Source: an uncultured Maribacter sp.
Lineage (GTDB): Bacteria; Bacteroidota; Bacteroidia; Flavobacteriales; Flavobacteriaceae
DNA length: 64,000 nt
Direction: 5' to 3'
Assembly: GCA_947498505.1 (NCBI GenBank)
Contig: CANMKG010000007.1
Span: forward strand, 62,001 to 126,000
Of the stretch, positions 1 through 64,000 are shown one piece after another (within the stretch, counting starts at the first letter, position 1; every line of letters begins with the position of its first letter). The notes beneath the pieces were generated by a model that saw only the letters and a program-made list of their open reading frames with translations, was not told where the DNA came from and did no database searches. Both the position numbers and the translations under genes were made by a program.

Positions 1-1016
1 GCTACCGCCATATTTATTAAAGCCTGAAATATAATTGGCAAGCCAACACCTAATACCAAAAGTTTTCCGAAAATGGTTTCGCTGCCATTAGCTACTACTA
101 CAATTCTAAATAATAGAAATAGGTAAAAAAACATTAAAGCAAAACCTCCTACCAAACCGTATTCTTCAACTATTATCGCATAAATAAAATCTGAAGAACT
201 TTGAGGTAAAAAGTTTTTCATAACACTTTTACCCGCACCATTGCCTACCACGCCTCCTGTAGCAATTGCTATTTTTGCTTTTTCTATTTGGTAATCTGCT
301 TCTGTATCTTCAGAATTTGCAAAATTCTCTATTCTGCTCATCCACGTATCTACCCTATTTGGAAATAAATCTGGAGCAGCCTTTGCTATTAAAATAAACA
401 AGGCAAGGAATGCAATACCCGAACCTATAATACCCAGCAAATATTTAATTGGATACCCTCCAATAAAGCACAACATCAGCACCATAGAAAACATTATTGC
501 TGCTGTTGAAAAGTTCGCTGGAAGTATTAATATCAAAACCAAAAAAACGGGTAACCATAAAGGAATTATACTTTCGGAGAAGGTAACGACCTTATCTTTT
601 ATTTTAGTGAGATAACGGGCTACGTAAATCATTAACACCACAGCAGCTAAACTTGAAGGCTGAAAACCAAAACCTACTAGTGGTAACCTAATCCATCTAC
701 TAGCATTAGCTCCACCTCCTCCAGTAGTACCTTGGGCTAAAGTAAACACAAGCAGAACTAACACTATTGGCATTGCTATAAGTGATAGCCCTTTAAAAAA
801 GTGAGGTGGAATTTTATGCACTCCATAAATAATTCCAAAACCTAAGAATAAAAGTAGCGCATGCTTAAATAAATGGCCCATTGTGGTACCATTACCCACT
901 ACGTAAACAAGGTTACTACTTGCACTATAAACCGGTAAAAACGAAAACAAAGCCAAAAGCGCCACAACGGCCCAAATAGCTTTATCTCCTTTAATATTTT
1001 TAAACAGTTTAATCAC
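1..1016 (-). CDS. ftsW: Peptidoglycan polymerase FtsW (partial, SEDS family)
   Basis: The reading frame continues past the left edge, so the C-terminal part is missing. FtsW is the SEDS-family glycosyltransferase that polymerises septal lipid II together with the PBP encoded by ftsI. The visible N-terminus reads VVALLALFSFLPVYSASSN, a typical flavobacterial FtsW start. It is followed by alternating hydrophobic segments and the family stretch GGGGANASRWIRLP. Near the left edge the conserved motif ATGGVVGNGAGKS and the sequence SDFIYAIIVEEYGLVGG are readable. The best start is GTG at 1016, two bases after the murD stop, because no ATG lies near the expected N-terminus. The place after murD is the normal dcw order. 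Confidence 0.93.
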   Translation of the reverse strand, partial: MIKLFKNIKGDKAIWAVVALLALFSFLPVYSASSNLVYVVGNGTTMGHLFKHALLLFLGFGIIYGVHKIPPHFFKGLSLIAMPIVLVLLVFTLAQGTTGGGGANASRWIRLPLVGFGFQPSSLAAVVLMIYVARYLTKIKDKVVTFSESIIPLWLPVFLVLILILPANFSTAAIMFSMVLMLCFIGGYPIKYLLGIIGSGIAFLALFILIAKAAPDLFPNRVDTWMSRIENFANSEDTEADYQIEKAKIAIATGGVVGNGAGKSVMKNFLPQSSSDFIYAIIVEEYGLVGGFALMFFYLFLLFRIVVVANGSETIFGKLLVLGVGLPIIFQALINMAV

Positions 1017-1018
1017 CT

Positions 1019-2353
1019 TTATAAATTTTTAACAGCTTGTTTAAATTGGTTTCCTCTATCTTCATAATTATCAAACAAATCAAAACTTGCACAAGCAGGA
1101 GATAATAAAACTGTTTCTCCGCGTTCCGCTATTTTGTAAGCGACCTTAACAGCTTCATTCATATCATACGTCTCCACCATTAAATCAACAACATTACCAA
1201 ATACGTCTTTAATTTTTGAGTTATCCTCTCCCAAACAAATTATTGCTTTAACCTTTTCCCTTACAAAAGGCATTAGCTCAGTATAATCATTACCCTTATC
1301 AACACCACCAACAATCCAAACTGTTGCTGTTTTCATACTTTCAAGAGCATAATATGTTGCATTTACATTTGTTGCCTTTGAATCGTTTATATACTGCACA
1401 TGATGAATTTTAAGTACTTTTTCTAACCTGTGCTCTACACCTTGAAAGTTAGCTACACTTTGTCTTATAGTTTCTTTTCTAATACTAACTAGTCTTGCCG
1501 CAGTAGCAGCTGCCATTGTATTTTTAAGATTGTGCACTCCTTCTAACGCTAGTGTATCTGTAGTCATTTCCAATATATTGTTTTGTATGTTTATTATTAT
1601 TTTATCGTCTTTGAGATATGCCCCTTCTTTCAACTGTTTTTTAACTGAAAAAGGCAATAATTTTGACTTAACTGGGTTTTTAGCTAACCATGTTGAAATT
1701 ACCTCATCGTCGGCATCATAGATTAAAAAATCCTCGTTGGTTTGATTTTTAGCAATCTTAAATTTTGACGCTATATAATTTTCAAACTTGTATTCGTACC
1801 TATCTAAATGATCAGGTGTAATATTAGTAAGTATGGCAATATGTGGCTTAAAATCTACTATACCATCCAATTGAAAACTGCTAATTTCTAGCACATAAAA
1901 ATCATAGTTATTTTCCGCTACCATTTTAGCATAACTATCTCCTATATTACCTGCCACACCCATATGTAAACCTTCTTCTTTTAACAGGTGACCTGCAAGC
2001 ATTGTGGTAGTGGTTTTTCCATTGCTACCCGTTATTCCTATAATTGTAGCATTAGTATATTTTGATGCAAATTCAATTTCAGAAATAACTGGAATACCCT
2101 TATTATGAATCTCTTTCACAAGAGGCGCAGTATCTGGTATACCAGGGCTTTTCATTACCAAGCTAGCATTTAAAATCTTACTTTCGGTATGATTTTCTTC
2201 TTCCCAATTAATCTCAAAATGCTCAAGAACGTCTTTATACTCTTCCTTTATTTTTCCTTTGTCAGAAACAAAAACTTCATATCCGTTTTGTTTTCCTAAA
2301 ATGGCAGTTCCAACACCGCTTTCTCCACCACCCAAAATCACTAATCGATTCAT
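1019..2353 (-). CDS. murD: UDP-N-acetylmuramoyl-L-alanine--D-glutamate ligase MurD
   Basis: MurD is the cytoplasmic ligase that adds D-Glu to UDP-MurNAc-L-Ala using ATP. The protein has 444 residues. It has an N-terminal Rossmann-like domain (LVILGGGESG at about 4-13), the Mur ligase P-loop GSNGKTT at about 109-115, and a C-terminal ligase domain with HRLE and NDSKATN motifs. The frame is open upstream to 2410, but I chose the ATG at 2353. It begins [10 protein letters not shown] as other MurD proteins do, and it overlaps the mraY stop by one base (TAATG), which implies translational coupling. The longer start would run well into mraY and add a cysteine-rich tail that looks like read-through. 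Confidence 0.96.
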   Translation of the reverse strand: MNRLVILGGGESGVGTAILGKQNGYEVFVSDKGKIKEEYKDVLEHFEINWEEENHTESKILNASLVMKSPGIPDTAPLVKEIHNKGIPVISEIEFASKYTNATIIGITGSNGKTTTTMLAGHLLKEEGLHMGVAGNIGDSYAKMVAENNYDFYVLEISSFQLDGIVDFKPHIAILTNITPDHLDRYEYKFENYIASKFKIAKNQTNEDFLIYDADDEVISTWLAKNPVKSKLLPFSVKKQLKEGAYLKDDKIIINIQNNILEMTTDTLALEGVHNLKNTMAAATAARLVSIRKETIRQSVANFQGVEHRLEKVLKIHHVQYINDSKATNVNATYYALESMKTATVWIVGGVDKGNDYTELMPFVREKVKAIICLGEDNSKIKDVFGNVVDLMVETYDMNEAVKVAYKIAERGETVLLSPACASFDLFDNYEDRGNQFKQAVKNL

Positions 2354-3573
2354 TAGCGAACTTTTAACGTAACAACAGTTACTACAGCCAATAGAATTCC
2401 AATAATCCAAAAACGTGTAACTATTTTACTTTCGTGATATCCTTTCTTTTGATAATGATGATGCAAAGGCGCCATTAAAAAAACACGTTTACCTTCTCCT
2501 AACTTTTTCTTTGTATACTTAAAATATCCCACCTGAATCATTACCGATAATGACTCTGCGAAAAATATTCCGCACAATACTGGTATAAGTAATTCTTTTC
2601 TAATTATTATGGCGATTACGGCAATCACACCGCCTATTGTTAAACTCCCCGTATCCCCCATGAATACCTGAGCAGGAAAAGTATTGTACCATAAAAATCC
2701 TACTAAGGCTCCAACAAAAGCGGCAATAAACACTAACAATTCTTGCGCACCGGGAATGTACATTACATCTAAATAATCAGAGAAAAATATGTTACCCGAT
2801 ACCAAAGCAAAAATTCCGAGAGTAAGAACTATAATGGCGGAACTTCCAGCTGCTAGCCCATCAATCCCATCTGTTAAATTTGCACCATTTGAAACTGCTG
2901 TTACTATTAAAATTATCATTGGAATAAAAATCAACCAAGTATATTCTTTAGCACCATCACTAATCCAAGACACAAAAACCGAATAGTCTAACTCGTTATT
3001 TTTAAAAAAAGGCACCGTAGTTTTAGTAGATTTTATTTCTTCTCCTGTTATTTCTTGTACCTGAAAAGTTTCAGTAATTGTAGTACTATCATGATCTTTC
3101 ATGGTAACCTCTGGATGAAAATATAATGTTGCACCCACAATAAGTCCTAACCCAACTTGACCTAATACTTTAAACTTACCTTTAAGCCCTTCTTTATCTT
3201 TCTTGAAAATTTTAATATAATCGTCGATAAAACCAATAACACCCATCCAAATAGTAGTAACTATCAACAATATCACGTAGATATTATCGAGCCTTGTAAA
3301 AAGTATCACAGGTATTAAAGTGGACAGTATGATAATAAGCCCCCCCATAGTTGGAGTTCCTGCTTTTTGTTTTTGACCATCAAGTCCTAAATCTCTAACC
3401 GTTTCTCCAATTTGCTTTTTTTGTAAAAACAGAATAATACGTTTACCATATACAGTTGCTACAATCAACGAAAGTAAAACCGCCATTGCCGCACGAAATG
3501 TGGTAAACTGAAATAACCCAGCTCCTGGAACCTGATATTGTTTTTCTAAATATTCAAATAGGTAGTATAGCAT
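2353..3573 (-). CDS. mraY: Phospho-N-acetylmuramoyl-pentapeptide transferase MraY
   Basis: MraY is the integral membrane enzyme that transfers phospho-MurNAc-pentapeptide to undecaprenyl phosphate to make lipid I. The 406-residue protein has about ten hydrophobic segments. It shows the family motifs KAGTPTMGG, the Mg-binding FIDDY (around 115), [18 protein letters not shown] and the C-terminal [11 protein letters not shown]. It is about 45 residues longer than the E. coli enzyme. The extra is a hydrophilic insert (about 155-200) before the NGANLTDG segment, commonly seen in Bacteroidetes. It is separated from the murE start by three bases or fewer and is coupled to murD. Confidence 0.96.
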
Positions 3574-3575
3574 GG

Positions 3576-5039
3576 TTATTTATTCAAACTGTTTAATAAA
3601 TTCTTTACTTTCTCATAATCATCAAAGTCAATTCTAACTCCATTGGCTTCTTGATAATTTTCATGACCTTTTCCAGCAATCAGAATAATATCCTTAGCAT
3701 TCGCTAATTGACAGGCTGCTTTTATAGCCTGCTCTCTATTTTCAATAGCAAGTATTTTTTTTACATTTTGAGGTTCTACACCTGCTTCCATTTCTTCAAT
3801 GATTATTGTTGGGCTTTCAGACCTAGGATTATCAGAGGTAAAAATCACCTTATTACTCATTTCTGAGGCAATATTACCCATAACCGGACGCTTAGACTTA
3901 TCTCTATCGCCACCACACCCCACAACGGTGATGACGTTTTCATTTCCAGTCCTCAGTGTATTGATTGTATCAAGTACATTTTTTAACGCATCCGGCGTAT
4001 GGGCATAATCAACTATTGCAGTAATTTTTTCTTCTGATATATAATATTGAAATCTTCCATCTACATTATCTAACTCACTTAATAGACGTAATGTTTCTAA
4101 ATTTTCTAAACCTAATAGTTGTGATGTGGCGTAAATTGCAAGAATATTGTAAGCATTAAAGTGACCAATAAGTTTGGTCCATAACTCACTTTCATTAACT
4201 TTTAATAACTGCCCATCAAACTGACTTTCCAAAATCTGAGCCCGATAGTCTGCATAGCTTCTTAATGCATACGAATATTTGTTTGCTTTCGTGTTTTGCA
4301 ACATCACCATACCATTTTTATCATCCGCATTGGTAAGTGCAAAGGCAGATTTAGGTAAACTATCAAACAGCACTTTTTTTGTATCTCTATATTCCGCGAA
4401 AGTTTTATGATAATCTAAATGATCATGTGAAAGATTGGTAAAAACTGCTCCTTCAAACACCAAACCTTCTGTTCTTTTTTGATGGATTCCGTGGGAGCTC
4501 ACCTCCATAAAACAGTATTCAACTCCGGCGGCATTCATTAAACTTAAATGCTTGTTTATTATTAGAGCATCTGGAGTTGTTAGATTGGTTGGAAACTCTT
4601 TGTCATCTACCATAATTTTAATAGTAGAAATGAGCCCCACTTTAAAGCCAGCTTTCTTAAACAATCCGTATAACAAACTGCTTATTGTTGTTTTACCATT
4701 AGTGCCCGTAACACCAACTAACTTTAAATTTTTAGATGGATTTTCGTAAAAATTAGAAGCCATTATAGCTAATGCCGAATTGCCATTTTTAACCTCCACA
4801 TAAGTAATGCCCGCTACTATATTTTTAGGCAGAATCTCACACACAATTACCGAAGCTCCAAGTGTTAGCGCTTTTTCTATATAATTATGCCCATCTACAA
4901 CGGTGCCTTTAATTGCAACAAAAACATCATTTTTGACAATTTTTCTAGAATCAAAACATACAGCATTGATACTTTTAGAAGTATCTCCATTAACCGATAC
5001 TAGACTAACTCCAAACAATATGTCTTTTAACAATTTCAT
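3576..5039 (-). CDS. murE: UDP-MurNAc-L-Ala-D-Glu--meso-diaminopimelate ligase MurE
   Basis: MurE adds the third residue of the stem peptide. The P-loop TGTNGKTT lies at about 111-118. The substrate-selecting motif is DNPR at about 403-406, which is the signature for meso-diaminopimelate, not lysine, so the cell wall is predicted to be DAP type. The carbamylated-lysine region (YRDTKKVLF, about 217-225) and the C-terminal domain motif AGKGHENYQ are present. The length of 487 residues is normal. The ATG overlaps the ftsI stop by four bases (ATGA), so the two are translationally coupled. Confidence 0.97.
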
Positions 5040-7039
5040 GAAAGCTCCAACGTAATTTTTTCCACCTTTTGAATATCTGTTCCTTTTGAAATAGACTGTT
5101 TTTTAACTTTACCATTCCCTATGACCTCAACCTCTAAACCTAAATTTTCAAGTATAGGAATTGCATCCATTCCGCTCATACCTTTTACATTCGGTACAGT
5201 TTTAAACTCTTTTTGTGCGTTTGCGTAATATGTTTGATACGACTTATCTAAATCAATATTCTCCGCTTTAATTTCCACCTCATCAATCAATGGAGAATTC
5301 GCATATATTTTTTGTGCTACTGATTTAAACACAGGCCCAGAAACATCTGCACCATAATATCCAACGCTTTTATCTGGCTCATGGATAATCACAATACAAG
5401 AGTATTTAGGATTATCTGCAGGAAAGTAACCTGCAAATGAGGATATGTACTTTAGCTTATCAGGATCTTTAGAAACGTAATTTTTTTGACAAGTACCTGT
5501 TTTTCCAGCCATTGAAAAATTTGGAGAATACAACCCGTGGCCAGTACCATGTTTTTTTTCCACTACATTTTTCATCAACTGCTTAACTTTTCCTATAGTT
5601 TCTTTTGAACAGATAGAAGGATCAATAACTTCTTTATCAAATTTTTCAATTGTTCTGTTCCATTCCTTCACCTCTTTTATTAGCCGAGGTTTAACCATTT
5701 CACCATCGTTAGCAATCGCATTATAGAATGTTAGTGTCTGTAAAGGGGTCATGGAAACCTCATAACCATGAGACATCCAAGCTAAAGAAACACCAGACCA
5801 ACCTTTATCACCGGGATATCTGATTACCGGTTTTCCTTCTCCTTTGATAGGCAATCCGAGCTCTATATTTAAATTCATATCAGAAAGTCTATCCACAAAC
5901 TTCTTAGGCTGCTCTTTATAACCGTAGTGAATCATTTTTGCAAAAGCAGTGTTAGAAGAAAGCTCAAAGGCTTTTGATAATGTTACTTTACCATACCCTC
6001 CCCATTTTGAATCTTTTACAACCCTATCATAAACCTTAAATCTTCCATTCTCAGTATCCAATACCGTACTAGTATCTATTACCTTATCTTCCAATGCCGC
6101 AACCATACTCATCAACTTAAAAGTAGAACCAGGCTCATGAGATTCTCCAACCGCATAATTTAGCTTTTCGTAATATTTACCCTCTGATGTTCTTCCTAGG
6201 TTTGAAATTGCTTTTACTTCACCAGATTTTGTCTCCATCACAATTACGCAACCATGATCCGCTTTATAATACTCCAACTGCCTCAACAATGCATGATGCG
6301 CAATATCTTGTATATTAATGTCAATGGTTGAAACAACATCATACCCATCCTTTGGCTCAATAATATTATCCAAGCCTATTGGCTTCCATTGTCCCTTAGC
6401 AATTTTTTGTTTTAAACGCTTACCTTCTATTCCTCTTAAATATTGACCAAAAGCTCCTTCTAAACCAACATTAGTTGTATGACCTTCATCATCAATTCTT
6501 TGGTAACCAACACTACGTTCAGCAATTTTACCCAATGGATGTTCACGAACTGTTTTTTGCTCAACAATTATACCTCCCTTATACGGCCCTTTATTAAAAA
6601 GCGGAAACTCCTTAACCGCCATATATTGTGAGTAGTCTAGATTACGAGCAATTAGCGTATACCTATTTTTATTGTTTTTCGCCTTTCTTAATATTTGTTG
6701 ATAATGAGAAGAAGTTTTACCAAACATTTTCGCCAAAGCATTTGCTAATGGCTTAACATTTTCTTTAAAATTTTTATCCGAAACCGTTACTGCATCAAAA
6801 CGTATGGTATACTTGGAAACCGAAGTTGCTAACAAACTACCATCATCGGAATACAAATTACCTCTGTTCGGTGCAATAGTAAACATCTTAGAGGTTCGTC
6901 TTTCCGCTAAGCCCCTATACTTATCACCATCTACCATTTGTATACTAACAAGTTTAAATAACACCACACCAGCAAAAAGAAACAACCCTACTGCTACGAC
7001 ATATAATCTTGTTAATATTTTCTTCTCCGTTACTGGCAT
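5036..7039 (-). CDS. ftsI: Division transpeptidase FtsI/PBP3 with one PASTA domain
   Basis: This is the class B penicillin-binding protein that cross-links septal peptidoglycan with FtsW. It has a short cytoplasmic tail, a membrane anchor at about 10-34, a dimerisation domain, and a transpeptidase domain. The catalytic motifs are STFK (305-308, nucleophile Ser305), SSN (361-363) and KTGT (513-516). The last 60 residues (PNVKGMSGMDAIPILENLG onward) form a single PASTA domain, which E. coli FtsI lacks but Bacteroidetes and Gram-positive division PBPs often carry. It starts directly after the ftsL stop (7040). Confidence 0.96.
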   Translation of the reverse strand: MPVTEKKILTRLYVVAVGLFLFAGVVLFKLVSIQMVDGDKYRGLAERRTSKMFTIAPNRGNLYSDDGSLLATSVSKYTIRFDAVTVSDKNFKENVKPLANALAKMFGKTSSHYQQILRKAKNNKNRYTLIARNLDYSQYMAVKEFPLFNKGPYKGGIIVEQKTVREHPLGKIAERSVGYQRIDDEGHTTNVGLEGAFGQYLRGIEGKRLKQKIAKGQWKPIGLDNIIEPKDGYDVVSTIDINIQDIAHHALLRQLEYYKADHGCVIVMETKSGEVKAISNLGRTSEGKYYEKLNYAVGESHEPGSTFKLMSMVAALEDKVIDTSTVLDTENGRFKVYDRVVKDSKWGGYGKVTLSKAFELSSNTAFAKMIHYGYKEQPKKFVDRLSDMNLNIELGLPIKGEGKPVIRYPGDKGWSGVSLAWMSHGYEVSMTPLQTLTFYNAIANDGEMVKPRLIKEVKEWNRTIEKFDKEVIDPSICSKETIGKVKQLMKNVVEKKHGTGHGLYSPNFSMAGKTGTCQKNYVSKDPDKLKYISSFAGYFPADNPKYSCIVIIHEPDKSVGYYGADVSGPVFKSVAQKIYANSPLIDEVEIKAENIDLDKSYQTYYANAQKEFKTVPNVKGMSGMDAIPILENLGLEVEVIGNGKVKKQSISKGTDIQKVEKITLELS

Positions 7040-7369
7040 TTATTCATTGGTGTTTTCAACCGATTTTACTCTTATTTTTTTTGGAGGTGTTTCCGAAGGA
7101 TACAAACCTTTTTCTTCTACTATTTTTGTTATTGTAGACTCTAATTTTAACCGCTGAACATCTGAACGCACTTCCACGAACTGACTTCTCAACTCTTTAA
7201 CCTCTTCATTTAAAGCTGCTATTTGATGTACTTTTTTATCTGCACTGTGCGAACTACCTATCATTACAGTAGCCAGAAATGATGCAAAAATTATAAACAA
7301 CCAATTTTTGGGAGCATCTCCGCTTACCAAAAATTTACCCTTTAATATGTCCAATATTCCTTTCCTCAT
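7040..7369 (-). CDS. ftsL: FtsL-like cell division protein
   Basis: This is a 109-residue bitopic protein with a short cytoplasmic N-terminus, one membrane segment at about 22-40 (WLFIIFASFLATVMIGSS), and a periplasmic heptad-rich segment (IAALNEEVKELRSQFVEVRSD) predicted to form a coiled coil. FtsL proteins are poorly conserved in sequence. The call rests on this architecture and on the position between rsmH and ftsI, where FtsL always lies in dcw clusters. It would act in the FtsQLB complex that activates FtsWI. Confidence 0.85.
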   Translation of the reverse strand: MRKGILDILKGKFLVSGDAPKNWLFIIFASFLATVMIGSSHSADKKVHQIAALNEEVKELRSQFVEVRSDVQRLKLESTITKIVEEKGLYPSETPPKKIRVKSVENTNE

Positions 7370-7378
7370 CTACACAAA

Positions 7379-8278
7379 CTATATTCTTTCCGCTAGTCGA
7401 AGTTTTGCACTCCTGGCTCTATTATTAATTTTTATCTCTTCTCGAGAAGGAACTTTCAATCCTCCTACTTTTTTAAAGGGAACATCAATATTTCCATAAA
7501 AATCTTTTTCTGGCTCCCCTTCAAACTGACCCGCTCGTATATACCTTTTCACCAATCTATCCTCTAAAGAATGATAACTTATGGCGCTTAACCTACCTCC
7601 TACTGTAAGTAGCTCAGGAGCTTGTTCTAAAAACTCCTTTATAACCTGTATTTCTTGATTTACCTCTATTCTAATGGCTTGGTAAATTTGTGCTAGTATT
7701 TTATGTTCTTTATGACTAGGCAGAAACTTTTTTAAAGACTCCTTTAATTGCTCTGTGGTTTTTATTGGAGACTCTTCTCTTGTTACAATGATTACATTTG
7801 CCATGGCATTTGCATTTCGCAAATCTCCATACTCAAAAAGCACCCTTCTTAAATCATCATACGAATATTTATTTACCACTTCATAAGCTGATAAGGTATT
7901 ACGTTGATTCATTCGCATATCCAAATCAGCTTCAAATCGAGTTGAAAAGCCTCGTTCCGCTTTATCAAATTGATGAGATGAAACTCCAAAATCCGCCAAA
8001 ATACCATCTACTTTTCTCACTCCGTAAAATTTCAAAAACTGCTTTATGTATCTAAAATTCTCGTTAATCAGAACAAAACGCTCATCATCTATAGTATTTT
8101 CTATAGCATCTTCATCTTGATCAAAAGCGTACAATTTACCCGCTTCTCCAAGACGATTAAGTATCTCCTTAGAATGCCCCCCTCCTCCAAAGGTCACATC
8201 CACATAAATACCATCACTTTTTATATTGAGTCCGTCCACTGACTCCTGCAATAAAACTGGGTTATGATAATTGGTCAT
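7379..8278 (-). CDS. rsmH: 16S rRNA (cytosine(1402)-N(4))-methyltransferase RsmH
   Basis: RsmH (MraW) methylates N4 of C1402 in the 16S rRNA P-site, using S-adenosylmethionine. The 299-residue protein begins YHNPVLLQESVDGL, the family N-terminus. It carries the SAM-binding motif VDVTFGGGGHS (about 27-37), the DFGVSSHQFD segment, and the C-terminal motif AISYHSLEDRLVKR. The start overlaps the last 17 bases of mraZ, so the two are cotranscribed. Confidence 0.97.
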   Translation of the reverse strand: MTNYHNPVLLQESVDGLNIKSDGIYVDVTFGGGGHSKEILNRLGEAGKLYAFDQDEDAIENTIDDERFVLINENFRYIKQFLKFYGVRKVDGILADFGVSSHQFDKAERGFSTRFEADLDMRMNQRNTLSAYEVVNKYSYDDLRRVLFEYGDLRNANAMANVIIVTREESPIKTTEQLKESLKKFLPSHKEHKILAQIYQAIRIEVNQEIQVIKEFLEQAPELLTVGGRLSAISYHSLEDRLVKRYIRAGQFEGEPEKDFYGNIDVPFKKVGGLKVPSREEIKINNRARSAKLRLAERI

Positions 8279-8738
8279 CTTGAGACTTTTTTCCCAGCAT
8301 TACTTTTCTAGCCAATTCAGCTACTTCCTCTGCAGGTGAGTTAATAGATTCTTCATACAAATCCTTATCCCAAATCTCTATAGTTTTACCAATTGATGCT
8401 AACACTACCTCTTTGGTAATACCTACCGTAGTAATAAGGTTTTTAGGAATCAACAATCTCCCAGCAGCATCTACTTCTACAGGCTTTACGCCTGCTGTAA
8501 ATTTTCTAATGAAATCCACATTCTCTTTCTCGTAACGGCTTTTAGAATTTAGTTCCTTCATAACCGTTGTCCACTCACTCATAGGATACAACTCAAGGCA
8601 GCTCTCATACATAGAACGCTTTATAACAAAGCCTTCATTAAGCACGGGCATAATCTGATTTTTAAGGAGTATAGGTAACATAACCCTACCCTTTGCATCA
8701 GCCTTGCAATTATATGTTCCGTAAAAATAAATTTCCAA
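8262..8738 (-). CDS. mraZ: Transcriptional regulator MraZ
   Basis: MraZ is a DNA-binding protein of the AbrB-like fold and the first gene of the dcw operon. Two copies of the family motif DxxxR are present: D14-AKG-R18 and D90-AAG-R94 (VDAAGRLLIPK), one in each MraZ repeat. The length of 158 residues is typical. In E. coli and mycoplasmas, MraZ binds short direct repeats in its own promoter. Repeats of the same layout lie 47-90 bases upstream of this start (see 8785-8828), so autoregulation is likely. Confidence 0.96.
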   Translation of the reverse strand: MEIYFYGTYNCKADAKGRVMLPILLKNQIMPVLNEGFVIKRSMYESCLELYPMSEWTTVMKELNSKSRYEKENVDFIRKFTAGVKPVEVDAAGRLLIPKNLITTVGITKEVVLASIGKTIEIWDKDLYEESINSPAEEVAELARKVMLGKKSQDDQLS

Positions 8739-8765
8739 AAGAGGTTGATTTTCCTATTTATAACT

Positions 8766-8773
8766 CAAATATA
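8766..8773 (-). promoter_or_regulatory. Candidate -7 element of the mraZ/dcw promoter
   Basis: On the minus strand this reads TATATTTG, an exact match to the Bacteroidetes -7 consensus TAnnTTTG, 28 bases before the mraZ start. No well-spaced TTG -33 element is visible. The nearest TTG (8789-8791) is only 15 bases upstream and lies inside the GTGGT repeat array. Confidence 0.5.
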
Positions 8774-8784
8774 TATAATTTATT

Positions 8785-8828
8785 ACCACAATTTACCACT
8801 AAATACCACTTTGTTAATAAAAAGCCAC
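8785..8828 (-). promoter_or_regulatory. Candidate MraZ operator: GTGGT direct repeats with 10-bp period
   Basis: On the minus strand the pentamer GTGGT occurs at 8805-8809, 8795-8799 and 8785-8789, i.e. three copies each separated by exactly five bases. A fourth related copy, GTGGC, lies at 8824-8828. E. coli MraZ is known to bind TGGGN direct repeats with five-base spacers in its own promoter, and the mycoplasma site core is AAAGTG. The array sits where the -33 region of the mraZ promoter would be, a fitting place for repression. Binding by this MraZ is inferred. Confidence 0.65.
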
Positions 8829-8940
8829 TTTTTTGACAACTATTAATGTTAAAATCGACAAAAAGCAAACTACTGCTTACCACTCTGTACTTTCAACTTT
8901 AAGATTTAAAAGTATTTTTACGATACCCTAATACAGACAA

Positions 8941-8970
8941 TTTGCTATTCTTTGGAAATGCCTATATTTG
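8941..8970 (+). promoter_or_regulatory. Promoter of the alpha/beta hydrolase gene
   Basis: TTTG at 8941-8944 and TATATTTG at 8963-8970 are separated by 18 bases. This matches the Bacteroidetes vegetative promoter (TTTG, about 19 bases, TAnnTTTG). A transcript would start around 8977, so it would begin almost at the ATG of an 8-codon ORF (8978-9004). The TGA stop of that ORF overlaps the ATG of the hydrolase at 9001. The 262-base region 8739-9000 otherwise contains the mraZ promoter and repeats. Confidence 0.7.
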
Positions 8971-9000
8971 CGTTTCCATGAATAGAAGCATTCTCATTGG

Positions 9001-9765
9001 ATGAAAAAAGAAATAATTACAGAAGGAAAATATAGGTATATTGAAGTAGGAGAAGGCACGCCAATTATAATACTACATGGTCTTATGGGTGGCTTGAGTA
9101 ACTTCCAAGGAGTAACCGATTATTTTCCTCAAAAAGGATATAAAATCCTAATTCCTGAGTTACCTATTTACGACATGCCCATGTTAAAAACTACAGTGAA
9201 AAATTTCGCTAAGTTTTTAGATGATTTTATTGCATTTAAAGGGTTAAAAAATGTTATTCTTCTTGGAAATTCGCTTGGAGGACATATTGGATTATTACAT
9301 ACAAAAATGTATCCCGAAAATGTAAAGGCTTTAGTAATTACAGGAAGTTCTGGATTATACGAAAGTGCCATGGGTGATGGCTACCCAAGACGTGGCGATT
9401 ATGAGTTTATAAAGAAAAAAGCCGAAGCTGTTTTTTATGATCCTGCGGTTGCTACCAAAGAAATTGTTGATGAAGTTTTTGAAACCGTTAACGATCGTGT
9501 TAAGCTTGTAAAAACTCTTGCGATTGCCAAAAGTGCTATAAGACATAATATGTCGAAAGATTTAGCAAAAATGAATACGGCTACTTGTATTATTTGGGGA
9601 GAAGATGATAATGTTACACCTCCAAATGTTGCAGAAGAGTTTCATGATTTATTACCGGATTCTGACTTGTTTTGGATTAAAAAATGTGGTCACGCTCCAA
9701 TGATGGAACATCCTGATGAATTCAACAGGATTCTTGATGAATGGCTACAGCAACGAAACTTCTAA
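9001..9765 (+). CDS. Alpha/beta-fold hydrolase
   Basis: This is a 254-residue single-domain alpha/beta hydrolase without signal peptide. It shows the oxyanion segment LHGLMGG (25-31), the nucleophile elbow GNSLGG (nucleophile Ser91), an acid in WGEDDNVTPP (near 200) and the catalytic His in KCGHAPMMEHP (near 230), so the triad looks complete. The substrate cannot be told from sequence. It lies just upstream of engB, with the engB start 12 bases beyond its stop, so they are probably cotranscribed. An 8-codon ORF starting at 8978 ends in a TGA that overlaps this ATG, which may couple translation. Confidence 0.85.
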   Translation: MKKEIITEGKYRYIEVGEGTPIIILHGLMGGLSNFQGVTDYFPQKGYKILIPELPIYDMPMLKTTVKNFAKFLDDFIAFKGLKNVILLGNSLGGHIGLLHTKMYPENVKALVITGSSGLYESAMGDGYPRRGDYEFIKKKAEAVFYDPAVATKEIVDEVFETVNDRVKLVKTLAIAKSAIRHNMSKDLAKMNTATCIIWGEDDNVTPPNVAEEFHDLLPDSDLFWIKKCGHAPMMEHPDEFNRILDEWLQQRNF

Positions 9766-9776
9766 AACCATTTCCA

Positions 9777-10400
9777 ATGAAAATTAAAACGGCCGATTTT
9801 GTGATTAGCAATTCGGATGTAGCGAAATGCCCAAAAGAGCTATTACCAGAATATGCTTTTATAGGGCGTTCTAACGTTGGAAAATCCTCTTTAATTAATA
9901 CACTTACCGAAAAAAAAAGATTAGCTAAAACTTCTGGAAGACCAGGAAAAACACAACTTATTAACCATTTTAAAATTAATGGTAACTGGTTTTTAGTTGA
10001 TTTACCTGGCTACGGTTATGCACGAGTTTCTAAAAAAGACAAAAAAACGTTTCAAAAATATATTACGGATTATTTTGAGCAACGACAACAACTTGTATGT
10101 TCTTTTGTTTTGGTAGATATTAGACACGAACCTCAGAAAATTGACATGGAATTTATGCAATGGATGGGCGAAAGTGGAATTCCTTTTTGTATCATTTTTA
10201 CAAAAGCGGATAAACTTAAACCTAAAGCCATTGAAACCCATGTAAAAGCCTATGAACAAAAAATGTTAGCCGATATTTGGGAAGAAATGCCACAATACTT
10301 TATTACTTCTTCTTCAAACAGAACGGGAAGAGAGGGCGTACTTAATTTTATTGATAACATTAATCTGGATTATTTTGATCAGCAGAAAAAGCAACTTTAG
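9777..10400 (+). CDS. engB: Ribosome biogenesis GTPase EngB/YsxC
   Basis: EngB is a TrmE-Era family GTPase needed for assembly of the large ribosomal subunit. Counting from the ATG at 9777, the P-loop GRSNVGKS lies at 30-37. It is followed by the G2 region (SGRPGKTQ), G3 DLPGYG, G4 TKAD and G5 TSSS. The frame is also open from an ATG at 9741. I prefer 9777 because MKIKTADFVISN resembles other EngB N-termini and this ATG lies after the hydrolase stop. The 3' end overlaps a convergent gene by 41 bases. Confidence 0.93.
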   Translation: MKIKTADFVISNSDVAKCPKELLPEYAFIGRSNVGKSSLINTLTEKKRLAKTSGRPGKTQLINHFKINGNWFLVDLPGYGYARVSKKDKKTFQKYITDYFEQRQQLVCSFVLVDIRHEPQKIDMEFMQWMGESGIPFCIIFTKADKLKPKAIETHVKAYEQKMLADIWEEMPQYFITSSSNRTGREGVLNFIDNINLDYFDQQKKQL

Positions 10401-10740
10401 TTTTTTCTGTAATTAAACTTATTAAAGACTCAGCATCTTTTAGTTTATTCAACTTTTTAGTTGAGATAAATTCTTCAACAGCATCTTCCTTTTTTTGAAA
10501 AATTACAGGAAACGTTGTTTTTACATTATACTGCAAATAAAATTCATCCTTATGTAAAAACTCAAATTCCAAAGCACTTGTTTCTCTAAATTTTTTCCAA
10601 ACTATATTCTCTTTAAAAACACCATATGTAATATCACATAAAGCACAATTATATGTTCTTGGACTTAAAACCTTATGCATACTATCTAAAAAAGCATTAC
10701 CCTTTCCTGAATTAGCATTATAAACAAAAATAAGCTTCAT
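10360..10740 (-). CDS. Conserved hypothetical protein, CxxC-type, next to engB
   Basis: This is a 126-residue protein of unknown function with no signal peptide. It begins MKLIFVYNANSGKGN, has a Cys pair in NCALCDITYG (about 31-40), and a charged C-terminus. Similar small proteins with this VYNAxSG start and NCxLC pair are common in flavobacteria. Its 3' end overlaps that of engB by 41 bases on the opposite strand with no terminator between them. It is divergent from the universal stress gene and shares that intergenic region, including the palindrome at 10837-10850. Confidence 0.75.
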   Translation of the reverse strand: MKLIFVYNANSGKGNAFLDSMHKVLSPRTYNCALCDITYGVFKENIVWKKFRETSALEFEFLHKDEFYLQYNVKTTFPVIFQKKEDAVEEFISTKKLNKLKDAESLISLITEKTKVAFSADQNNPD

Positions 10741-10836
10741 AACTTTTCACGTTTTTAAAATAGTCACTAGTAACACTCATTACTTACATCAAAAAAGTAA
10801 GGATCTTTATGTAATATTTTTGTTTTAACGTCTAAC

Positions 10837-10850
10837 ATGACAGCTGTCAT
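10837..10850. promoter_or_regulatory. Candidate Crp/Fnr-family operator upstream of the usp gene
   Basis: ATGAC-AGCT-GTCAT is a perfect 14-bp palindrome with the 5-4-5 layout of Crp/Fnr family sites (compare the Fnr site TTGAT-N4-ATCAA). Its centre (10843.5) lies about 41-43 bases before the transcription start predicted from the -7 element at 10873-10880, the classical class II activator position. No -33 TTG element is visible, which fits activator dependence. The regulator is not encoded in this window. Confidence 0.55.
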
Positions 10851-10872
10851 ATTTAGTTTTAAAGTGGTAATA

Positions 10873-10880
10873 TAACTTTG
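10873..10880 (+). promoter_or_regulatory. -7 promoter element of the usp gene
   Basis: TAACTTTG matches the Bacteroidetes -7 consensus TAnnTTTG and lies 29 bases before the ATG at 10910. A recognisable -33 element is absent. Confidence 0.55.
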
Positions 10881-10909
10881 AGTATTTAGAATACTTAACA
10901 CTTTGAATT

Positions 10910-11695
10910 ATGGACAAGATTTCAACTATTTTAGTTCCCTATGATTTTTCTCTTACCTCAGAAATTGCTCTAAACTATGCAGTAAGTTTTATTGGTAAAA
11001 ATAGAAATATGAAACTTGTTTTAGGTCACATTACAGAAAATACTAATGCTCCTGAAATTACAGAGAAATTTAACGCTATTGCAAAAAAACACAATACACA
11101 CTTAAAGTTTCCTTTAGAATTAGTATCAAAATCAGGAACATTACCTGAGGCTATTCTTGATATTCAAAAAACCAAAAAACTGGATTTAATTATCATGGGA
11201 ACATCTGGTTCTCATGGAAATAAAGAAAGAACAACAACAAAAACGGCCGAGCTAGTTCTACAAGCAAGTTGTCCTGTAATTACAATTCCACAGGATACTA
11301 ATGATTTTAAACTTAAAAACATTGCTTTGGTGCTTGGTACTGATGAAATTGACGATAAAAAAGCTTTAGGAGTACTCTTAGATGTTGCCAGAAAGTTTAA
11401 CGCTAAGGTACACGTGCTTACTATTGAAAACAAACCTGGAACATATGGTTATTCTGAAGCAGATGAAAAAAATGAAAACCTTTTAGAGTATTATCTAGAG
11501 TCATTTTATTCGCATCGTGTCTTCATTGAAAATAACGATTTGGTAGAAGGTATATTCAGTTATGTTTCAGAAAAAGAAATTGATATGATTGCTATTTTAC
11601 CCAGAAATCACACCAAAAACATTAGTCCATCAAAAGGCAAATTAACACATGCTTTAACACTGCAATCAGAGGCTCCTATTTTGGCTATAGATTAG
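10910..11695 (+). CDS. Universal stress protein, tandem USP domains
   Basis: This is a 261-residue cytoplasmic protein. The first USP domain (about 1-127) begins ISTILVPYDFSLTSEIALNYA and ends with the nucleotide-binding loop IIMGTSGSHGN...ASCPVITIP. The second (about 132-261) is more diverged, and its MIAILPRNHT segment lacks the full G-2X-G-9X-G(S/T) loop. Bacteroidetes USPs often carry this double arrangement. The probable Crp/Fnr-type site and the -7 element upstream suggest induction by oxygen limitation or a related stress. A strong terminator follows the stop. Confidence 0.88.
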   Translation: MDKISTILVPYDFSLTSEIALNYAVSFIGKNRNMKLVLGHITENTNAPEITEKFNAIAKKHNTHLKFPLELVSKSGTLPEAILDIQKTKKLDLIIMGTSGSHGNKERTTTKTAELVLQASCPVITIPQDTNDFKLKNIALVLGTDEIDDKKALGVLLDVARKFNAKVHVLTIENKPGTYGYSEADEKNENLLEYYLESFYSHRVFIENNDLVEGIFSYVSEKEIDMIAILPRNHTKNISPSKGKLTHALTLQSEAPILAID

Positions 11696-11716
11696 CAATT
11701 AGTTAGTTATTTATAA

Positions 11717-11750
11717 AAAAAGCCCTCATGAACTAAAATGAGGGCTTTTT
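11717..11750. terminator. Bidirectional terminator between usp and gldC
   Basis: AGCCCTCAT (11721-11729) pairs with ATGAGGGCT (11738-11746), with A and T runs on either side. It therefore works for the plus-strand usp gene and the minus-strand gldB-gldC unit. Confidence 0.9.
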
Positions 11751-11767
11751 CCTAAAATAACATTGTG

Positions 11768-12103
11768 CTATTTTTTAAGCTCCAGTTTTTCTGCAAAATA
11801 TTCACAAAAATCCTTCATGGTATTTGTCATTTTTTCGTCTTGAGTTGCTCTCATAAAAGTATCTGAAAGTGAAACCAATGTCTGATGAAAAAAAATTTTC
11901 ATTTCATCAACGGGCATATCCTTTGTCCACAAATCTATCTTTAAAGACTCTTGATTTTTACTATCCCATACCGACAATAGCATTGCCTTTGCTTCTTCAT
12001 TCTTAATTCCTCCATCTTCCGCAGACCAGGAAAGTTGCTCTGGAACCCTATTTTCATCTAATTCTACTTTTAAACTTATTTCCGAAGTGTGTGCTGTCGC
12101 CAT
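11768..12103 (-). CDS. gldC: Gliding motility protein GldC
   Basis: GldC is a 111-residue soluble protein found only in Bacteroidetes. In Flavobacterium johnsoniae it lies next to gldB, and its loss impairs gliding and chitin use, probably by stabilising the gliding/type IX secretion machinery. The sequence starts MATAHTSEISLKVELDENRVPEQLSW and contains DGGIKNEEAKAMLLSVWD, typical of the family. The start lies two bases after the gldB stop, so they form an operon ending at the terminator 11717-11750. Confidence 0.92.
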   Translation of the reverse strand: MATAHTSEISLKVELDENRVPEQLSWSAEDGGIKNEEAKAMLLSVWDSKNQESLKIDLWTKDMPVDEMKIFFHQTLVSLSDTFMRATQDEKMTNTMKDFCEYFAEKLELKK

Positions 12104-12105
12104 TA

Positions 12106-13095
12106 TTATCTTCTAGGTTTATAATTTGATTTTTTAAATATTTCTTCTCCCGACAAACTTAACAATTGATGTATTGATACATTATTATTATCCATAAAAG
12201 CTCTTACAATCTGCCACCCCACATATCTTCCAATTCTACCCGGAGATTCGTTATCCAATTCCAAGCCAAACTTAGAAAATGGTGCTGGGTCTAAAAACCG
12301 TAACGCAAGTCTATTATCCGTACTGTAAAGTAGCTCGTTTTCAATAAAATTTCTCCAAATTGGCTCTTCGTTGGCATTCGCCCAATCCATTTGGGCAGGG
12401 GTATATCCAATTTTTTGTGCATCAGAAGCATTGGGCATCAACTTGTCTTTTAGGTATAATGCCTTTCCGTAATATACGATTTGCGCTAAAAAAGAACGAT
12501 TCTTAACAGACGAAACCATTGTATTGAAATATACATTAGCCACATCACTAGTAATAAACTTTTTGTCCATACCCGTTGCTATATATTTCTGTATACTTCT
12601 GTAAAACTTGTGTTCAGCACCCAAATAGTTATCTAGACTAATAAACAAAAGACTATCTGCTAAAATAATTCTGTTTTGATGGTCAACATCGTTAGTAACA
12701 GTAATTACTTGAGGTTCTTTAAACTTCGGAAAATAATATTTCATGTGTTTAAAAAACATTTCCAACTCCAAATTAATATCATCAAAATTGGCAAAAGTTT
12801 TTTCTACTTCAGAAGACAATTCAATTTGAATAGTATCCTGCATTTTTTTCACCCAAACACTATCAGGCGCTGGAAACAAGTATGGATACTTGCTTCTAAG
12901 TTTAGGTAAATCTTCTGGATTGGCACTTGAAAACTCTTTATCGAAACGAGATATGTTAACATCCACATTAACTTTTGCAATTTCTTCTTGCACCTTATCA
13001 TTATCATTACAACTAAAAAAGAGGGGCAAAATGAGTAAAACGATAAAAATTGACTTTATACTGGAAAGTATTTTGAGATACATTTTATTATTCAC
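12106..13095 (-). CDS. gldB: Gliding motility lipoprotein GldB
   Basis: GldB is a lipoprotein required for gliding and surface-protein secretion in flavobacteria. The N-terminus is a lipoprotein signal with a hydrophobic stretch (IFIVLLILPLFFSC) and lipidated Cys29. After it comes a 300-residue domain that includes the segment SRFDKEF and the C-terminal part PGRIGRYVGWQIVRAFM, which resembles zinc-protease-like folds without an obvious HExxH. The gene is divergent from nadE, with only 58 bases between starts, and is followed at once by gldC. Confidence 0.93.
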   Translation of the reverse strand: MNNKMYLKILSSIKSIFIVLLILPLFFSCNDNDKVQEEIAKVNVDVNISRFDKEFSSANPEDLPKLRSKYPYLFPAPDSVWVKKMQDTIQIELSSEVEKTFANFDDINLELEMFFKHMKYYFPKFKEPQVITVTNDVDHQNRIILADSLLFISLDNYLGAEHKFYRSIQKYIATGMDKKFITSDVANVYFNTMVSSVKNRSFLAQIVYYGKALYLKDKLMPNASDAQKIGYTPAQMDWANANEEPIWRNFIENELLYSTDNRLALRFLDPAPFSKFGLELDNESPGRIGRYVGWQIVRAFMDNNNVSIHQLLSLSGEEIFKKSNYKPRR

Positions 13096-13153
13096 AATCT
13101 ACAACTTATTTTAGGGGCAAAGTTAATTGTTTTTAAACTAATATATTTGTTTC

Positions 13154-13945
13154 ATGCAAACAGAGAAAATTATTGACCATATTGTTAATTGGCTTAAAGA
13201 TTATGCTACAAACGCTAATATTAAGGGTTTTGTAATAGGAATCTCAGGGGGCATAGATTCCGCTGTTACCTCTACGCTTTGTGCAAAAACAGGACTAGAT
13301 TTACTTTGCCTGGAAATGCCCATTCATCAAGAAGAAAATCAGGTTACTAGAGCCGCTAACCACATTCATTGGCTTCAAGAAAATTTCTCCTCTGTAAATA
13401 AGCAAACTGTAAACTTAACTCCAGTTTTTGATAGCCTTGTAAATGCTGTTCCTCCTGTTGATAATGAAGAGGACCGTTTTATGTCTCTTGCCAATACCAG
13501 AGCAAGGTTACGTATGACAACTCTATACTACTTCGCTGCTTTAAATGGATATTTAGTTGCTGGTACAGGCAATAAAGTAGAAGATTTTGGCGTTGGGTTT
13601 TACACTAAATATGGTGACGGTGGTGTAGATTTAAGCCCTATTGCAGATTTAGTAAAAACGGAAGTTTATGAAATTGCTAAAATGCTAAATATTAATACAG
13701 AAATTATTAATGCGGCACCAACCGATGGCTTATGGGGAGATGATAGAACAGACGAAGATCAAATTGGAGCCTCTTATCCTGAACTGGAATGGGCTATGGA
13801 AATGAAAGACTTAGGAAAAAATATTGAAGATTTTTCTGGTAGAGAAAAAGAAGTATTCTCTATTTTCACAAGGCTTAATAGCATGAATCAACATAAAATG
13901 CTTCCAATACCTATTTGTGAAATTCCAGATATGTTAAAAAAATAG
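13154..13945 (+). CDS. nadE: NH3-dependent NAD+ synthetase NadE
   Basis: NadE amidates deamido-NAD to NAD with ATP. The 263-residue protein is the short, ammonia-dependent form. It has the PP-loop SGGIDSAV at 31-38 and the conserved GTGNKVEDFGVGFYTKYGDGGVDLSPI block, but no N-terminal glutaminase domain. A TATATTTG sequence at 13142-13149 lies only four bases before the ATG. Either the message is nearly leaderless or that match is fortuitous. The gldB-gldC-nadE neighbourhood is common in flavobacteria. Confidence 0.95.
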   Translation: MQTEKIIDHIVNWLKDYATNANIKGFVIGISGGIDSAVTSTLCAKTGLDLLCLEMPIHQEENQVTRAANHIHWLQENFSSVNKQTVNLTPVFDSLVNAVPPVDNEEDRFMSLANTRARLRMTTLYYFAALNGYLVAGTGNKVEDFGVGFYTKYGDGGVDLSPIADLVKTEVYEIAKMLNINTEIINAAPTDGLWGDDRTDEDQIGASYPELEWAMEMKDLGKNIEDFSGREKEVFSIFTRLNSMNQHKMLPIPICEIPDMLKK

Positions 13946-14120
13946 ACCTTTTAGCTAGAAATCAAGTAGATAAATCGAATATTCTTTCTTATATTCGCAT
14001 TTTTAGCGAAAAATATTGCATTTTTGTCTCATAATTTAGCCAAATTATCCTTACATTATATGTCAGTTTATATTTTAGACTAAATTTAAAGTTAAAAAAT
14101 CTAATTTAAAACCAAACAAA

Positions 14121-14750
14121 ATGATTAAAGTGTTAATTGCGGACAATCACCCTATTATTAGAATGGGAGTGAAGAATGTATTGAGTTCTGCAACGGGGTT
14201 TGAAGTTGTTGATGATGTATCCACCACTGATGAACTGTTTGAAAGATTAAAAGAAGTTACCCCCGATGTAGTAATGTTAGAAATGGACATACCAAATATT
14301 AATGGTATTGCTGCTCTAAGAAAAATTAAAAAAGACTTTCCAGATGTGAAAGTTTTAATGTACAGTGGACAATCTGAAGATGTTTACGCTTTAAGTTCTA
14401 TTAGAGCTGGAGCTTTTGGATACCTTTCTAAAGCATCTGATATTGATTATATTATATCTGCTGTTAAAAAAGTTAGCGAAGGAAGCATGTTTATTACTAA
14501 TGAACTTGCGCAACGTCTTGCTTTTGATGAGGGCACTCAGAAACCTAGACGTTTCTTTAGAAAACTTTCAACAAGAGAAATTGAAGTACTTAAGTTATTA
14601 GCTAGCGGAAAACGTAATAAAGAAGTAGCTCAAGGGCTTAATCTTAACGAAAAAACTGTAAGTACGTACAAAGCTCGTTTAATGAAAAAGTTAAACGTTG
14701 ACAACATGGTAGATTTATTACAACAAGCTAAAGCTTTAGAGTTGTACTAA
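14121..14750 (+). CDS. Orphan LuxR-type response regulator with Glu at the phosphoacceptor site
   Basis: This is a 209-residue NarL/FixJ-type regulator. The receiver domain covers about 1-120 and the LuxR helix-turn-helix about 145-207 (LSTREIEVLKLLASGKRNKEVAQGLNLNEKTVSTYKARL). In the receiver, the usual Asp in the motif P-D-V-V-x-L-D is replaced by Glu54 (PDVVMLEMDIPNING). The acidic pair is D8-N9 rather than DD. The conserved Ser (MYSG) and Lys (LSKAS) are present. No histidine kinase gene is adjacent. Phosphorylation in the usual way is therefore doubtful, and Glu54 may mimic the active state. It is convergent with dnaG. Confidence 0.92.
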   Translation: MIKVLIADNHPIIRMGVKNVLSSATGFEVVDDVSTTDELFERLKEVTPDVVMLEMDIPNINGIAALRKIKKDFPDVKVLMYSGQSEDVYALSSIRAGAFGYLSKASDIDYIISAVKKVSEGSMFITNELAQRLAFDEGTQKPRRFFRKLSTREIEVLKLLASGKRNKEVAQGLNLNEKTVSTYKARLMKKLNVDNMVDLLQQAKALELY

Positions 14751-14771
14751 AAAACAAAGAAGACTAAAAGT

Positions 14772-14801
14772 AAAAAAAGCCTGCTAATGCAGGCTTTTTT
14801 T
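14772..14801. terminator. Bidirectional terminator between the response regulator and dnaG
   Basis: A 12-bp stem, A-rich arm plus GCCTGC (14773-14784) pairing with GCAGGC plus T run (14789-14800), with a four-base loop. It overlaps the first bases of the dnaG stop codon, so it serves both converging genes. Confidence 0.9.
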
Positions 14802-16779
14802 ATGATAAAACTCTATTTAATTTTTTGTTCAACAACTTATTCAAGTGAATATAATTTACAATTTCTTCCAACGCTTCACGGTTATCTTTACCAGAATCTT
14901 TAGTTTGTTCTTGTAAAACAGACATTCTTTTTTTTATTAAAAAACAGCGTAAAGTTAATATTGTTTCACTAACAAGTTGAGCTATTTCCTCTTCTTTATC
15001 TTTTGGATAAATATCTTTTCTAGCCCAATCGTGTATTTGATATTTTTCTTCCTCCATAAGTATGGAAGTTAATTCTTTAACAACATCTTGTTCAAGATTT
15101 GTCATAAACGAATTCAACGAAAACGACTCATTTTCATTCAACTCATTAATCAACATTTTATAAATAGACCTAAAATTAGTATTTGCTAACTCAATTTCAT
15201 CATCCTGAAGATCTAGAAAAATTTTCTCATAAACTTTAGCTTCAATAGACTCTGGCTCTAAAACCAAATCTCCTTCCTCATTTTCTTTTAGAACAAGATC
15301 CTCAAATTTTTCCCGTTTTTGACCATAAAGCAATAACAACTCAATAATTTTACGCTCCAACAAGTACTGTACATCTACCTTTTCCTGAACCTGTTCGTTT
15401 TTAACTACATCAAAGGCTTTTTGTTCTTGTTTAACTTTTTTAGATGCTTCAGCCGTTTCTTTTTTCCCGATTTGAGCCAATGTATTAAACAATACCGACT
15501 CAGAAATATTCATAATTTGAGCACACTCTTGAATGTATATTTCTTTTTTTATTCTATCAGGAATCTTTGCAATACTGTTTACAATATCTCTAACTGTATC
15601 TGCCCTCTTTATAGGGTCATTGGCAGCTTCTTTGACTAATAAAGAAGCTTTAAACTGAATAAAATCTTTTGAATGTTGTTGAAGATACTCTACAACATCA
15701 TCATAATCATTATTTTTAGAAAAACTATCAGGATCCTCCCCTTCAGGAAATGTACATACCCTAACATTCATTCCCTGCTCTAAAATTAAATCAACCCCTC
15801 TTAAAGAAGCTCTTAGTCCAGCTGCATCTCCATCAAACAACACTGTAATGTTTTTTGTAAGTCTGTTAACTAAACGTATTTGCTCAGGAGTTAAAGCGGT
15901 TCCACTAGAAGCAACAACATTTTGAATACCTCTTTGATAAAACTGAATTACATCAGTATACCCTTCAACCAAATAACAATTGTCTTCTTTTGCTATGGCT
16001 TGCTTAGCATGATAAATTCCATAAAGCACTTTACTTTTATGGTATATATCGCTCTCAGGAGAATTTAAATACTTTGCCGCTTTTTTATCGTTCGTTAAAA
16101 TTCGCCCTCCAAAACCAAGGACCCTACCACTCATAGAATGTATAGGAAACACTACCCGACCTTTAAAGCGATCAAATTTTTTAGGGTTATTAGGATTATT
16201 ACTATCCTCTTTAACGATGGTTAACCCTGTTTTTTCTAGATATTTTAATTTATAACTTTTATCTAAAGCAGCAGTAGTAAAACCATCCCATTGATCTAAG
16301 CAATACCCAAGCCTGAATTTTTTAATAGTTTCATCAGTAAAGCCTCTTTCTTTAAAATAGCTTAAACCAATTGCTTTGCCCAACTCACTGTTCCATAACA
16401 TCTCAGAAAAATGAGTTTGCGCAAACTCAGAAACCAAATACATACTCTCGCGCTCATTGGCTTCCTCTTTTTGCTCGTCAGTACGCTCTGTTTCTTCTAC
16501 CTCAATGTTGTACTTTTTTGCGAGATATTTTATTGCCTCTGGATACGTAAAATGCTCATGTTCCATTAAAAAGGCTACAACATTCCCTCCTTTTCCACTA
16601 CTAAAATCCTTCCAAATTTGTTTTACAGGTGAAACCATAAAACTAGGTGTGCGTTCCTCACTAAAAGGACTTAATCCTTTAAAGTTTGACCCTGATTTCT
16701 TTAAATTAACAAAATCACCAATCACTTCTTCCAAGCGAGCAGTTTCATAAACCTTATCTATCGTAGATTTTAATATCAA
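14800..16779 (-). CDS. dnaG: DNA primase DnaG with a zinc-less N-terminal domain
   Basis: DnaG makes RNA primers at the replication fork. The TOPRIM core is intact, with EGYTD (272-275 region), SSGTALTPEQ and DGDAAG (316-321). A DnaB-helicase-binding helical domain forms the last 180 residues. The N-terminal zinc ribbon is altered. Where other DnaG proteins have C-x2-H and C-x2-C, this one has S37, S40, D58 and S61 (GLSPFSEERTPSF and KDFSSGKGG). The rest of that domain (TPSFMVSP, GNVVAFL) is well conserved, so the change is loss of metal ligands, not decay. The length of 659 residues is normal. Confidence 0.95.
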   Translation of the reverse strand: MILKSTIDKVYETARLEEVIGDFVNLKKSGSNFKGLSPFSEERTPSFMVSPVKQIWKDFSSGKGGNVVAFLMEHEHFTYPEAIKYLAKKYNIEVEETERTDEQKEEANERESMYLVSEFAQTHFSEMLWNSELGKAIGLSYFKERGFTDETIKKFRLGYCLDQWDGFTTAALDKSYKLKYLEKTGLTIVKEDSNNPNNPKKFDRFKGRVVFPIHSMSGRVLGFGGRILTNDKKAAKYLNSPESDIYHKSKVLYGIYHAKQAIAKEDNCYLVEGYTDVIQFYQRGIQNVVASSGTALTPEQIRLVNRLTKNITVLFDGDAAGLRASLRGVDLILEQGMNVRVCTFPEGEDPDSFSKNNDYDDVVEYLQQHSKDFIQFKASLLVKEAANDPIKRADTVRDIVNSIAKIPDRIKKEIYIQECAQIMNISESVLFNTLAQIGKKETAEASKKVKQEQKAFDVVKNEQVQEKVDVQYLLERKIIELLLLYGQKREKFEDLVLKENEEGDLVLEPESIEAKVYEKIFLDLQDDEIELANTNFRSIYKMLINELNENESFSLNSFMTNLEQDVVKELTSILMEEEKYQIHDWARKDIYPKDKEEEIAQLVSETILTLRCFLIKKRMSVLQEQTKDSGKDNREALEEIVNYIHLNKLLNKKLNRVLS

Positions 16780-16848
16780 TATTCAGTGATTTAAACAAAG
16801 TATCAGAATATGTAAAGATAATTTAAAAAGTACATCAATTAAAAAAAC

Positions 16849-16882
16849 ACCCTGTTTTCAGGGTAGCCATTTTCACCATACT
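16849..16882. other. Two small adjacent hairpins in the dnaG / 16964 intergenic region
   Basis: ACCCTG-TTTT-CAGGGT (16849-16864) is followed by a TTCACC...GGGTGAA stem (16871-16892 region). They lie between the divergent dnaG and membrane-protein genes. Neither has a convincing T run, and I cannot assign a role. Confidence 0.3.
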
Positions 16883-16963
16883 AAGGGTGAAATCTATTTT
16901 TAATCAATAGCATCTTTGTATCATAGAAATTAAACATAAAAATAACCTTTTAAAACAAAAATT

Positions 16964-17389
16964 ATGATCTGGGGAATTACTCTTATTTTATTAAGCATTA
17001 TCGCGGTACCATCGTTAATTCTATCAAAAAAACCTAATGCGAAAGAATTACTCGCTAAAGTAGAACCCTACCAAGGTTGGATTGGGTTAGTCTTTTGTTT
17101 CTGGGGCGCATGGGGAATTATTACTGCTATTTTAAACTTAGGTTGGCTGACTAGTGCTCCCATCTGGTGGATTACACTTTTAGCAGGAAATATTGTTTCC
17201 GCTACTTTAGGGTTTATGCTTGGTTTTGGATTAATTAACAAGTTGGTTTTAGCGAAAAGCGAGGAAGCTCAAGAAAAAGCTGAACAGCTTAGAGAAAAAA
17301 TAGCTCCAAAACAAGGCAAACTAGGTGTTCTAGGTTTAATAGTTGGAGCATGGATGATTGCCGCATCTTTCTTATTTTCGGTTGTGTAA
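16964..17389 (+). CDS. Small four-helix membrane protein, unknown function
   Basis: This is a 141-residue protein of four predicted membrane segments: about 3-20, 37-60, 65-92 and 120-140. A charged cytoplasmic loop at about 95-118 contains [21 protein letters not shown]. The sequence is rich in Trp and Gly within the helices. No family function is known to me. The next gene (SIMPL protein) begins 16 bases after its stop, so they are probably cotranscribed. Confidence 0.8.
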
Positions 17390-17405
17390 ATTAATTTAAA
17401 ATATT

Positions 17406-18011
17406 ATGAAAAAAACAGCACTTTTAATCGTTTTAATTTTTAGCACCATGACCACATTTGCTCAAAATACAACAAACACCATCTCAGTTAATGGTATTCA
17501 TAAATTCTCAGTAGAACTAGAGTACAAAGCATCTGTAGTAATAAGCATGCAAAATGTTTATTACGATGCGGAAAACACAAATGTTACTGAACTCAAAAAA
17601 ACTTTCTACGATAAACTAAACAAAGTAGGAATAAGCTCCAGTAGTTTACAAGAGAACGAAATGAAGTATGACCTTTTAGGGTATGAAAAAGATGGAATTA
17701 TTATCGAGTATAAAACAACTTCAATGGAAGAGTTTCAAAAATTTTTAAACACAAAATCTTTGGGGCTATCCAAACTTGAAAACAACGCTTTTTCCAATAT
17801 TACAGTTGCTCAAATGGCAGAATATTCTAATGCAGCCTTTGAAGATGCAAAGAAGAAAGCCTCTGCTATTGCTAAAAAAATGGGTAAAAAACTTGGAGAA
17901 GTAAAGAGTTACATAGACAATAACTCTTTGAGAATTGAAGACTCTCTATACTACAATAATACTACCGATAAAAAGACATATCTCATATCGGTTTCTTTTG
18001 AACTATTATAA
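17406..18011 (+). CDS. Exported SIMPL (DUF541) domain protein
   Basis: This 201-residue protein has a cleavable signal peptide (KKTALLIVLIFSTMTTFAQ). The mature part opens with TISVNGIHKFSVELEYKASV, like the 'VxGxG' start of SIMPL/DUF541 proteins. It carries the hallmark helix segment AFEDAKKKASAIAKKMGKKLGEV (about 145-167), followed by the final strand KKTYLISVSFEL. Family members are periplasmic and of uncertain role. It follows the membrane protein at 16964 closely. Confidence 0.75.
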   Translation: MKKTALLIVLIFSTMTTFAQNTTNTISVNGIHKFSVELEYKASVVISMQNVYYDAENTNVTELKKTFYDKLNKVGISSSSLQENEMKYDLLGYEKDGIIIEYKTTSMEEFQKFLNTKSLGLSKLENNAFSNITVAQMAEYSNAAFEDAKKKASAIAKKMGKKLGEVKSYIDNNSLRIEDSLYYNNTTDKKTYLISVSFELL

Positions 18012-18088
18012 ATTTGGTTGGTTGATAACCCCGTCCTCAAAGCTTAACTGTAAAAAACACACCAGAGCTTTAGAGGCAGGGTTCATTA

Positions 18089-19159
18089 CTATAAATCAAA
18101 CCGGAAACCTAATGATATATTTCGTTGCTCAATAGTTGCATTATCAAAAATTGGGTTTAGGTCATACTTTAAGTAGACTACGCAATCGCCAAAACCCGCG
18201 TAAGCACTCAAACCATAAATAAAATTAGAAGTATTATACCCTCCTTTAAGCTTGCTTTTTACAGTTTTCCCATTTTCTCGATATCTTAACTTTTGCCTCG
18301 TAGATACATTAACACCAGCATAACCTCCTAAACCTACTCTAAACTTATTATCAACATTATATCTGATGGTTTTTTCTGTTTCACTGAAATTTGATGGGCC
18401 AAATTCAAAATGTACTGGAAAAACAAGATTGTCCCTTCTGAACTTTGCCTTCCTTAAATCAAATTCAAATTCTTGTAATTCCGTTTGCCCATTATTAGCT
18501 ACAAAGTAATTGTTATCATCTATTCTCAAACCATTAAATTGGTATGATATTCCGTAACGAAAGCGTAAAAAATTACTGTTTTCAAATACCCGAGTGTGCC
18601 ATGCTACTCCAACCTCGTAAAATGTCCCTCTTGTTTTATAAGGTGTATCATTTAGAGAAGCCCCATCAATTATAGCATTATTGAGTCCTAAAGCAAAAAC
18701 AAAATCTGAGTATGTTCTGCGATCATACTTAATTTCACGATCTTCTACCTTCTTTTTTGCCCAATCAACAATGTCATAAGTTTCACCCCCTATGGTAATA
18801 CTAAAACCTTCTTCATCAGCTTCTTTCCCCACATTCTCTATAACAACATCATCACCATTTCGTTCCAATAGAAAAATCCTATTTTCCAGTATTGCCAGTT
18901 TATTTTCAATATTTAAAGCTCTTTTTTTTGCTTCTTCTTCTTTACTTTTTTTTGCTTCTTCTTGGGTTATTTCTCCTTTATTCAATTGCTTATTTATATT
19001 CTCAACAGTGATTTTTAAAGCCTCTTTTTCTTCATTAACAACTTCAGATTTAAGCGCTCTTAATGCTTGTATTTTTCCTAAAATATCGTCTTGTCCATAT
19101 ATTTTTGTGACCAAAAATGGTATCAGTAACACTATTACAAATAAGATAATTTTTTTCAT
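18089..19159 (-). CDS. Outer-membrane beta-barrel protein with periplasmic coiled coil
   Basis: This 356-residue protein has a signal peptide (to about TKIYGQ) and a strongly charged helical segment (about 30-100, LRALKSEVVNEEKEALKITVENI and EEAKKSKEEEAKKRAL) predicted as a coiled coil. After it comes a C-terminal region of about 220 residues of alternating strands ending GFRFDL, as expected of an outer-membrane barrel. It follows an ECF sigma factor and a membrane partner on the same strand. This three-gene order is common in flavobacteria and suggests the barrel is a target or sensor of that system. Confidence 0.8.
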   Translation of the reverse strand: MKKIILFVIVLLIPFLVTKIYGQDDILGKIQALRALKSEVVNEEKEALKITVENINKQLNKGEITQEEAKKSKEEEAKKRALNIENKLAILENRIFLLERNGDDVVIENVGKEADEEGFSITIGGETYDIVDWAKKKVEDREIKYDRRTYSDFVFALGLNNAIIDGASLNDTPYKTRGTFYEVGVAWHTRVFENSNFLRFRYGISYQFNGLRIDDNNYFVANNGQTELQEFEFDLRKAKFRRDNLVFPVHFEFGPSNFSETEKTIRYNVDNKFRVGLGGYAGVNVSTRQKLRYRENGKTVKSKLKGGYNTSNFIYGLSAYAGFGDCVVYLKYDLNPIFDNATIEQRNISLGFRFDL

Positions 19160-19185
19160 GATTTTTTGATTTATGCATTTCTATC

Positions 19186-19210
19186 TTACCTCCTTATATA
19201 AAGGAGGTAA
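19186..19210. repeat. Perfect inverted repeat with CCTCC/GGAGG arms
   Basis: TTACCTCCTT (19186-19195) pairs with AAGGAGGTAA (19201-19210) around a five-base loop. It lies between the sigma partner gene and the barrel gene on the minus strand. There is no T run on that strand. It places an AAGGAGG (SD-like, rare in this phylum) about 30 bases before the barrel ATG, in a stem. It may be a stabiliser, a weak terminator or a translational control element. Confidence 0.45.
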
Positions 19211-19243
19211 AAAAGAAACACTGATTATTGATTGATGAATATT

Positions 19244-19942
19244 TTAGTTGTTGCGGTCAGCAACAGCCGTTTTTATTTTAAAGTAACCTGTTTTTAGCTT
19301 TTCAAAGATTTGATCTCTAAAGGATTGATCTAACTCATTTTCAACCTCCGCCAATAAACTCACCGCATCAACAGATTTGTCTTTTTGGAATATTTTATCC
19401 AATAAAATTTCATCTTGAGCTTTTCTTAATAGCGAATCTACTTCTGCATCTGAAATTGCTTTGCTTTTTTCAAGCTCATTAACCTGAGCTACTACTTCGT
19501 AAATTTTAAAATCTAATACTTTTTCAATTGAATCAGATATTTGAGGGTTTTCTTTGGTTTCTACCCAATCATTTATAAATGTTTCTGTATTACTTTCGGT
19601 ATTAGTTACTTCAATTTTTCTGTCTTCCTTCTCAAAAGTAATCACCTCTTTATCCATAATTTTGATCTCCTCTTCTACTTTTTTAACTTCTTCAGAAGGA
19701 CTCGCCACAATTTTATCTTCTTCGGGAAAAACCTCATTATTTTTATTTAAAACAAAAAATGACACAAAAAGCAATCCTATAAAACTTGCAGCAATAGCAT
19801 ACCAATACACGCGCTTATTTTTACGCACTTCTTGCTTATTATCTAAAGTTTTAGAAATTCTATCCCATGCAGCATCTGAAGGATTTATTTCCCTTGAAGA
19901 TAACTTTTCTACAATATGTTTTTCAAACTTAGAGGGCTCCAT
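19244..19942 (-). CDS. Single-pass membrane protein, likely anti-sigma-type partner
   Basis: This 232-residue protein has an N-terminal cytoplasmic region (IVEKLSSREINPSDAAWDRISKTLD), one membrane segment at about 45-65 (VYWYAIAASFIGLLFVSFFVL) and a long acidic periplasmic region. The first 14 bases overlap the end of the ECF sigma gene. Position and topology fit a sigma-regulating protein, though it lacks the zinc HxxxCxxC anti-sigma motif. The anti-sigma role is inferred from context only. Confidence 0.75.
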   Translation of the reverse strand: MEPSKFEKHIVEKLSSREINPSDAAWDRISKTLDNKQEVRKNKRVYWYAIAASFIGLLFVSFFVLNKNNEVFPEEDKIVASPSEEVKKVEEEIKIMDKEVITFEKEDRKIEVTNTESNTETFINDWVETKENPQISDSIEKVLDFKIYEVVAQVNELEKSKAISDAEVDSLLRKAQDEILLDKIFQKDKSVDAVSLLAEVENELDQSFRDQIFEKLKTGYFKIKTAVADRNN

Positions 19943-20492
19943 ATCCTATAATGTTTTGTTTATTTAATTTTTCCTGCAACATTTTACGCGCTTTAAATAG
20001 CTGAGACTTTGATGTGCTCTCAGAAATTTTCAACATTTTGGCAATTTCTTGATGTTTATAGCCTTCAACTGTGAACAAAATGAACACCATTTTATACCCT
20101 TGTGGAAGTTCATCAATCATCTGTTGAATATATTCCACATCCACATCATTCAACGAATTAATACTTTGATTTTCATTTTTTAATAGAGCCTCATCATCAT
20201 AAACAACAAATTGCTTTTTTCTGAGAAAGGAAATACTTTCTCTTATCATTATTCGACGAATCCAACCTTCAAAACTCCCTTCAAAATTAAAAGTGTGTAG
20301 TTTTTTAAACACCTTTAAAAAGCCAGTAACCATAACATCCTCAGCAAAATGAATATCTTTTATATACTGCCTACAAACCCCTAACATTTTAGGCGAATGC
20401 TTATCATAAATTCGGCGTTGCGCTTCAGAATTGCCTGCAACCGCTTTTTTTATTAATTGCCCTTCGCTTTTATAAAATGATATTATTTTCAA
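19929..20492 (-). CDS. ECF-type RNA polymerase sigma factor
   Basis: This is a 187-residue sigma-70 family protein of ECF type. It has a region 2 segment (HFAEDVMVTGFLKVFKKLHTFNFEGSFEGWIRRI, about 49-85) and a region 4 helix-turn-helix (LPQGYKMVFILFTVEGYKHQEIAKMLKISESTSKSQLFKARKML, about 127-173). The short linker with no region 3 is characteristic. It is translationally overlapped with the membrane partner downstream and with the barrel protein makes up one unit. The signal it answers to is unknown. Confidence 0.92.
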   Translation of the reverse strand: MKIISFYKSEGQLIKKAVAGNSEAQRRIYDKHSPKMLGVCRQYIKDIHFAEDVMVTGFLKVFKKLHTFNFEGSFEGWIRRIMIRESISFLRKKQFVVYDDEALLKNENQSINSLNDVDVEYIQQMIDELPQGYKMVFILFTVEGYKHQEIAKMLKISESTSKSQLFKARKMLQEKLNKQNIIGYGAL

Positions 20493-20588
20493 ATTCTTTA
20501 AAATTGTCCTTCAACTTAATAGACGCAACATAAATCAAAAAAGTTGCCTACTATAAAATTATTTGAAAAAGTGGTTAAAATAAATGGG

Positions 20589-21566
20589 TTACTTTTTTCT
20601 GTCCACCACGTAGTTTACCATAAGTATTAGTGCACTTTTGTACTCAGAATCAGGATAAGCTTTTAATAGAGTAAGTGCTTTTTCTTTATAATCGAGCATT
20701 TTTTTAACAGCATAATCTAGCCCACCGTTTTCTTTAACAAATGCTATAACTTTTTTGACTCTCTTTTTATCCTTATTATGGTTTTTAATGGAGTTAATGA
20801 GCCATTTTTTTTCTGCATTGGAGCAAATATTCAAAACATGAATAAGAGGCAAAGTCATCTTTTGCTCTTTAATATCAATACCTGTTGGTTTTCCTATTTT
20901 TTCTTCACCATAATCAAATAAATCATCTTTTATTTGAAAAGCCATGCCACAATATTCTCCAAATTTTCTAAAAACCTCAACTTCCTTAGATTCTGGTCGT
21001 ACAGAGCAAGCCCCCATACTGCAACAAGCGGCTATTAAAGTAGCTGTTTTTTGTCTAATAATATTGTAGTAAACGTCCTCGGTAATATCTAAACGCCTCG
21101 CTTTTTCAATCTGCAACAATTCTCCTTCAGACATTTCACGTACTGCAACGGAAATTATCTTAAGCAAATCAAAATCATCATTATCAATTGAAAGCAGCAA
21201 ACCTTTGGATAACAAATAATCGCCAACAAGAACGGCAATTTTGTTTTTCCACAACGCGTTTATTGAAAAAAAACCTCTTCGCTTATTACTTTCATCAACA
21301 ACATCATCATGTACCAAAGTGGCTGTATGAATAAGCTCAATAACCGCAGCCCCCCTGTACGTTCGTTCAAAAACCTCACCGTTGTTTAATAACTTGGCTG
21401 TTAAAAACACAAACATGGGTCGCATTTGCTTCCCTTTTCGGTTTACAATGTAATGTGTAATTCTATTTAATAAAGCAACCTTAGAAGACATTGAATCGCG
21501 AAATTTCGCCTCAAACATCTCCATCTCCTCATTAATAGGCTCCCTTATTTGCGATACAACTTTCAA
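20589..21566 (-). CDS. Polyprenyl (octaprenyl-type) diphosphate synthase
   Basis: This is a trans-isoprenyl diphosphate synthase of 325 residues. It has the two Asp-rich motifs that bind Mg and allylic diphosphate: HDDVVDES (about 85-92) and KDDLFDYG (about 213-220). Also visible are GKQMRPMFV and the GKPTGIDIKEQKMTLPL block. By length and motifs it belongs with the long-chain synthases that make the side chain of menaquinone. Chain length cannot be fixed from sequence alone. It follows rlmN on the same strand after 85 bases. Confidence 0.9.
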   Translation of the reverse strand: MKVVSQIREPINEEMEMFEAKFRDSMSSKVALLNRITHYIVNRKGKQMRPMFVFLTAKLLNNGEVFERTYRGAAVIELIHTATLVHDDVVDESNKRRGFFSINALWKNKIAVLVGDYLLSKGLLLSIDNDDFDLLKIISVAVREMSEGELLQIEKARRLDITEDVYYNIIRQKTATLIAACCSMGACSVRPESKEVEVFRKFGEYCGMAFQIKDDLFDYGEEKIGKPTGIDIKEQKMTLPLIHVLNICSNAEKKWLINSIKNHNKDKKRVKKVIAFVKENGGLDYAVKKMLDYKEKALTLLKAYPDSEYKSALILMVNYVVDRKK

Positions 21567-21651
21567 GGAATACAGTTATCAGTTATTGTTTGTTTAGTGT
21601 AAAACTAAGAAAAATATTATGTGTAGACCGTAATTTAAAACCACAATTAAC

Positions 21652-22692
21652 TTAAACCTTTTTATTTGCTAATTGACCACAAGCAGCATCAATATCTTTT
21701 CCTCTAGAACGACGAACTGTCACCACTATATTATTGCTTTCAAGTGTTTTAACATACTTGTCTATTGCATCATTACTTGCTTGTTGAAACTCTCCATCAT
21801 CAATGGGGTTATACTCTATTAAATTAACCTTAGAAGGAGCAAACCTACAAAACCTAACCAGAGCATCAATATCCTTTTGGCCGTCGTTAATACCTTTCCA
21901 AACAACATATTCATAGGTTATTCTATTTCTGGTTTTAGCATACCAATATTCTAGGGCTTCTCGTAAGCTCTCTAAGTTAAAGTTTGCATTAAATGGCATT
22001 ATGGAAGTTCTAACCTCATCAATTGCTGAATGCAGTGAAACCGCTAAATTAAATTTAACCTCCTCATCTGCCATTTTTTTTATCATTTTAGGAACACCTG
22101 AAGTGGATACAGTAATTCGTTTTGGTGACATTCCTAAACCCTCAGGTGAGGTAATTTTTTCTATTGCCTTTAAAACATTGTTATAGTTCATGAGCGGTTC
22201 TCCCATTCCCATAAATACAATGTTACTTAAAGGTCTATCAAAATACAATCTACTTTCATTGTCAATTGCGACAACCTGATCATAAATTTCGTCAGGCTTT
22301 AAGTTTCGCATTCTTTTTAGTCTAGCTGTGGCACAAAACCTACAATCTAAACTACAACCAACTTGACTAGACACACAAGCCGTTGTTCTAGTTTTTGTAG
22401 GTATTAAGACGGATTCTACAATTAAATCATCATAGAGGCGAACAGCATTTTTAATAGTACCATCGCTACTACGCTGCATTTGGTCCACCTTTACATTGTT
22501 AATCACAAAATTATCTTCTAACATTTCTCTTGTTTGCTTTGAAATGTTAGTCATAACATCGAAAGAATACGCTGACTTTTGCCATAGCCATTCATAGACT
22601 TGCTTTCCCCTAAAAGCTTTATCTCCGTTTTTAACGAAAAACTCTTTCAGTTGCTCTTGGGTTAATGCCCGTATGTCTTTTTTATTTTCCAA
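21652..22692 (-). CDS. rlmN: Dual-specificity 23S rRNA/tRNA adenine C2-methyltransferase RlmN
   Basis: RlmN is a radical SAM enzyme that methylates C2 of A2503 in 23S rRNA and A37 of some tRNAs. It binds a 4Fe-4S cluster through C113-x3-C117-x2-C120 (CSLDCRFCA). It also has the catalytic pair, with Cys338 near the C-terminus (DIDAACGQL) serving as the methylated residue. The FMGMGEPLMN motif is present. The 346-residue length is normal. A terminator separates it from queA upstream, so it probably has its own promoter. Confidence 0.96.
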   Translation of the reverse strand: MENKKDIRALTQEQLKEFFVKNGDKAFRGKQVYEWLWQKSAYSFDVMTNISKQTREMLEDNFVINNVKVDQMQRSSDGTIKNAVRLYDDLIVESVLIPTKTRTTACVSSQVGCSLDCRFCATARLKRMRNLKPDEIYDQVVAIDNESRLYFDRPLSNIVFMGMGEPLMNYNNVLKAIEKITSPEGLGMSPKRITVSTSGVPKMIKKMADEEVKFNLAVSLHSAIDEVRTSIMPFNANFNLESLREALEYWYAKTRNRITYEYVVWKGINDGQKDIDALVRFCRFAPSKVNLIEYNPIDDGEFQQASNDAIDKYVKTLESNNIVVTVRRSRGKDIDAACGQLANKKV

Positions 22693-22703
22693 GGTTATAA
22701 GAT

Positions 22704-22749
22704 AAAAAATCCTGCCAACTAAACCATTATACGGAAAGCGGCAGGATTT
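22704..22749 (-). terminator. Terminator downstream of queA
   Basis: AAATCCTGCC (22707-22716) pairs with GGCAGGATTT (22740-22749), a 10-bp stem with a long 23-base loop. On the minus strand the second arm runs into six Ts. It ends the queA transcript before rlmN. Confidence 0.75.
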
Positions 22750-22769
22750 AAGTGTTTTTTAATTGTTAA

Positions 22770-23819
22770 TTATAAAATTAACATTGCATCACCATAAGAG
22801 TAGAACTTATAGCTTTCTATAATTGCTTCTTTATACGCTTTTTTCATTAAATCGTGACCTATGAATGCTGAAACCATCATAAGTAATGTTGATTTTGGTA
22901 AATGAAAATTTGTAATCATACAATTCGCAATACTAAAATCATAAGGAGGAAAAATAAATTTATTCGTCCACCCCTCAAAAGTATTTAATGTTGATTGTGA
23001 CGAAACCGCACTTTCTAACCCTCTCATTGCCGTTGTTCCTACAGCACAAACTTTGCGTTTGTTTGTTTTTGCGGTATTCACAATCTCCGTAGCTTTTTCA
23101 TCAATCACTAGCTCTTCGCTATCCATTTTGTGTTTTGACAAATCTTCAACCTCAACAGGGTTAAAGGTGCCTAGACCAACATGCAGTGTTACTTCAGCAA
23201 AGTCTACACCTTTAATTTCTAAACGTTTTAATAAGTGTTTAGAAAAGTGAAGTCCTGCGGTTGGAGCTGCAACCGCACCTTCGTGCTTAGCATATATTGT
23301 TTGGTAACGATCTTCATCTTCTGGTTCAACATCTCTTTTAATATATTTTGGAAGCGGAGTTTCTCCTAAATCACGTAATTTTCTTCTAAAATCAGTGTAA
23401 GATCCGTCATATAAAAAACGTAATGTTCTTCCTCTTGAAGTGGTGTTATCTATTACTTCAGCTACTAAAGTATCATCATCACCAAAGTATAATTTATTCC
23501 CAATACGAATTTTACGTGCAGGATCAACCAATACGTCCCATAAACGCTGTTCTTCGTTTAATTCACGTAATAAAAAAACTTCTATTCTTGCTCCAGTTTT
23601 TTCTTTATTTCCATATAATCTAGCAGGAAAAACCTTTGTATTATTCAAGACCATTACATCTCCCTCATCAAAATAATTAATAAGGTCTTTGAACATTTTA
23701 TGCTCTATTTTACCTGTTTCGCGGTGAATAACCATTAATTTGGATTCATCTCTATTCTCTGAAGGATATTCGGCTAATAATTCCTCTGGAAGCTCAAAAT
23801 TGAAGTTTGATAATTTCAT
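22770..23819 (-). CDS. queA: S-adenosylmethionine:tRNA ribosyltransferase-isomerase QueA
   Basis: QueA transfers the ribosyl part of SAM to preQ1 in tRNA to make epoxyqueuosine. The protein from the ATG at 23819 has 349 residues, beginning [19 protein letters not shown], which matches the family start exactly. Family motifs include SRLMVI-like [23 protein letters not shown], the [13 protein letters not shown] block and [15 protein letters not shown]. The frame is open further upstream to 23894, but those codons run into the aroA gap and resemble nothing. aroA lies 78 bases upstream on the same strand. Confidence 0.96.
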
Positions 23820-23897
23820 AAATAGCTTTTTAGTTAGCAATTTTTGCGGTGGCAAATATACAACCCTGAAATAGGGGTTGTCAAGTAAAATCAATAA

Positions 23898-25127
23898 TTA
23901 AATCTCTGATACTTTAAATTGAAGGTTTTTTAAGTCAGTCCAATAATCAGGATACGACTTAGAAACTACTCCTGCATCGTTTATTATGATACCCGATTTT
24001 ATGGCTAAAGGAGCAAATGCCATTGCCATTCTATGATCATTGTAAGTATCAATAGCCACATCTTCATTAATTATTGAAGTTGGTTTTAATGAAAGGCTTT
24101 TATCTGTTACAGTTATAGAAGCTCCTAACTTTGTTAATTCGGTATGTAGCGCTTCTAATCTATCTGTCTCTTTGATTTTCAATGTATGTAAACCTGATAA
24201 TTCACACCCTATTCCTAAACCAAAACAAGTTACAGCAATAGTTTGCGCAATATCCGGAGCATTAGATAAATCCCATGAAAAATCTTTAGGGAACTTATCC
24301 TCGGTTTTACTTAAAACAACTTTGTTGTTTTCAAACTTAGTTTCAACACCAAATGAAGTATAAATTGAGGCTAAAACACTATCTCCTTGTAAACTATTTT
24401 CCTTATAAGCGGATAACTCTATTTTTGTTCCTACTTCACACAAAGCTACTATACTATAAAAATACGATGCCGAACTCCAATCTGACTCTACTACTAAATC
24501 AATATTATTAACTTGTTGTTTAGGGTAAACTTTTATGGTATTGTCTTCAAAAGAATTTTCAACACCTATTTCACTAAGCAAACTAAGTGTCATTTTTATA
24601 TAAGGAACCGATGTTATTTTACCTACCAGCTCTAACTCTATTCCATTTTCTAAACTTGGTGCTACCAACAACAATGAAGATATATACTGACTACTAATAT
24701 TTGCAGGTAAACTAACTCTATGTTTTGTTATTTTTTTTCCTTTAATACGTATTGGAGGGTAACCTTCATTTTTCTCATAGCTTATTTCGGCTCCTAATTC
24801 TTTTAGTGCATCTACTAATACCTTTATTGGACGCTCAGTCATTCTTTGCGAACCTGTTAAGGTAACCTCTCTACCTTGTTGTGTAGCAAAAAAGCTGGTA
24901 AGAAAACGCATTGCCGTACCTGCGTGATGTATGTCTACAATACCATTTTGCACCTCAAGTCCCTTTTCCATAACTTGAGCATCATCAGAATTAGAAATAT
25001 TACTTATTGAAATTGTGTTGTACAAAGCTTTTAGTAACAAACATCTATTGGATTCACTTTTTGACCCTGTGATGGTAACTTTAGATTCAATACATAAATT
25101 AGACGGACTGGATAGGTGTAATTTCAA
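23898..25127 (-). CDS. aroA: 3-phosphoshikimate 1-carboxyvinyltransferase (EPSP synthase)
   Basis: AroA condenses shikimate-3-phosphate with phosphoenolpyruvate in the shikimate pathway. The 409-residue protein has TGSKSESNRCLLLKAL near the N-terminus, GTAMRFLTSFFA (the PEP/glyphosate region), LTGSQRMTERPI, the NISSQYISSLL segment and, at the C-terminus, KETDRLEALHTELTKLGA and DTYNDHRMAMAFAPLA. It is separate from the aromatic operon at 31.6-35.6 kb and lies in the rsgA-to-queA run, 37 bases after the MazG-like gene. Confidence 0.95.
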   Translation of the reverse strand: MKLHLSSPSNLCIESKVTITGSKSESNRCLLLKALYNTISISNISNSDDAQVMEKGLEVQNGIVDIHHAGTAMRFLTSFFATQQGREVTLTGSQRMTERPIKVLVDALKELGAEISYEKNEGYPPIRIKGKKITKHRVSLPANISSQYISSLLLVAPSLENGIELELVGKITSVPYIKMTLSLLSEIGVENSFEDNTIKVYPKQQVNNIDLVVESDWSSASYFYSIVALCEVGTKIELSAYKENSLQGDSVLASIYTSFGVETKFENNKVVLSKTEDKFPKDFSWDLSNAPDIAQTIAVTCFGLGIGCELSGLHTLKIKETDRLEALHTELTKLGASITVTDKSLSLKPTSIINEDVAIDTYNDHRMAMAFAPLAIKSGIIINDAGVVSKSYPDYWTDLKNLQFKVSEI

Positions 25128-25164
25128 GCTAGATAGGTTTTAAAATGGAGGTGCAAATATAAAA

Positions 25165-25491
25165 CTATTTCAACTTTTTATTGTTCTGATGCCTGTCATG
25201 ATCTCTCTTAGTTTTTATATCTAACTTTTTATCAAAAGCTTGTTGTAAATCTACTCCGGTTTGATTTGCCAAGCAGAGCACAACAAACAATACATCAGCC
25301 AATTCCTCTCCTAAATCTTTATTTTTATCAGATTCTTTTTCACTTTGTTCTCCATATCGGCGAGCTATGATACGAGCTACCTCACCAACCTCTTCGGTTA
25401 ATTGAGCCATATTGGTTAACTCATTAAAGTAACGAACCCCATGTTGCTTTATCCAATCATCAACAACTTGTTGCGCATTTTGAATATTCAT
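25165..25491 (-). CDS. MazG-like nucleotide pyrophosphohydrolase
   Basis: This is a 108-residue single-domain all-alpha NTP pyrophosphohydrolase. The metal-binding signature is present as LTEEVGEVARIIARRYG (EExxE type) and later LGEELADVLFVVLCLANQTGVDL (ExxD). Such proteins hydrolyse nucleoside triphosphates to monophosphates and pyrophosphate, often to remove non-standard nucleotides. The start is seven bases from the end of the DUF3857 gene upstream, so they are in one transcript. Confidence 0.88.
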   Translation of the reverse strand: MNIQNAQQVVDDWIKQHGVRYFNELTNMAQLTEEVGEVARIIARRYGEQSEKESDKNKDLGEELADVLFVVLCLANQTGVDLQQAFDKKLDIKTKRDHDRHQNNKKLK

Positions 25492-25497
25492 AGTTGT

Positions 25498-27522
25498 CTA
25501 TATTTTAGACAAAACTACCTTTTCTGTTTGTTTTTCTACTAACGCTTTGTAAAATTCTTTTAAACCCTCGTATTGGTGAGGAGGAATTACGGCCTGATTC
25601 ATTTTTAAATTTGACAATACTTGAAATCCACCTATTACTGACGCAACCCTAATTTTATACTCCGCCACTCCTTCTTCCATTGCTATGTTCACCGGCTCAG
25701 GAATTGATTCTATTTTATATCCCTCTGGAATTTTTACTGTAACCATAAATTTATCCTCCCAAGGAAATGCATAATCAACTGGATAATTACGTTCTTCTAG
25801 TTTAAAAGGGTTTTCCCTTTTTGTAAACCAAAATAAAGGAGAAACATATATTTTATCTCCTATAACGTCTGCTGCCGCTTCGCTTACAAAACTAAAACTT
25901 TCGTTTACTGGAGCACCTATCTTTGTCTTATTTTTTATTTTATATTCATCAATCTCTACCCCGGAAAATTTTTCTTCTATTTTACCCAAATAGGTTTCCT
26001 CATCCATACCTGAAAAAGAGCTTCTAAAATTATAAGCCCTATAATCCCTACACACTCTTCTTGCTTTTCCTTTCACATTTCCTTCTGCTGACAAATCTAT
26101 ACTCATCATAATATTTTCTATTGAAACATAGTTTGGAAACAAAGAGACTGCCGTTGACCCCCCTCCTTCTTTTACTATTCTACCAGCCCAATTTAGGGTT
26201 CTTTTTGGCATCATATTGAGTTTACTAAACTTACTTGTCGCATCCATAAAAATATTTTTTCCACCTATCTCGACAACGGCTACTACATAATTAAAACCTT
26301 GTCGGGTAGGAAACAAAGGAACCCCATTACTTCTGGTACTTACTAATACCGGATTAGCTTTTAGTCCCGAACTCTGTAACATGTTAACCAATAGCAAATT
26401 AATATCTGCCACATTTCCAGTTTTTAAACCATAAGCTTTTTTAACCCCTTCATCAGTATAATAGCCGTAAAGACCATTCCAATTCATTCTACTTTGCACA
26501 TATCTAAAAATAGCATTTACCTTTTCGATTTCATCTGTTTTGCTAGAAAGTACCTGAGCTAAATCATCCTTATAAAATCTTTTCGCATGTAATTGATTTC
26601 CAAACTCGGGATGCTCATAAATTTTCTTAACTATCTTTTCCCATGTGCCCGTATAATTTTCTATTGGCGAATTAGGATATTTTATGTACTGTAGTTCATA
26701 TTTTATAGCACTTCTGTAGTTATTCATACTATTAACAAAAACTTCCTTTTTCAGAGCAGGCACATGATTCATATTCACCACAGAAACATTATTAATAAAA
26801 TCAATTTTAGTAGCGCCATATTCCGCTTTAGCTCTTCCTCCTATGCCTAAACCCGCTCCAGCGGTTCTTTTTGGAAGCGTAAGGCTTCCTGCCTTTGTAC
26901 TACTATTTACTTTAAACGGAAGATAACCCTGAGAGGCATTTTTATACACGAAGTATTCAGGAGTCACAACCTTTATTTCTTGTTCTACTATAGGAATATC
27001 ATATTGTAAAAGTATCTCGTTAAATGAAGAAAAATAGGGGGACGTAATTTCGTACTTAAATTCTACCACACTCCCCTCTTTTAATTTAGGCATTGTGAAT
27101 TTCTCTTTTTTATAATATTTAGTGGTTTCTTCAGTAAAAGTGTCTGAACCTTTTAGTTTTGTTTTTTCAATTTCTCCTCCGACGATGTTATAAGTATATG
27201 CCTTTAAAGCAGTTAAACTTTCATCATCACTACGTCCGTGATAAAGACTCTCTATTACTGTACCATATTTAAAACCACCTTTATTATATATTTTTCTCCG
27301 TTCATACACTTCTTTAATTATTCTAAAACCTATAGTTTGAGAATATTCAAATCTTACACTAATTTTTCTATACAACACAATCGCGTCAGCAGTAGAGTCT
27401 TTTTCATAAAATTTTTGCTTTAACTCTTCCTTTGAAACTTTTCCAAATTTTATATTTTGGGCAGTTAATAGGTTCGAAAAAAGAAATGTTAACACACATA
27501 CCTTAAAAAAATTATTCATCAC
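25498..27522 (-). CDS. Exported DUF3857 protein with degenerate transglutaminase domain
   Basis: This 674-residue protein has a signal peptide (to about LLTAQ), an N-terminal DUF3857 beta-domain, a transglutaminase-like domain (about 300-430) and a C-terminal DUF2569/beta domain. The transglutaminase Cys is replaced by Val371 (KTGNVADINLLL), and the His position reads FNYVV (410-414), so two of three catalytic residues are missing. The Asp is kept (D427, FMDATS). It is therefore expected to be non-catalytic, perhaps a binding protein. The second copy immediately upstream (27547) keeps the full triad. Confidence 0.85.
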   Translation of the reverse strand: MMNNFFKVCVLTFLFSNLLTAQNIKFGKVSKEELKQKFYEKDSTADAIVLYRKISVRFEYSQTIGFRIIKEVYERRKIYNKGGFKYGTVIESLYHGRSDDESLTALKAYTYNIVGGEIEKTKLKGSDTFTEETTKYYKKEKFTMPKLKEGSVVEFKYEITSPYFSSFNEILLQYDIPIVEQEIKVVTPEYFVYKNASQGYLPFKVNSSTKAGSLTLPKRTAGAGLGIGGRAKAEYGATKIDFINNVSVVNMNHVPALKKEVFVNSMNNYRSAIKYELQYIKYPNSPIENYTGTWEKIVKKIYEHPEFGNQLHAKRFYKDDLAQVLSSKTDEIEKVNAIFRYVQSRMNWNGLYGYYTDEGVKKAYGLKTGNVADINLLLVNMLQSSGLKANPVLVSTRSNGVPLFPTRQGFNYVVAVVEIGGKNIFMDATSKFSKLNMMPKRTLNWAGRIVKEGGGSTAVSLFPNYVSIENIMMSIDLSAEGNVKGKARRVCRDYRAYNFRSSFSGMDEETYLGKIEEKFSGVEIDEYKIKNKTKIGAPVNESFSFVSEAAADVIGDKIYVSPLFWFTKRENPFKLEERNYPVDYAFPWEDKFMVTVKIPEGYKIESIPEPVNIAMEEGVAEYKIRVASVIGGFQVLSNLKMNQAVIPPHQYEGLKEFYKALVEKQTEKVVLSKI

Positions 27523-27546
27523 TTTTACGTATTATTTAAATTTCCC

Positions 27547-29454
27547 TTAAGCTTTTATAAGTACTACTTGGGCATTATTATATTTGGAAACCTCTTTCCT
27601 GAAATTTCGGTAATCATTATATTTTTCTTTAGGATAATCTCCCGCTTTAAGTAAAAACATATGTTTGTACAATATGGTTCCATCATCTTGTAAAACTGTT
27701 GAAGTCTTGTATTCTCCAAATTCAGATATAATTTCTTTCGGCTCAGGAAGTGTTTCTACTATATAACCCTCAGGAAGTGTTATAATAAAATCATCAGAGT
27801 CTAAATATCCTCGTTGAATTTGAAAAGGCAGTTTTCTTGACCTATAACGTTTCGGAACGTAATTACTCCTATTTAAAACATTGGGACAGAACAATATTCG
27901 CTCTCCTGTTGGTCTTGTAAAATTTTCAGCACTAATGCTTACTTCTTCTTTAAACGTAACCTCTTCTTTAAAATTGGTAAATTTATAATCCTCTAAAACA
28001 AGATTGTTTATTGTTGACCACTCTGTTTGATAATGCTCTAAAACTTTATCGTTGTCATACTCCTCTATGTAGAATCTATTGTCGTATTGTATCCCTTTTG
28101 TTTCAATCATTGCAGTAAGCTTAACAGTACCATTGACTAACAACTGAATGTTACTTTTGATTCTCTGAAGGTTTTGTTTTTCCAAATAAGCTGGTGTTTT
28201 TACTACCTCACCTCCATCAGGTTTAATTACAAAAGCCCTACGATCATCTGTAAAATCCCCAACAAAACCAAAAGGATGTACTTGAGATGTACAATCTATC
28301 CATGTATAATTATTTTCATTAGGAATGGCTAAAATAGCATGATTTCCTTGTGCTAAAGATGGAAAATCTTCTTCAAAATCAACTTTATTTTTTCCTGCTT
28401 CCACATGAACATAATAACTCTCTACGCCTACAGCATCAAGAAGTGCATGTGTATAGTTAGATAACCCCTTACAATCTCCATATTTTAGTCTATCTACTTC
28501 CGAAGCAGATATTGGCTGTATTCCTCCAATACCAACTTGTACACTAATATAGCGGGTAACACCCTGCATATATTCGTACACAATTTTTGCTTTTTCAATA
28601 GCTGTTTCAGCATTTTTAGTTAAGTTTTTAACGTGTGCTATTACTCCTTCGGGTAAACCATCTCTACCTTTAAGCAAATTAGAATACATCCATTGTCCCA
28701 GTTGTTCCCAATTTTCCACATGACCATCAAAACCCTCGTAATGAAAATCGTTTAACCTAACCATTAATTTTGGTGCTATTTCACTTGATGGCAAACTTAA
28801 ATGTTCATGTTTAACTGCTGGAATATTAAGAGCTGTATAAGTTATTGAACCTGCACCTTCTTTTAATTTTACTTCAATATCTTCAATACCTTTTTCTTTA
28901 ATAATAGGTTTTAAATTAGGAGTGGCATATTTAATCGTGAATTGACTCTTTTCTACACTTGCCATAAAGCCGTCAACAAAATACCAGCTTGGTATAAAAG
29001 CCGTATTTTTTGTTTGAATTTCCTTTTCTATCTCAACCGTATAAGGGTATTGTACTGGCGTGTAGTTTAAATATTTAACTCTATAATCAGAATACAGTGT
29101 ACCACCTGAAACTGCACTAACATCAGTAAAATCTTTTTCCTTTATTTTTTTAAGTATATTACCCAGAGGGTCATAAACTATTGCCTTTAAATGTTTAATT
29201 TTTCTTGAACTATTATAACCTGCATAACCATGCACATGTTTGTTTCCTTTCTTGTTTAAAACAGTAATTACTCTTTTAGACCTCAAAATCATATTATCTT
29301 GAGCTAAAACCTCAACTTCAATTTCATCTAAACGAACAACTGCGTCTGCGTTTTTGGTTAAATTTTCAGGTATTAATAAGGATTGATATTTAAAATCTTG
29401 TGAGAAGGAGTTTGTACTTAACAAAAGAAGTACAATACTAAAAAATAAACGCAT
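27547..29454 (-). CDS. Exported DUF3857/transglutaminase protein, catalytic triad intact
   Basis: This 635-residue protein has a signal peptide (to about NSFSQ), a DUF3857 domain, a transglutaminase-like domain and a C-terminal beta domain. The triad is visible as Cys328 (YGDCKGLSNY), His372 (GNHAILAI) and Asp387 (WIDCTS). The function of DUF3857 transglutaminases is not established; a periplasmic or surface role in peptide or wall processing is plausible. It lies 24 bases before the related but catalytically degenerate gene at 25498, and the two probably act together. Confidence 0.85.
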   Translation of the reverse strand: MRLFFSIVLLLLSTNSFSQDFKYQSLLIPENLTKNADAVVRLDEIEVEVLAQDNMILRSKRVITVLNKKGNKHVHGYAGYNSSRKIKHLKAIVYDPLGNILKKIKEKDFTDVSAVSGGTLYSDYRVKYLNYTPVQYPYTVEIEKEIQTKNTAFIPSWYFVDGFMASVEKSQFTIKYATPNLKPIIKEKGIEDIEVKLKEGAGSITYTALNIPAVKHEHLSLPSSEIAPKLMVRLNDFHYEGFDGHVENWEQLGQWMYSNLLKGRDGLPEGVIAHVKNLTKNAETAIEKAKIVYEYMQGVTRYISVQVGIGGIQPISASEVDRLKYGDCKGLSNYTHALLDAVGVESYYVHVEAGKNKVDFEEDFPSLAQGNHAILAIPNENNYTWIDCTSQVHPFGFVGDFTDDRRAFVIKPDGGEVVKTPAYLEKQNLQRIKSNIQLLVNGTVKLTAMIETKGIQYDNRFYIEEYDNDKVLEHYQTEWSTINNLVLEDYKFTNFKEEVTFKEEVSISAENFTRPTGERILFCPNVLNRSNYVPKRYRSRKLPFQIQRGYLDSDDFIITLPEGYIVETLPEPKEIISEFGEYKTSTVLQDDGTILYKHMFLLKAGDYPKEKYNDYRNFRKEVSKYNNAQVVLIKA

Positions 29455-29544
29455 TTAGTTGTGGTTGTGATGGTTTCAGGTATTAAATGTACAAAAAACA
29501 CTTACTAATTCTTACAACCATGCAACGTATTTTCGATAAAAATG

Positions 29545-29997
29545 TTACTCTTTTCGCTGAGTATCAATAAGTATTGTTACAGGACCATCATTAAGTAGTT
29601 CTACCTTCATATCTGCTCCAAAAACTCCAGTTCCCACTTTTTTACCTAAAAGAGACTCTAATTGCGAAACAAACGACTCATAAACTGGAATTGCAACTTT
29701 AGGGCTTGCTGCTCTAATATATGATGGGCGATTTCCTTTTTTTGTTGCTGCGTGCAGTGTAAACTGACTAACTACGATAACATCGCCGGAAACATCTTGT
29801 AACGATTTATTCATAATACCTTCGTCATCATTAAAAATGCGAAGATTTATTATTTTTTTTGCAAGCCAGTCAATATCATTTTTATTATCAACTTCTTCGA
29901 TTCCTACTAAAATTAACAACCCCTTTTTTATTTCGGAAACTACTTTACCTTCAACAGTAACACTTGCTGTTGAAACTCTCTGAACTACTGCTCGCAT
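29545..29997 (-). CDS. dtd: D-aminoacyl-tRNA deacylase Dtd
   Basis: Dtd hydrolyses D-amino acids (and Gly from mischarged tRNA-Ala) from tRNA. The 150-residue protein starts MRAVVQRVSTASVTVEGKVV, the invariant family start. It has the active-site motifs SQFTLHA (about 76-82) and the cross-subunit motif NDGPVTILIDT at the C-terminus. The start is adjacent to the rsgA stop (29998), so the two are coupled. Confidence 0.96.
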   Translation of the reverse strand: MRAVVQRVSTASVTVEGKVVSEIKKGLLILVGIEEVDNKNDIDWLAKKIINLRIFNDDEGIMNKSLQDVSGDVIVVSQFTLHAATKKGNRPSYIRAASPKVAIPVYESFVSQLESLLGKKVGTGVFGADMKVELLNDGPVTILIDTQRKE

Positions 29998-30948
29998 TTA
30001 TTTTTCGTTATGAATATCTTGTCGGTAATTCTCGTCTTCGCCTTTTACCATTTGAGTATAACTTTTATATCTACTCCAAGCTATGTCATTGGTATCTAAT
30101 GCTGCTTTTACTGCACATTTGGGTTCATCAAGATGCAAGCAATTATTAAATTTACAGTGTTCTTTTAATTTAAAGAATTCTGGAAAATAATCACTTATTT
30201 CTTCTTTTTCCATATCCACTATACCAAAACCTTTTATTCCTGGGGTATCAATAATTCTTGCATCAAAACTTAGGTCAAACATTTCTGCAAATGTTGTTGT
30301 ATGCTGTCCTTGCATATGTTGTTTTGAAATTTCCGACGTTTTAATGGCCAAACCAGGTTCTAAAGCATTTACCAATGTAGATTTCCCTACACCTGAATGA
30401 CCAGAAAACATAGATGTTTTTCCTACCATTGCTTGTTTTACTTTTTCGACATTTTTACACTCCTTAGCCGAAATTCCAATGCAGGTATATCCTATACTTC
30501 TATACAACTCAGCTAAATACTTTATTTCACTCAGCTCTTGTTGATTGTACAAGTCAATTTTATTAAACAGTAAAATGGCGGGAATATCATAAGCTTCGGC
30601 TGTTGCCAAAAAACGATCTATAAAAACGGTATAGGTAGGTGGGTTATTAAGCGTAATCATTAAAAATACCTGGTCCAAATTCGCTGCAATAATATGCGTT
30701 TGTTTAGACAGGTTTACTGATTTTCTAACTATATAATTTTTGCGGTCGGCGATGTCATAAATTACTCCTCTTACCTCCTGCGCATTTTCTTCAAGCTCAA
30801 AGGAAACAATATCTCCAACAGATATAGGATTTGTACTTTTAATACCCTTAATGCGAAACTTTCCTTTTATTCTACAATCATAAAAGACTCCATCGGAGGC
30901 CTTAACCGTATACCAACTTCCAGTAGATTTATAAACAGTTCCCGTCAT
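29998..30948 (-). CDS. rsgA: Ribosome small-subunit-dependent GTPase RsgA
   Basis: RsgA is a circularly permuted GTPase that checks maturation of the 30S subunit. The order is an OB-fold domain (about 1-75), the G4 motif LFNKIDLY, the P-loop GHSGVGKSTLVN and G3 DTPGIKGF, and a C-terminal zinc finger (C-x5-C...H-x5-C in HCKFNNCLHLDEPKC). The ATG at 30948 gives MTGTVYKSTGSWY. A start three codons upstream adds MML and is less likely. Confidence 0.95.
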   Translation of the reverse strand: MTGTVYKSTGSWYTVKASDGVFYDCRIKGKFRIKGIKSTNPISVGDIVSFELEENAQEVRGVIYDIADRKNYIVRKSVNLSKQTHIIAANLDQVFLMITLNNPPTYTVFIDRFLATAEAYDIPAILLFNKIDLYNQQELSEIKYLAELYRSIGYTCIGISAKECKNVEKVKQAMVGKTSMFSGHSGVGKSTLVNALEPGLAIKTSEISKQHMQGQHTTTFAEMFDLSFDARIIDTPGIKGFGIVDMEKEEISDYFPEFFKLKEHCKFNNCLHLDEPKCAVKAALDTNDIAWSRYKSYTQMVKGEDENYRQDIHNEK

Positions 30949-31121
30949 TAACATCAATTATATCACAAAGAAACAATAATACTTTAATAAAACAGTAATA
31001 AACCAAAACGAAGAACTAGTTTAAGGTCGTTCTCGAAAAAATTAAGTTTTTATCTAAAGCTGCAACCCTTTACTTTTAAAATTGTCTTTTAACTATACTA
31101 TGAATCAAAAAAATAAAAATT

Positions 31122-31559
31122 ATGAAGAAAATTATATTTGTTATGGGGTTGCTTGTGAGCTCAATATGTTTAAATGCTCAAGAGTATAAAGTAATTACTA
31201 GTGTTGAATCTATTGTTACAAGTGGATTAGGGCGTTCTAGAATAATTGATGCTAACGAAGAAAAAGATTTTGAAAAATATACTTCGACACAAACAGAAGA
31301 AGATAATACTCGAAACAAATCTAAAAGAAGTGATATTAGAGTTAAAAATTTTGAGGAAACTAAACTACTTAACTTTTACAATCTTGCTGGAATCCGTTTT
31401 CAAAATATCGCTGCAAACGATGCCGTAATATCATCTAAACTTACTGCTATGACAAAAGAAGGATGGCAACTAATTCATGTTGTAAGTGCTGTAGAAAGTG
31501 ATTCTGGTGATAATGACGGAAACGGAATATTTATTACCAGATATATCTTTAAAAAGTAA
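31122..31559 (+). CDS. Exported hypothetical protein
   Basis: This 145-residue protein has a signal peptide (KKIIFVMGLLVSSICLNAQ) and a mature domain of about 125 residues with no known motif. The central part is charged and probably disordered (about 45-75, EEKDFEKYTSTQTEEDNTRN). The C-terminal half (NLAGIRFQNIAANDA...KEGWQLIHVVSAVES...FITRYIFKK) looks like a compact alpha/beta domain of the DUF4177 kind. It stands alone between divergent rsgA and a terminator. Function unknown. Confidence 0.75.
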   Translation: MKKIIFVMGLLVSSICLNAQEYKVITSVESIVTSGLGRSRIIDANEEKDFEKYTSTQTEEDNTRNKSKRSDIRVKNFEETKLLNFYNLAGIRFQNIAANDAVISSKLTAMTKEGWQLIHVVSAVESDSGDNDGNGIFITRYIFKK

Positions 31560-31574
31560 TCTCCGTTAAAAAGT

Positions 31575-31606
31575 AAAAATCCCGACTTAAAGTCGGGATT
31601 TTTTTA
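31575..31606. terminator. Bidirectional terminator at the end of the aromatic operon
   Basis: AAATCCCGACT (31577-31587) pairs with AGTCGGGATTT (31591-31601) around a three-base loop, with A and T runs on both sides. It serves the plus-strand hypothetical gene and the minus-strand aromatic operon. Confidence 0.92.
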
Positions 31607-31610
31607 ATCT

Positions 31611-32693
31611 TTATTGATTTAAAATTTTCTCTTGATGGTTAATGGATTCTTGATGAATAGCCTTAAACATTCTAAGTACAAATTCTTCACTTAGGCCCTT
31701 AGACTCTCCTTCTAAAATCATAGCGCCTAAAATCTGATTCCATCTGTTGCTTTGTAAGACTGCAACATTTTTCTCTTTTTTAAGCTTTCCAATAGCATCA
31801 GAAATTTTCATGCGCTTACCTAAAGATTCTATTAACTGAGAATCAATTACATCAATCTGAGCTCTTAGGTTACTCAATTCTTTAGTATATGCTGCCTCTG
31901 AATCGTCTTCCTTTCTAATCTTTAAATCTCTCATAATTTGAACCAATTTACTTGGTGTCACTTGTTGAGCAGCATCACTCCAGGCATTATCTGGATCAAA
32001 ATGAGTTTCAATCATTAGTCCATCAAAATTAAGATCTAAAGCTGTTTGAGAAACATCAAAAATCATTTCTCTATTTCCAGTAATATGAGATGGATCACTA
32101 ATTAATGGTAGATCAGGGAATTTATTTTGAAACTCAATTGCCAATTGCCACTCAGGTATGTTTCTATACTTTGTTTTTTCATAAGTAGAAAACCCTCTAT
32201 GAATTGCTCCTAATTTTCTAATTCCTGCAGTATATAAACGTTCAATACCACCTAACCACAGTGACAAGTCTGGGTTAATAGGGTTTTTTACTAAAACCAC
32301 TTTATCAGTACCTTCTAAAGCATCAGCAATTTCTTGCATGATAAACGGGCTTACCGCTGATCTGGCACCAATCCAAAGCAAATCAATATCGTGTTCTAAA
32401 GCCAACTCTACGTGTGCCTTATTAGCTACTTCGGTGGCGGTTTTTAGACCAGTTTCTTCTTTTACTTTTTGCAACCATTTTAGACCTAAAGCACCAACCC
32501 CTTCAAAATTTCCTGGGCGGGTTCTTGGTTTCCAGATACCAGCTCTGTAATAATTTACATCGGTATCTTTTAATTCATGTGCTATTTTAAGCACTTGCTC
32601 TTCCGTTTCCGCGCTACATGGCCCAGCTATTACTAAAGGATGATCTAGTCCTAAATCATCTAACCATGTTCTCATTTCTTTTGAATTCTCCAT
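31611..32693 (-). CDS. Bifunctional DAHP synthase / chorismate mutase (type II)
   Basis: This 360-residue fusion has an N-terminal DAHP synthase domain (about 1-260; VIAGPCSAETEEQ, RAGIWKPRTRPGNFEG, DPSHITGNR) and a C-terminal AroQ chorismate mutase (about 268-355; LRAQIDVIDSQLIESLGKRM, IGKLKK). It makes the first compound of the shikimate pathway and converts chorismate to prephenate, so the entry and branch steps are in one protein. Chorismate mutase domains in such fusions often give allosteric control by prephenate. It is the last gene of the pheA operon, four bases after tyrA. Confidence 0.94.
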   Translation of the reverse strand: MENSKEMRTWLDDLGLDHPLVIAGPCSAETEEQVLKIAHELKDTDVNYYRAGIWKPRTRPGNFEGVGALGLKWLQKVKEETGLKTATEVANKAHVELALEHDIDLLWIGARSAVSPFIMQEIADALEGTDKVVLVKNPINPDLSLWLGGIERLYTAGIRKLGAIHRGFSTYEKTKYRNIPEWQLAIEFQNKFPDLPLISDPSHITGNREMIFDVSQTALDLNFDGLMIETHFDPDNAWSDAAQQVTPSKLVQIMRDLKIRKEDDSEAAYTKELSNLRAQIDVIDSQLIESLGKRMKISDAIGKLKKEKNVAVLQSNRWNQILGAMILEGESKGLSEEFVLRMFKAIHQESINHQEKILNQ

Positions 32694-32697
32694 TGTA

Positions 32698-33567
32698 CTA
32701 ATTTTCTTTTTGCTTGTTTTGTGGTATTCCGTTTAATATTTCTTTAATCTTATTGGTATTATTCATTTCGTTATAAATGCCATCATAATCATTATTTTCA
32801 AGCATTTTTTTAAATTCGGTAAGGTTTTTTATATATCCATCTAAGGTCTCTACAACATTGTCTTTGTTCTGTTCAAAAATGGGAGTCCACATTGCTGGTG
32901 AACTTTTTGCTAAACGTACAGTGCTCTCAAAACCACTCCCTGCCATGTCAAAAATATCACGTTCATTTTTTTCTTTTTCAATTACCGTTTTTCCTAACAT
33001 AAAAGAGCTTATGTGTGATAAATGAGATACATACGCTATATGTTTGTCATGCGCTTCAGGATTCATGTATCTAATTCGCATTCCTAACTCGCGAAAAAGT
33101 TCTAAAGCTCTTTCTTGCAGTTTAAATGCTGTTTTTTCTACTTCACAAATTATATTGGTTTTACCGTCATACAATCCATATACTGCTGCTGAAGGTCCAG
33201 AAAACTCAGTACCAGAAATAGGATGACATGCTAAAAAATTTCTGCGCTTGGCATGATTTTCTAGAGCTTTACATATTTCGCCTTTTGTTGAACCAGCATC
33301 AAAAACCACACAATCATCATTAACGGCATCTAATATTTTAGGTAATTCAGCTATCATGGCGTCAACTGGAATACTAACGATTACAATATTTGCAATAGAC
33401 AATTGCTCATAGCTTGATTTTTCATCTATAATGCCTAAAACAATTGCTTCGTCTAAATTAGCGCTGCTGGCATCAATTCCGTAAATGGTGGCTTCTGGCT
33501 TCAGACGTTTAATATCTTTCACCATGGAACCTCCTATCAATCCAACTCCAATTACAAATACATTCAT
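32698..33567 (-). CDS. tyrA: Prephenate dehydrogenase TyrA
   Basis: TyrA oxidises prephenate to 4-hydroxyphenylpyruvate on the way to tyrosine. The 289-residue protein has the NAD-binding motif GVGLIGGSM (7-15), the HPISGTEFSGP active-site segment with catalytic His, and the conserved THDKHIAYVSHLSH-like block (AHDKHIAYVSHLSHISSFML). It has no chorismate mutase domain; that activity lies in the neighbouring DAHP synthase fusion. It lies in the aromatic operon, 51 bases from the aminotransferase. Confidence 0.94.
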   Translation of the reverse strand: MNVFVIGVGLIGGSMVKDIKRLKPEATIYGIDASSANLDEAIVLGIIDEKSSYEQLSIANIVIVSIPVDAMIAELPKILDAVNDDCVVFDAGSTKGEICKALENHAKRRNFLACHPISGTEFSGPSAAVYGLYDGKTNIICEVEKTAFKLQERALELFRELGMRIRYMNPEAHDKHIAYVSHLSHISSFMLGKTVIEKEKNERDIFDMAGSGFESTVRLAKSSPAMWTPIFEQNKDNVVETLDGYIKNLTEFKKMLENNDYDGIYNEMNNTNKIKEILNGIPQNKQKEN

Positions 33568-33618
33568 TTTTCTTTACTAAATATGAGCACTTATTGCTCG
33601 AGTTACTTTATTTAAAGA

Positions 33619-34764
33619 TTAAAACCTTGTTATGGCTTCTTTAATTTTTTCCTCCTTTACACAAAGAGAAAAGCGTATATATCCTTCTCCTTTATTTCCA
33701 AAAATAGTTCCTGGAGCTATAAAAATATTTTTATCGTATAAAACTTCATTTACAAATTCCTCGGAAGATAATGCTCCTTCTGGTAATTTCGCCCAAACAA
33801 ACATCCCCACTGCATTACTATCGTATGTACAGTTTAATTTATCTGCTAGTTGAAACATTAAATCTCTTCTAGTTGTATAAACCTCATTAAGGTTTTTAAA
33901 CCATTCTTCTCCACTGTTTAAAGCTTCAATTGCACCTTTTTGAACCCCATAAAACATTCCTGAGTCCATATTACTTTTCACTTTTAAAATAGCGTTTATT
34001 AAATCAGCATGGCCCATTACCATTCCAACTCTCCAGCCAGCCATGTTAAAAGTTTTACTCAATGAGTTTAACTCCAATATATTGTCATTAGAACCATTAA
34101 TAGAAAGCATACTAACTGGGTTCTCGTTTAATACAAAACTATACGGATTATCATTCACTAAAATAATATCATTGCTTTTAGCAAAGTCTACTAACCGCTC
34201 CAATTGTTGAATATTGGCTGTAGCTCCTGTAGGCATATGAGGGTATCCTGTCCACATTAATTTCACCTTAGATAAATCTTCCTTTTCTAAGGCTTGCAAA
34301 TCTGGAAACCAGTTATTTTCTTCATCTAATTGATACTCTCGAGTTACAGCTCCTACTAACTTAGTAACTGAAGAATACGTTGGATATCCAGGGTTTGGAA
34401 TTAAAACCTCGTCACCTTCATTCAAAAAAGCCATGCTTATATGCATGATTCCTTCTTTTGAACCCATTAATGGTAATATCTCATTCACAGGATTTAGAGA
34501 AACGTTATACTTTAACTTATAAAAATTCGCAATTGCTTCTCTTAATTCTGGTAAACCCTGATAACTTTGATATTGATGTGCGCCGACATCCATTACGGCT
34601 TGTTTAATTGCTTCGATTACAGTTTCAGAAGGAGCCAAATCTGGACTACCAATTCCCATATTAATAATTGGTTTACCTTCCGCAACTAAACCTCTTACCT
34701 CTCTCAATTTTTTTGAGAAGTAATATTCTTCAACTGTTTTTAATCTATCAGCCGTAGTAATCAT
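33619..34764 (-). CDS. PLP-dependent aminotransferase of the aromatic operon
   Basis: This is a class I/II fold-type I aminotransferase of 381 residues. The PLP lysine is Lys237 in NSLSKTFNMAGWRVG. The conserved NPGYPTY (124-130), ND-PY (NDNPYSF, 204-210) and C-terminal IRFSL motif are present. The operon has pheA and tyrA on either side, so it most likely converts phenylpyruvate and 4-hydroxyphenylpyruvate to Phe and Tyr, though similar proteins act on other 2-oxo acids. Its start overlaps the pheA stop by four bases. Confidence 0.88.
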   Translation of the reverse strand: MITTADRLKTVEEYYFSKKLREVRGLVAEGKPIINMGIGSPDLAPSETVIEAIKQAVMDVGAHQYQSYQGLPELREAIANFYKLKYNVSLNPVNEILPLMGSKEGIMHISMAFLNEGDEVLIPNPGYPTYSSVTKLVGAVTREYQLDEENNWFPDLQALEKEDLSKVKLMWTGYPHMPTGATANIQQLERLVDFAKSNDIILVNDNPYSFVLNENPVSMLSINGSNDNILELNSLSKTFNMAGWRVGMVMGHADLINAILKVKSNMDSGMFYGVQKGAIEALNSGEEWFKNLNEVYTTRRDLMFQLADKLNCTYDSNAVGMFVWAKLPEGALSSEEFVNEVLYDKNIFIAPGTIFGNKGEGYIRFSLCVKEEKIKEAITRF

Positions 34765-35588
34765 ATTCTAGCATTTTTATACTCTCCTAAAACCTTAAAA
34801 TCTTCTGACATAATACTCAAAAGAGATTTCGCTTTTGCAAAATTTTCGTAATTCTCAAAAGTAACATCCACAAAAAACGCATACTTCCAAGGCTTTTCAA
34901 TTATGGGTAATGACTGAATTTTGGTTAAATTTAAATTACAGTCACTCATAACATTTAAAACCGTAGCAAGACTCCCTCTTTTATGATCTGTTATAAACCT
35001 AATTGACGCCTTATTAATTTCTTCTTTAGGCAACTCCTTATTTACCGTTTTCACGATAATAAATCTTGTTGAGTTGTTTTTAATAGTTTGTATGTCTGAG
35101 GCAATAATATCCAAATTGTACAAATCCGCTGCAACTTTAGGTGCTATTGCCGCAATATTTTTTAATTGTTTTTCCTGAATTTGTTTTGCAGTTTCTGCAG
35201 TATCCACATCTTCAACCATTTTTATATGAGGATAGCCTCTTAAAAACTCTTTACATTGCAGTAGTGCCATGGGGTGCGACCTCACCTCATCAATATCCTC
35301 GATTTTTTGCCCTTTTAACACCATTAAGTTATGATGAATATTTAGGTAATGCTCTCCAATTATATGCAGGTTATTATGATAAATTAATGCGTAATTTGGA
35401 ATAATGGATCCTGCAATAGAATTCTCAATTGCCATTATACCTTTGTCAGCAGATTTATTTAAGAGTTTATCCACCAGGATATCAAAAGATAAACATTCCA
35501 CTAAATCCACTTCATTACCAAAATAGTCGTTTGCTACTTGATGATGGTTTGATCCTTTTATTCCCTGTATTGCTAATTTTAAGCTCAT
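34761..35588 (-). CDS. pheA: Prephenate dehydratase PheA with ACT domain
   Basis: PheA converts prephenate to phenylpyruvate. The 275-residue monofunctional protein has a dehydratase domain (about 1-180) with the catalytic motif NNSTRF (T174-R-F176), and a C-terminal ACT domain (about 193-275). In that ACT domain the Phe-binding ESRP motif of other prephenate dehydratases is QSLP (225-228), so feedback inhibition by Phe may be weak or different. It is the first gene of the operon. The leader peptide and terminator at 35645-35772 lie directly upstream and give it a pheL-like control. Confidence 0.95.
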   Translation of the reverse strand: MSLKLAIQGIKGSNHHQVANDYFGNEVDLVECLSFDILVDKLLNKSADKGIMAIENSIAGSIIPNYALIYHNNLHIIGEHYLNIHHNLMVLKGQKIEDIDEVRSHPMALLQCKEFLRGYPHIKMVEDVDTAETAKQIQEKQLKNIAAIAPKVAADLYNLDIIASDIQTIKNNSTRFIIVKTVNKELPKEEINKASIRFITDHKRGSLATVLNVMSDCNLNLTKIQSLPIIEKPWKYAFFVDVTFENYENFAKAKSLLSIMSEDFKVLGEYKNARI

Positions 35589-35644
35589 CTACTAAACATT
35601 AATTTTTTTGATTTTATCTATATCAAAAACCTCAAAAATTTTAC

Positions 35645-35675
35645 AAAAAAAAAGTTCCGATTTTCTCGGAACTTT
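35645..35675 (-). terminator. Attenuator terminator of the pheA operon
   Basis: On the minus strand AAAGTTCCGA (35675-35666) pairs perfectly with TCGGAACTTT (35660-35651) across a five-base loop and is followed by a T run. The nine consecutive Ts span 35653-35645. It lies 57-87 bases before pheA and 26 bases after the leader-ORF stop. The 5' arm can instead pair with the leader: AGTTCCG (35673-35667) with CGGGACT (35714-35708), giving seven pairs including one G-U. That is an antiterminator exclusive with the terminator. Confidence 0.88.
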
Positions 35676-35700
35676 ACTCTAATTATATTTTTAAAATATG

Positions 35701-35772
35701 CTAGAACAGTCCCGTACCTCTTTTAAAAAAGAAGTAAAAAGTAAAACCGTTCCAGAAATATTGTTTTGTCAT
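35701..35772 (-). CDS. Phe/Tyr-rich leader peptide of the pheA operon (pheL-like)
   Basis: A 23-codon ORF from ATG at 35772 to TAG at 35701. Ten of 23 residues are aromatic: Phe at 6, 10, 12, 14, 15, 16 and 23, Tyr at 5 and 13, Trp at 7. The core reads FTFYFFF. It is followed by the terminator at 35645-35675. Codons 7-9 (GAACGGT) can pair with codons 21-23 (ACTGTTC) as the 1:2 stem. Part of the latter can pair with the terminator 5' arm as the 2:3 antiterminator. Stalling at scarce Phe-tRNA would free segment 2 and allow read-through. This is the enterobacterial pheL design. An A-rich stretch precedes the ATG, as usual for this phylum. Confidence 0.88.
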   Translation of the reverse strand: MTKQYFWNGFTFYFFFKRGTGLF

Positions 35773-35862
35773 TTTTTATAAAAACTTGGGCTAATGTACT
35801 AATTAAATTTAAATACTGCTTAATAGCTCCATTTTTTTTCATTTTTTTTAGCGTTAGTTATA

Positions 35863-35887
35863 TTTCTTGCTAATAATTAGCAAGAAA
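35863..35887. repeat. 25-bp perfect palindrome between pheA and gldA
   Basis: TTTCTTGCTAA (35863-35873) and TTAGCAAGAAA (35877-35887) are exact inverted repeats with a three-base centre. There is no T run. It lies 50 bases upstream of the gldA -7 element and about 90 bases upstream of the pheA leader ORF. It could be an operator for either gene or a hairpin. Confidence 0.5.
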
Positions 35888-35936
35888 GCAGAAAAGATTG
35901 AGGATATTCTATCTTAGATATGATTTTCAAATTGAT

Positions 35937-35944
35937 TAATTTTG
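35937..35944 (+). promoter_or_regulatory. -7 promoter element of gldA
   Basis: TAATTTTG matches TAnnTTTG and lies 46 bases before the gldA ATG at 35991. No TTG with proper spacing is visible upstream. Confidence 0.45.
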
Positions 35945-35990
35945 GTTTTCAAACTGTACTTAAACCTTCTTGTTATTAAAATTCCTTTGC

Positions 35991-36887
35991 ATGTCTATAG
36001 TAGTTTCTAATATTTCTAAAACTTTTAGCTCGCAAAAAGCTCTTGATAATATTTCATTTTCCATAAAACCAGGGGAAATTGTTGGCTTTCTTGGTCCAAA
36101 TGGAGCGGGAAAATCCACAATGATGAAAATATTAACAACATATTATACTGCTAGCAAAGGTAACGCCACAGTAAACAATTTTGATGTGTTGTCCGCTCCA
36201 AAAGATGTTCAAAAAAGTATTGGATACCTACCGGAACACAATCCTCTGTATTTAGATATGTATGTTAAAGAATATTTACAATTTAACGCCAACGTATACA
36301 GAGTAAGGGTTTCTAGAATTAATGAGGTAATATTACAAACTGGACTAAAGCCTGAATGTCATAAAAAGATTGGGCAACTCTCTAAAGGTTACAGACAACG
36401 TGTTGGACTAGCTGCAGCTTTATTACACAATCCTGAAGTTTTAATTTTAGATGAGCCTACAACGGGATTAGACCCTAATCAACTTATTGAAATAAGAAAT
36501 TTAATTCGAGAGATAGGTGAAGAAAAAACAATTTTGCTTTCAACACATATCATGAAGGAAGTTGAGGCTATTTGTGACAGGGTAATTATTATCAACAAAG
36601 GGGTTTTAGTGGCAGACAAAAAGCTTTCCGATTTAAGAACGGAATCTCATCAAATAATTGAAGTAGAATTTGATTACAGAGTAGAAGAGGCTTTTTTGAA
36701 AAAATTACCTCAAGTAACCCATGTAAAAAACACTGGTGGATTTCATTATGAAATCACATGTGATACTCAAAAAGATATGCGACCCGTTATTTTTGACTTC
36801 GCCCATGACAATCAATTAAAAACGTTACAATTGAGTCGAAAAAACAAAAACCTTGAAAATTTGTTTACCGAACTTACTGCTTCTTAA
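35991..36887 (+). CDS. gldA: Gliding motility ABC transporter ATP-binding protein GldA
   Basis: GldA is the ATPase of the GldA-GldF-GldG ABC transporter implicated in flavobacterial gliding. From the ATG at 35991 it has 298 residues starting MSIVVSNISKTFSSQKALDNI. The Walker A is GPNGAGKST (35-43). The signature is LSKGYRQR, the Walker B is LILDEPTTGLD, and the H-loop is STHIMKEVEAI. The frame is open from 35970, but MLLKFLC is unlike the family. As in F. johnsoniae, gldF and gldG are not beside it. Its 3' end overlaps the convergent gene by four bases. Confidence 0.93.
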   Translation: MSIVVSNISKTFSSQKALDNISFSIKPGEIVGFLGPNGAGKSTMMKILTTYYTASKGNATVNNFDVLSAPKDVQKSIGYLPEHNPLYLDMYVKEYLQFNANVYRVRVSRINEVILQTGLKPECHKKIGQLSKGYRQRVGLAAALLHNPEVLILDEPTTGLDPNQLIEIRNLIREIGEEKTILLSTHIMKEVEAICDRVIIINKGVLVADKKLSDLRTESHQIIEVEFDYRVEEAFLKKLPQVTHVKNTGGFHYEITCDTQKDMRPVIFDFAHDNQLKTLQLSRKNKNLENLFTELTAS

Positions 36888-38101
36888 AAAATTGTATATC
36901 CTAAAATTAACGAGGAAGACTTAAACTCAGATTCCCAGGATAAATAACGACTCATATTATCAAAAGGGGTATTATACCTAAATTCTATACTGAGTTTATT
37001 TTGTTTAAATCCGAGTCCCCCATAAAAGTTTTTATCAGGTTCAATCTTTAAATTACTTCGATAATTAAACTCTATTTCTTCATTTCTTTTCAGGCTTATC
37101 GTATAACCTGCGTTAATAAAAATTCTCGATTTTTCCGAGAGAAAAAAATAATAACGTCCCCCAAATGCTATTTGTATGTTGGTATAATCTATACTGACTT
37201 TGCTTTCATCAATAGAATTTGTAAAAATATTTGTAACCCCAGTTTTAGCATCTGCTTTGTACTTTTTATAAATTGGCTCAGCAATAATTGCCCATTTGTT
37301 TTTGTTAAAGGGTAAAACAAACTCCATTTCTGCCCCCAAACGCAAACCTAATTTCGAACCTAAATCATTTATTAAGTTTCTCGATACTCCATTATTTATT
37401 GATAAAGAACTATTTGCTACACCAGCTCTCAAGCTAAAATTAAACAAATTCTTTTTTTTTCCAGTTTCATTAGTCACAGTATAGTCAGAATTCATACATT
37501 TATTGTACGCAATAAAAACAGATTTTAAATCATCTTCTTGGTAGCCAATCTTTTTTACATAACTCGTATTAATATTATTACATTTTAAATTAAGTAATAA
37601 TTGTTGCTGAAACATATTATTGTGAGCAATACCAGTCTGTTCTGCCAAATAACTTTTATAAAAAAGCTGCTTTATCTCACCTTCATTAACATTAAAAAAG
37701 AATTTTTTTATTTTAGAATTCTCATAAACAAATAAATTAGCTTTGCCTTGAACCAAAGTTTTAAGAAGCAACGTTTCCTCAACATATTTAGGGTACTTAT
37801 GGTAACTCATATTTTCAATAACCTCAGACGACTTGTCTATTTGCACCGTTCCACGAACGTATTCTGAGACTCCTGTAATTACAAATTTTTGAATAATTTC
37901 AATGGTTACGTGCTGTGGCTCTGCATTCTCTGAAGTTTTAAACATAATCTCACTAGGATTATCTTTCCAATCAAGATTTTTAATGAGACCATCAGTTTTA
38001 AATCCAGCATTGTTAATATAATATCCTTTTTCATATGTTATTTGTGATATTCCATTACAAAAAACAAATAAGCCAATAATTAATAACGTAATTTTTTTCA
38101 T
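36884..38101 (-). CDS. Exported hypothetical protein with C-terminal beta-barrel
   Basis: This 405-residue protein has a signal peptide (KKITLLIIGLFVFCNGISQ). The N-terminal half (about 20-200) contains the phrase YEKGYYINNAGFKTDGLIKNLDWKDNP found in many Bacteroidetes exported proteins. The C-terminal part (about 215-405) shows alternating strands that end in SLILGYTIF, as in outer-membrane barrels (AEMEFVLPFNKNKWAIIAEP). Its function is not known. It is convergent with gldA and overlaps it by four bases. Confidence 0.75.
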   Translation of the reverse strand: MKKITLLIIGLFVFCNGISQITYEKGYYINNAGFKTDGLIKNLDWKDNPSEIMFKTSENAEPQHVTIEIIQKFVITGVSEYVRGTVQIDKSSEVIENMSYHKYPKYVEETLLLKTLVQGKANLFVYENSKIKKFFFNVNEGEIKQLFYKSYLAEQTGIAHNNMFQQQLLLNLKCNNINTSYVKKIGYQEDDLKSVFIAYNKCMNSDYTVTNETGKKKNLFNFSLRAGVANSSLSINNGVSRNLINDLGSKLGLRLGAEMEFVLPFNKNKWAIIAEPIYKKYKADAKTGVTNIFTNSIDESKVSIDYTNIQIAFGGRYYFFLSEKSRIFINAGYTISLKRNEEIEFNYRSNLKIEPDKNFYGGLGFKQNKLSIEFRYNTPFDNMSRYLSWESEFKSSSLILGYTIF

Positions 38102-38173
38102 ACAAGATGGTTTTTGATGGCGTCGGCAAATATAGTACTTCGCTTACTTATCTTTAAAACATGAGATACTTTT

Positions 38174-39253
38174 TTAGGCTAAATCAACGAAAGAACTTAC
38201 AACGTCGTCTAACTCCTCTTGAATATTGGGATTTGTGCAATTTGTTAAGATTACGCAAACCATATTTTCTTCTGGATATACAAAAAAGTTACTATACCCG
38301 CCTACTCCATTTCCGATATGACCGTAATAATTTCTTCCTTTAACATCTTGACTTACTTGCCAACCTAAACCATAATAAGTTGGCTTATCATCTATTACCT
38401 CCGAAGTCAAAAAAGGTTTTAAAGTAGACTCATCAAAAATCCTTTTGTCTAAATATGCTTGGCCTAATTTAATGACATCTTCTACCGTAGATAAATATCC
38501 ACCACCAGCCAACTTATAAAAATTATTTACAGGAATTGCTTCTTTAAAGCCCAATTTATTTCTGGAATAAAAAGTACTTAAATTTTGGGCTATGTAGCCT
38601 TCCTGATTAATTGTTTCAGGAAAGGTATTTTTCATGTTTAAGGGCTCTAAAACCTTTTCTTCTACATATTTTTCAAAAGGCATACCGCTTACTTCTTGGA
38701 TTGCCAATGACACCAAAACCCAATCAAAACTATTATACAAATAATCGGTTCCAGGTTCAAAAACTAAAGCATCATCCTTAAAAACAGAAATTCCTTCTTT
38801 TATCGAATACGATTTATTTAAACCATACTCCATTCCTTTATATCCTCTTATACCTGCAGTATGACTAGCCAATTGCCTAATTGTAAAATCCCATTTTTTT
38901 TTAGGATAATAGGGCACATAATGATAAAAAGATTTATCTAAATCCATTTTTTTCTCTGAAACCATATTCGCTAATGCTGTAGCAGCTATTGGCTTAGACA
39001 CACTTGCTATTCTAAAAACAGTTTTGCTAGGTACAACGGGCTTTTTTTTACTAATATCTGCGTATCCATACCCTTTGCTAAAAATGGTTTCTCCATTTTT
39101 ATTTACCATAATTGAAATACCAGGAACTTTGCCTTTATCTATTAAGACACTTAATATTTTGTTCGCCTTAAGCATTCCACTAAGTTCGGTACTATTAACT
39201 ACTAACTTTTCCCGAATAACAAGATTTTTTATAAATCTAAGAATAGGGTTCAT
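38174..39253 (-). CDS. Serine beta-lactamase-fold hydrolase (LACTB-like)
   Basis: This 359-residue protein of the class C beta-lactamase / DD-peptidase fold has the nucleophile motif SVSK (IASVSKPIAAT, about 82-85) and the third motif HIG (YYGHIGNGVGGYS). The second motif is Y-N-S in YLYNSFDWVL, where AmpC enzymes have Y-A-N. LACTB proteins have a similar Y-S-T, so it may be closer to that peptidase group. No signal peptide is obvious. It may act in envelope or peptide metabolism. Its start overlaps the stop of the DUF2807 lipoprotein gene by one base. Confidence 0.85.
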   Translation of the reverse strand: MNPILRFIKNLVIREKLVVNSTELSGMLKANKILSVLIDKGKVPGISIMVNKNGETIFSKGYGYADISKKKPVVPSKTVFRIASVSKPIAATALANMVSEKKMDLDKSFYHYVPYYPKKKWDFTIRQLASHTAGIRGYKGMEYGLNKSYSIKEGISVFKDDALVFEPGTDYLYNSFDWVLVSLAIQEVSGMPFEKYVEEKVLEPLNMKNTFPETINQEGYIAQNLSTFYSRNKLGFKEAIPVNNFYKLAGGGYLSTVEDVIKLGQAYLDKRIFDESTLKPFLTSEVIDDKPTYYGLGWQVSQDVKGRNYYGHIGNGVGGYSNFFVYPEENMVCVILTNCTNPNIQEELDDVVSSFVDLA

Positions 39254-40008
39254 TATTCTTCTTTAAAAATTAATTTCCCTCGATATATCTCATCCACAGT
39301 TATATCTTCTGGCCTGTTATAGCTAACTACATTTCCGGTACTACGTATTACTCCACTAATACTTTCTTGAGGGTTAATTAATAAATCGTTTGTTCCTCTA
39401 TGATTTAAAGTTACTTTTTTAGCAATAAGATGTTGGGCATCTATTCGAGAATTTCCAGACGCCATAACAACATTAAGATTATCTGCTGCTCCTCTTAGGT
39501 TAAAGTATGATGAGCCGTTCACCACTATTCTCAAATTTGATATCTCAAGATCTAAATTAAATTCACCGGTAACGCTTTTGGTTTCGGGATTTGTATGATC
39601 CTCAGAAATTAAAACCATATTAGGATATAACAATACACCATCACTTTCAACAGACCAACTTGTTCCACTTCTGATTTCAGTAATGTTTGGAGAGGTAATA
39701 TATATTTTCGTAACTCCGTAATCTCGAACAAAATTACAATTGTTATCATCTCTAATTATTAACCTATCACCCTCAACCATAGCAGTAACCTCTTTTCTGA
39801 GGTTTTTCCCTGTTTCAATTTCAACCTTGCTAGCATCTCCTTGCTTTAGGATAACACTTACATTTTCGAAAATTGTAATTTTCGAAAAATCTGGTAATTC
39901 AACTACTTCTCTACTTATTGTTCCAGTCTTTTGAAAACAATCGGGGGCATTTTCTCCATTACAGGAGGCGAATAAAAAAACAACTATTATGTAATAAATT
40001 TTATTCAT
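39253..40008 (-). CDS. DUF2807 lipoprotein
   Basis: This 251-residue lipoprotein has the signal IIVVFLFASC (lipidated Cys16). The mature part is a right-handed beta-helix type DUF2807 auto-transporter adhesin-like head (GTGISREVVELPDFSKITIFENVSVIL-type start, here ISREVVELPDFSKI, then SYFNLRGAADNLNVVMASGNSRIDA). The function of this domain is unknown. The gene sits between the PagL-like gene (no gap) and the beta-lactamase fold gene (one-base overlap). Confidence 0.85.
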   Translation of the reverse strand: MNKIYYIIVVFLFASCNGENAPDCFQKTGTISREVVELPDFSKITIFENVSVILKQGDASKVEIETGKNLRKEVTAMVEGDRLIIRDDNNCNFVRDYGVTKIYITSPNITEIRSGTSWSVESDGVLLYPNMVLISEDHTNPETKSVTGEFNLDLEISNLRIVVNGSSYFNLRGAADNLNVVMASGNSRIDAQHLIAKKVTLNHRGTNDLLINPQESISGVIRSTGNVVSYNRPEDITVDEIYRGKLIFKEE

Positions 40009-41109
40009 TTATAAACGTATTCCAATTCCAAACTCAATTGCCTCTGCTTTTGCTGCATGAGATTTTAATGATATTTCTCCAAAAAGTTTCCTTCCAAAGT
40101 AGCGCTTTAAACCAAGTCTATTGTATATTCTTCCCTCAAAATCATATGGATAATACACATAATAGCCCAACTGCGTAGTCACTGAAAGCTTGTTTATAAA
40201 GAGTTCGTGCCCTAAAAAAACGCCAACCCTTTTGTAATCAGTATCTGCTGAGATATCCGCTTCATTAAATGCTATAGATCTATGATAAATAAGTTCTTTT
40301 AAAAAATTAGAAAAGAAAACATCTGAACCAATTTGAATTGCACTTTTTCGTCCCAACCGCTTATCCGTGTAAGCCGATAGAATATAAAAAGCATATCTTC
40401 CTGAACCAATTACATCACTATTATTAAGCCCTGTTCTAAATGCTATATTATATTTAAAAGGTTCCCTAAAGTCTACTTTATCTTTATTTAATACATATTC
40501 TTCTTTTTCATCACTATTCAGATTGTAAATTAATCCTAAATTTAAAGCAAGCGTATTTGTAGAAGTGTTTGGTGCTTTATAATTACCATTTGAATAATGA
40601 ATAAATGTCAACCCTGTTTTTACTCCTAGTCCTTTAAAAATATTTTCTTTATGAAAGTTCAACATAAAATATGTAGAACTCATAATATGTGAACCATATG
40701 CAATATTCCTAAAATTTTTCTCTTTGTCGTAGGGATTGGTATTATAAACTATACCCTGTCCTACTCTAAACTGAAGTTTTCGTTTAAAATAATAAAAATT
40801 ATAGTGCATATATACCCCGAAATGCTCTCCAAGGGTCTTGTTGTTCATATCTTGATATATAAACGAATATCCTACATCTGGGTAATTGTAAGCACTTTGC
40901 CATTCTTTTTCTCCAAAGGTTTTCTTATTATAACTAAGAATAATGCCTGCCGGATGCGCAGTTATTAGATGGGCAATATCAGGATTATGTAACAGAATTG
41001 AACCATGAAACTGATTTACATCAAAAGTGCTTTTTTTGAAGTTAAAATGCTCTTGACCAAAGCTGATGGTCGTCAAAAAAAGTATTGTTATAAATAAAAT
41101 TACTCTCAT
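40009..41109 (-). CDS. Acyloxyacyl hydrolase / lipid A 3-O-deacylase (PagL) family barrel
   Basis: From the ATG at 41109 the protein has 366 residues with a signal peptide (RVILFITILFLTTISFG). It is an outer-membrane barrel that contains FIHYSNGNYKAPN. The H-x-S arrangement matches the catalytic His and Ser of PagL, which removes a 3-O-linked acyl chain from lipid A. The barrel is longer than PagL, as usual for Bacteroidetes members. Activity on lipid A is inferred. It starts 39 bases after metF and abuts the DUF2807 lipoprotein. Confidence 0.78.
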   Translation of the reverse strand: MRVILFITILFLTTISFGQEHFNFKKSTFDVNQFHGSILLHNPDIAHLITAHPAGIILSYNKKTFGEKEWQSAYNYPDVGYSFIYQDMNNKTLGEHFGVYMHYNFYYFKRKLQFRVGQGIVYNTNPYDKEKNFRNIAYGSHIMSSTYFMLNFHKENIFKGLGVKTGLTFIHYSNGNYKAPNTSTNTLALNLGLIYNLNSDEKEEYVLNKDKVDFREPFKYNIAFRTGLNNSDVIGSGRYAFYILSAYTDKRLGRKSAIQIGSDVFFSNFLKELIYHRSIAFNEADISADTDYKRVGVFLGHELFINKLSVTTQLGYYVYYPYDFEGRIYNRLGLKRYFGRKLFGEISLKSHAAKAEAIEFGIGIRL

Positions 41110-41148
41110 TGACGACAAAAGTAGCAAATAAAACTTGGGCGAATTTCT

Positions 41149-42102
41149 TTAAAACATTGCCTTGGCAACAGCATGGATATTATCTGATTTACCCATTGAA
41201 TAATAATGCAAAACTGGTACACCAGCTTCTTTTAACTCTTTTGACTGTTGAATAGCCCATTCCACGCCAACTTGACGAACCGCTTTATTATCTTCACAAT
41301 CATCAACAGCATCAATTAAATCTTGAGGTAAATCTATACGGAATACCTGTGGTAATATTTGTAAATGTCTTTTTACCGCAATAGGCTTAATTCCAGGAAT
41401 TATTGGAACTTCAATACCCATATCACGAGCAGCTTTTACAAAAGCAAAATACTTTTGATTATCAAAAAACATTTGAGTTACCACATAATCAGCTCCCGCC
41501 TCTACTTTTTCTTTAAGTCTTTTTAAATCAGACTTTAACGAAGGAGCTTCCAAATGTTTCTCAGGATATCCCGCAACACCAATACAAAAATCTGAACAAT
41601 TTCCAGATTCAATAGTTCCATGTAAATAATCTCCTTTGTTTAGACTTTGTATTTGCTCTACCAATTCAGTGGCATAAGTATGCCCGCCCTTAGTTGGAAC
41701 AAAATATTTTTGATCTTTCATGGCATCTCCACGTAATGCCATAATGTTATCTATACCTAAATAATGACAGTCTACGAGTACATATTCTGTTTCTTCTCTC
41801 GTAAATCCACCACATAGTACATGCGGAACCGTATCAACATCATATTTATGTTTAATAGACGCACAAATACCTACAGTACCAGGTCGCATACGAGTCATTT
41901 GTTTTTCGAGCAAACCCTGTTTTTCTACATATACGTATTCTTCACGAGAGGTAGTAACATCAATAAAGGGAGGTTTAAATTCCATTAATGGATCTATATT
42001 ATTATAAAGCTCCTGAATATTTTTACCTTTTACTGGAGGTACTATTTCAAAGGAAAATAGCGTTTTTCCTTTTGCATTTTTTATATGGTCTGTAACTTTC
42101 AT
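41149..42102 (-). CDS. metF: Methylenetetrahydrofolate reductase MetF
   Basis: MetF reduces 5,10-methylene-THF to 5-methyl-THF, the methyl donor for MetH. The 317-residue TIM-barrel flavoprotein has FEIVPPVKG near the N-terminus (catalytic Glu), the ALRGDA motif, the FCIGVAGYPEKH block, and ADYVVTQMFFD. It lies in the metH run, seven bases after the DinB-like gene, so the methyl donor and the methyl transferase are coexpressed. Confidence 0.95.
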   Translation of the reverse strand: MKVTDHIKNAKGKTLFSFEIVPPVKGKNIQELYNNIDPLMEFKPPFIDVTTSREEYVYVEKQGLLEKQMTRMRPGTVGICASIKHKYDVDTVPHVLCGGFTREETEYVLVDCHYLGIDNIMALRGDAMKDQKYFVPTKGGHTYATELVEQIQSLNKGDYLHGTIESGNCSDFCIGVAGYPEKHLEAPSLKSDLKRLKEKVEAGADYVVTQMFFDNQKYFAFVKAARDMGIEVPIIPGIKPIAVKRHLQILPQVFRIDLPQDLIDAVDDCEDNKAVRQVGVEWAIQQSKELKEAGVPVLHYYSMGKSDNIHAVAKAMF

Positions 42103-42109
42103 TTTTTAC

Positions 42110-42586
42110 CTATTCAGTTTTCAACTGACTATTTATAAGATTAATTTGTCCAAGGTGATATACATCGTGCTGTAAAATACCTTCGAGCATATATTTATTA
42201 CTATATGCCTTACCCATGGTTTTTTCTTCCAACCACAAAGCGTCTTTTTCTTTTACTAACCCGATAAGAGTTTCCTGAGACTTCTTTAATTCTGAAAACA
42301 TACTTTCTTTTTCTTCTGTTGTACGCACTGAAACGTTTTCTCTCCAATCCGCTTTTGAGTTCAACTTAATATCAAAAAAAGTATTCTCCTTTAACTTTTC
42401 AATCACAAAATAACGCCAATCAATTATATGACATACTATTTCCGCAATGGTTTTTTTAGTATTCTTCGGTTTCTCATTCCAAAATTGCAAGGCAACATTT
42501 TCCAAAGATTTCATAATAGAATTACCATACCAAGTTTCGCCATTAAACAATTCTCCGTAAGACGCTACAAAATCTTTAATCTCCAT
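42110..42586 (-). CDS. DinB-family protein in the methionine run
   Basis: This is a 158-residue four-helix DinB-like protein. The three likely metal ligands are His53 (IVCHIIDWR), His140 and His144 (QHDVYHLGQI), the H...HxxxH pattern of this family. Members include thiol-dependent transferases, but most are of unknown function. It lies between metH2 (20 bases) and metF (7 bases), so a link to methionine or one-carbon metabolism, or to thiol stress, is possible but not shown. Confidence 0.85.
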   Translation of the reverse strand: MEIKDFVASYGELFNGETWYGNSIMKSLENVALQFWNEKPKNTKKTIAEIVCHIIDWRYFVIEKLKENTFFDIKLNSKADWRENVSVRTTEEKESMFSELKKSQETLIGLVKEKDALWLEEKTMGKAYSNKYMLEGILQHDVYHLGQINLINSQLKTE

Positions 42587-42606
42587 TTGGTTAAACTAAA
42601 TTAATA

Positions 42607-45309
42607 TTAATCATCTGCAATATTTGGAGCCAGCCATTTCATTGCTTTTTCTAAGCTAATTCCTTTTCGTTCAGCATAATCTTGCACTTGATCTTCTTTT
42701 ATTTTTCCAAGACCAAAATAACGTGCTTTTTCATTACCAAAGTAATACCCAGAAACTGATGCCGCTGGCCACATTGCCAAGCCCTCTGTAAGTTTTACTC
42801 CAATACGCTCTTCTACCCTTAGAAGTTCCCAAATAGTTAATTTCTCTAAATGGTCTGGACATGCTGGATAGCCAGGAGCAGGTCGAATGCCTTTATACGC
42901 CTCTTTTATTAATTCCTCATTGTTCAAAGTCTCCTTAGCCGCATACCCCCAATGTTTAACACGAACTTGTTTATGTAAATACTCAGCGAATGCTTCCGCC
43001 AAACGATCGGCAATTGCTTTAATCATTATTGAACTGTAATCATCCAACTCTTTCTCATATTGAGCAGCTAAATCTGCAGTACCAAATCCTGTACTTACAC
43101 AAAAACATCCTATATAATCCTGAATTCCAGATTCTTTAGGCGCTACAAAATCTGCTAAAGCATAATCTGCAACTCCTTCTTTACGCTGAAGTTGTTGACG
43201 CAGAGTTCTAAAAATAAACGTTTCATTATCTCTATCTTCATCCACAAGAGAAACTTCAACATCATCATGATTAATTGTATTTGCTGGGAAAAGACCAAAA
43301 ATGGCTTTTGCCTTTAACAACCTTTCATTTAAAACCTTTTGAAGCATTTCATTGGCATCTTTAAAAAGTTCCTTTGCTTGTTCACCAACAACATTATCCT
43401 CTAAAATAGCAGGATACTTACCGTGTAAATCCCAGCTTCTAAAAAATGGAGACCAGTCAATAAAATCGACTAACTTTTTAAGGTCAAAATCTTCGATAAC
43501 TAGAGAACCTAACTTCTTAGGTTTTATAATTTCAGCATCTAACCAATCAATTTTAAATTTATTTGCTCTTGCAGCATTGATGGCTTTATACTCTTTCTTC
43601 TTTGTACGTTTTAAAAACTTTTCTCTGAACTCTTCGTACTCTAATTTTATTCCACTTTTATACCCTTCAGAACTTTCTTCTTGTAATAAATCTCCAACAA
43701 CGGTTACTGCTCTAGATGCATCATTTACATGAACAACCGCATTGCTATATTGCGTATCTATCTTTACAGCTGTATGCGCTTTACTTGTTGTTGCTCCACC
43801 TATCAAGAGTGGAACTTTAAAATTTTGTCGTTCCATTTCTTTAGCTAAAAAAACCATTTCATCTAAAGAAGGCGTTATAAGTCCACTTAACCCAATTACA
43901 TCAACATTTTCTTCAATTGCTCTATTGATAATCTTTTCTGGTGGTACCATAACCCCCATATCAACAATTTCGTAGTTATTACATGCCAAAACAACACTCA
44001 CAATATTTTTTCCAATATCGTGAACATCCCCTTTTACCGTTGCCATTAGAATTTTTCCATTTCCTTTAGCTTCAACTTGAGGGTTTTTGAGTTTTTCTTC
44101 TTCAATAAACGGTAATAAATAAGCTACTGCTTTTTTCATTACCCGAGCAGATTTCACTACTTGAGGCAGAAACATTTTCCCACTTCCAAATAGGTCTCCT
44201 ACCACATTCATTCCGGTCATTAAATGCCCTTCTATAACCTCAATAGGCTTGTCCACACTTTGTCTTGCTTCTTCAACATCTTCTTCTACATATTGGTCAA
44301 TACCTTTTACTAATGCTCTTGTAATTCTATTCTGTAGTGGTTCTTCTCTCCACGATAAATCTACTTTACTCTCTTTAGCTTTACCAACAACAGTTTCAGC
44401 AAAATCTAGTAGACGCTCCGTGGCATCGTCTCTTCGGTTTAAAATAACATCTTCTACATGTTCTAATAAATCTTTAGGGATATCATCATAAATTTCAAGC
44501 ATTGTTGGGTTTACAATACCCATATTCATACCCGCCTTAATAGCGTGATATAAAAATACAGAGTGCATTGCTTCACGAACTGGGTTATTTCCTCTAAAAC
44601 TGAAAGAAACATTACTTACCCCACCACTTACACTACAATGTGGCAAATTTTCTCTTACCCATTTTGTGGCATTAATAAAGTCAAGCGCATTTAATCTATG
44701 CTCATCCATACCTGTTGCTACAGGAAATATATTTAAATCAAAAATGATATCTTCAGGAGGAAAATCAATATCGTTAACCAAAATGTCATACGAACGTTTT
44801 GCTATTTCAATTCTACGTTCATAATTATCCGCTTGTCCGACCTCATCAAAAGCCATAACAATAACGGCAGCGCCATATCTTTTTATAAGTTTTGCATGAT
44901 GTTTAAATTCTTCTTCTCCTTCTTTTAAACTTATAGAGTTTACAACACATTTACCTTGTACCACCTGAAGTCCTGCTTCTATGATATCCCATTTAGAGCT
45001 ATCAATCATAATAGGAACTCTAGCAATATCTGGTTCAGCGATTACCAAATTTAAATATCTTACCATGGCCTCTTTACCATCAATAAGACCATCATCCATA
45101 TTAATATCAATAATCTGCGCTCCGCCTTCCACCTGATTCCGGGCAACATCAAGCGCTTCCTCAAAATTTTCTTCTTTAATTAGACGAAGAAACTTCTTGG
45201 ACCCGGCAACATTAGTACGCTCTCCAACATTTACGAAATTACTTTCAGGTGTAATTATTAAAGGTTCTAACCCGCTTAATTTTAAAAATCTTGAATTTGA
45301 TTTTTTCAT
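42607..45309 (-). CDS. metH: Cobalamin-dependent methionine synthase, C-terminal part (MetH2)
   Basis: This 900-residue protein holds the methyl-THF (pterin) domain (about 20-280; [24 protein letters not shown]), the cobalamin cap (about 320-410), the B12-binding domain with DVHDIG (428-433, His430 the lower cobalt ligand), and the AdoMet-activation domain (about 560-890; [12 protein letters not shown]). It lacks the homocysteine domain, which is encoded by the gene at 45310, whose stop codon directly precedes this start (TAA then ATG). Together they equal one full MetH. This split is usual in Bacteroidetes. The unit is under the SAM-I riboswitch at 46406-46510. Confidence 0.96.
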
Positions 45310-46311
45310 TTAATTCTTATCCTTTATCCCTCTTGGTGTAAATTGTTTTACCAACTCTGCAATAGCCTTTATATGTTCAGGTGTTGTTCCACAACACCCT
45401 CCTACAATATTCACTAAACCTTTTTCTACATATTCCTTTATTTGTTCTGCCATTTGCTCTGGTGTTTCATCATACTCCCCAAAGGCATTTGGTAATCCTG
45501 CATTTGGATGCGCAGACACCGCATGTTCCGTTTTAGCAGAGATTACCTCTAAATGTGGCACAAGTTGATTTGCCCCTAAAGCACAGTTAAAACCAACAGA
45601 TAAGATTGGTATGTGAGAAATTGAAATTAAAAAAGCTTCTGCTGTTTGACCTGATAGTGTTCTACCAGAAGCATCTGTGATTGTTCCACTTACCATTATT
45701 GGTACGTCAACACCTCGTTCTTCTTTAACCTCTTCAATTGCAAAAAGGGCTGCCTTGGCGTTTAGGGTGTCAAAAATAGTTTCTACTAATAGTAAATCTG
45801 AACCGCCATCCAACAATGCTTCTACTTGCTGTTTGTATGCAAGACGAAGTTCATCAAATGATACTGCCCTAAAACCTGGGTCATTCACATCTGGTGACAT
45901 ACTTGCTGTTTTATTGGTTGGACCAATACTACCAGCAACAAAACGAGGCTTGTGAGGTTCTTTCTCCGTAAACTCATTTGCAACTTCTTTAGCAATACGG
46001 GCCGATTCATAATTTAAGTCATAAACCACCTCTTCCATATCGTAATCAGCCATTGCAATCGTTGTTCCTGAAAATGTATTGGTTTCAACAATATCGGCTC
46101 CTGCTTCAAAATATTTTCTATGAACTTCTGCTATAGCTTCTGGTTGAGTTAAAGAAAGTAAATCGTTGTTTCCTTGAAGCGGTGATTTCCAATCTTTAAA
46201 TCGTTCTCCTCTAAAATCCTCTTCAGTAAATTTATAGCGCTGTAACATAGTCCCCATGGCACCATCTAGCACTAAAATTCGCTCTTTTAATATGTCTTGA
46301 ATATTACTCAT
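45310..46311 (-). CDS. metH: Methionine synthase, homocysteine-binding part (MetH1)
   Basis: This 333-residue homocysteine S-methyltransferase domain opens with [15 protein letters not shown]. It has the three zinc cysteines C243 (GFNCALG), C306 and C307 ([10 protein letters not shown]). It activates homocysteine as the zinc thiolate and passes it to the cobalamin part made by the next gene. It is the first gene after the SAM-I riboswitch, with a leader of about 100 bases between. Confidence 0.96.
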
Positions 46312-46405
46312 TATTAAGCCTTAACCAATTTAAAATTATAGCTACCAACAAAAATTATAGTATTAAATATCAAGTAGGAGAAAGTAAGACTGTTGTCCTT
46401 TTTTG

Positions 46406-46510
46406 GTTATCTGCCATATTTTGCAAATATGGTAGAACGTAGCACCTTCTTTACTAATAAAGGGTTGCTAAGGTTTCTTAGGGTCTAATCCCTCCACCTT
46501 TCTTGATAAC
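46406..46510 (-). ncRNA. SAM-I (S-box) riboswitch upstream of metH
   Basis: On the minus strand the core GGTGGAGGGATTAGACCC is followed by AGAAACCTTAGCAACC and GGTGCTA, which are the conserved S-box blocks. The P1 helix closes with GATAAC (46510-46505) and GTTATC (46411-46406). The P4 arm is the hairpin CCATATT...AATATGG (46414-46432). It lies 95 bases before metH1. High SAM should lower expression of the metH-metF unit. No clear terminator follows it, so control may be at translation. Confidence 0.93.
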
Positions 46511-46524
46511 AATTACAAAATTCT

Positions 46525-46555
46525 GATGAACTGTATGCAAATTAACGCCACATCC
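46525..46555 (-). promoter_or_regulatory. Candidate promoter of the metH unit
   Basis: On the minus strand TTG followed by 20 bases and TTAATTTG resembles the Bacteroidetes promoter, with one mismatch to TAnnTTTG. It would start transcription about 18 bases before the riboswitch P1 helix. Confidence 0.4.
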
Positions 46556-46586
46556 TATTGAAAAACAAGGAAAGTGACAACTTTTT

Positions 46587-46628
46587 AAAAACCAGCTAGC
46601 CCCTTTAAAAGAGGCTAGCTGGTTTTTA
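46587..46628. terminator. Terminator after cobA
   Basis: AAAACCAGCTAGCC (46588-46601) pairs perfectly with GGCTAGCTGGTTTT (46613-46626), a 14-bp stem with an 11-base loop. It ends the sulfate assimilation run and isolates the metH promoter. Confidence 0.92.
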
Positions 46629-46654
46629 TAGTATTTATTCTTTGAACAATTTGA

Positions 46655-47431
46655 TTAAATTATATTTTCGCTAAACTCTTGTTTAACTTCTTGAATAACC
46701 GCTCTATGATTTACAACCTCTCCAATTATTATGATTGCTGGATTTTTTAACGATTGCTCTTCCACAACTTCTTGAATGGTATTGATAGTTGAAACTCCTA
46801 TTTTTTCATTCTCCCTTGTTCCATTTTGGATAATAGCTATTGGTGTCTCAGATTTTCCTTCTTTTTTGAACAAATCAACAATTTCAGGAAGCTTGCTCAT
46901 ACCCATTAAAATAACAACCGTGGCACTTGACTTAGCTGCTAAGAGTACGTCTTTTGACAATTTGTGCTCTTTAGTTGTTCCTGTAATTACCCAAAAACTT
47001 TCTGAAGAACCTCTTTTTGTAACAGGTATATTTTGAGCTGCTGGCACGGACATCGATGAAGATATTCCAGGAACCATAGCAACTTTCAACCCATACTTAA
47101 CCGCATATTCCATTTCTTCTGCTCCGCGTCCAAAAACAAAAGGGTCTCCTCCTTTTAATCTTACAACGTGACCTTTTTGTCTCGCCTTTGCAACAATCAA
47201 TTCATTTATTTGTTCTTGCTGATAAGCATAGCATCCTTTACGTTTTCCAACGAAAATTTTTTCCGCTGAAGAAGCATATTTCAATAAATCATCATTTACT
47301 AGAGCATCATACAAAACAACATCCGCACTTTCTAGGGCTCTTACTCCCTTAAGCGTAATTAATTCCGCATCACCAGGACCCGCTCCAACAACAGTCAGTT
47401 TAGGTACGATTAACTCTTCACTCTTATACAT
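46655..47431 (-). CDS. cobA: Uroporphyrinogen-III C-methyltransferase (CobA/SUMT)
   Basis: SUMT methylates uroporphyrinogen III twice to give precorrin-2, the precursor of siroheme and cobalamin. The 258-residue protein has VGAGPGDAELITLKG (about 15-29), VRLKGGDPFVFGRGAEE and VPGISSSMSVPA. Lying eight bases after the sulfite reductase, it most likely supplies siroheme for that enzyme. There is no fused dehydrogenase/chelatase (CysG type), so those steps are encoded elsewhere. Confidence 0.95.
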   Translation of the reverse strand: MYKSEELIVPKLTVVGAGPGDAELITLKGVRALESADVVLYDALVNDDLLKYASSAEKIFVGKRKGCYAYQQEQINELIVAKARQKGHVVRLKGGDPFVFGRGAEEMEYAVKYGLKVAMVPGISSSMSVPAAQNIPVTKRGSSESFWVITGTTKEHKLSKDVLLAAKSSATVVILMGMSKLPEIVDLFKKEGKSETPIAIIQNGTRENEKIGVSTINTIQEVVEEQSLKNPAIIIIGEVVNHRAVIQEVKQEFSENII

Positions 47432-47439
47432 ATCTAAAA

Positions 47440-49539
47440 TTATGCTTCCGAAAGCTCCTTAGCTCTATACGCCTCAATAGCTGCAAGAACGTTTTGGGCA
47501 TCTTTTAAATAAGCTTCTGCAAATTGCTTTGTAGGCTCATTTTTGTTTAACTGTAATACTAAATCTGTAAAAGAGGTAGCTAATTCAATCTTTCCTGCTT
47601 CAATAAACTTTTCATCAAAGTCCTTAATAATTCCTGCGTGCGTGTTGGTTTTTACTTTTTCAGCAAGTAATACAGCTTTTGCCGAGTTTACCATTGAAGT
47701 ATATGAGTGGTATATACTTGCTGCAAACTTATCCTCAGATAACTTTTCGGAAGCATTTTGTATTTTCTCTTCACTTTCAAACAATAATGTTGCGATTAAG
47801 TCAATTACAACACCAGCACACTCTCCTACTCCAATCGCTTTTTTATATTTCTCCTCAGAACCCCAGTCAATTAAATCTTCTTGGGTAAGGTTTTCTATTT
47901 CCGCCAATGGTTTTAAGAAATCATAAAAATAATGCTCTCCTTTTTCTGCATAATAACTTACAAAAGGAGCTCCTCCTCCATTTTTTTCAAAATCATTTAA
48001 TATTGCTCTTAAAGCTTCTGGTCCTCTTTTGCTCGGTATTTTAATCACTTTATCAGCAAATTTCGCATTTCCGTCTCCTAGATTACCCCCACCTAACAAT
48101 ACTTGAAGGGCAGGTGCTACTAATTTATCTTTAGTTCTAATAGACATTCCTTGAAAACCAATATTTGCCATACTGTGCTGACCACAAGCATTCATACATC
48201 CACTTATTTTAATAACAACATCTTCATTATTAATGTAATGTGGGTACTCCGATTTTATTACTCGCTCTAATTCTTTAGCAATACCCGTACTACTAGCAAT
48301 ACCTAAATTACAAGTATCAGTACCCGGACATGCAGTTATATCTAAAGCTTTGTTATATCCTGCTTCAACAAATCCTAATTTTTCCAATTCATTATAGAAA
48401 AAAGGAACTAACTCTTCTCTTACATAAGGGATTAATACATTTTGACGCAAAGAAAGTCTTAACTCTCCTGCTGCATGCTCACTAACTAAATCAGCTAATA
48501 AACGCGCCTTATCTGTATAAAAATCTCCAATTAAAACTTTTATTCCAATTGCAACAAATCCTTCCTGCTTTTGTGGAATTATATTGGTTGACTTCCAAGC
48601 ATTAAATGCAGCTTCATCATTAACTTTTACGCCTGTTAATTCTTCTTTTACTTCTGGCAAATTAACTTTTGGATAACTATCTGCATCTACTGGAAATGAT
48701 TTAACAGGAACAGCAACTTGCTCTTCAGCTAACAGTTTTTTGAATCCTTCTAAACCTTCATCTTTTATTAAAAACTTTAAACGCGCTTTTGCTCTACTTT
48801 TACGTTCGCCGTAACGGTCAAAAACACGAACAACACCATCCATCAAAGGAATTATTTTATCTGATTCTAAAAATTCAAATAAAACATCTGCAAGTCTTGG
48901 TTGAGAGCCTAATCCTCCACCCAACATTACTTTAAATCCTCTAACGCCATCTTTTATTTTAGCAATAAATCCTAAATCGTGCATATAAGACAACCCAGTA
49001 TCTTCATCACTTGCAGAAAAAGAAACCTTAAACTTACGCCCCATTTCTTGACTTATTGGGTTACGTAAAAAGTACTCAAAAAGTGCGTGAGCATATGGAG
49101 AAACATCAAAAGGTTCGTTAACATCAATGCCTGCTGTTTCACTAGCCGTTACATTACGAACAGTATTACCACATGCCTCTCTAAGAGTAACATCGTCTTT
49201 TTCTAACTCAGCCCAAAGCTCAGGAGTACGATTTAAGTCTACATAGTGTATTTGAATATCTTGACGTGTTGTAATATGCAATCGCCCTCTAGAATACTCA
49301 TCAGAAACATCACAGATTCGTTTTAATTGTTTTGATGTTACCTTTCCGTAAGGTAATTTAATTCGAATCATTTGAACACCTTCTTGTCTTTGCCCGTATA
49401 CACCACGAGCTAAACGAAGACTTCTAAATTTTTCTTCATCCAATTTACCCTCATGAAATTGTCTAATTTTAGCTTCTAATTCAATAATATCATTTTGAAC
49501 TACCGGATTTTCTATTTCTGTTCTAAAACTTTGCATCAT
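47440..49539 (-). CDS. Siroheme-dependent sulfite reductase with C-terminal HEPN-like extension
   Basis: This enzyme reduces sulfite to sulfide by six electrons. The siroheme/4Fe-4S cysteines are C404-x5-C410 and C448-x3-C452 (CPGTDTC, GCMNAC). The ferredoxin-like halves (LRLARGVYGQR..., GDFYTDKARLLADLV) are complete. The family includes nitrite reductases, but the neighbouring cysH-cysD-cysN genes point to sulfite. Residues about 545-699 are an extra all-helical domain, annotated as HEPN-like in flavobacterial relatives, not present in classical reductases. No flavoprotein partner is in the window, so the electron donor is unknown. Confidence 0.9.
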   Translation of the reverse strand: MMQSFRTEIENPVVQNDIIELEAKIRQFHEGKLDEEKFRSLRLARGVYGQRQEGVQMIRIKLPYGKVTSKQLKRICDVSDEYSRGRLHITTRQDIQIHYVDLNRTPELWAELEKDDVTLREACGNTVRNVTASETAGIDVNEPFDVSPYAHALFEYFLRNPISQEMGRKFKVSFSASDEDTGLSYMHDLGFIAKIKDGVRGFKVMLGGGLGSQPRLADVLFEFLESDKIIPLMDGVVRVFDRYGERKSRAKARLKFLIKDEGLEGFKKLLAEEQVAVPVKSFPVDADSYPKVNLPEVKEELTGVKVNDEAAFNAWKSTNIIPQKQEGFVAIGIKVLIGDFYTDKARLLADLVSEHAAGELRLSLRQNVLIPYVREELVPFFYNELEKLGFVEAGYNKALDITACPGTDTCNLGIASSTGIAKELERVIKSEYPHYINNEDVVIKISGCMNACGQHSMANIGFQGMSIRTKDKLVAPALQVLLGGGNLGDGNAKFADKVIKIPSKRGPEALRAILNDFEKNGGGAPFVSYYAEKGEHYFYDFLKPLAEIENLTQEDLIDWGSEEKYKKAIGVGECAGVVIDLIATLLFESEEKIQNASEKLSEDKFAASIYHSYTSMVNSAKAVLLAEKVKTNTHAGIIKDFDEKFIEAGKIELATSFTDLVLQLNKNEPTKQFAEAYLKDAQNVLAAIEAYRAKELSEA

Positions 49540-49623
49540 TTAAGCCTCTCCTAACTTTCATAAAAATTGAAAGCACTCATTTTTAGGCTTTTTGGAGTTA
49601 TATTGTTTGTTTCCTTTTCTAGC

Positions 49624-50871
49624 TTAGTTAATGAATCCCGCCCCAACTGTATTATTGGATTGAGAATCTATTAAAATAAATGAACCATTAGTACGGTGCT
49701 CTTTAAAAGCGTCGTAAAAAACTGGTTTATTTAACTTAAATGTCACTTGGGCAATATCATTCATTCCTAAAGAACTAACACCCTCTTCTATTCCAGAATA
49801 ATCTGGATTAATTTTATGATGGATTTTATCCACTTTTGCCAACACTTTATTTACACCGTGTTGTAAAACGTATTTGTTTCCTGCACTTAAATTTTGCGCA
49901 TCCATCCATGAAATTGTCGCTGTAAATTGCTTTTCAATTTTTGGTAAGTCGTTTGCCTTCACCAACATATCCCCTCTGCTAACATTTATTTCATCTTCTA
50001 ACGTAATCGTAACTGAAGATCTTCTAGCCGCGGTTTGATATTTTTTATCGTAAAAGTAAATTTCTTTAATCTTTGATTTTGTTTGAGATGGTAACGCAAT
50101 AACCTCATCGCCTACGTTTAATTCTCCTCCATAAACCTTACCAGCGAATCCTCTGAAATCATGAAATTCTTCTGTTTTAGGACGAACTACGTATTGCACA
50201 GGAAAACGTGGTGTCCCTGCATTAAAAATATCTCCTTTATCTAAGTTTTCTAAATGATTCAATAATGTAGTACCAGAATACCAAGACATGTTTTCCGACT
50301 TATTCACTACATTATCTCCTTTTAGAGCGCTCACTGGAATAAACGTTATGTTTTGATCTTGATAATCTCTTTTACTCATTAATTCTTCAAAATCTGCCTT
50401 AATATTATTATAGGTTTCTTCTGAATAATCAACTAAATCCATTTTATTGATAGCAACTACTACCTCTTTAATGCGCAGCAGGTTATTTATGAAAAAATGA
50501 CGATTGGTTTGTTCAATAACACCCTTACGCGCATCAATCAAAATAATGGCTGCCTGAGAGGTTGATGCCCCTGTAACCATGTTTCTAGTATATTCAACAT
50601 GACCAGGAGTATCTGCTATGATGTAACTTTTTTTCGCTGTAGAAAAATAAATATGAGCTACATCAATTGTAATCCCTTGTTCTCTTTCTGCAACCAAACC
50701 ATCTGTAGCTAAAGAGAAGTCTAAATAATCATAGCCTTTTTGCTTGCTCGTTTTTTCTATAGCCTCTAACTTATCTGTAGTCAACGACTTTGTATCATAG
50801 AGTATTCTTCCAATTAAGGTACTCTTACCGTCATCTACACTACCTGCTGTTGCTAATTTTAATACTTCCAT
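49624..50871 (-). CDS. cysN: Sulfate adenylyltransferase subunit 1 (GTPase) CysN
   Basis: CysN is the GTPase that drives ATP sulfurylase in the CysD-CysN complex, which makes adenosine 5'-phosphosulfate (APS). The 415-residue protein has the elongation-factor-like motifs GSVDDGKST (about 10-18), DTPGH, and NKMD, with two beta-barrel domains after. It has no fused APS kinase (CysC) domain. It lies 83 bases after cysD. Confidence 0.95.
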   Translation of the reverse strand: MEVLKLATAGSVDDGKSTLIGRILYDTKSLTTDKLEAIEKTSKQKGYDYLDFSLATDGLVAEREQGITIDVAHIYFSTAKKSYIIADTPGHVEYTRNMVTGASTSQAAIILIDARKGVIEQTNRHFFINNLLRIKEVVVAINKMDLVDYSEETYNNIKADFEELMSKRDYQDQNITFIPVSALKGDNVVNKSENMSWYSGTTLLNHLENLDKGDIFNAGTPRFPVQYVVRPKTEEFHDFRGFAGKVYGGELNVGDEVIALPSQTKSKIKEIYFYDKKYQTAARRSSVTITLEDEINVSRGDMLVKANDLPKIEKQFTATISWMDAQNLSAGNKYVLQHGVNKVLAKVDKIHHKINPDYSGIEEGVSSLGMNDIAQVTFKLNKPVFYDAFKEHRTNGSFILIDSQSNNTVGAGFIN

Positions 50872-50954
50872 TTTATTTGGCTGTTAGCTACTTACACTTG
50901 GCTTATAGCTTATTAAATATTTTTTATTTTTCTAATAAATGTGTTTCGCAAACT

Positions 50955-51854
50955 CTAAAAATAACCTTGTTGCTTTCGTTTTTCCATTGCCGCTTCTGAC
51001 CTTTTATCATCTATACGCGCACCTCTTTCAGAGATTGTAGAATCTCTGATTTCTTGTACTACGGATGAAATATCTGAAGCTTCTGAAAATACCGCTGCTG
51101 TACAACTCATATCTCCCACAGTTCTAAAACGAACCATACGCTCAATTACCTCTTCATCTTCTTCTTGATATACATACTCTGAGTGCGACCAAATAAGTCC
51201 GTCTCTAAGGAATACTTTTCTTTTATGTGCAAAATATATTGATGGAATCTCTATTTGCTCTTTTTCGATGTAAGACCAAACGTCTAATTCTGTCCAGTTA
51301 GAAATTGGAAAAACACGAACATTTTGCCCTAATTCAATTTCCCCATTCAACATATCAAACAACTCTGGTCTTTGATTTTTTTCATCCCATTGACCAAAAT
51401 CATCTCGTACCGAAAAAATACGCTCTTTTGCTCTTGCCTTTTCTTCATCTCTACGAGCTCCTCCTATACAAGCATCAAACTTAAACTCTTCGATAGCATC
51501 AAGCAAAGTGGTTGTTTGCAAATGATTTCTACTAGAATATCTACCAGTTTCCTCTTTTACTTTACCTTGATCAATTGAATCTTGTACGTTTCTAACGATA
51601 AGTTCTAAACCTAACTCCTCAACCAATTTATCTCTAAATTCAATAGTTTCAGGAAAATTATGCCCTGTATCAATATGCATTAAAGGAAAAGGAATTTTTG
51701 CTGGCCAAAAAGCTTTTTGAGCCAACCTCACTAGTGTAATTGAATCTTTTCCTCCAGAAAATAACAATACTGGTTTTTCAAATTGAGCTGCTACCTCTCT
51801 AAATATATAGATAGACTCATTTTCTAATGCATTTATATGTGCCGTGCTACTCAT
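50955..51854 (-). CDS. cysD: Sulfate adenylyltransferase subunit 2 CysD
   Basis: CysD adenylylates sulfate. The 300-residue protein starts at the ATG at 51854 (MSSTAHINALENESIYI). The frame is open to 51884 but would overlap cysH further with a basic sequence unlike the family. It has the PP-loop SGGKDS (33-38), the DTGHNFPETIEFRD block, and the C-terminal RxxERGxRxxD region (ISERGARIDD). It starts 14 bases after the cysH stop. Confidence 0.95.
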   Translation of the reverse strand: MSSTAHINALENESIYIFREVAAQFEKPVLLFSGGKDSITLVRLAQKAFWPAKIPFPLMHIDTGHNFPETIEFRDKLVEELGLELIVRNVQDSIDQGKVKEETGRYSSRNHLQTTTLLDAIEEFKFDACIGGARRDEEKARAKERIFSVRDDFGQWDEKNQRPELFDMLNGEIELGQNVRVFPISNWTELDVWSYIEKEQIEIPSIYFAHKRKVFLRDGLIWSHSEYVYQEEDEEVIERMVRFRTVGDMSCTAAVFSEASDISSVVQEIRDSTISERGARIDDKRSEAAMEKRKQQGYF

Positions 51855-51867
51855 TATATTCCTTCTT

Positions 51868-52491
51868 TTATGTGTGTAATCCACACTCTCTATTTTCTAA
51901 TACTTTTGTTGGGTCAAAATATTTATGCTCATTAGGCAAACTATGCTCTTTTAAATAAGCATCCAATTGTTCATCATTCCAATGATAAAAAGGACTCACT
52001 TTTAATATTCCGTCTTTACCTAAACTTAAAACATTTAAAGAATCACGTAAAGCTGTTTGTCCTTTTCTAAGATTTGTAAACCAAACATCTGGCTTATGTT
52101 CTTCCATAGCTCTTTTAAAAGGCTCTAACTTTACTTGCTCAGTAAAAATGGCATGATTTGGATCATCCACTCCTGGAATCCCCATTACCACATCTCTATG
52201 AGAAGATGTTTGCTTAGGAACATATAATTTCACATTTAGATTTAATTTCTCAATAAGCTCTTCGGCATGTCTATAAGTGTTGGGAGTATTATACCCTGTA
52301 TCACACCATATTACGGGAACATCCTTTTTTACTGATGTAACTGCATTTAAAATTGCTACCTCGTATGGTCTAAAATTAGTAGTAACAATAGCTTTTTGAG
52401 CATGCTGAAATGCCCAAGAAATTATTTCTTCTGGCAATGCATTTTTAAATTGAGCATTTAACTCTTCGATTTGTTTTTGTGCTAAACCCAT
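51868..52491 (-). CDS. cysH: Phosphoadenylyl-sulfate reductase CysH
   Basis: CysH reduces activated sulfate to sulfite with thioredoxin. The 207-residue protein has VIWCDTGYNTPNTYRHAEEL, the arginine-rich FTNLRKGQT segment, and the C-terminal catalytic ECGLHT. It lacks the CC...CxxC cysteines that bind a 4Fe-4S cluster in APS-type reductases; only two Cys are present. By that rule it should use PAPS, yet no APS kinase gene lies in this cluster. The gene follows the DUF2061 gene directly, with nine bases between. Confidence 0.92.
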   Translation of the reverse strand: MGLAQKQIEELNAQFKNALPEEIISWAFQHAQKAIVTTNFRPYEVAILNAVTSVKKDVPVIWCDTGYNTPNTYRHAEELIEKLNLNVKLYVPKQTSSHRDVVMGIPGVDDPNHAIFTEQVKLEPFKRAMEEHKPDVWFTNLRKGQTALRDSLNVLSLGKDGILKVSPFYHWNDEQLDAYLKEHSLPNEHKYFDPTKVLENRECGLHT

Positions 52492-52500
52492 TTTATTTTT

Positions 52501-52758
52501 CTATTTACCCCATTTAATAAGGTTCCACAATCTCTCATGAAAGAAATAAAGAATCATTTTTGTAATAAAATCAATTGAAGCAATTGAAGCTGCTATGGAC
52601 ATTTCACCTGTAAGTATGTATGATATCACTAAAGTATCTACCGTACCAATAACTCTCCAACTAAGTGCTTTTGCTACACTTCGAATAGGTTTTTCAGACT
52701 TTTTGTCTTGCTTAAAATCGCCTTTATTTTTATCTAAAATCAATCGATCTGCAATCAT
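52501..52758 (-). CDS. DUF2061 membrane protein at the head of the sulfate operon
   Basis: This 85-residue protein has two predicted membrane helices: about 34-54 (RVIGTVDTLVISYILTGEMS, beginning with the family motif SWRVIGTxDT) and about 57-75. It belongs to DUF2061. Function is unknown, but the gene is repeatedly the first of flavobacterial sulfate assimilation operons, which suggests a role in sulfate or sulfite handling at the membrane. Confidence 0.85.
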   Translation of the reverse strand: MIADRLILDKNKGDFKQDKKSEKPIRSVAKALSWRVIGTVDTLVISYILTGEMSIAASIASIDFITKMILYFFHERLWNLIKWGK

Positions 52759-52800
52759 TATAGTTGATAATTTAAAACCCTACTAAAATAATAGAGTATT

Positions 52801-52844
52801 CAAAAATAGAATTATTATTTTGATTATTGACGCAAAAAGTCAAT
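52801..52844 (-). promoter_or_regulatory. Candidate promoter and operator of the sulfate assimilation operon
   Basis: On the minus strand TATTTTTG (52808-52801) matches TAnnTTTG and lies 42 bases before the DUF2061 start. Upstream is the palindrome ATTGAC-N7-GTCAAT (52826-52844), whose centre contains a TTTTTG that could act as the -33 element, though the spacing to the -7 (24 bases) is slightly long. The Rrf2 gene next door encodes the obvious candidate regulator. This assignment is inferred. Confidence 0.4.
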
Positions 52845-52960
52845 TAATATTACATAAATCCTATCGAATTAGTAGATTATTAAAAAAAAGTAGAATCAAT
52901 TGCGAATAATTTATACAATGAAGTGAGTTCGTGTAAAAAATTAATTCGGTTTAAATTAAT

Positions 52961-53374
52961 CTATTTAGAAAGAATATCTTCAAGCGTATTATTACGATAC
53001 ACCTTTAATGCACTGTCTCTAACTTGAAGCATTAACCTGTTTACAGTACAGGTATTTTCATCTGGGCAGTCGTCGCACTTTTCATAAAAATTAAGACTTA
53101 CACAAGGTACCATAGCTATAGGCCCTTCTAACACACGCATAATATCTGCCATTAAAATATCCACAGGCTTTTTTGCTAGATAATAACCTCCTCCTTTTCC
53201 TTTTTTAGAATTCAAAAACCCTGACTTACGAAGGGTAAGCAAAATACTTTCTAAAAACTTTTGAGAGATATTTTCCTCCTCCGCTATTTCCGCAATCTGC
53301 ACAGGTGTGTTTTCTTCCTTTGAAGCCAAATAAGAAAGCGCTTTTAAACCGTATTTAGTTTTTTTAGAGAGCAT
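52961..53374 (-). CDS. Rrf2-family transcriptional regulator (CymR/IscR-like)
   Basis: This 137-residue winged-helix protein begins at the ATG at 53374 (MLSKKTKYGLKALSYLA, the family start); the open frame upstream to 53410 is Phe-rich and unlike it. The recognition helix region is QKFLESILLTLRKSGFLNSKKGKGGGY. Four cysteines, C91, C100, C103 and C109, lie in the effector region (PCVSLNFYEKCDDCPDENTC), as in the iron-sulfur members. Lying between metZ and the sulfate operon, it may control cysteine/sulfur genes as CymR does. Confidence 0.9.
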   Translation of the reverse strand: MLSKKTKYGLKALSYLASKEENTPVQIAEIAEEENISQKFLESILLTLRKSGFLNSKKGKGGGYYLAKKPVDILMADIMRVLEGPIAMVPCVSLNFYEKCDDCPDENTCTVNRLMLQVRDSALKVYRNNTLEDILSK

Positions 53375-53470
53375 AATGCGAATATAGGAAAAATGGAAAT
53401 TAAAAAACAACCTCTTCTTCCTCTACTATATCCTAAAACTAATTTTAGTTCTTTAAAATAAACCAGGTAA

Positions 53471-54634
53471 TCACCCCAACGCCTGCTCAATATCAGCAAT
53501 TATATCATCAATATGCTCTAAACCAACAGAAATTCTGATAGAACCATCAGTGATACCGGAAGCCAACCTCTCCTCTTTTGTTAGTTTACTATGCGTTGTT
53601 GAAGCTGGGTGAGTCACTATACTTCTGGAGTCTCCCAAATTAGCAGATAACGATAACATTTTAATTGCATCAAAAAACTTTTTACCTGCTTCCACACCTC
53701 CTTCTACCTCAAAAGCCACTACGCATCCTCCTGCTTTCATTTGCTTTTTGGCAACTTGATACTTTGGATGCGATTTTAAAAACGGATACCTTACCCAATT
53801 AATTTTTTCATGCTTTTCCAAATATTCTGCAAGCTTCAACGCATTTTCACAATGTCTATCCACTCTTAAAGCCAAAGTTTCTAAACTTTTTGACAACACC
53901 CAAGCGTTAAAAGGAGAAAGAGCAGGGCCTGTTATTCTAGAAAATCGATACACCTTATCTACTAATTCTTTACTTCCTACCGTAATTCCTGCAAGAACTC
54001 TACCCTGACCATCCATTAATTTAGTTCCAGAATGTATTACTAAGTCTGCACCAAATTTTATAGGCTGTTGTAAATATGGAGAGGCAAAACAATTATCAAT
54101 TATTAAAATTAAATTGTGCTTTTTAGCTATTCTACCCAATACTTCTAAATCTACTACATCTACACCCGGATTGGTTGGTGTTTCTGCGTATAATATTTTA
54201 GTGGTCGGCTTTATTTTAGCCTCAATATTATCTAACTCATTAATGCTAAAGTAGTCGTATGATATATTCCATTTGGGGAAGAAATTCGCGAATAACGAAT
54301 GTGTTGACCCAAAAACACTTCCTGCAGAAAGTATATGGTCTCCACTATCTAATAACGACGCAAGCGTAGAAAAAACTGCCGCCATACCTGATGCAAAAGC
54401 AAAACCATCCTCTGCACCTTCCATTTTGCATACTTTATCAATAAATTCTGACGTATTTGGGTTAGAGTATCTAGAATATATATTTCTATCTTTTTCCTCA
54501 GCAAAAGACGCCCTCATATCTTCTGCATCCTCGAATACAAAACTGGAGGTAAGATACATTGGTGCGGAATGCTCCAAAAATTGAGAACGCTCTACTTGTG
54601 TTCTTATCGCTTCTGTTTCAAACTTTTTACTCAT
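53471..54634 (-). CDS. PLP-dependent O-acyl-homoserine sulfhydrylase (MetZ/MetB type)
   Basis: This is a Cys/Met metabolism PLP enzyme of 387 residues. It has YSRYSNPNT, ASGMAAVFSTL, and the PLP lysine K205 (HSGTKLMDGQG), as well as GDSRSIVTHPASTTH. It resembles O-succinylhomoserine sulfhydrylase (MetZ), which makes homocysteine from sulfide. Because the upstream gene encodes a MetX-type acetyltransferase domain, its natural substrate may be O-acetylhomoserine. Cystathionine synthase activity is also possible. It lies 49 bases after the fusion gene. Confidence 0.88.
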   Translation of the reverse strand: MSKKFETEAIRTQVERSQFLEHSAPMYLTSSFVFEDAEDMRASFAEEKDRNIYSRYSNPNTSEFIDKVCKMEGAEDGFAFASGMAAVFSTLASLLDSGDHILSAGSVFGSTHSLFANFFPKWNISYDYFSINELDNIEAKIKPTTKILYAETPTNPGVDVVDLEVLGRIAKKHNLILIIDNCFASPYLQQPIKFGADLVIHSGTKLMDGQGRVLAGITVGSKELVDKVYRFSRITGPALSPFNAWVLSKSLETLALRVDRHCENALKLAEYLEKHEKINWVRYPFLKSHPKYQVAKKQMKAGGCVVAFEVEGGVEAGKKFFDAIKMLSLSANLGDSRSIVTHPASTTHSKLTKEERLASGITDGSIRISVGLEHIDDIIADIEQALG

Positions 54635-54683
54635 CTATTTATTTTTTCTCCTTACTGTACCTAGTGACCACGTAAAGTAGGAA

Positions 54684-57600
54684 TTAACTTTTTTCTGCTA
54701 TGCGTAATATATCTCCAAAAACGCCTCTCGCGGTAACTGCCGAACCAGCTCCAGCACCTTGAATCACCAACGGATGCTCTCCGTACGATTCTGTGTAAAT
54801 CTCTATGATAGAATCAGACCCCTTAACCTGCCCTAAAGCACTTTCTTTAGGTACTGATATTAATTTTACGTCTAAAGTTCCTTTTTCTTTTTGAAGATTT
54901 CCATGTAAATCACCAACATATCGCATTACGTGATTTGGCTTTTGATTTTTCTTTATTTCGTTAAAGGTATCATCTAAAATTTCAAGATTATTCAAAAAAT
55001 TATTCACATCACCATCTTGTAAAATTGAAGGTATTAGGTTTTGAATATTTACATCTGAAAATTCGTTTCGTAAATCAAGCTCTCTAGCTAAAATCAGCAA
55101 TTTACGTCCAACATCATTCCCAGATAAATCTTCCCTTGGGTCTGGCTCCGTAAAGCCTTTTTTCATTGCATCTTTTAAAATAGATGAAAAAGGCACATTA
55201 ACCTCAGAAAAAGTATTAAATATATAACTCAACGACCCAGAAAACACTCCTTTTATTCGAGTAATATTTTCACCCGATAAGTGCAATAACTTAATAGTAT
55301 CTATTAAAGGTAAACCTGCTCCAACATTGGTTTCGTATAAATATTGTTTTTGATTTTTCGCCAGCTCCTCCCTTAACAGTTGATAATAATTAAAACCAAG
55401 CGTATTTGCTATTTTGTTTGAAGAAACAATATCAAATCCGTTTTCTACGAAGTCAAAATAATGAGCAACAAAATCCTCACTAGCTGTATTATCAACTACA
55501 ATTAAATTTTCTAAATGATTCTTTTTAGCAAATGCAAAAATATCCTCAACAACATAAGGCACTCCTTTTTTATCAATTAAAGTCTCCCAATTTTTAGGAA
55601 TACTTTTATCATTAAACAATACCTTTTTAGAATTTGCGATTGCAAATACATTAATGGCAATGCCTTTCCTTTTTTCAATAGTTTTTGAAGATTCCAAAAT
55701 TTGATTCACCAATGTTCCTCCAACATTTCCATGACCAAAAACTGCAACATTAACTTTTTTTGCGTTTCCGAAAACCTGACCATGCATTACATTTAATGCT
55801 TTGGTTAAATCAGATTTCTTAAGTACTAAACTCACGTTTTTTCCAGAGGCCGTATTATTAAATAACAACGGCACTATTTGGTTTTTTATCAGTGAATTAT
55901 AAGGTTTATGAAAAGTACTTAAATCTTGACCTACAATTGAAATCACCGAAACATCCTTCGTCAGCGTAATCATATTGATATCTTTCGACTCAAAATCGTT
56001 CGCAAATTCATTTTGCAATGCTCTTTTCGCCTGATTTGCCTGATTTTCTGTCACTACCAGCCCAATTCCTCTTTCAGAAGATCCTTGAGATATTATACTT
56101 ACATTAATTTGATTATCTCCTAGGGCTTTAAAAATTCGAGCATCCACCCCAACTTTTCCAAGTAAACCTCGCCCTTCTAGATTTACGAGCGCAACGTCTT
56201 CTATTACAGATAATGACCTAATACCCTCTTTACTTGTTTTCGCGCTAATTAAAGTCCCTTTATTATCGCTATTAAATGTATTTAAAATACGGAGCGGAAT
56301 ATTTTTTTCAATAAGGGGAATTATGGTTTTCGCATGAAGAATAGTTGCTCCAAAATTTGCTAGTTCATTAGCCTCTCCATAAGACAACTCCTCAATTCTT
56401 TTTGCGTCAGAAACCAAGTCTGGATTAGCAGTATAAATACCATCTACATGGGTATAATTTTGAAGTTCTTCGGCATCTAAAAAATTAGCTATTAGAGCAG
56501 CAGAATAATTACTTCCATTTCTACCCAAAGTAGTAGTTTCTTCATCAAGCGTTGAACCAATAAATCCAGTTATAATAGGCACAACATCTACACTTAACTC
56601 AGAAAACTTCCGCAATACATTCTCTTTAGATTGTGCCTCTAACACATTAGCTTCACCAAAAACATTATCTGTTTTAATCAGTTTTCTAGAGTCAATATAC
56701 TGAGCATTAACACCTTTTCCTATAAGCAATTTAGCTACCAACTTTACAGAAATTAGTTCTCCAAAAGCTAATACCTGGTCTTTTATTTTTGCACTATAAT
56801 CTCCTAATAAAGAAACCCCCTCAAACAACTGATATAAAGCAGCGAACTCTTCTGAAAGATTAACATTTTTGTAATTTTTAGATTGATATTCTTCAAAAGC
56901 TGTAAAATCATCAGAATAGTTTTCACCATTTGCGGCCTTTTCTAAAATAGCTTCGAGTTGATCTGTAGCTTTTTCTCTTGCAGACAACACCACAGCAATA
57001 TTTTCACCACTATCAACCTTTGAAGAAATAATGTTAAGCACATGCCCTAACCCTTCTCCATTACTTAGTGATTTTCCTCCAAATTTCAACACTTTAATTT
57101 TACCCGATCTGCTATTTTTATTAAAAATACCATTCAGCAATTTTTGCATTTGGTCAAACTCAATTAAAAAAGCATCATGACCATGAAGTGATTGCACCTC
57201 TCCGTAGGTAACATTACTATTTGCCTGTGCTAATCTTTTAAAAGTGTCTTTGTTTTCTTTTGCTGTAAAAAACAAATCTGAGTCTACTCCTATAATATGA
57301 ATATTAGTATCACTCTTTTGCAACCTAACAAAAGCTTGCTCACCCTCTCTGCTAATATCTATTGTTTTAAGTAATTGATTCATTAGCTTATACGCGGAAA
57401 GCTGAAAACGTTCTTTTAACTTTTCTCCATGATGCGTTAGCCAACTTTCCACGTTAAAAACCTGAAGCTCCTCATTGGTACTTCGTTTAAAACGTTCATT
57501 AAAAGATTCTGGCGTTCTATAACATAACATCGCATGCATGCGCGCATCATGCACTGGTTGCTTTGAATTCACCAAAAACTGTTCTTGTATTTGACAATTG

Positions 57601-58070
57601 GCTATCAACCAATCTGTTGACTTCCAATCAGACGCTACAGGGATTAAATGTTGTGTTAAACTAGGATTAAGAGCTGCCATTTCCCATGCAATACCTCCTC
57701 CCATAGAACCTCCAAGAAGCGCAAATATTTTATCTATTTTTAACTCCCGAAGTCCTTGCAAAAATATTCTAGCAACATCACCTGCTATAAAATCTTTATA
57801 GTTTTCAATAACAAAACCATCATGTCCATTACCTGGCACATTAAATGCCAGTATAGTATAACGATTTGTATCAATACATTTTCCTTCACCAACAAGTGCA
57901 GACCACCATCCATCTTTACCCGTTACATTTGAGTTACCTGTTAATGCATGATTAATTACAACTATAGGCGCCTCATGCAAAGGCTTTCCAAACAACTGAT
58001 ATGACAATGATATGTCTTGCGAAACACCACTATAAGTAGTATAATTTTCAATAGTCAGGTGATGTAACAT
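54684..58070 (-). CDS. Trifunctional fusion: MetX-like acyltransferase, aspartokinase, homoserine dehydrogenase
   Basis: This 1128-residue protein joins three steps from aspartate to acyl-homoserine. Residues about 1-315 are an alpha/beta-fold homoserine O-acetyltransferase-like domain (nucleophile Ser122 in GGSMGG, Asp263 or 265, His298 in GHDAFL). Residues about 325-770 are aspartokinase with two ACT domains. Residues about 771-1128 are homoserine dehydrogenase (FGHGNVGG, NKIANT, TNVGAGLPLI, DPREDLSG). In the kinase the canonical KFGGTS is KFGGKS (329-334) and GRxGSDYS is GRNGSNYS (516-523), so its activity needs checking. It is under the SAM-I riboswitch of the metY unit, 27 bases after metY. 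Confidence 0.93.
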   Translation of the reverse strand: MLHHLTIENYTTYSGVSQDISLSYQLFGKPLHEAPIVVINHALTGNSNVTGKDGWWSALVGEGKCIDTNRYTILAFNVPGNGHDGFVIENYKDFIAGDVARIFLQGLRELKIDKIFALLGGSMGGGIAWEMAALNPSLTQHLIPVASDWKSTDWLIANCQIQEQFLVNSKQPVHDARMHAMLCYRTPESFNERFKRSTNEELQVFNVESWLTHHGEKLKERFQLSAYKLMNQLLKTIDISREGEQAFVRLQKSDTNIHIIGVDSDLFFTAKENKDTFKRLAQANSNVTYGEVQSLHGHDAFLIEFDQMQKLLNGIFNKNSRSGKIKVLKFGGKSLSNGEGLGHVLNIISSKVDSGENIAVVLSAREKATDQLEAILEKAANGENYSDDFTAFEEYQSKNYKNVNLSEEFAALYQLFEGVSLLGDYSAKIKDQVLAFGELISVKLVAKLLIGKGVNAQYIDSRKLIKTDNVFGEANVLEAQSKENVLRKFSELSVDVVPIITGFIGSTLDEETTTLGRNGSNYSAALIANFLDAEELQNYTHVDGIYTANPDLVSDAKRIEELSYGEANELANFGATILHAKTIIPLIEKNIPLRILNTFNSDNKGTLISAKTSKEGIRSLSVIEDVALVNLEGRGLLGKVGVDARIFKALGDNQINVSIISQGSSERGIGLVVTENQANQAKRALQNEFANDFESKDINMITLTKDVSVISIVGQDLSTFHKPYNSLIKNQIVPLLFNNTASGKNVSLVLKKSDLTKALNVMHGQVFGNAKKVNVAVFGHGNVGGTLVNQILESSKTIEKRKGIAINVFAIANSKKVLFNDKSIPKNWETLIDKKGVPYVVEDIFAFAKKNHLENLIVVDNTASEDFVAHYFDFVENGFDIVSSNKIANTLGFNYYQLLREELAKNQKQYLYETNVGAGLPLIDTIKLLHLSGENITRIKGVFSGSLSYIFNTFSEVNVPFSSILKDAMKKGFTEPDPREDLSGNDVGRKLLILARELDLRNEFSDVNIQNLIPSILQDGDVNNFLNNLEILDDTFNEIKKNQKPNHVMRYVGDLHGNLQKEKGTLDVKLISVPKESALGQVKGSDSIIEIYTESYGEHPLVIQGAGAGSAVTARGVFGDILRIAEKS

Positions 58071-58097
58071 TATATTCTTTTTAGTATAAAATAATTT

Positions 58098-59375
58098 CTA
58101 GCTAATTTGTTCAAAGGCTTGTGTTAAATCTGCCTTTAAATCTTCAATATCTTCTAACCCAACAGATAATCGAATTAAATCCTGACCAACACCTGCCCCC
58201 TCTTGTTGTTCTACTGTTAACTGTTGGTGTGTAGTACTTGCTGGGTGTATTATTAATGACTTAGTGTCTCCAATGTTGGCTAGTAAAGAAAATATTTGAG
58301 TAGCATCAGTAACTTTTTTAGCTGCTTCAAAACCTCCTTTTACTCCAAAGGTAACCAAACCACTTTGACCCTTAGGTAAATATTCTTTAGCTAAATCATA
58401 GTATTTATTGCTTTTTAACCCTGGATAATTTACCCAAGCAACTTCTTCTCTACTTTCTAACCACGTAGCTAGTTCCAAAGCATTTTCACTATGTTGCTTT
58501 ACTCTTACGGACAACGTTTCTAATCCTTGAATTATCTGAAAAGCATTATACGGGCTTAAGGCTCCACCGAAATCTCTTAACCCTTCCAAAATTAACTTAA
58601 ATGTAAAAGCAGCAGCACCAAGAGCCTCACTATATACTAAACCATGATACCCAGCTGAAGGCTCTGTAAATTCAGGAAATTTACCATTTGTCCAATCAAA
58701 AGTACCCGCATCAATTATTGCACCACCTAAAGAAGTTCCCTGACCTCCAATGTATTTTGTTAAAGAATGAATAACCAAGTTAGCTCCGTGTTCAATTGGA
58801 TTTAACAATGCTGGTGTTGCTACCGTGTTATCAACAATAAAAGGAACTTCAGCCGCTTTTGCCTCTTTAGATATTGCTTTTAAATCTAAAACATCTAGCT
58901 TAGGGTTTCCTAAAGATTCTACGAAAAACGCTCTTGTATTATCTTGAACAGCATTTTTAAAATTTTCAGGATTTGACGCATCAACAAAAGTGGTTGTGAT
59001 ACCTAGTCTAGGTAAGGTTACATTTAACAAGTTAAAAGTACCACCGTATAAACTACCAGAAGCCACAATATGGTCCCCTGCTTTTAACAAGGTCAATAAT
59101 CCCGTTGAAATTGCAGAAGTACCTGACGCAAATACCACTGCCCCAACTCCACCTTCAACTGCTGCTAATCTATTTTGTAATATTTCATTGGTAGGGTTAT
59201 TTAATCGTGTATAAATAAAACCCAGTTCTTTTAAGGCAAATAAATTTGCAGCATGATCTGTATCATTAAAAACATATGATGATGTCTGATAAATTGGAAC
59301 AGCTCTAGTGCCAGAAGTTTGCGTTGTATCATGCCCTACATGTAACGCATTTGTTGAAATTTTTTGATTGCTCAT
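58098..59375 (-). CDS. metY: O-acetylhomoserine sulfhydrylase MetY
   Basis: MetY makes homocysteine directly from O-acetylhomoserine and sulfide. The 425-residue PLP enzyme starts TNALHVGHDTTQTSGTRAVPIYQT. It has the PLP lysine K207 (HSLTKYIGGQG) and the C-terminal HPASTTHQQL. The larger size and the central SLGGAIIDAGTFDW insert set it apart from the MetZ-type gene at 53471. It is first in its unit; the SAM-I riboswitch lies 135 bases upstream. Confidence 0.94.
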   Translation of the reverse strand: MSNQKISTNALHVGHDTTQTSGTRAVPIYQTSSYVFNDTDHAANLFALKELGFIYTRLNNPTNEILQNRLAAVEGGVGAVVFASGTSAISTGLLTLLKAGDHIVASGSLYGGTFNLLNVTLPRLGITTTFVDASNPENFKNAVQDNTRAFFVESLGNPKLDVLDLKAISKEAKAAEVPFIVDNTVATPALLNPIEHGANLVIHSLTKYIGGQGTSLGGAIIDAGTFDWTNGKFPEFTEPSAGYHGLVYSEALGAAAFTFKLILEGLRDFGGALSPYNAFQIIQGLETLSVRVKQHSENALELATWLESREEVAWVNYPGLKSNKYYDLAKEYLPKGQSGLVTFGVKGGFEAAKKVTDATQIFSLLANIGDTKSLIIHPASTTHQQLTVEQQEGAGVGQDLIRLSVGLEDIEDLKADLTQAFEQIS

Positions 59376-59483
59376 GATTTTTTGACTTTTTAATTATTAA
59401 AATTTTATTAAAAAATCCAAACCCTTAACTGCGGACATTGCAATTAGGTAAAATCAAAGAGTTAAAAAGAAATTAAGAAAACC

Positions 59484-59502
59484 ATTACCTTAATTTGGTA
59501 AT
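59484..59502 (-). other. Hairpin between the metY riboswitch and metY
   Basis: ATTACC (59484-59489) pairs with GGTAAT (59497-59502) across seven bases, starting just downstream of the riboswitch on the minus strand. It lacks a continuous T run. It may belong to the expression platform. Confidence 0.35.
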
Positions 59503-59509
59503 TTGTTTT

Positions 59510-59622
59510 GTTATCTGCCTAAAAAACCAATTAAGGTTCTCGGTAGAATTTAGCACCTTCTTTGACAGACAAAGGGTTGCTAAGGTTTCACAGGGTCTAA
59601 TCCCTCCACCTTTCTTGATAAC
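59510..59622 (-). ncRNA. SAM-I (S-box) riboswitch upstream of metY
   Basis: On the minus strand the blocks GGTGGAGGGATTAGACCC, TGTGAAACCTTAGCAACC and GGTGCTAAATTC match the S-box consensus and nearly repeat the metH copy. P1 closes with GATAAC (59622-59617) and GTTATC (59515-59510). P4 is an AACC-TTAATT-GGTT hairpin. It controls metY, the MetX-aspartokinase-homoserine dehydrogenase fusion and probably metZ. It therefore makes an aspartokinase SAM-responsive. Confidence 0.94.
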
Positions 59623-59652
59623 TATTCAATACGTGTTTGAACTTTTGAACTG

Positions 59653-59660
59653 CAAATATA
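59653..59660 (-). promoter_or_regulatory. -7 promoter element of the metY unit
   Basis: TATATTTG on the minus strand matches TAnnTTTG exactly and lies 31 bases upstream of the riboswitch P1 helix. A TTG -33 element is not evident. Confidence 0.55.
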
Positions 59661-59743
59661 TAGCCTGAATTTTAAATTATCCTAATTTTTTAAAGAAAAT
59701 ATTATCCTAGGAAACAAAATCCTTGAAATTACTTAAACACCTA

Positions 59744-61000
59744 TTAAAGGTTGAAAGCATTTTTTACCACTTCCACCATGTCTAATTTTTCCCAAGTAAA
59801 TAACTCTACTTCTTTTTCGACTCTGCCATTATAAGGAGATTCAAATACTTTTGTAATTGTTTGCGGTGTCTTCCCCATATGCCCATAAGCAGCTGTCTCT
59901 AAATAAATTGGATTACGTAATTTTAAACGCTCTTCTATTGCAAACGGACGCATATCAAACAAAGCAGCTACTTTTTCCGCAATTTGACCATCTGCCAAAT
60001 CCACATTAGAAGTACCATAAGTATCTACGAAAATTGATGTTGGTTCTACAACACCAATTGCATAACTTACCTGAACTAATATTTCATCTGAAACACCAGC
60101 AGCAACTAAATTTTTAGCAATATGTCTTGACGCGTACGCTGCGCTACGATCAACTTTACTAGGATCTTTACCGCTAAATGCTCCACCACCATGGGCTCCT
60201 TTTCCTCCATAGGTATCTACAATAATTTTACGACCTGTTAATCCTGTATCTCCATGCGGACCTCCAATTACGAATTTACCTGTTGGATTTATATGATATT
60301 TAATTTGATCATCAAACAAAGCCTGAATGTGTTCTGGTAATTGAGACTTAACTCTTGGTATTAAAATTGCAACAATGTCTTCTTTAATTTTAGATAACAT
60401 TACCTCATCATTAACATCAAAAGCATCATGCTGTGTTGATACTACAATTGTATCTATACGTTGTGGAACATTATCGTCTGAATACTCAATAGTAACTTGA
60501 GATTTTGCATCGGGTCGCAAATAATTAATTTCTTTATTTTCTCTTCTTAATTCCGCTAAAACTTTAAGAATTTTATGCGAAATATCTAAGGCTAAAGGCA
60601 TATAATTCTCCGTTTCCTTAGTCGCATAACCAAACATCATTCCTTGGTCACCAGCTCCTTGAGCTTCTTTTTCTCCTCTATCAACTCCTTGATTAATATC
60701 TTGAGACTGCTCGTGAATAAGAGATATTACCCCACAAGAATCCCCGCTAAATTGATATTCTCCTTTGGTGTATCCAATTTTATTGATAACATTTCTAGCA
60801 ATATTTTGTACGTCGAGATAAGTATTACTTTTTACTTCTCCGGCTAAAACAACTTGCCCAGTAGTCACCAAAGTTTCACAAGCCACCTTGCTCTCTGGAT
60901 CAAAAGCTAAAAAACTATCTAAAAGCGCATCACTAATTTGATCAGCAACTTTATCTGGGTGCCCTTCACTAACGGACTCCGATGTAAACAAATACGACAT
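59744..61000 (-). CDS. metK: S-adenosylmethionine synthetase MetK
   Basis: MetK makes SAM from methionine and ATP. The 418-residue protein has the N-terminal [22 protein letters not shown] (ATP/methionine binding), [12 protein letters not shown], the P-loop-like [18 protein letters not shown], and a normal C-terminus. It is longer than the E. coli enzyme by about 35 residues, with an insert in the middle domain. It is monocistronic and preceded by a SAM-II type riboswitch. Confidence 0.97.
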
Positions 61001-61054
61001 AATAAAATTTTAAGAAGAAAACTATCTGAAGAAACCTAATACTAATTGATACTA

Positions 61055-61075
61055 ACACCCCTACATTTAGGGTGT
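61055..61075 (-). other. Hairpin between the SAM-II element and metK
   Basis: ACACCC (61055-61060) pairs with GGGTGT (61070-61075) around a nine-base loop. It lies just downstream of the SAM-II aptamer and has no T run, so it is probably part of the leader fold, not a terminator. Confidence 0.35.
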
Positions 61076-61077
61076 AA

Positions 61078-61127
61078 CATCTGTTTTAGCATTTTTGGAG
61101 GTTGCAAGCAGTCAAATCTTTCCTCAT
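61078..61127 (-). ncRNA. SAM-II (SAM-alpha) type riboswitch upstream of metK
   Basis: On the minus strand the blocks GATTTGACTG, CTTGCAACCTC and AAAAATGCTAAAACAG match the SAM-II consensus (GAUUUAACCG, UUGCA, GCUAAA). P1 is GAGG (61125-61122) with CCTC (61101-61098). The pseudoknot can form between CTG (61111-61109) in the loop and CAG (61083-61081) in the 3' tail, with GCA and TGC also complementary, as in the SAM-II structure. It lies about 80 bases before the metK ATG. It would lower metK expression when SAM is high. Confidence 0.85.
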
Positions 61128-61138
61128 TATTGTGAATG

Positions 61139-61146
61139 CAAAAGTA
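61139..61146 (-). promoter_or_regulatory. -7 promoter element of metK
   Basis: TACTTTTG on the minus strand matches TAnnTTTG. The predicted start (about 61132) lies five bases before the SAM-II element, so the aptamer would be at the very 5' end of the message. No clear -33 TTG is visible. Confidence 0.5.
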
Positions 61147-61331
61147 AGTAAATTGTAATTATTTACTAATCATTTAAAGAAAACATTATATAACATATAT
61201 AAATTTTTTATTACATCGAAAGTGTCTATTTTTTCATCGGATATCACAATAAAGATTTTACCATCGTTGTGATAACTTGTATATTGTGAGGCATTATTTA
61301 ATTACACCATTTTAACTATAAACTTTTTTTT

Positions 61332-61946
61332 ATGCATATTGCTGTCGCAGGGAACATTGGAGCAGGAAAAACAACATTAACCAAACTACTATCTAAACAT
61401 TTTAGATGGGAGGCAAATTTTGAAGATGTTGTTGATAACCCTTATCTGGATGATTTTTACAATCAAATGGAGCGATGGAGTTTTAACCTTCAAATTTATT
61501 TTCTAAACAGTAGATTTAGACAGATACTACAAATAAGAGAAAGCGGCGAAGACACCATTCAAGATAGAACCATTTATGAGGACGCTCACATTTTTGCACC
61601 CAATTTACATGCTATGGGTTTAATGACCAATCGCGACTTCAACAATTACTCTAGTTTATTTGAATTAATGGAGTCATTGGTTCAACCGCCAGATTTGTTA
61701 ATATACCTACGCAGCTCTATACCTAATCTGGTAAAGCAAATTCATAAAAGAGGTCGAGAATACGAAAACACAATTTCCATTGAATATTTAAGTAGACTCA
61801 ATGAACGTTATGAAGCTTGGATTCATGGTTATGACAAAGGAAAACTTTTAATTATTGATGTAGATGAATTAGATTTTGTTGATGACCCTGAAGATTTAGG
61901 CAGTGTTATTAATAAGATTGATGCAGAAATTAACGGTTTATTCTAA
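61332..61946 (+). CDS. Deoxynucleoside kinase
   Basis: This 204-residue kinase of the dCK/dGK family phosphorylates deoxynucleosides for salvage. It has the P-loop GNIGAGKTT (7-15) and the DRTIYEDAHIFA segment (the E/DRS motif). A lid-region arginine segment, HKRGREYENTISIEYL, is also present. Which nucleoside it prefers is not clear. The stop overlaps the next ATG by one base (TAATG), which couples it to the PepE-like gene. Confidence 0.92.
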   Translation: MHIAVAGNIGAGKTTLTKLLSKHFRWEANFEDVVDNPYLDDFYNQMERWSFNLQIYFLNSRFRQILQIRESGEDTIQDRTIYEDAHIFAPNLHAMGLMTNRDFNNYSSLFELMESLVQPPDLLIYLRSSIPNLVKQIHKRGREYENTISIEYLSRLNERYEAWIHGYDKGKLLIIDVDELDFVDDPEDLGSVINKIDAEINGLF

Positions 61947-62653
61947 TGACAAACTGCGTCATTGCTAGCACCTCAACCATTTACAATGGCAAGTATTTAG
62001 AATACCTTTTTGATGAATTAAAGGAACTTTACAAAAATACTGACGAGATTCTTTTTATTCCTTATGCACGACCTAGCGGCATAACACATGATGAATATGA
62101 AAGTATCGCAAAAACAGCTTTCACCAAAATTGATAAAAAAATAGTAGGGTTACATCGTTTTAAAAAGCCTACAGAAGCTATCGTCAATGCAAAAGGCATT
62201 TTTACGGGAGGAGGCAACACTTTTGTTTTAGTTTCTAAACTCCACGAACTAAATCTTATAGCCCCACTCAAACAAACCATTTTATCTGGAACACCTTATT
62301 TAGGGACCAGTGCAGGAAGCAATATTACTGGTCCAAATATGCAAACTACCAATGACATGCCTATAGTTTGCCCTCCAAGTTTTAAGACTTTAGGTATTTT
62401 ACCTTTCAATATTAATCCGCATTATTTAGACCCAGACCCGACTTCAAAACACAAGGGTGAAACACGAGAAACCAGAATAAAGGAATTTCACAAATTCAAT
62501 AACACACCTGTAATAGGTCTAAGAGAAGGTAGCTGGATTCACTTACAGAATGACAGTTGTATTTTAAAAGGAAAGGACTTAACAGCTAGAGTTTTTGAAA
62601 AAAACAAAACACCTTATGAGGTTAAAGAGGGTACTTCTTTGGCTAATTTATAG
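61946..62653 (+). CDS. pepE: Dipeptidase E (PepE, peptidase S51)
   Basis: PepE hydrolyses dipeptides with N-terminal Asp. The 235-residue protein has Ser122 (GTSAGSN), Asp137 (TTNDMPIV) and His159 (NINPHYLD). The spacings of 15 and 22 residues equal those of the Salmonella enzyme (S120, D135, H157), so the catalytic triad is complete. The start overlaps the upstream kinase stop by one base. Confidence 0.93.
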   Translation: MTNCVIASTSTIYNGKYLEYLFDELKELYKNTDEILFIPYARPSGITHDEYESIAKTAFTKIDKKIVGLHRFKKPTEAIVNAKGIFTGGGNTFVLVSKLHELNLIAPLKQTILSGTPYLGTSAGSNITGPNMQTTNDMPIVCPPSFKTLGILPFNINPHYLDPDPTSKHKGETRETRIKEFHKFNNTPVIGLREGSWIHLQNDSCILKGKDLTARVFEKNKTPYEVKEGTSLANL

Positions 62654-62773
62654 TAAACTCACTAAGCTAAAACCTCTTTACTCAACCAAACTACCGTTTC
62701 CCTCATTTTACATTTCATAAACCGTTTTCTAAGATTAAGTTTAAATAGATTTTTAACCTTAATTATAAAGAAT

Positions 62774-63481
62774 ATGGAACCAAAAAAAAATCCTCGTAAA
62801 GATTTAAATCAAAACAAAGGCATCTATTTTGCTCTAGGAATGCTCCTTGTACTTACCATAACGTATATAGCCCTAGAATGGAAAACCCCAATTAATTCGC
62901 ATGGCTATAACCCTGTTGCGATGAACGAAACAGACGAAATTATTGAAGACGCGCCTGTATTTATATTGAAAACTCCTCCTCCACCTCCGCCTCCAGTTGT
63001 TATTCCTGAAAAAATTGTTATTGAAGAAGACGATGCTGATATTGTAGAAACCATTTTTGCTGACTCAGACACTAATCAGGACGAAATAATTGAAGTAATA
63101 GATGTTGTATACGAAGAGGAGCCCATCTCCGATGAACCCATTCCTTTTAGAGCTGTTGAAGATGCGCCTATTTTTCCAGGTTGCGAAAACGAAAGTGATA
63201 AACATGCTTGTTTTCAAAAAATGATGATTAAGCACATTAGCAAAGTATTCAAATATCCAGAATTGGAACAAGAAATGGGTATTGAAGGTAGAGTCAATAC
63301 CATGTTCGTTATTCAAAAAGACGGTAGTATTGGCCAAGTAAGAATGCGTGGTCCGAATGCCAATTTAGAAAAAGAAGCTGCCAGAATTATTAGCAAACTA
63401 CCTAAAATGACTCCTGGAAAACAGAGAGGTAAAGCAGTAAGAGTTCCTTTTAGTATTCCTATCACGTTTAGATTACGATAA
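62774..63481 (+). CDS. TonB-family energy transducer
   Basis: This 235-residue protein has a short cytoplasmic N-terminus, one membrane anchor at about 17-36, and a proline-rich stretch (LKTPPPPPPPVVIPEK) that can span the periplasm. A C-terminal TonB domain follows (about 145-235; AVEDAPIFPGCENES, GRVNTMFVIQKDGSIGQVRMRGPNANLEKEAARIISKLPKMTPGKQRG). It probably couples the proton motive force to outer-membrane TonB-dependent receptors, though no ExbB/D is adjacent. It ends at a terminator. Confidence 0.9.
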   Translation: MEPKKNPRKDLNQNKGIYFALGMLLVLTITYIALEWKTPINSHGYNPVAMNETDEIIEDAPVFILKTPPPPPPPVVIPEKIVIEEDDADIVETIFADSDTNQDEIIEVIDVVYEEEPISDEPIPFRAVEDAPIFPGCENESDKHACFQKMMIKHISKVFKYPELEQEMGIEGRVNTMFVIQKDGSIGQVRMRGPNANLEKEAARIISKLPKMTPGKQRGKAVRVPFSIPITFRLR

Positions 63482-63510
63482 CCACAACCATTATCTATAA
63501 ATCTGTAAAC

Positions 63511-63539
63511 AAAAAAGCCACGCTAACGCGTGGCTTTTT
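63511..63539. terminator. Bidirectional terminator between the TonB gene and hppA
   Basis: AAAAAGCCACGC (63512-63523) pairs with GCGTGGCTTTTT (63528-63539), loop TAAC. It serves the plus-strand TonB-like gene and the minus-strand pyrophosphatase. Confidence 0.92.
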
Positions 63540-63559
63540 CTATATATAAATATTAAGTA

Positions 63560-64000
63560 CTATTTAACTACAACATCAGTATACACAACTGTGTCATCCG
63601 TAATATTATCTTCATTTGTAATAGGCGCTTCAATGGTTTTAACTTCATTATCTAGATTAGTCGCCATTCCTTCTTCAGGTATAGCGATACTAGGAGCTAT
63701 TACCAATGCCACAACAGACATTAATTTTAAAAGAATATTTAATGAAGGCCCTGAGGTATCTTTAAAAGGGTCACCAACTGTATCACCCACTACAGCAGCT
63801 TTATGCACATCTGTACCTTTTCGACCATCTTCTTCAATCGTTTTCTTAGCATTATCCCAAGCACCACCAGCGTTAGATTGAAAGATTGCCATTAAAACAC
63901 CACAGGTAGTAACCCCAGCAAGTAAACCTCCTAACATTTCAGCACCACCAATGCCAACTAACTTTCCTCCAAAACCAACAATTACAGGTACTGCAATAGC
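63560..64000 (-). CDS. hppA: Membrane-bound ion-translocating pyrophosphatase, C-terminal end (partial)
   Basis: The frame continues past the right edge, so only the last 147 residues (including 21 codons before the ATG at 63937) are visible. The conserved motif [12 protein letters not shown] and the segment [38 protein letters not shown] identify the integral membrane pyrophosphatase that pumps H+ or Na+ with pyrophosphate hydrolysis. Residues that set ion and K+ dependence lie outside the window. After the last membrane helix there is a short acidic tail ending VVYTDVVVK. Confidence 0.95.

Follow-up and report, generated by a model that had tools for sequence, protein, structure and literature searches.

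A putative attenuator with clustered Phe, Tyr and often Trp codons before the pheA operon of Maribacter and its relatives

What does a very short reading frame, crowded with aromatic codons and followed by a hairpin with a run of T, do immediately before pheA in an uncultured Maribacter sp.? We analyzed this locus in a window of 64,000 nt, this being the whole stretch of DNA under study, and compared it with the regions upstream of pheA in related genomes. An initial annotation had proposed attenuation of the pheL kind, and the comparison supported this reading. We consider it highly likely that the element controls the operon behind it by ribosome-mediated transcription attenuation, with charged tRNA-Phe and tRNA-Tyr, and perhaps tRNA-Trp, as the signals it reads; transcription of the operon very probably depends on the progress of the ribosome along the leader. 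Judged by its sequence, this is a real system of a known attenuator kind with a forerunner in print from Flavobacterium psychrophilum, and the promoter-like box, the aromatic ORF, the terminator and the mutually exclusive predicted pairings are kept through wide sequence change.

The leader, the terminator and the operon in the window

The coordinates of all elements are collected in Table 1. The leader peptide, MTKQYFWNGFTFYFFFKRGTGLF, is encoded on the minus strand from an ATG at 35772 to a TAG at 35703-35701, and it contains seven Phe, two Tyr and one Trp, confirming both the position and the composition of the 23-codon frame first annotated. On either strand of the 64-kb window it was the sole ATG-started ORF of 12-40 amino acids with at least seven aromatics per ten residues, and a terminator was present behind it; 20 dinucleotide shuffles of the window gave a mean of 0.45 such aromatic-rich ORFs and none with a terminator. 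When the genome itself was searched for a second copy of the leader, the only match was the leader itself. The terminator hairpin, AAAGTTCCGA/TCGGAACTTT (35675-35651), has 10 bp and a loop of 5, and its T-run ends at 35645. The hairpin had been described correctly, while the distances around it needed correction: the stop codon is separated from the terminator by 25 nt rather than 26, and the T-run from the pheA ATG (35588) by 56 nt rather than 57.

The pairing segments proposed at the outset, GAACGGT with ACTGTTC (35710-35704) and CGGGACT with AGTTCCG (35673-35667), were as described, and the latter pairing, of strand 2 with strand 3, includes one G-U pair. The extent of the 1:2 pairing had been understated: folding of the leader alone gave 27 pairs between 35762 and 35695, with the aromatic codon run as the 5' arm. 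When the fold was extended through strand 3, the outer five pairs of this hairpin were replaced by a small A/T hairpin.

The Pfam domains agreed with the gene content claimed for the operon, i.e., pheA, an aminotransferase, tyrA and DAHP synthase/chorismate mutase. The aminotransferase gene overlaps the end of pheA, and the gaps after it measure 51 and 4 nt; weak terminator-like matches were also detected within the operon, such as a 5-bp one in the 51-nt gap. Upstream of the leader, TACATTAG resembles a promoter -7 element, for which the Bacteroidota type is TAnnTTTG. The upstream neighbor, an ORF at 35970-36887 that is presumably an ABC-transporter ATPase, judging by its motifs, is divergent from the leader and is therefore not the gene that the terminator at 35675-35645 closes. 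The RNA that this putative terminator ends should start in the gap between the leader and the divergent ORF.

Table 1. Positions of the leader, its predicted RNA elements and the operon within the 64,000-nt window
Feature	Position	Strand	Basis or remark
TACATTAG, promoter -7-like element	35791..35798	-	19-26 nt before leader ATG
Leader ORF, peptide MTKQYFWNGFTFYFFFKRGTGLF	35701..35772	-	direct reading; conservation in relatives
Strand 1, 5' arm of the long 1:2 hairpin	35728..35762	-	MFE pairs; includes GAACGGT, 35752-35746
Control codons Tyr5 to Phe16	35725..35760	-	6 Phe, 2 Tyr and 1 Trp in 12 codons
3' arm of the 1:2 hairpin	35695..35723	-	contains strand 2 core CGGGACT, 35714-35708
Strand 2, putative antiterminator 5' half	35708..35714	-	arm-swap tests; complementarity to strand 3
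Strand 3, terminator 5' arm	35666..35675	-	35673-35667 doubles as antiterminator 3' half
Strand 4 and T-run, putative intrinsic terminator	35645..35660	-	strand 4 is 35660-35651; T-run to 35645
pheA, prephenate dehydratase	34761..35588	-	PF00800
Class I/II aminotransferase, overlaps pheA end	33619..34764	-	PF00155
tyrA, prephenate dehydrogenase	32698..33567	-	PF02153, PF20463
DAHP synthase fused to chorismate mutase	31611..32693	-	PF00793, PF01817
13-bp terminator-like hairpin after the last gene	31575..31603		scored on both strands

Distribution of the leader and terminator

Near relatives were collected by a scan of genome contigs, in which 139 PheA relatives were found and the best 80 were kept. 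A homologous aromatic-rich leader was present upstream of pheA in all 80 of these, and the peptide was nearly constant among close relatives. The order pheA-aminotransferase-tyrA-DAHP synthase was found in 75 of the same 80 (best 80 of 139), the remaining five being shorter pieces; among 70 further loci with less flanking sequence, pheA-aminotransferase-tyrA was found in 50, and the order varied outside the family. The family set, which overlaps with that of the near relatives, was built from 199 genomes (198 genera), of which 186 gave a PheA match; the best 150 (149 genera) were read upstream, the other 36 being the most diverged matches. By script, 148 of these 150 genomes (best 150 of 186) had both a leader and a terminator upstream of pheA. 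This survey of Flavobacteriaceae was the check suggested at the outset, and the short Phe/Tyr-rich ORF was conserved in both sets.

The start codon was ATG in 142 of the 148 leaders, and the aromatic density reached at least six per ten residues in all 148 and at least seven in 146. Peptides were highly divergent across genera, as MTRNFFWNGFYFYFFFKRSAGLL, MTVHYTYFNNWFYFFFSKRNEALYV and MINLIRWNTFFYFYFYFRDRNGSVM illustrate, and outside the ORF and the terminator the alignments showed an A/T-rich spacer of low conservation. Every one of the 148 leaders contained Tyr codons, and 99 contained Trp codons, and therefore the leader should read Tyr, and perhaps Trp, besides Phe; the earlier view of a Phe-reading leader stands for Phe, though not for Phe alone. 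The two family genomes that the script did not count were of different kinds. At locus L179, inspection by eye revealed strand 2 and the terminator farther upstream, where a tandem array of a 110-bp unit has displaced them, and the ORF is clipped by the end of the stretch; locus L209 was the one genome of 150 with no leader and terminator. The array at L179 (positions 78-494) consists of 3.8 copies of the unit, lies between the terminator and pheA, and carries a G+C-rich hairpin in each unit. Leader and terminator were also present at locus L250, whose genome is among the 36 most diverged matches, and at all seven other loci from the family, two of which come from the same genomes as L127 and L146.

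In 140 of 148 genomes, a promoter-like box of the form TAnnTTnG was located 60 to 9 nt ahead of the leader, as compared with a mean of 19.6 (sd 4.2) in mononucleotide shuffles. The form TAnnTTAG was present, about 16-32 nt before the leader ATG, in 129 of 148 (shuffled 6.7) across loci L081-L230, and the form TAnnTTTG in 14 of 148 (shuffled 7.5).

For 42 loci from beyond the family, the cut-off was relaxed to five aromatics in ten. Leader and terminator were found in 20 of them, from eleven other families by their genome labels, two of which (L264 and L270) are labeled as another class, and the element extends beyond a single flavobacterial lineage. Ten PheA loci belong to the same class but to other orders, and nine of these carried both parts. 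At the same cut-off, 22 of the 42 loci showed no leader with terminator, including L255-L259, with PheA about 31-32% identical, then L243 and L260, and L272-L280 with 33-38% identity. The other six of the 22 are from genomes of about 600 kb in the same order (L246, L248, L249 and L252-L254), which have kept pheA and lack a leader with terminator, as if the regulation had been lost in reduction. A PheA search in the same order gave no match in 27 of 59 genomes.

Exclusive pairings and the position of the ribosome

The proposed mechanism is as follows. When charged Phe and Tyr tRNA is ample, the ribosome would reach the stop codon and cover strand 2, and the 3:4 terminator would form upstream of pheA. 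A shortage would instead stall the ribosome within the aromatic run, opening the 1:2 hairpin; strand 2, which starts some 10-11 nt past the last aromatic codon, could then pair with strand 3 while strand 4 was still to be transcribed, and RNA polymerase would continue through all four genes of the operon, from pheA to DAHP synthase/chorismate mutase. In an untranslated leader, the 1:2 hairpin would be expected to hold strand 2, and transcription would end there too, this being the least supported step.

Strand 2 and the terminator 5' arm changed jointly across loci, giving CGGGACT:AGTCCCG, CGAGAC:GTCTCG, CGGAAC:GTTCCG, CAGGACT:AGTCCTG, CGGGAT:ATCCCG and ATGAGACT:AGTCTCGT, and at least six contiguous 2:3 pairs were present in 140 of 148 loci. 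When arms were swapped between the 148 loci, the mean pairing score fell from 17.04 to 14.31 (sd 0.20), and the highest of 5000 permutations reached 15.10, although relatedness of the loci inflates this and every other permutation figure given here. The 52 loci outside two uniform groups, A1 (a 40-locus alignment) and A2, scored 16.92 with their own arms and 13.94 with swapped ones (z 8.7; 0 of 5000 as high). Likewise, 18 of the 20 leader loci from other families, L239 and L251 being left out, scored 18.67 against 13.27 (sd 0.76; highest of 5000, 16.7). Within the uniform groups, the pairing varies too little and the test therefore has little power: A1 gave 18.27 against 17.91 (63 of 5000 as high) and A2 16.27 against 16.17 (342 of 5000). 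Pair counts, which cover A1, did not place its 2:3 pairs above shuffles (118 of 500 shuffles reached the real value for cells paired, and 209 of 500 did so for two-sided changes); they are thus uninformative for 2:3, and this is why swap tests were used. The argument for 2:3 is carried by the 52 diverse loci and the 18 from other families, and across these sequences a predicted antiterminator that excludes the terminator is kept by compensatory change.

The 1:2 hairpin also appeared to be under constraint. In groups with differing peptides, the folds paired the aromatic codon run, as 5' arm, with the later codons through the stop, as 3' arm. Compared with 60 synonymous-codon redraws per leader, the real hairpin was predicted to be more stable (mean z -1.95), with z below -1 in 123 of 148 leaders and above 0 in six. 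In A1, 95.9% of cells were paired, against 93.7% (sd 0.5) in shuffles (0 of 500 as high) and at most 62.4% in slid versions, while two of five measures were weaker, being equaled or exceeded by 70 and 23 of 500 shuffles; by these pair counts on A1, the predicted hairpin is conserved. Leaders of the A2 type pair the front YTY codons with the back LYV-stop codons, which would explain why the C-terminus is kept within groups and not between them. On A2, RNAalifold recovered the terminator and, of the 1:2 hairpin, no more than its inner part; single folds showed a longer 1:2 hairpin (among the 29 of 148 folds listed). Hence, of the compensatory changes that the initial annotation had looked for in the stems, those in 2:3 were found across loci and those in 1:2 within A1, with 2:3 too invariant inside the uniform groups.

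The spacing of these elements suited the proposed role of the ribosome. In 148 leaders, strand 2 started at a median distance of 11 nt (IQR 10-11) from the final aromatic codon of the cluster, and therefore a ribosome stalled there would just leave strand 2 free. The ribosome leading edge usually lies 13 nt from the first A-site base; the footprint model assumed this value and a transcript start at 35786, and both the distance and the footprint figures use the last cluster codon located before strand 2. For the leader in the window, the modeled probability of 2:3 was 0.79-0.98 with codons 3-16 in the A site, 0.42 at codon 17, 0.00 from codon 18 to the stop, and 0.06 with no ribosome. The expectation that stalling at codons 10-16 would favor the antiterminator was thus borne out in the model, though not as limits, as codons 3-16 all do so. 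With the ribosome at the last aromatic codon, this probability exceeded 0.5 for 144 of the 148 leaders, and for none of them once it had moved three codons further, which restates the distance; in all 148 the last permissive codon lay within -1 to +2 codons of that aromatic codon, which is not independent of the distance either. Aromatic codons took up 1352 of 2270 permissive positions versus 88 of 1082 others. In the model, stalling frees strand 2 and completion of the leader covers it.

Two results of the model bear on how such control could work. With no ribosome, at equilibrium, the probability of 2:3 was below 0.2 in 36 of the 148 leaders and at least 0.5 in 91, and therefore 1:2 as a protector of strand 2 is not general in the model. 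For the full RNA, the terminator was favored at every ribosome position (probability of 3:4 0.93-0.97; 3:4 at -13.0 against 2:3 at -7.6 kcal/mol), so antitermination would have to be kinetic, i.e., a matter of timing.

The near constancy of the peptide among close relatives could also mean that the nascent chain arrests the ribosome on a free amino acid, as in TnaC, rather than codon-wise by shortage of tRNA. However, arrest peptides are known to require fixed residues, and across genera it is the aromatic richness and the distance to strand 2 that are kept, while residue order and C-terminus vary. Moreover, 15 of the 148 leaders (L119, L124, L127, L145, L146, L169, L186, L197, L204, L210, L215, L221, L223, L224 and L225) have their stop codon before or within strand 2; strand 2 nevertheless starts 10-13 nt after the cluster in 11 of them, and at 5, 5, 7 and 14 nt in the other four. 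These early-stop leaders are a natural separation of the constraint on the peptide from that on the RNA, and we regard peptide arrest as quite improbable. They likewise weigh against a small protein with its own function, followed by a plain terminator of a short RNA. Such a protein would agree with a small ORF conserved over a long span, but strand 2 mostly stays in place after the early stops, the hairpin is more stable than synonymous redraws, and peptides from other families share little beyond their aromatic content, making this explanation very improbable indeed. A metabolite-binding riboswitch or a T-box in control of the terminator, which would likewise combine a terminator with an alternative pairing, is hardly credible, given that no Rfam family reached its gathering score at the leader, even in a relaxed search, and that the spacer outside the ORF and terminator is A/T-rich and poorly conserved. 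Attenuation by codon-wise reading of charged aromatic tRNA is the reading we retain.

Known systems and other leaders in the genome

The element shares with the enterobacterial pheL-pheA attenuator (RF01859, Phe_leader) a Phe-rich leader, a terminator before pheA and the 1:2, 2:3 and 3:4 pairings. The control codons of pheL are Phe codons. Unlike pheL, the leader described here mixes Phe, Tyr and often Trp codons, and the operon behind it serves Phe and Tyr jointly and includes DAHP synthase. No Rfam family scored above its cut-off at the leader; RF01859 gave a full-length match of 24.2 bits (E 0.068; gathering score 55), and sub-threshold matches in 7 of 20 relatives, the best at 33 bits. Unrelated families scored similarly, with SpF25 at 24.6 bits in the window and MicC in two relatives, and the RF01859 match is therefore weak. 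The likeness to pheL is probably convergent.

In F. psychrophilum, signs of leader-peptide attenuation before amino-acid operons have been reported, and a pheA 5' element, conserved in other genera and with no Rfam hit, is listed (PMC9723704); it concerns the same gene in the same bacterial family as our leader, and the accessible part of that paper gives neither the anatomy of the element nor which operons show the signs of attenuation. The initial remark that no description was known from this lineage thus holds for the anatomy of the system, for which no account was found in the literature, and not for the pheA element as such, on which that paper touches. In the accessible parts of other papers, leader-like short ORFs are mentioned in B. 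thetaiotaomicron (PMC7366714), a pheA motif of Actinobacteria is listed (PMC2864571), and leader genes in Bacteroidetes are counted by distance, with pheA not among them, in a paper that cites a 2010 comparative attenuation study by Lopatovskaya et al. (PMC4833913); further background is found in the available portions of PMC8305728 and PMC12691694. Our literature search, whose coverage left subscription journals mostly outside, returned no description of this pheA leader anatomy, nor a paper settling whether Bacteroidota couple transcription and translation. The 2010 work of Lopatovskaya et al. is said to be a comparative study of attenuation and may bear on the pheA leader.

Ribosome-mediated attenuation needs the leading ribosome to keep pace with RNA polymerase, and a conserved pheA attenuator would make transcription-translation coupling in flavobacteria directly measurable. 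More tentatively, and with somewhat more doubt than confidence, the leader may be ancestral, sense all three aromatic amino acids and have spread through the class; with Phe, Tyr and Trp codons mixed in a single permissive stretch, scarcity of any charged aromatic tRNA would open the entry enzyme, DAHP synthase, and both branches together, the ribosome trailing RNA polymerase closely in these bacteria. If so, its upkeep in many families would mean that the ribosome follows the polymerase closely enough for control. The anatomy also offers a search rule for amino-acid leaders in a phylum with few annotated: a codon cluster, a strand 2 about 11 nt further on, and a terminator.

The trp, his and ilv leader-peptide attenuators follow the same logic with codons and operons that differ from those of the pheA leader, and candidates for all three were found in the Maribacter genome itself. 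A His-rich leader, MHHHFHTGSQAR, precedes hisG on the minus strand of its locus (L281), a Trp-rich one, MRNKGINTWWWSNLRKTS, precedes a trpE homologue (L282:1317-1373), and an Ile/Val-rich one, MKVKSILINVIVIVSSQR, precedes ilvD (L286:1087-1143), each being followed by a hairpin and T-run. Scans of the individual loci gave one match for his and two other, weaker matches for trp; the ilv scan gave six others elsewhere, and the candidate ilv leader therefore rests on its place and hairpin. The scan for a thr leader gave no match in the stretch examined, which probably stops short of the gene start. In the window itself, two SAM (S-box) riboswitches and one SAM-II riboswitch lie within 15 kb on the minus strand (46404-46512, 59508-59624 and 61076-61131), and each precedes minus-strand ORFs.
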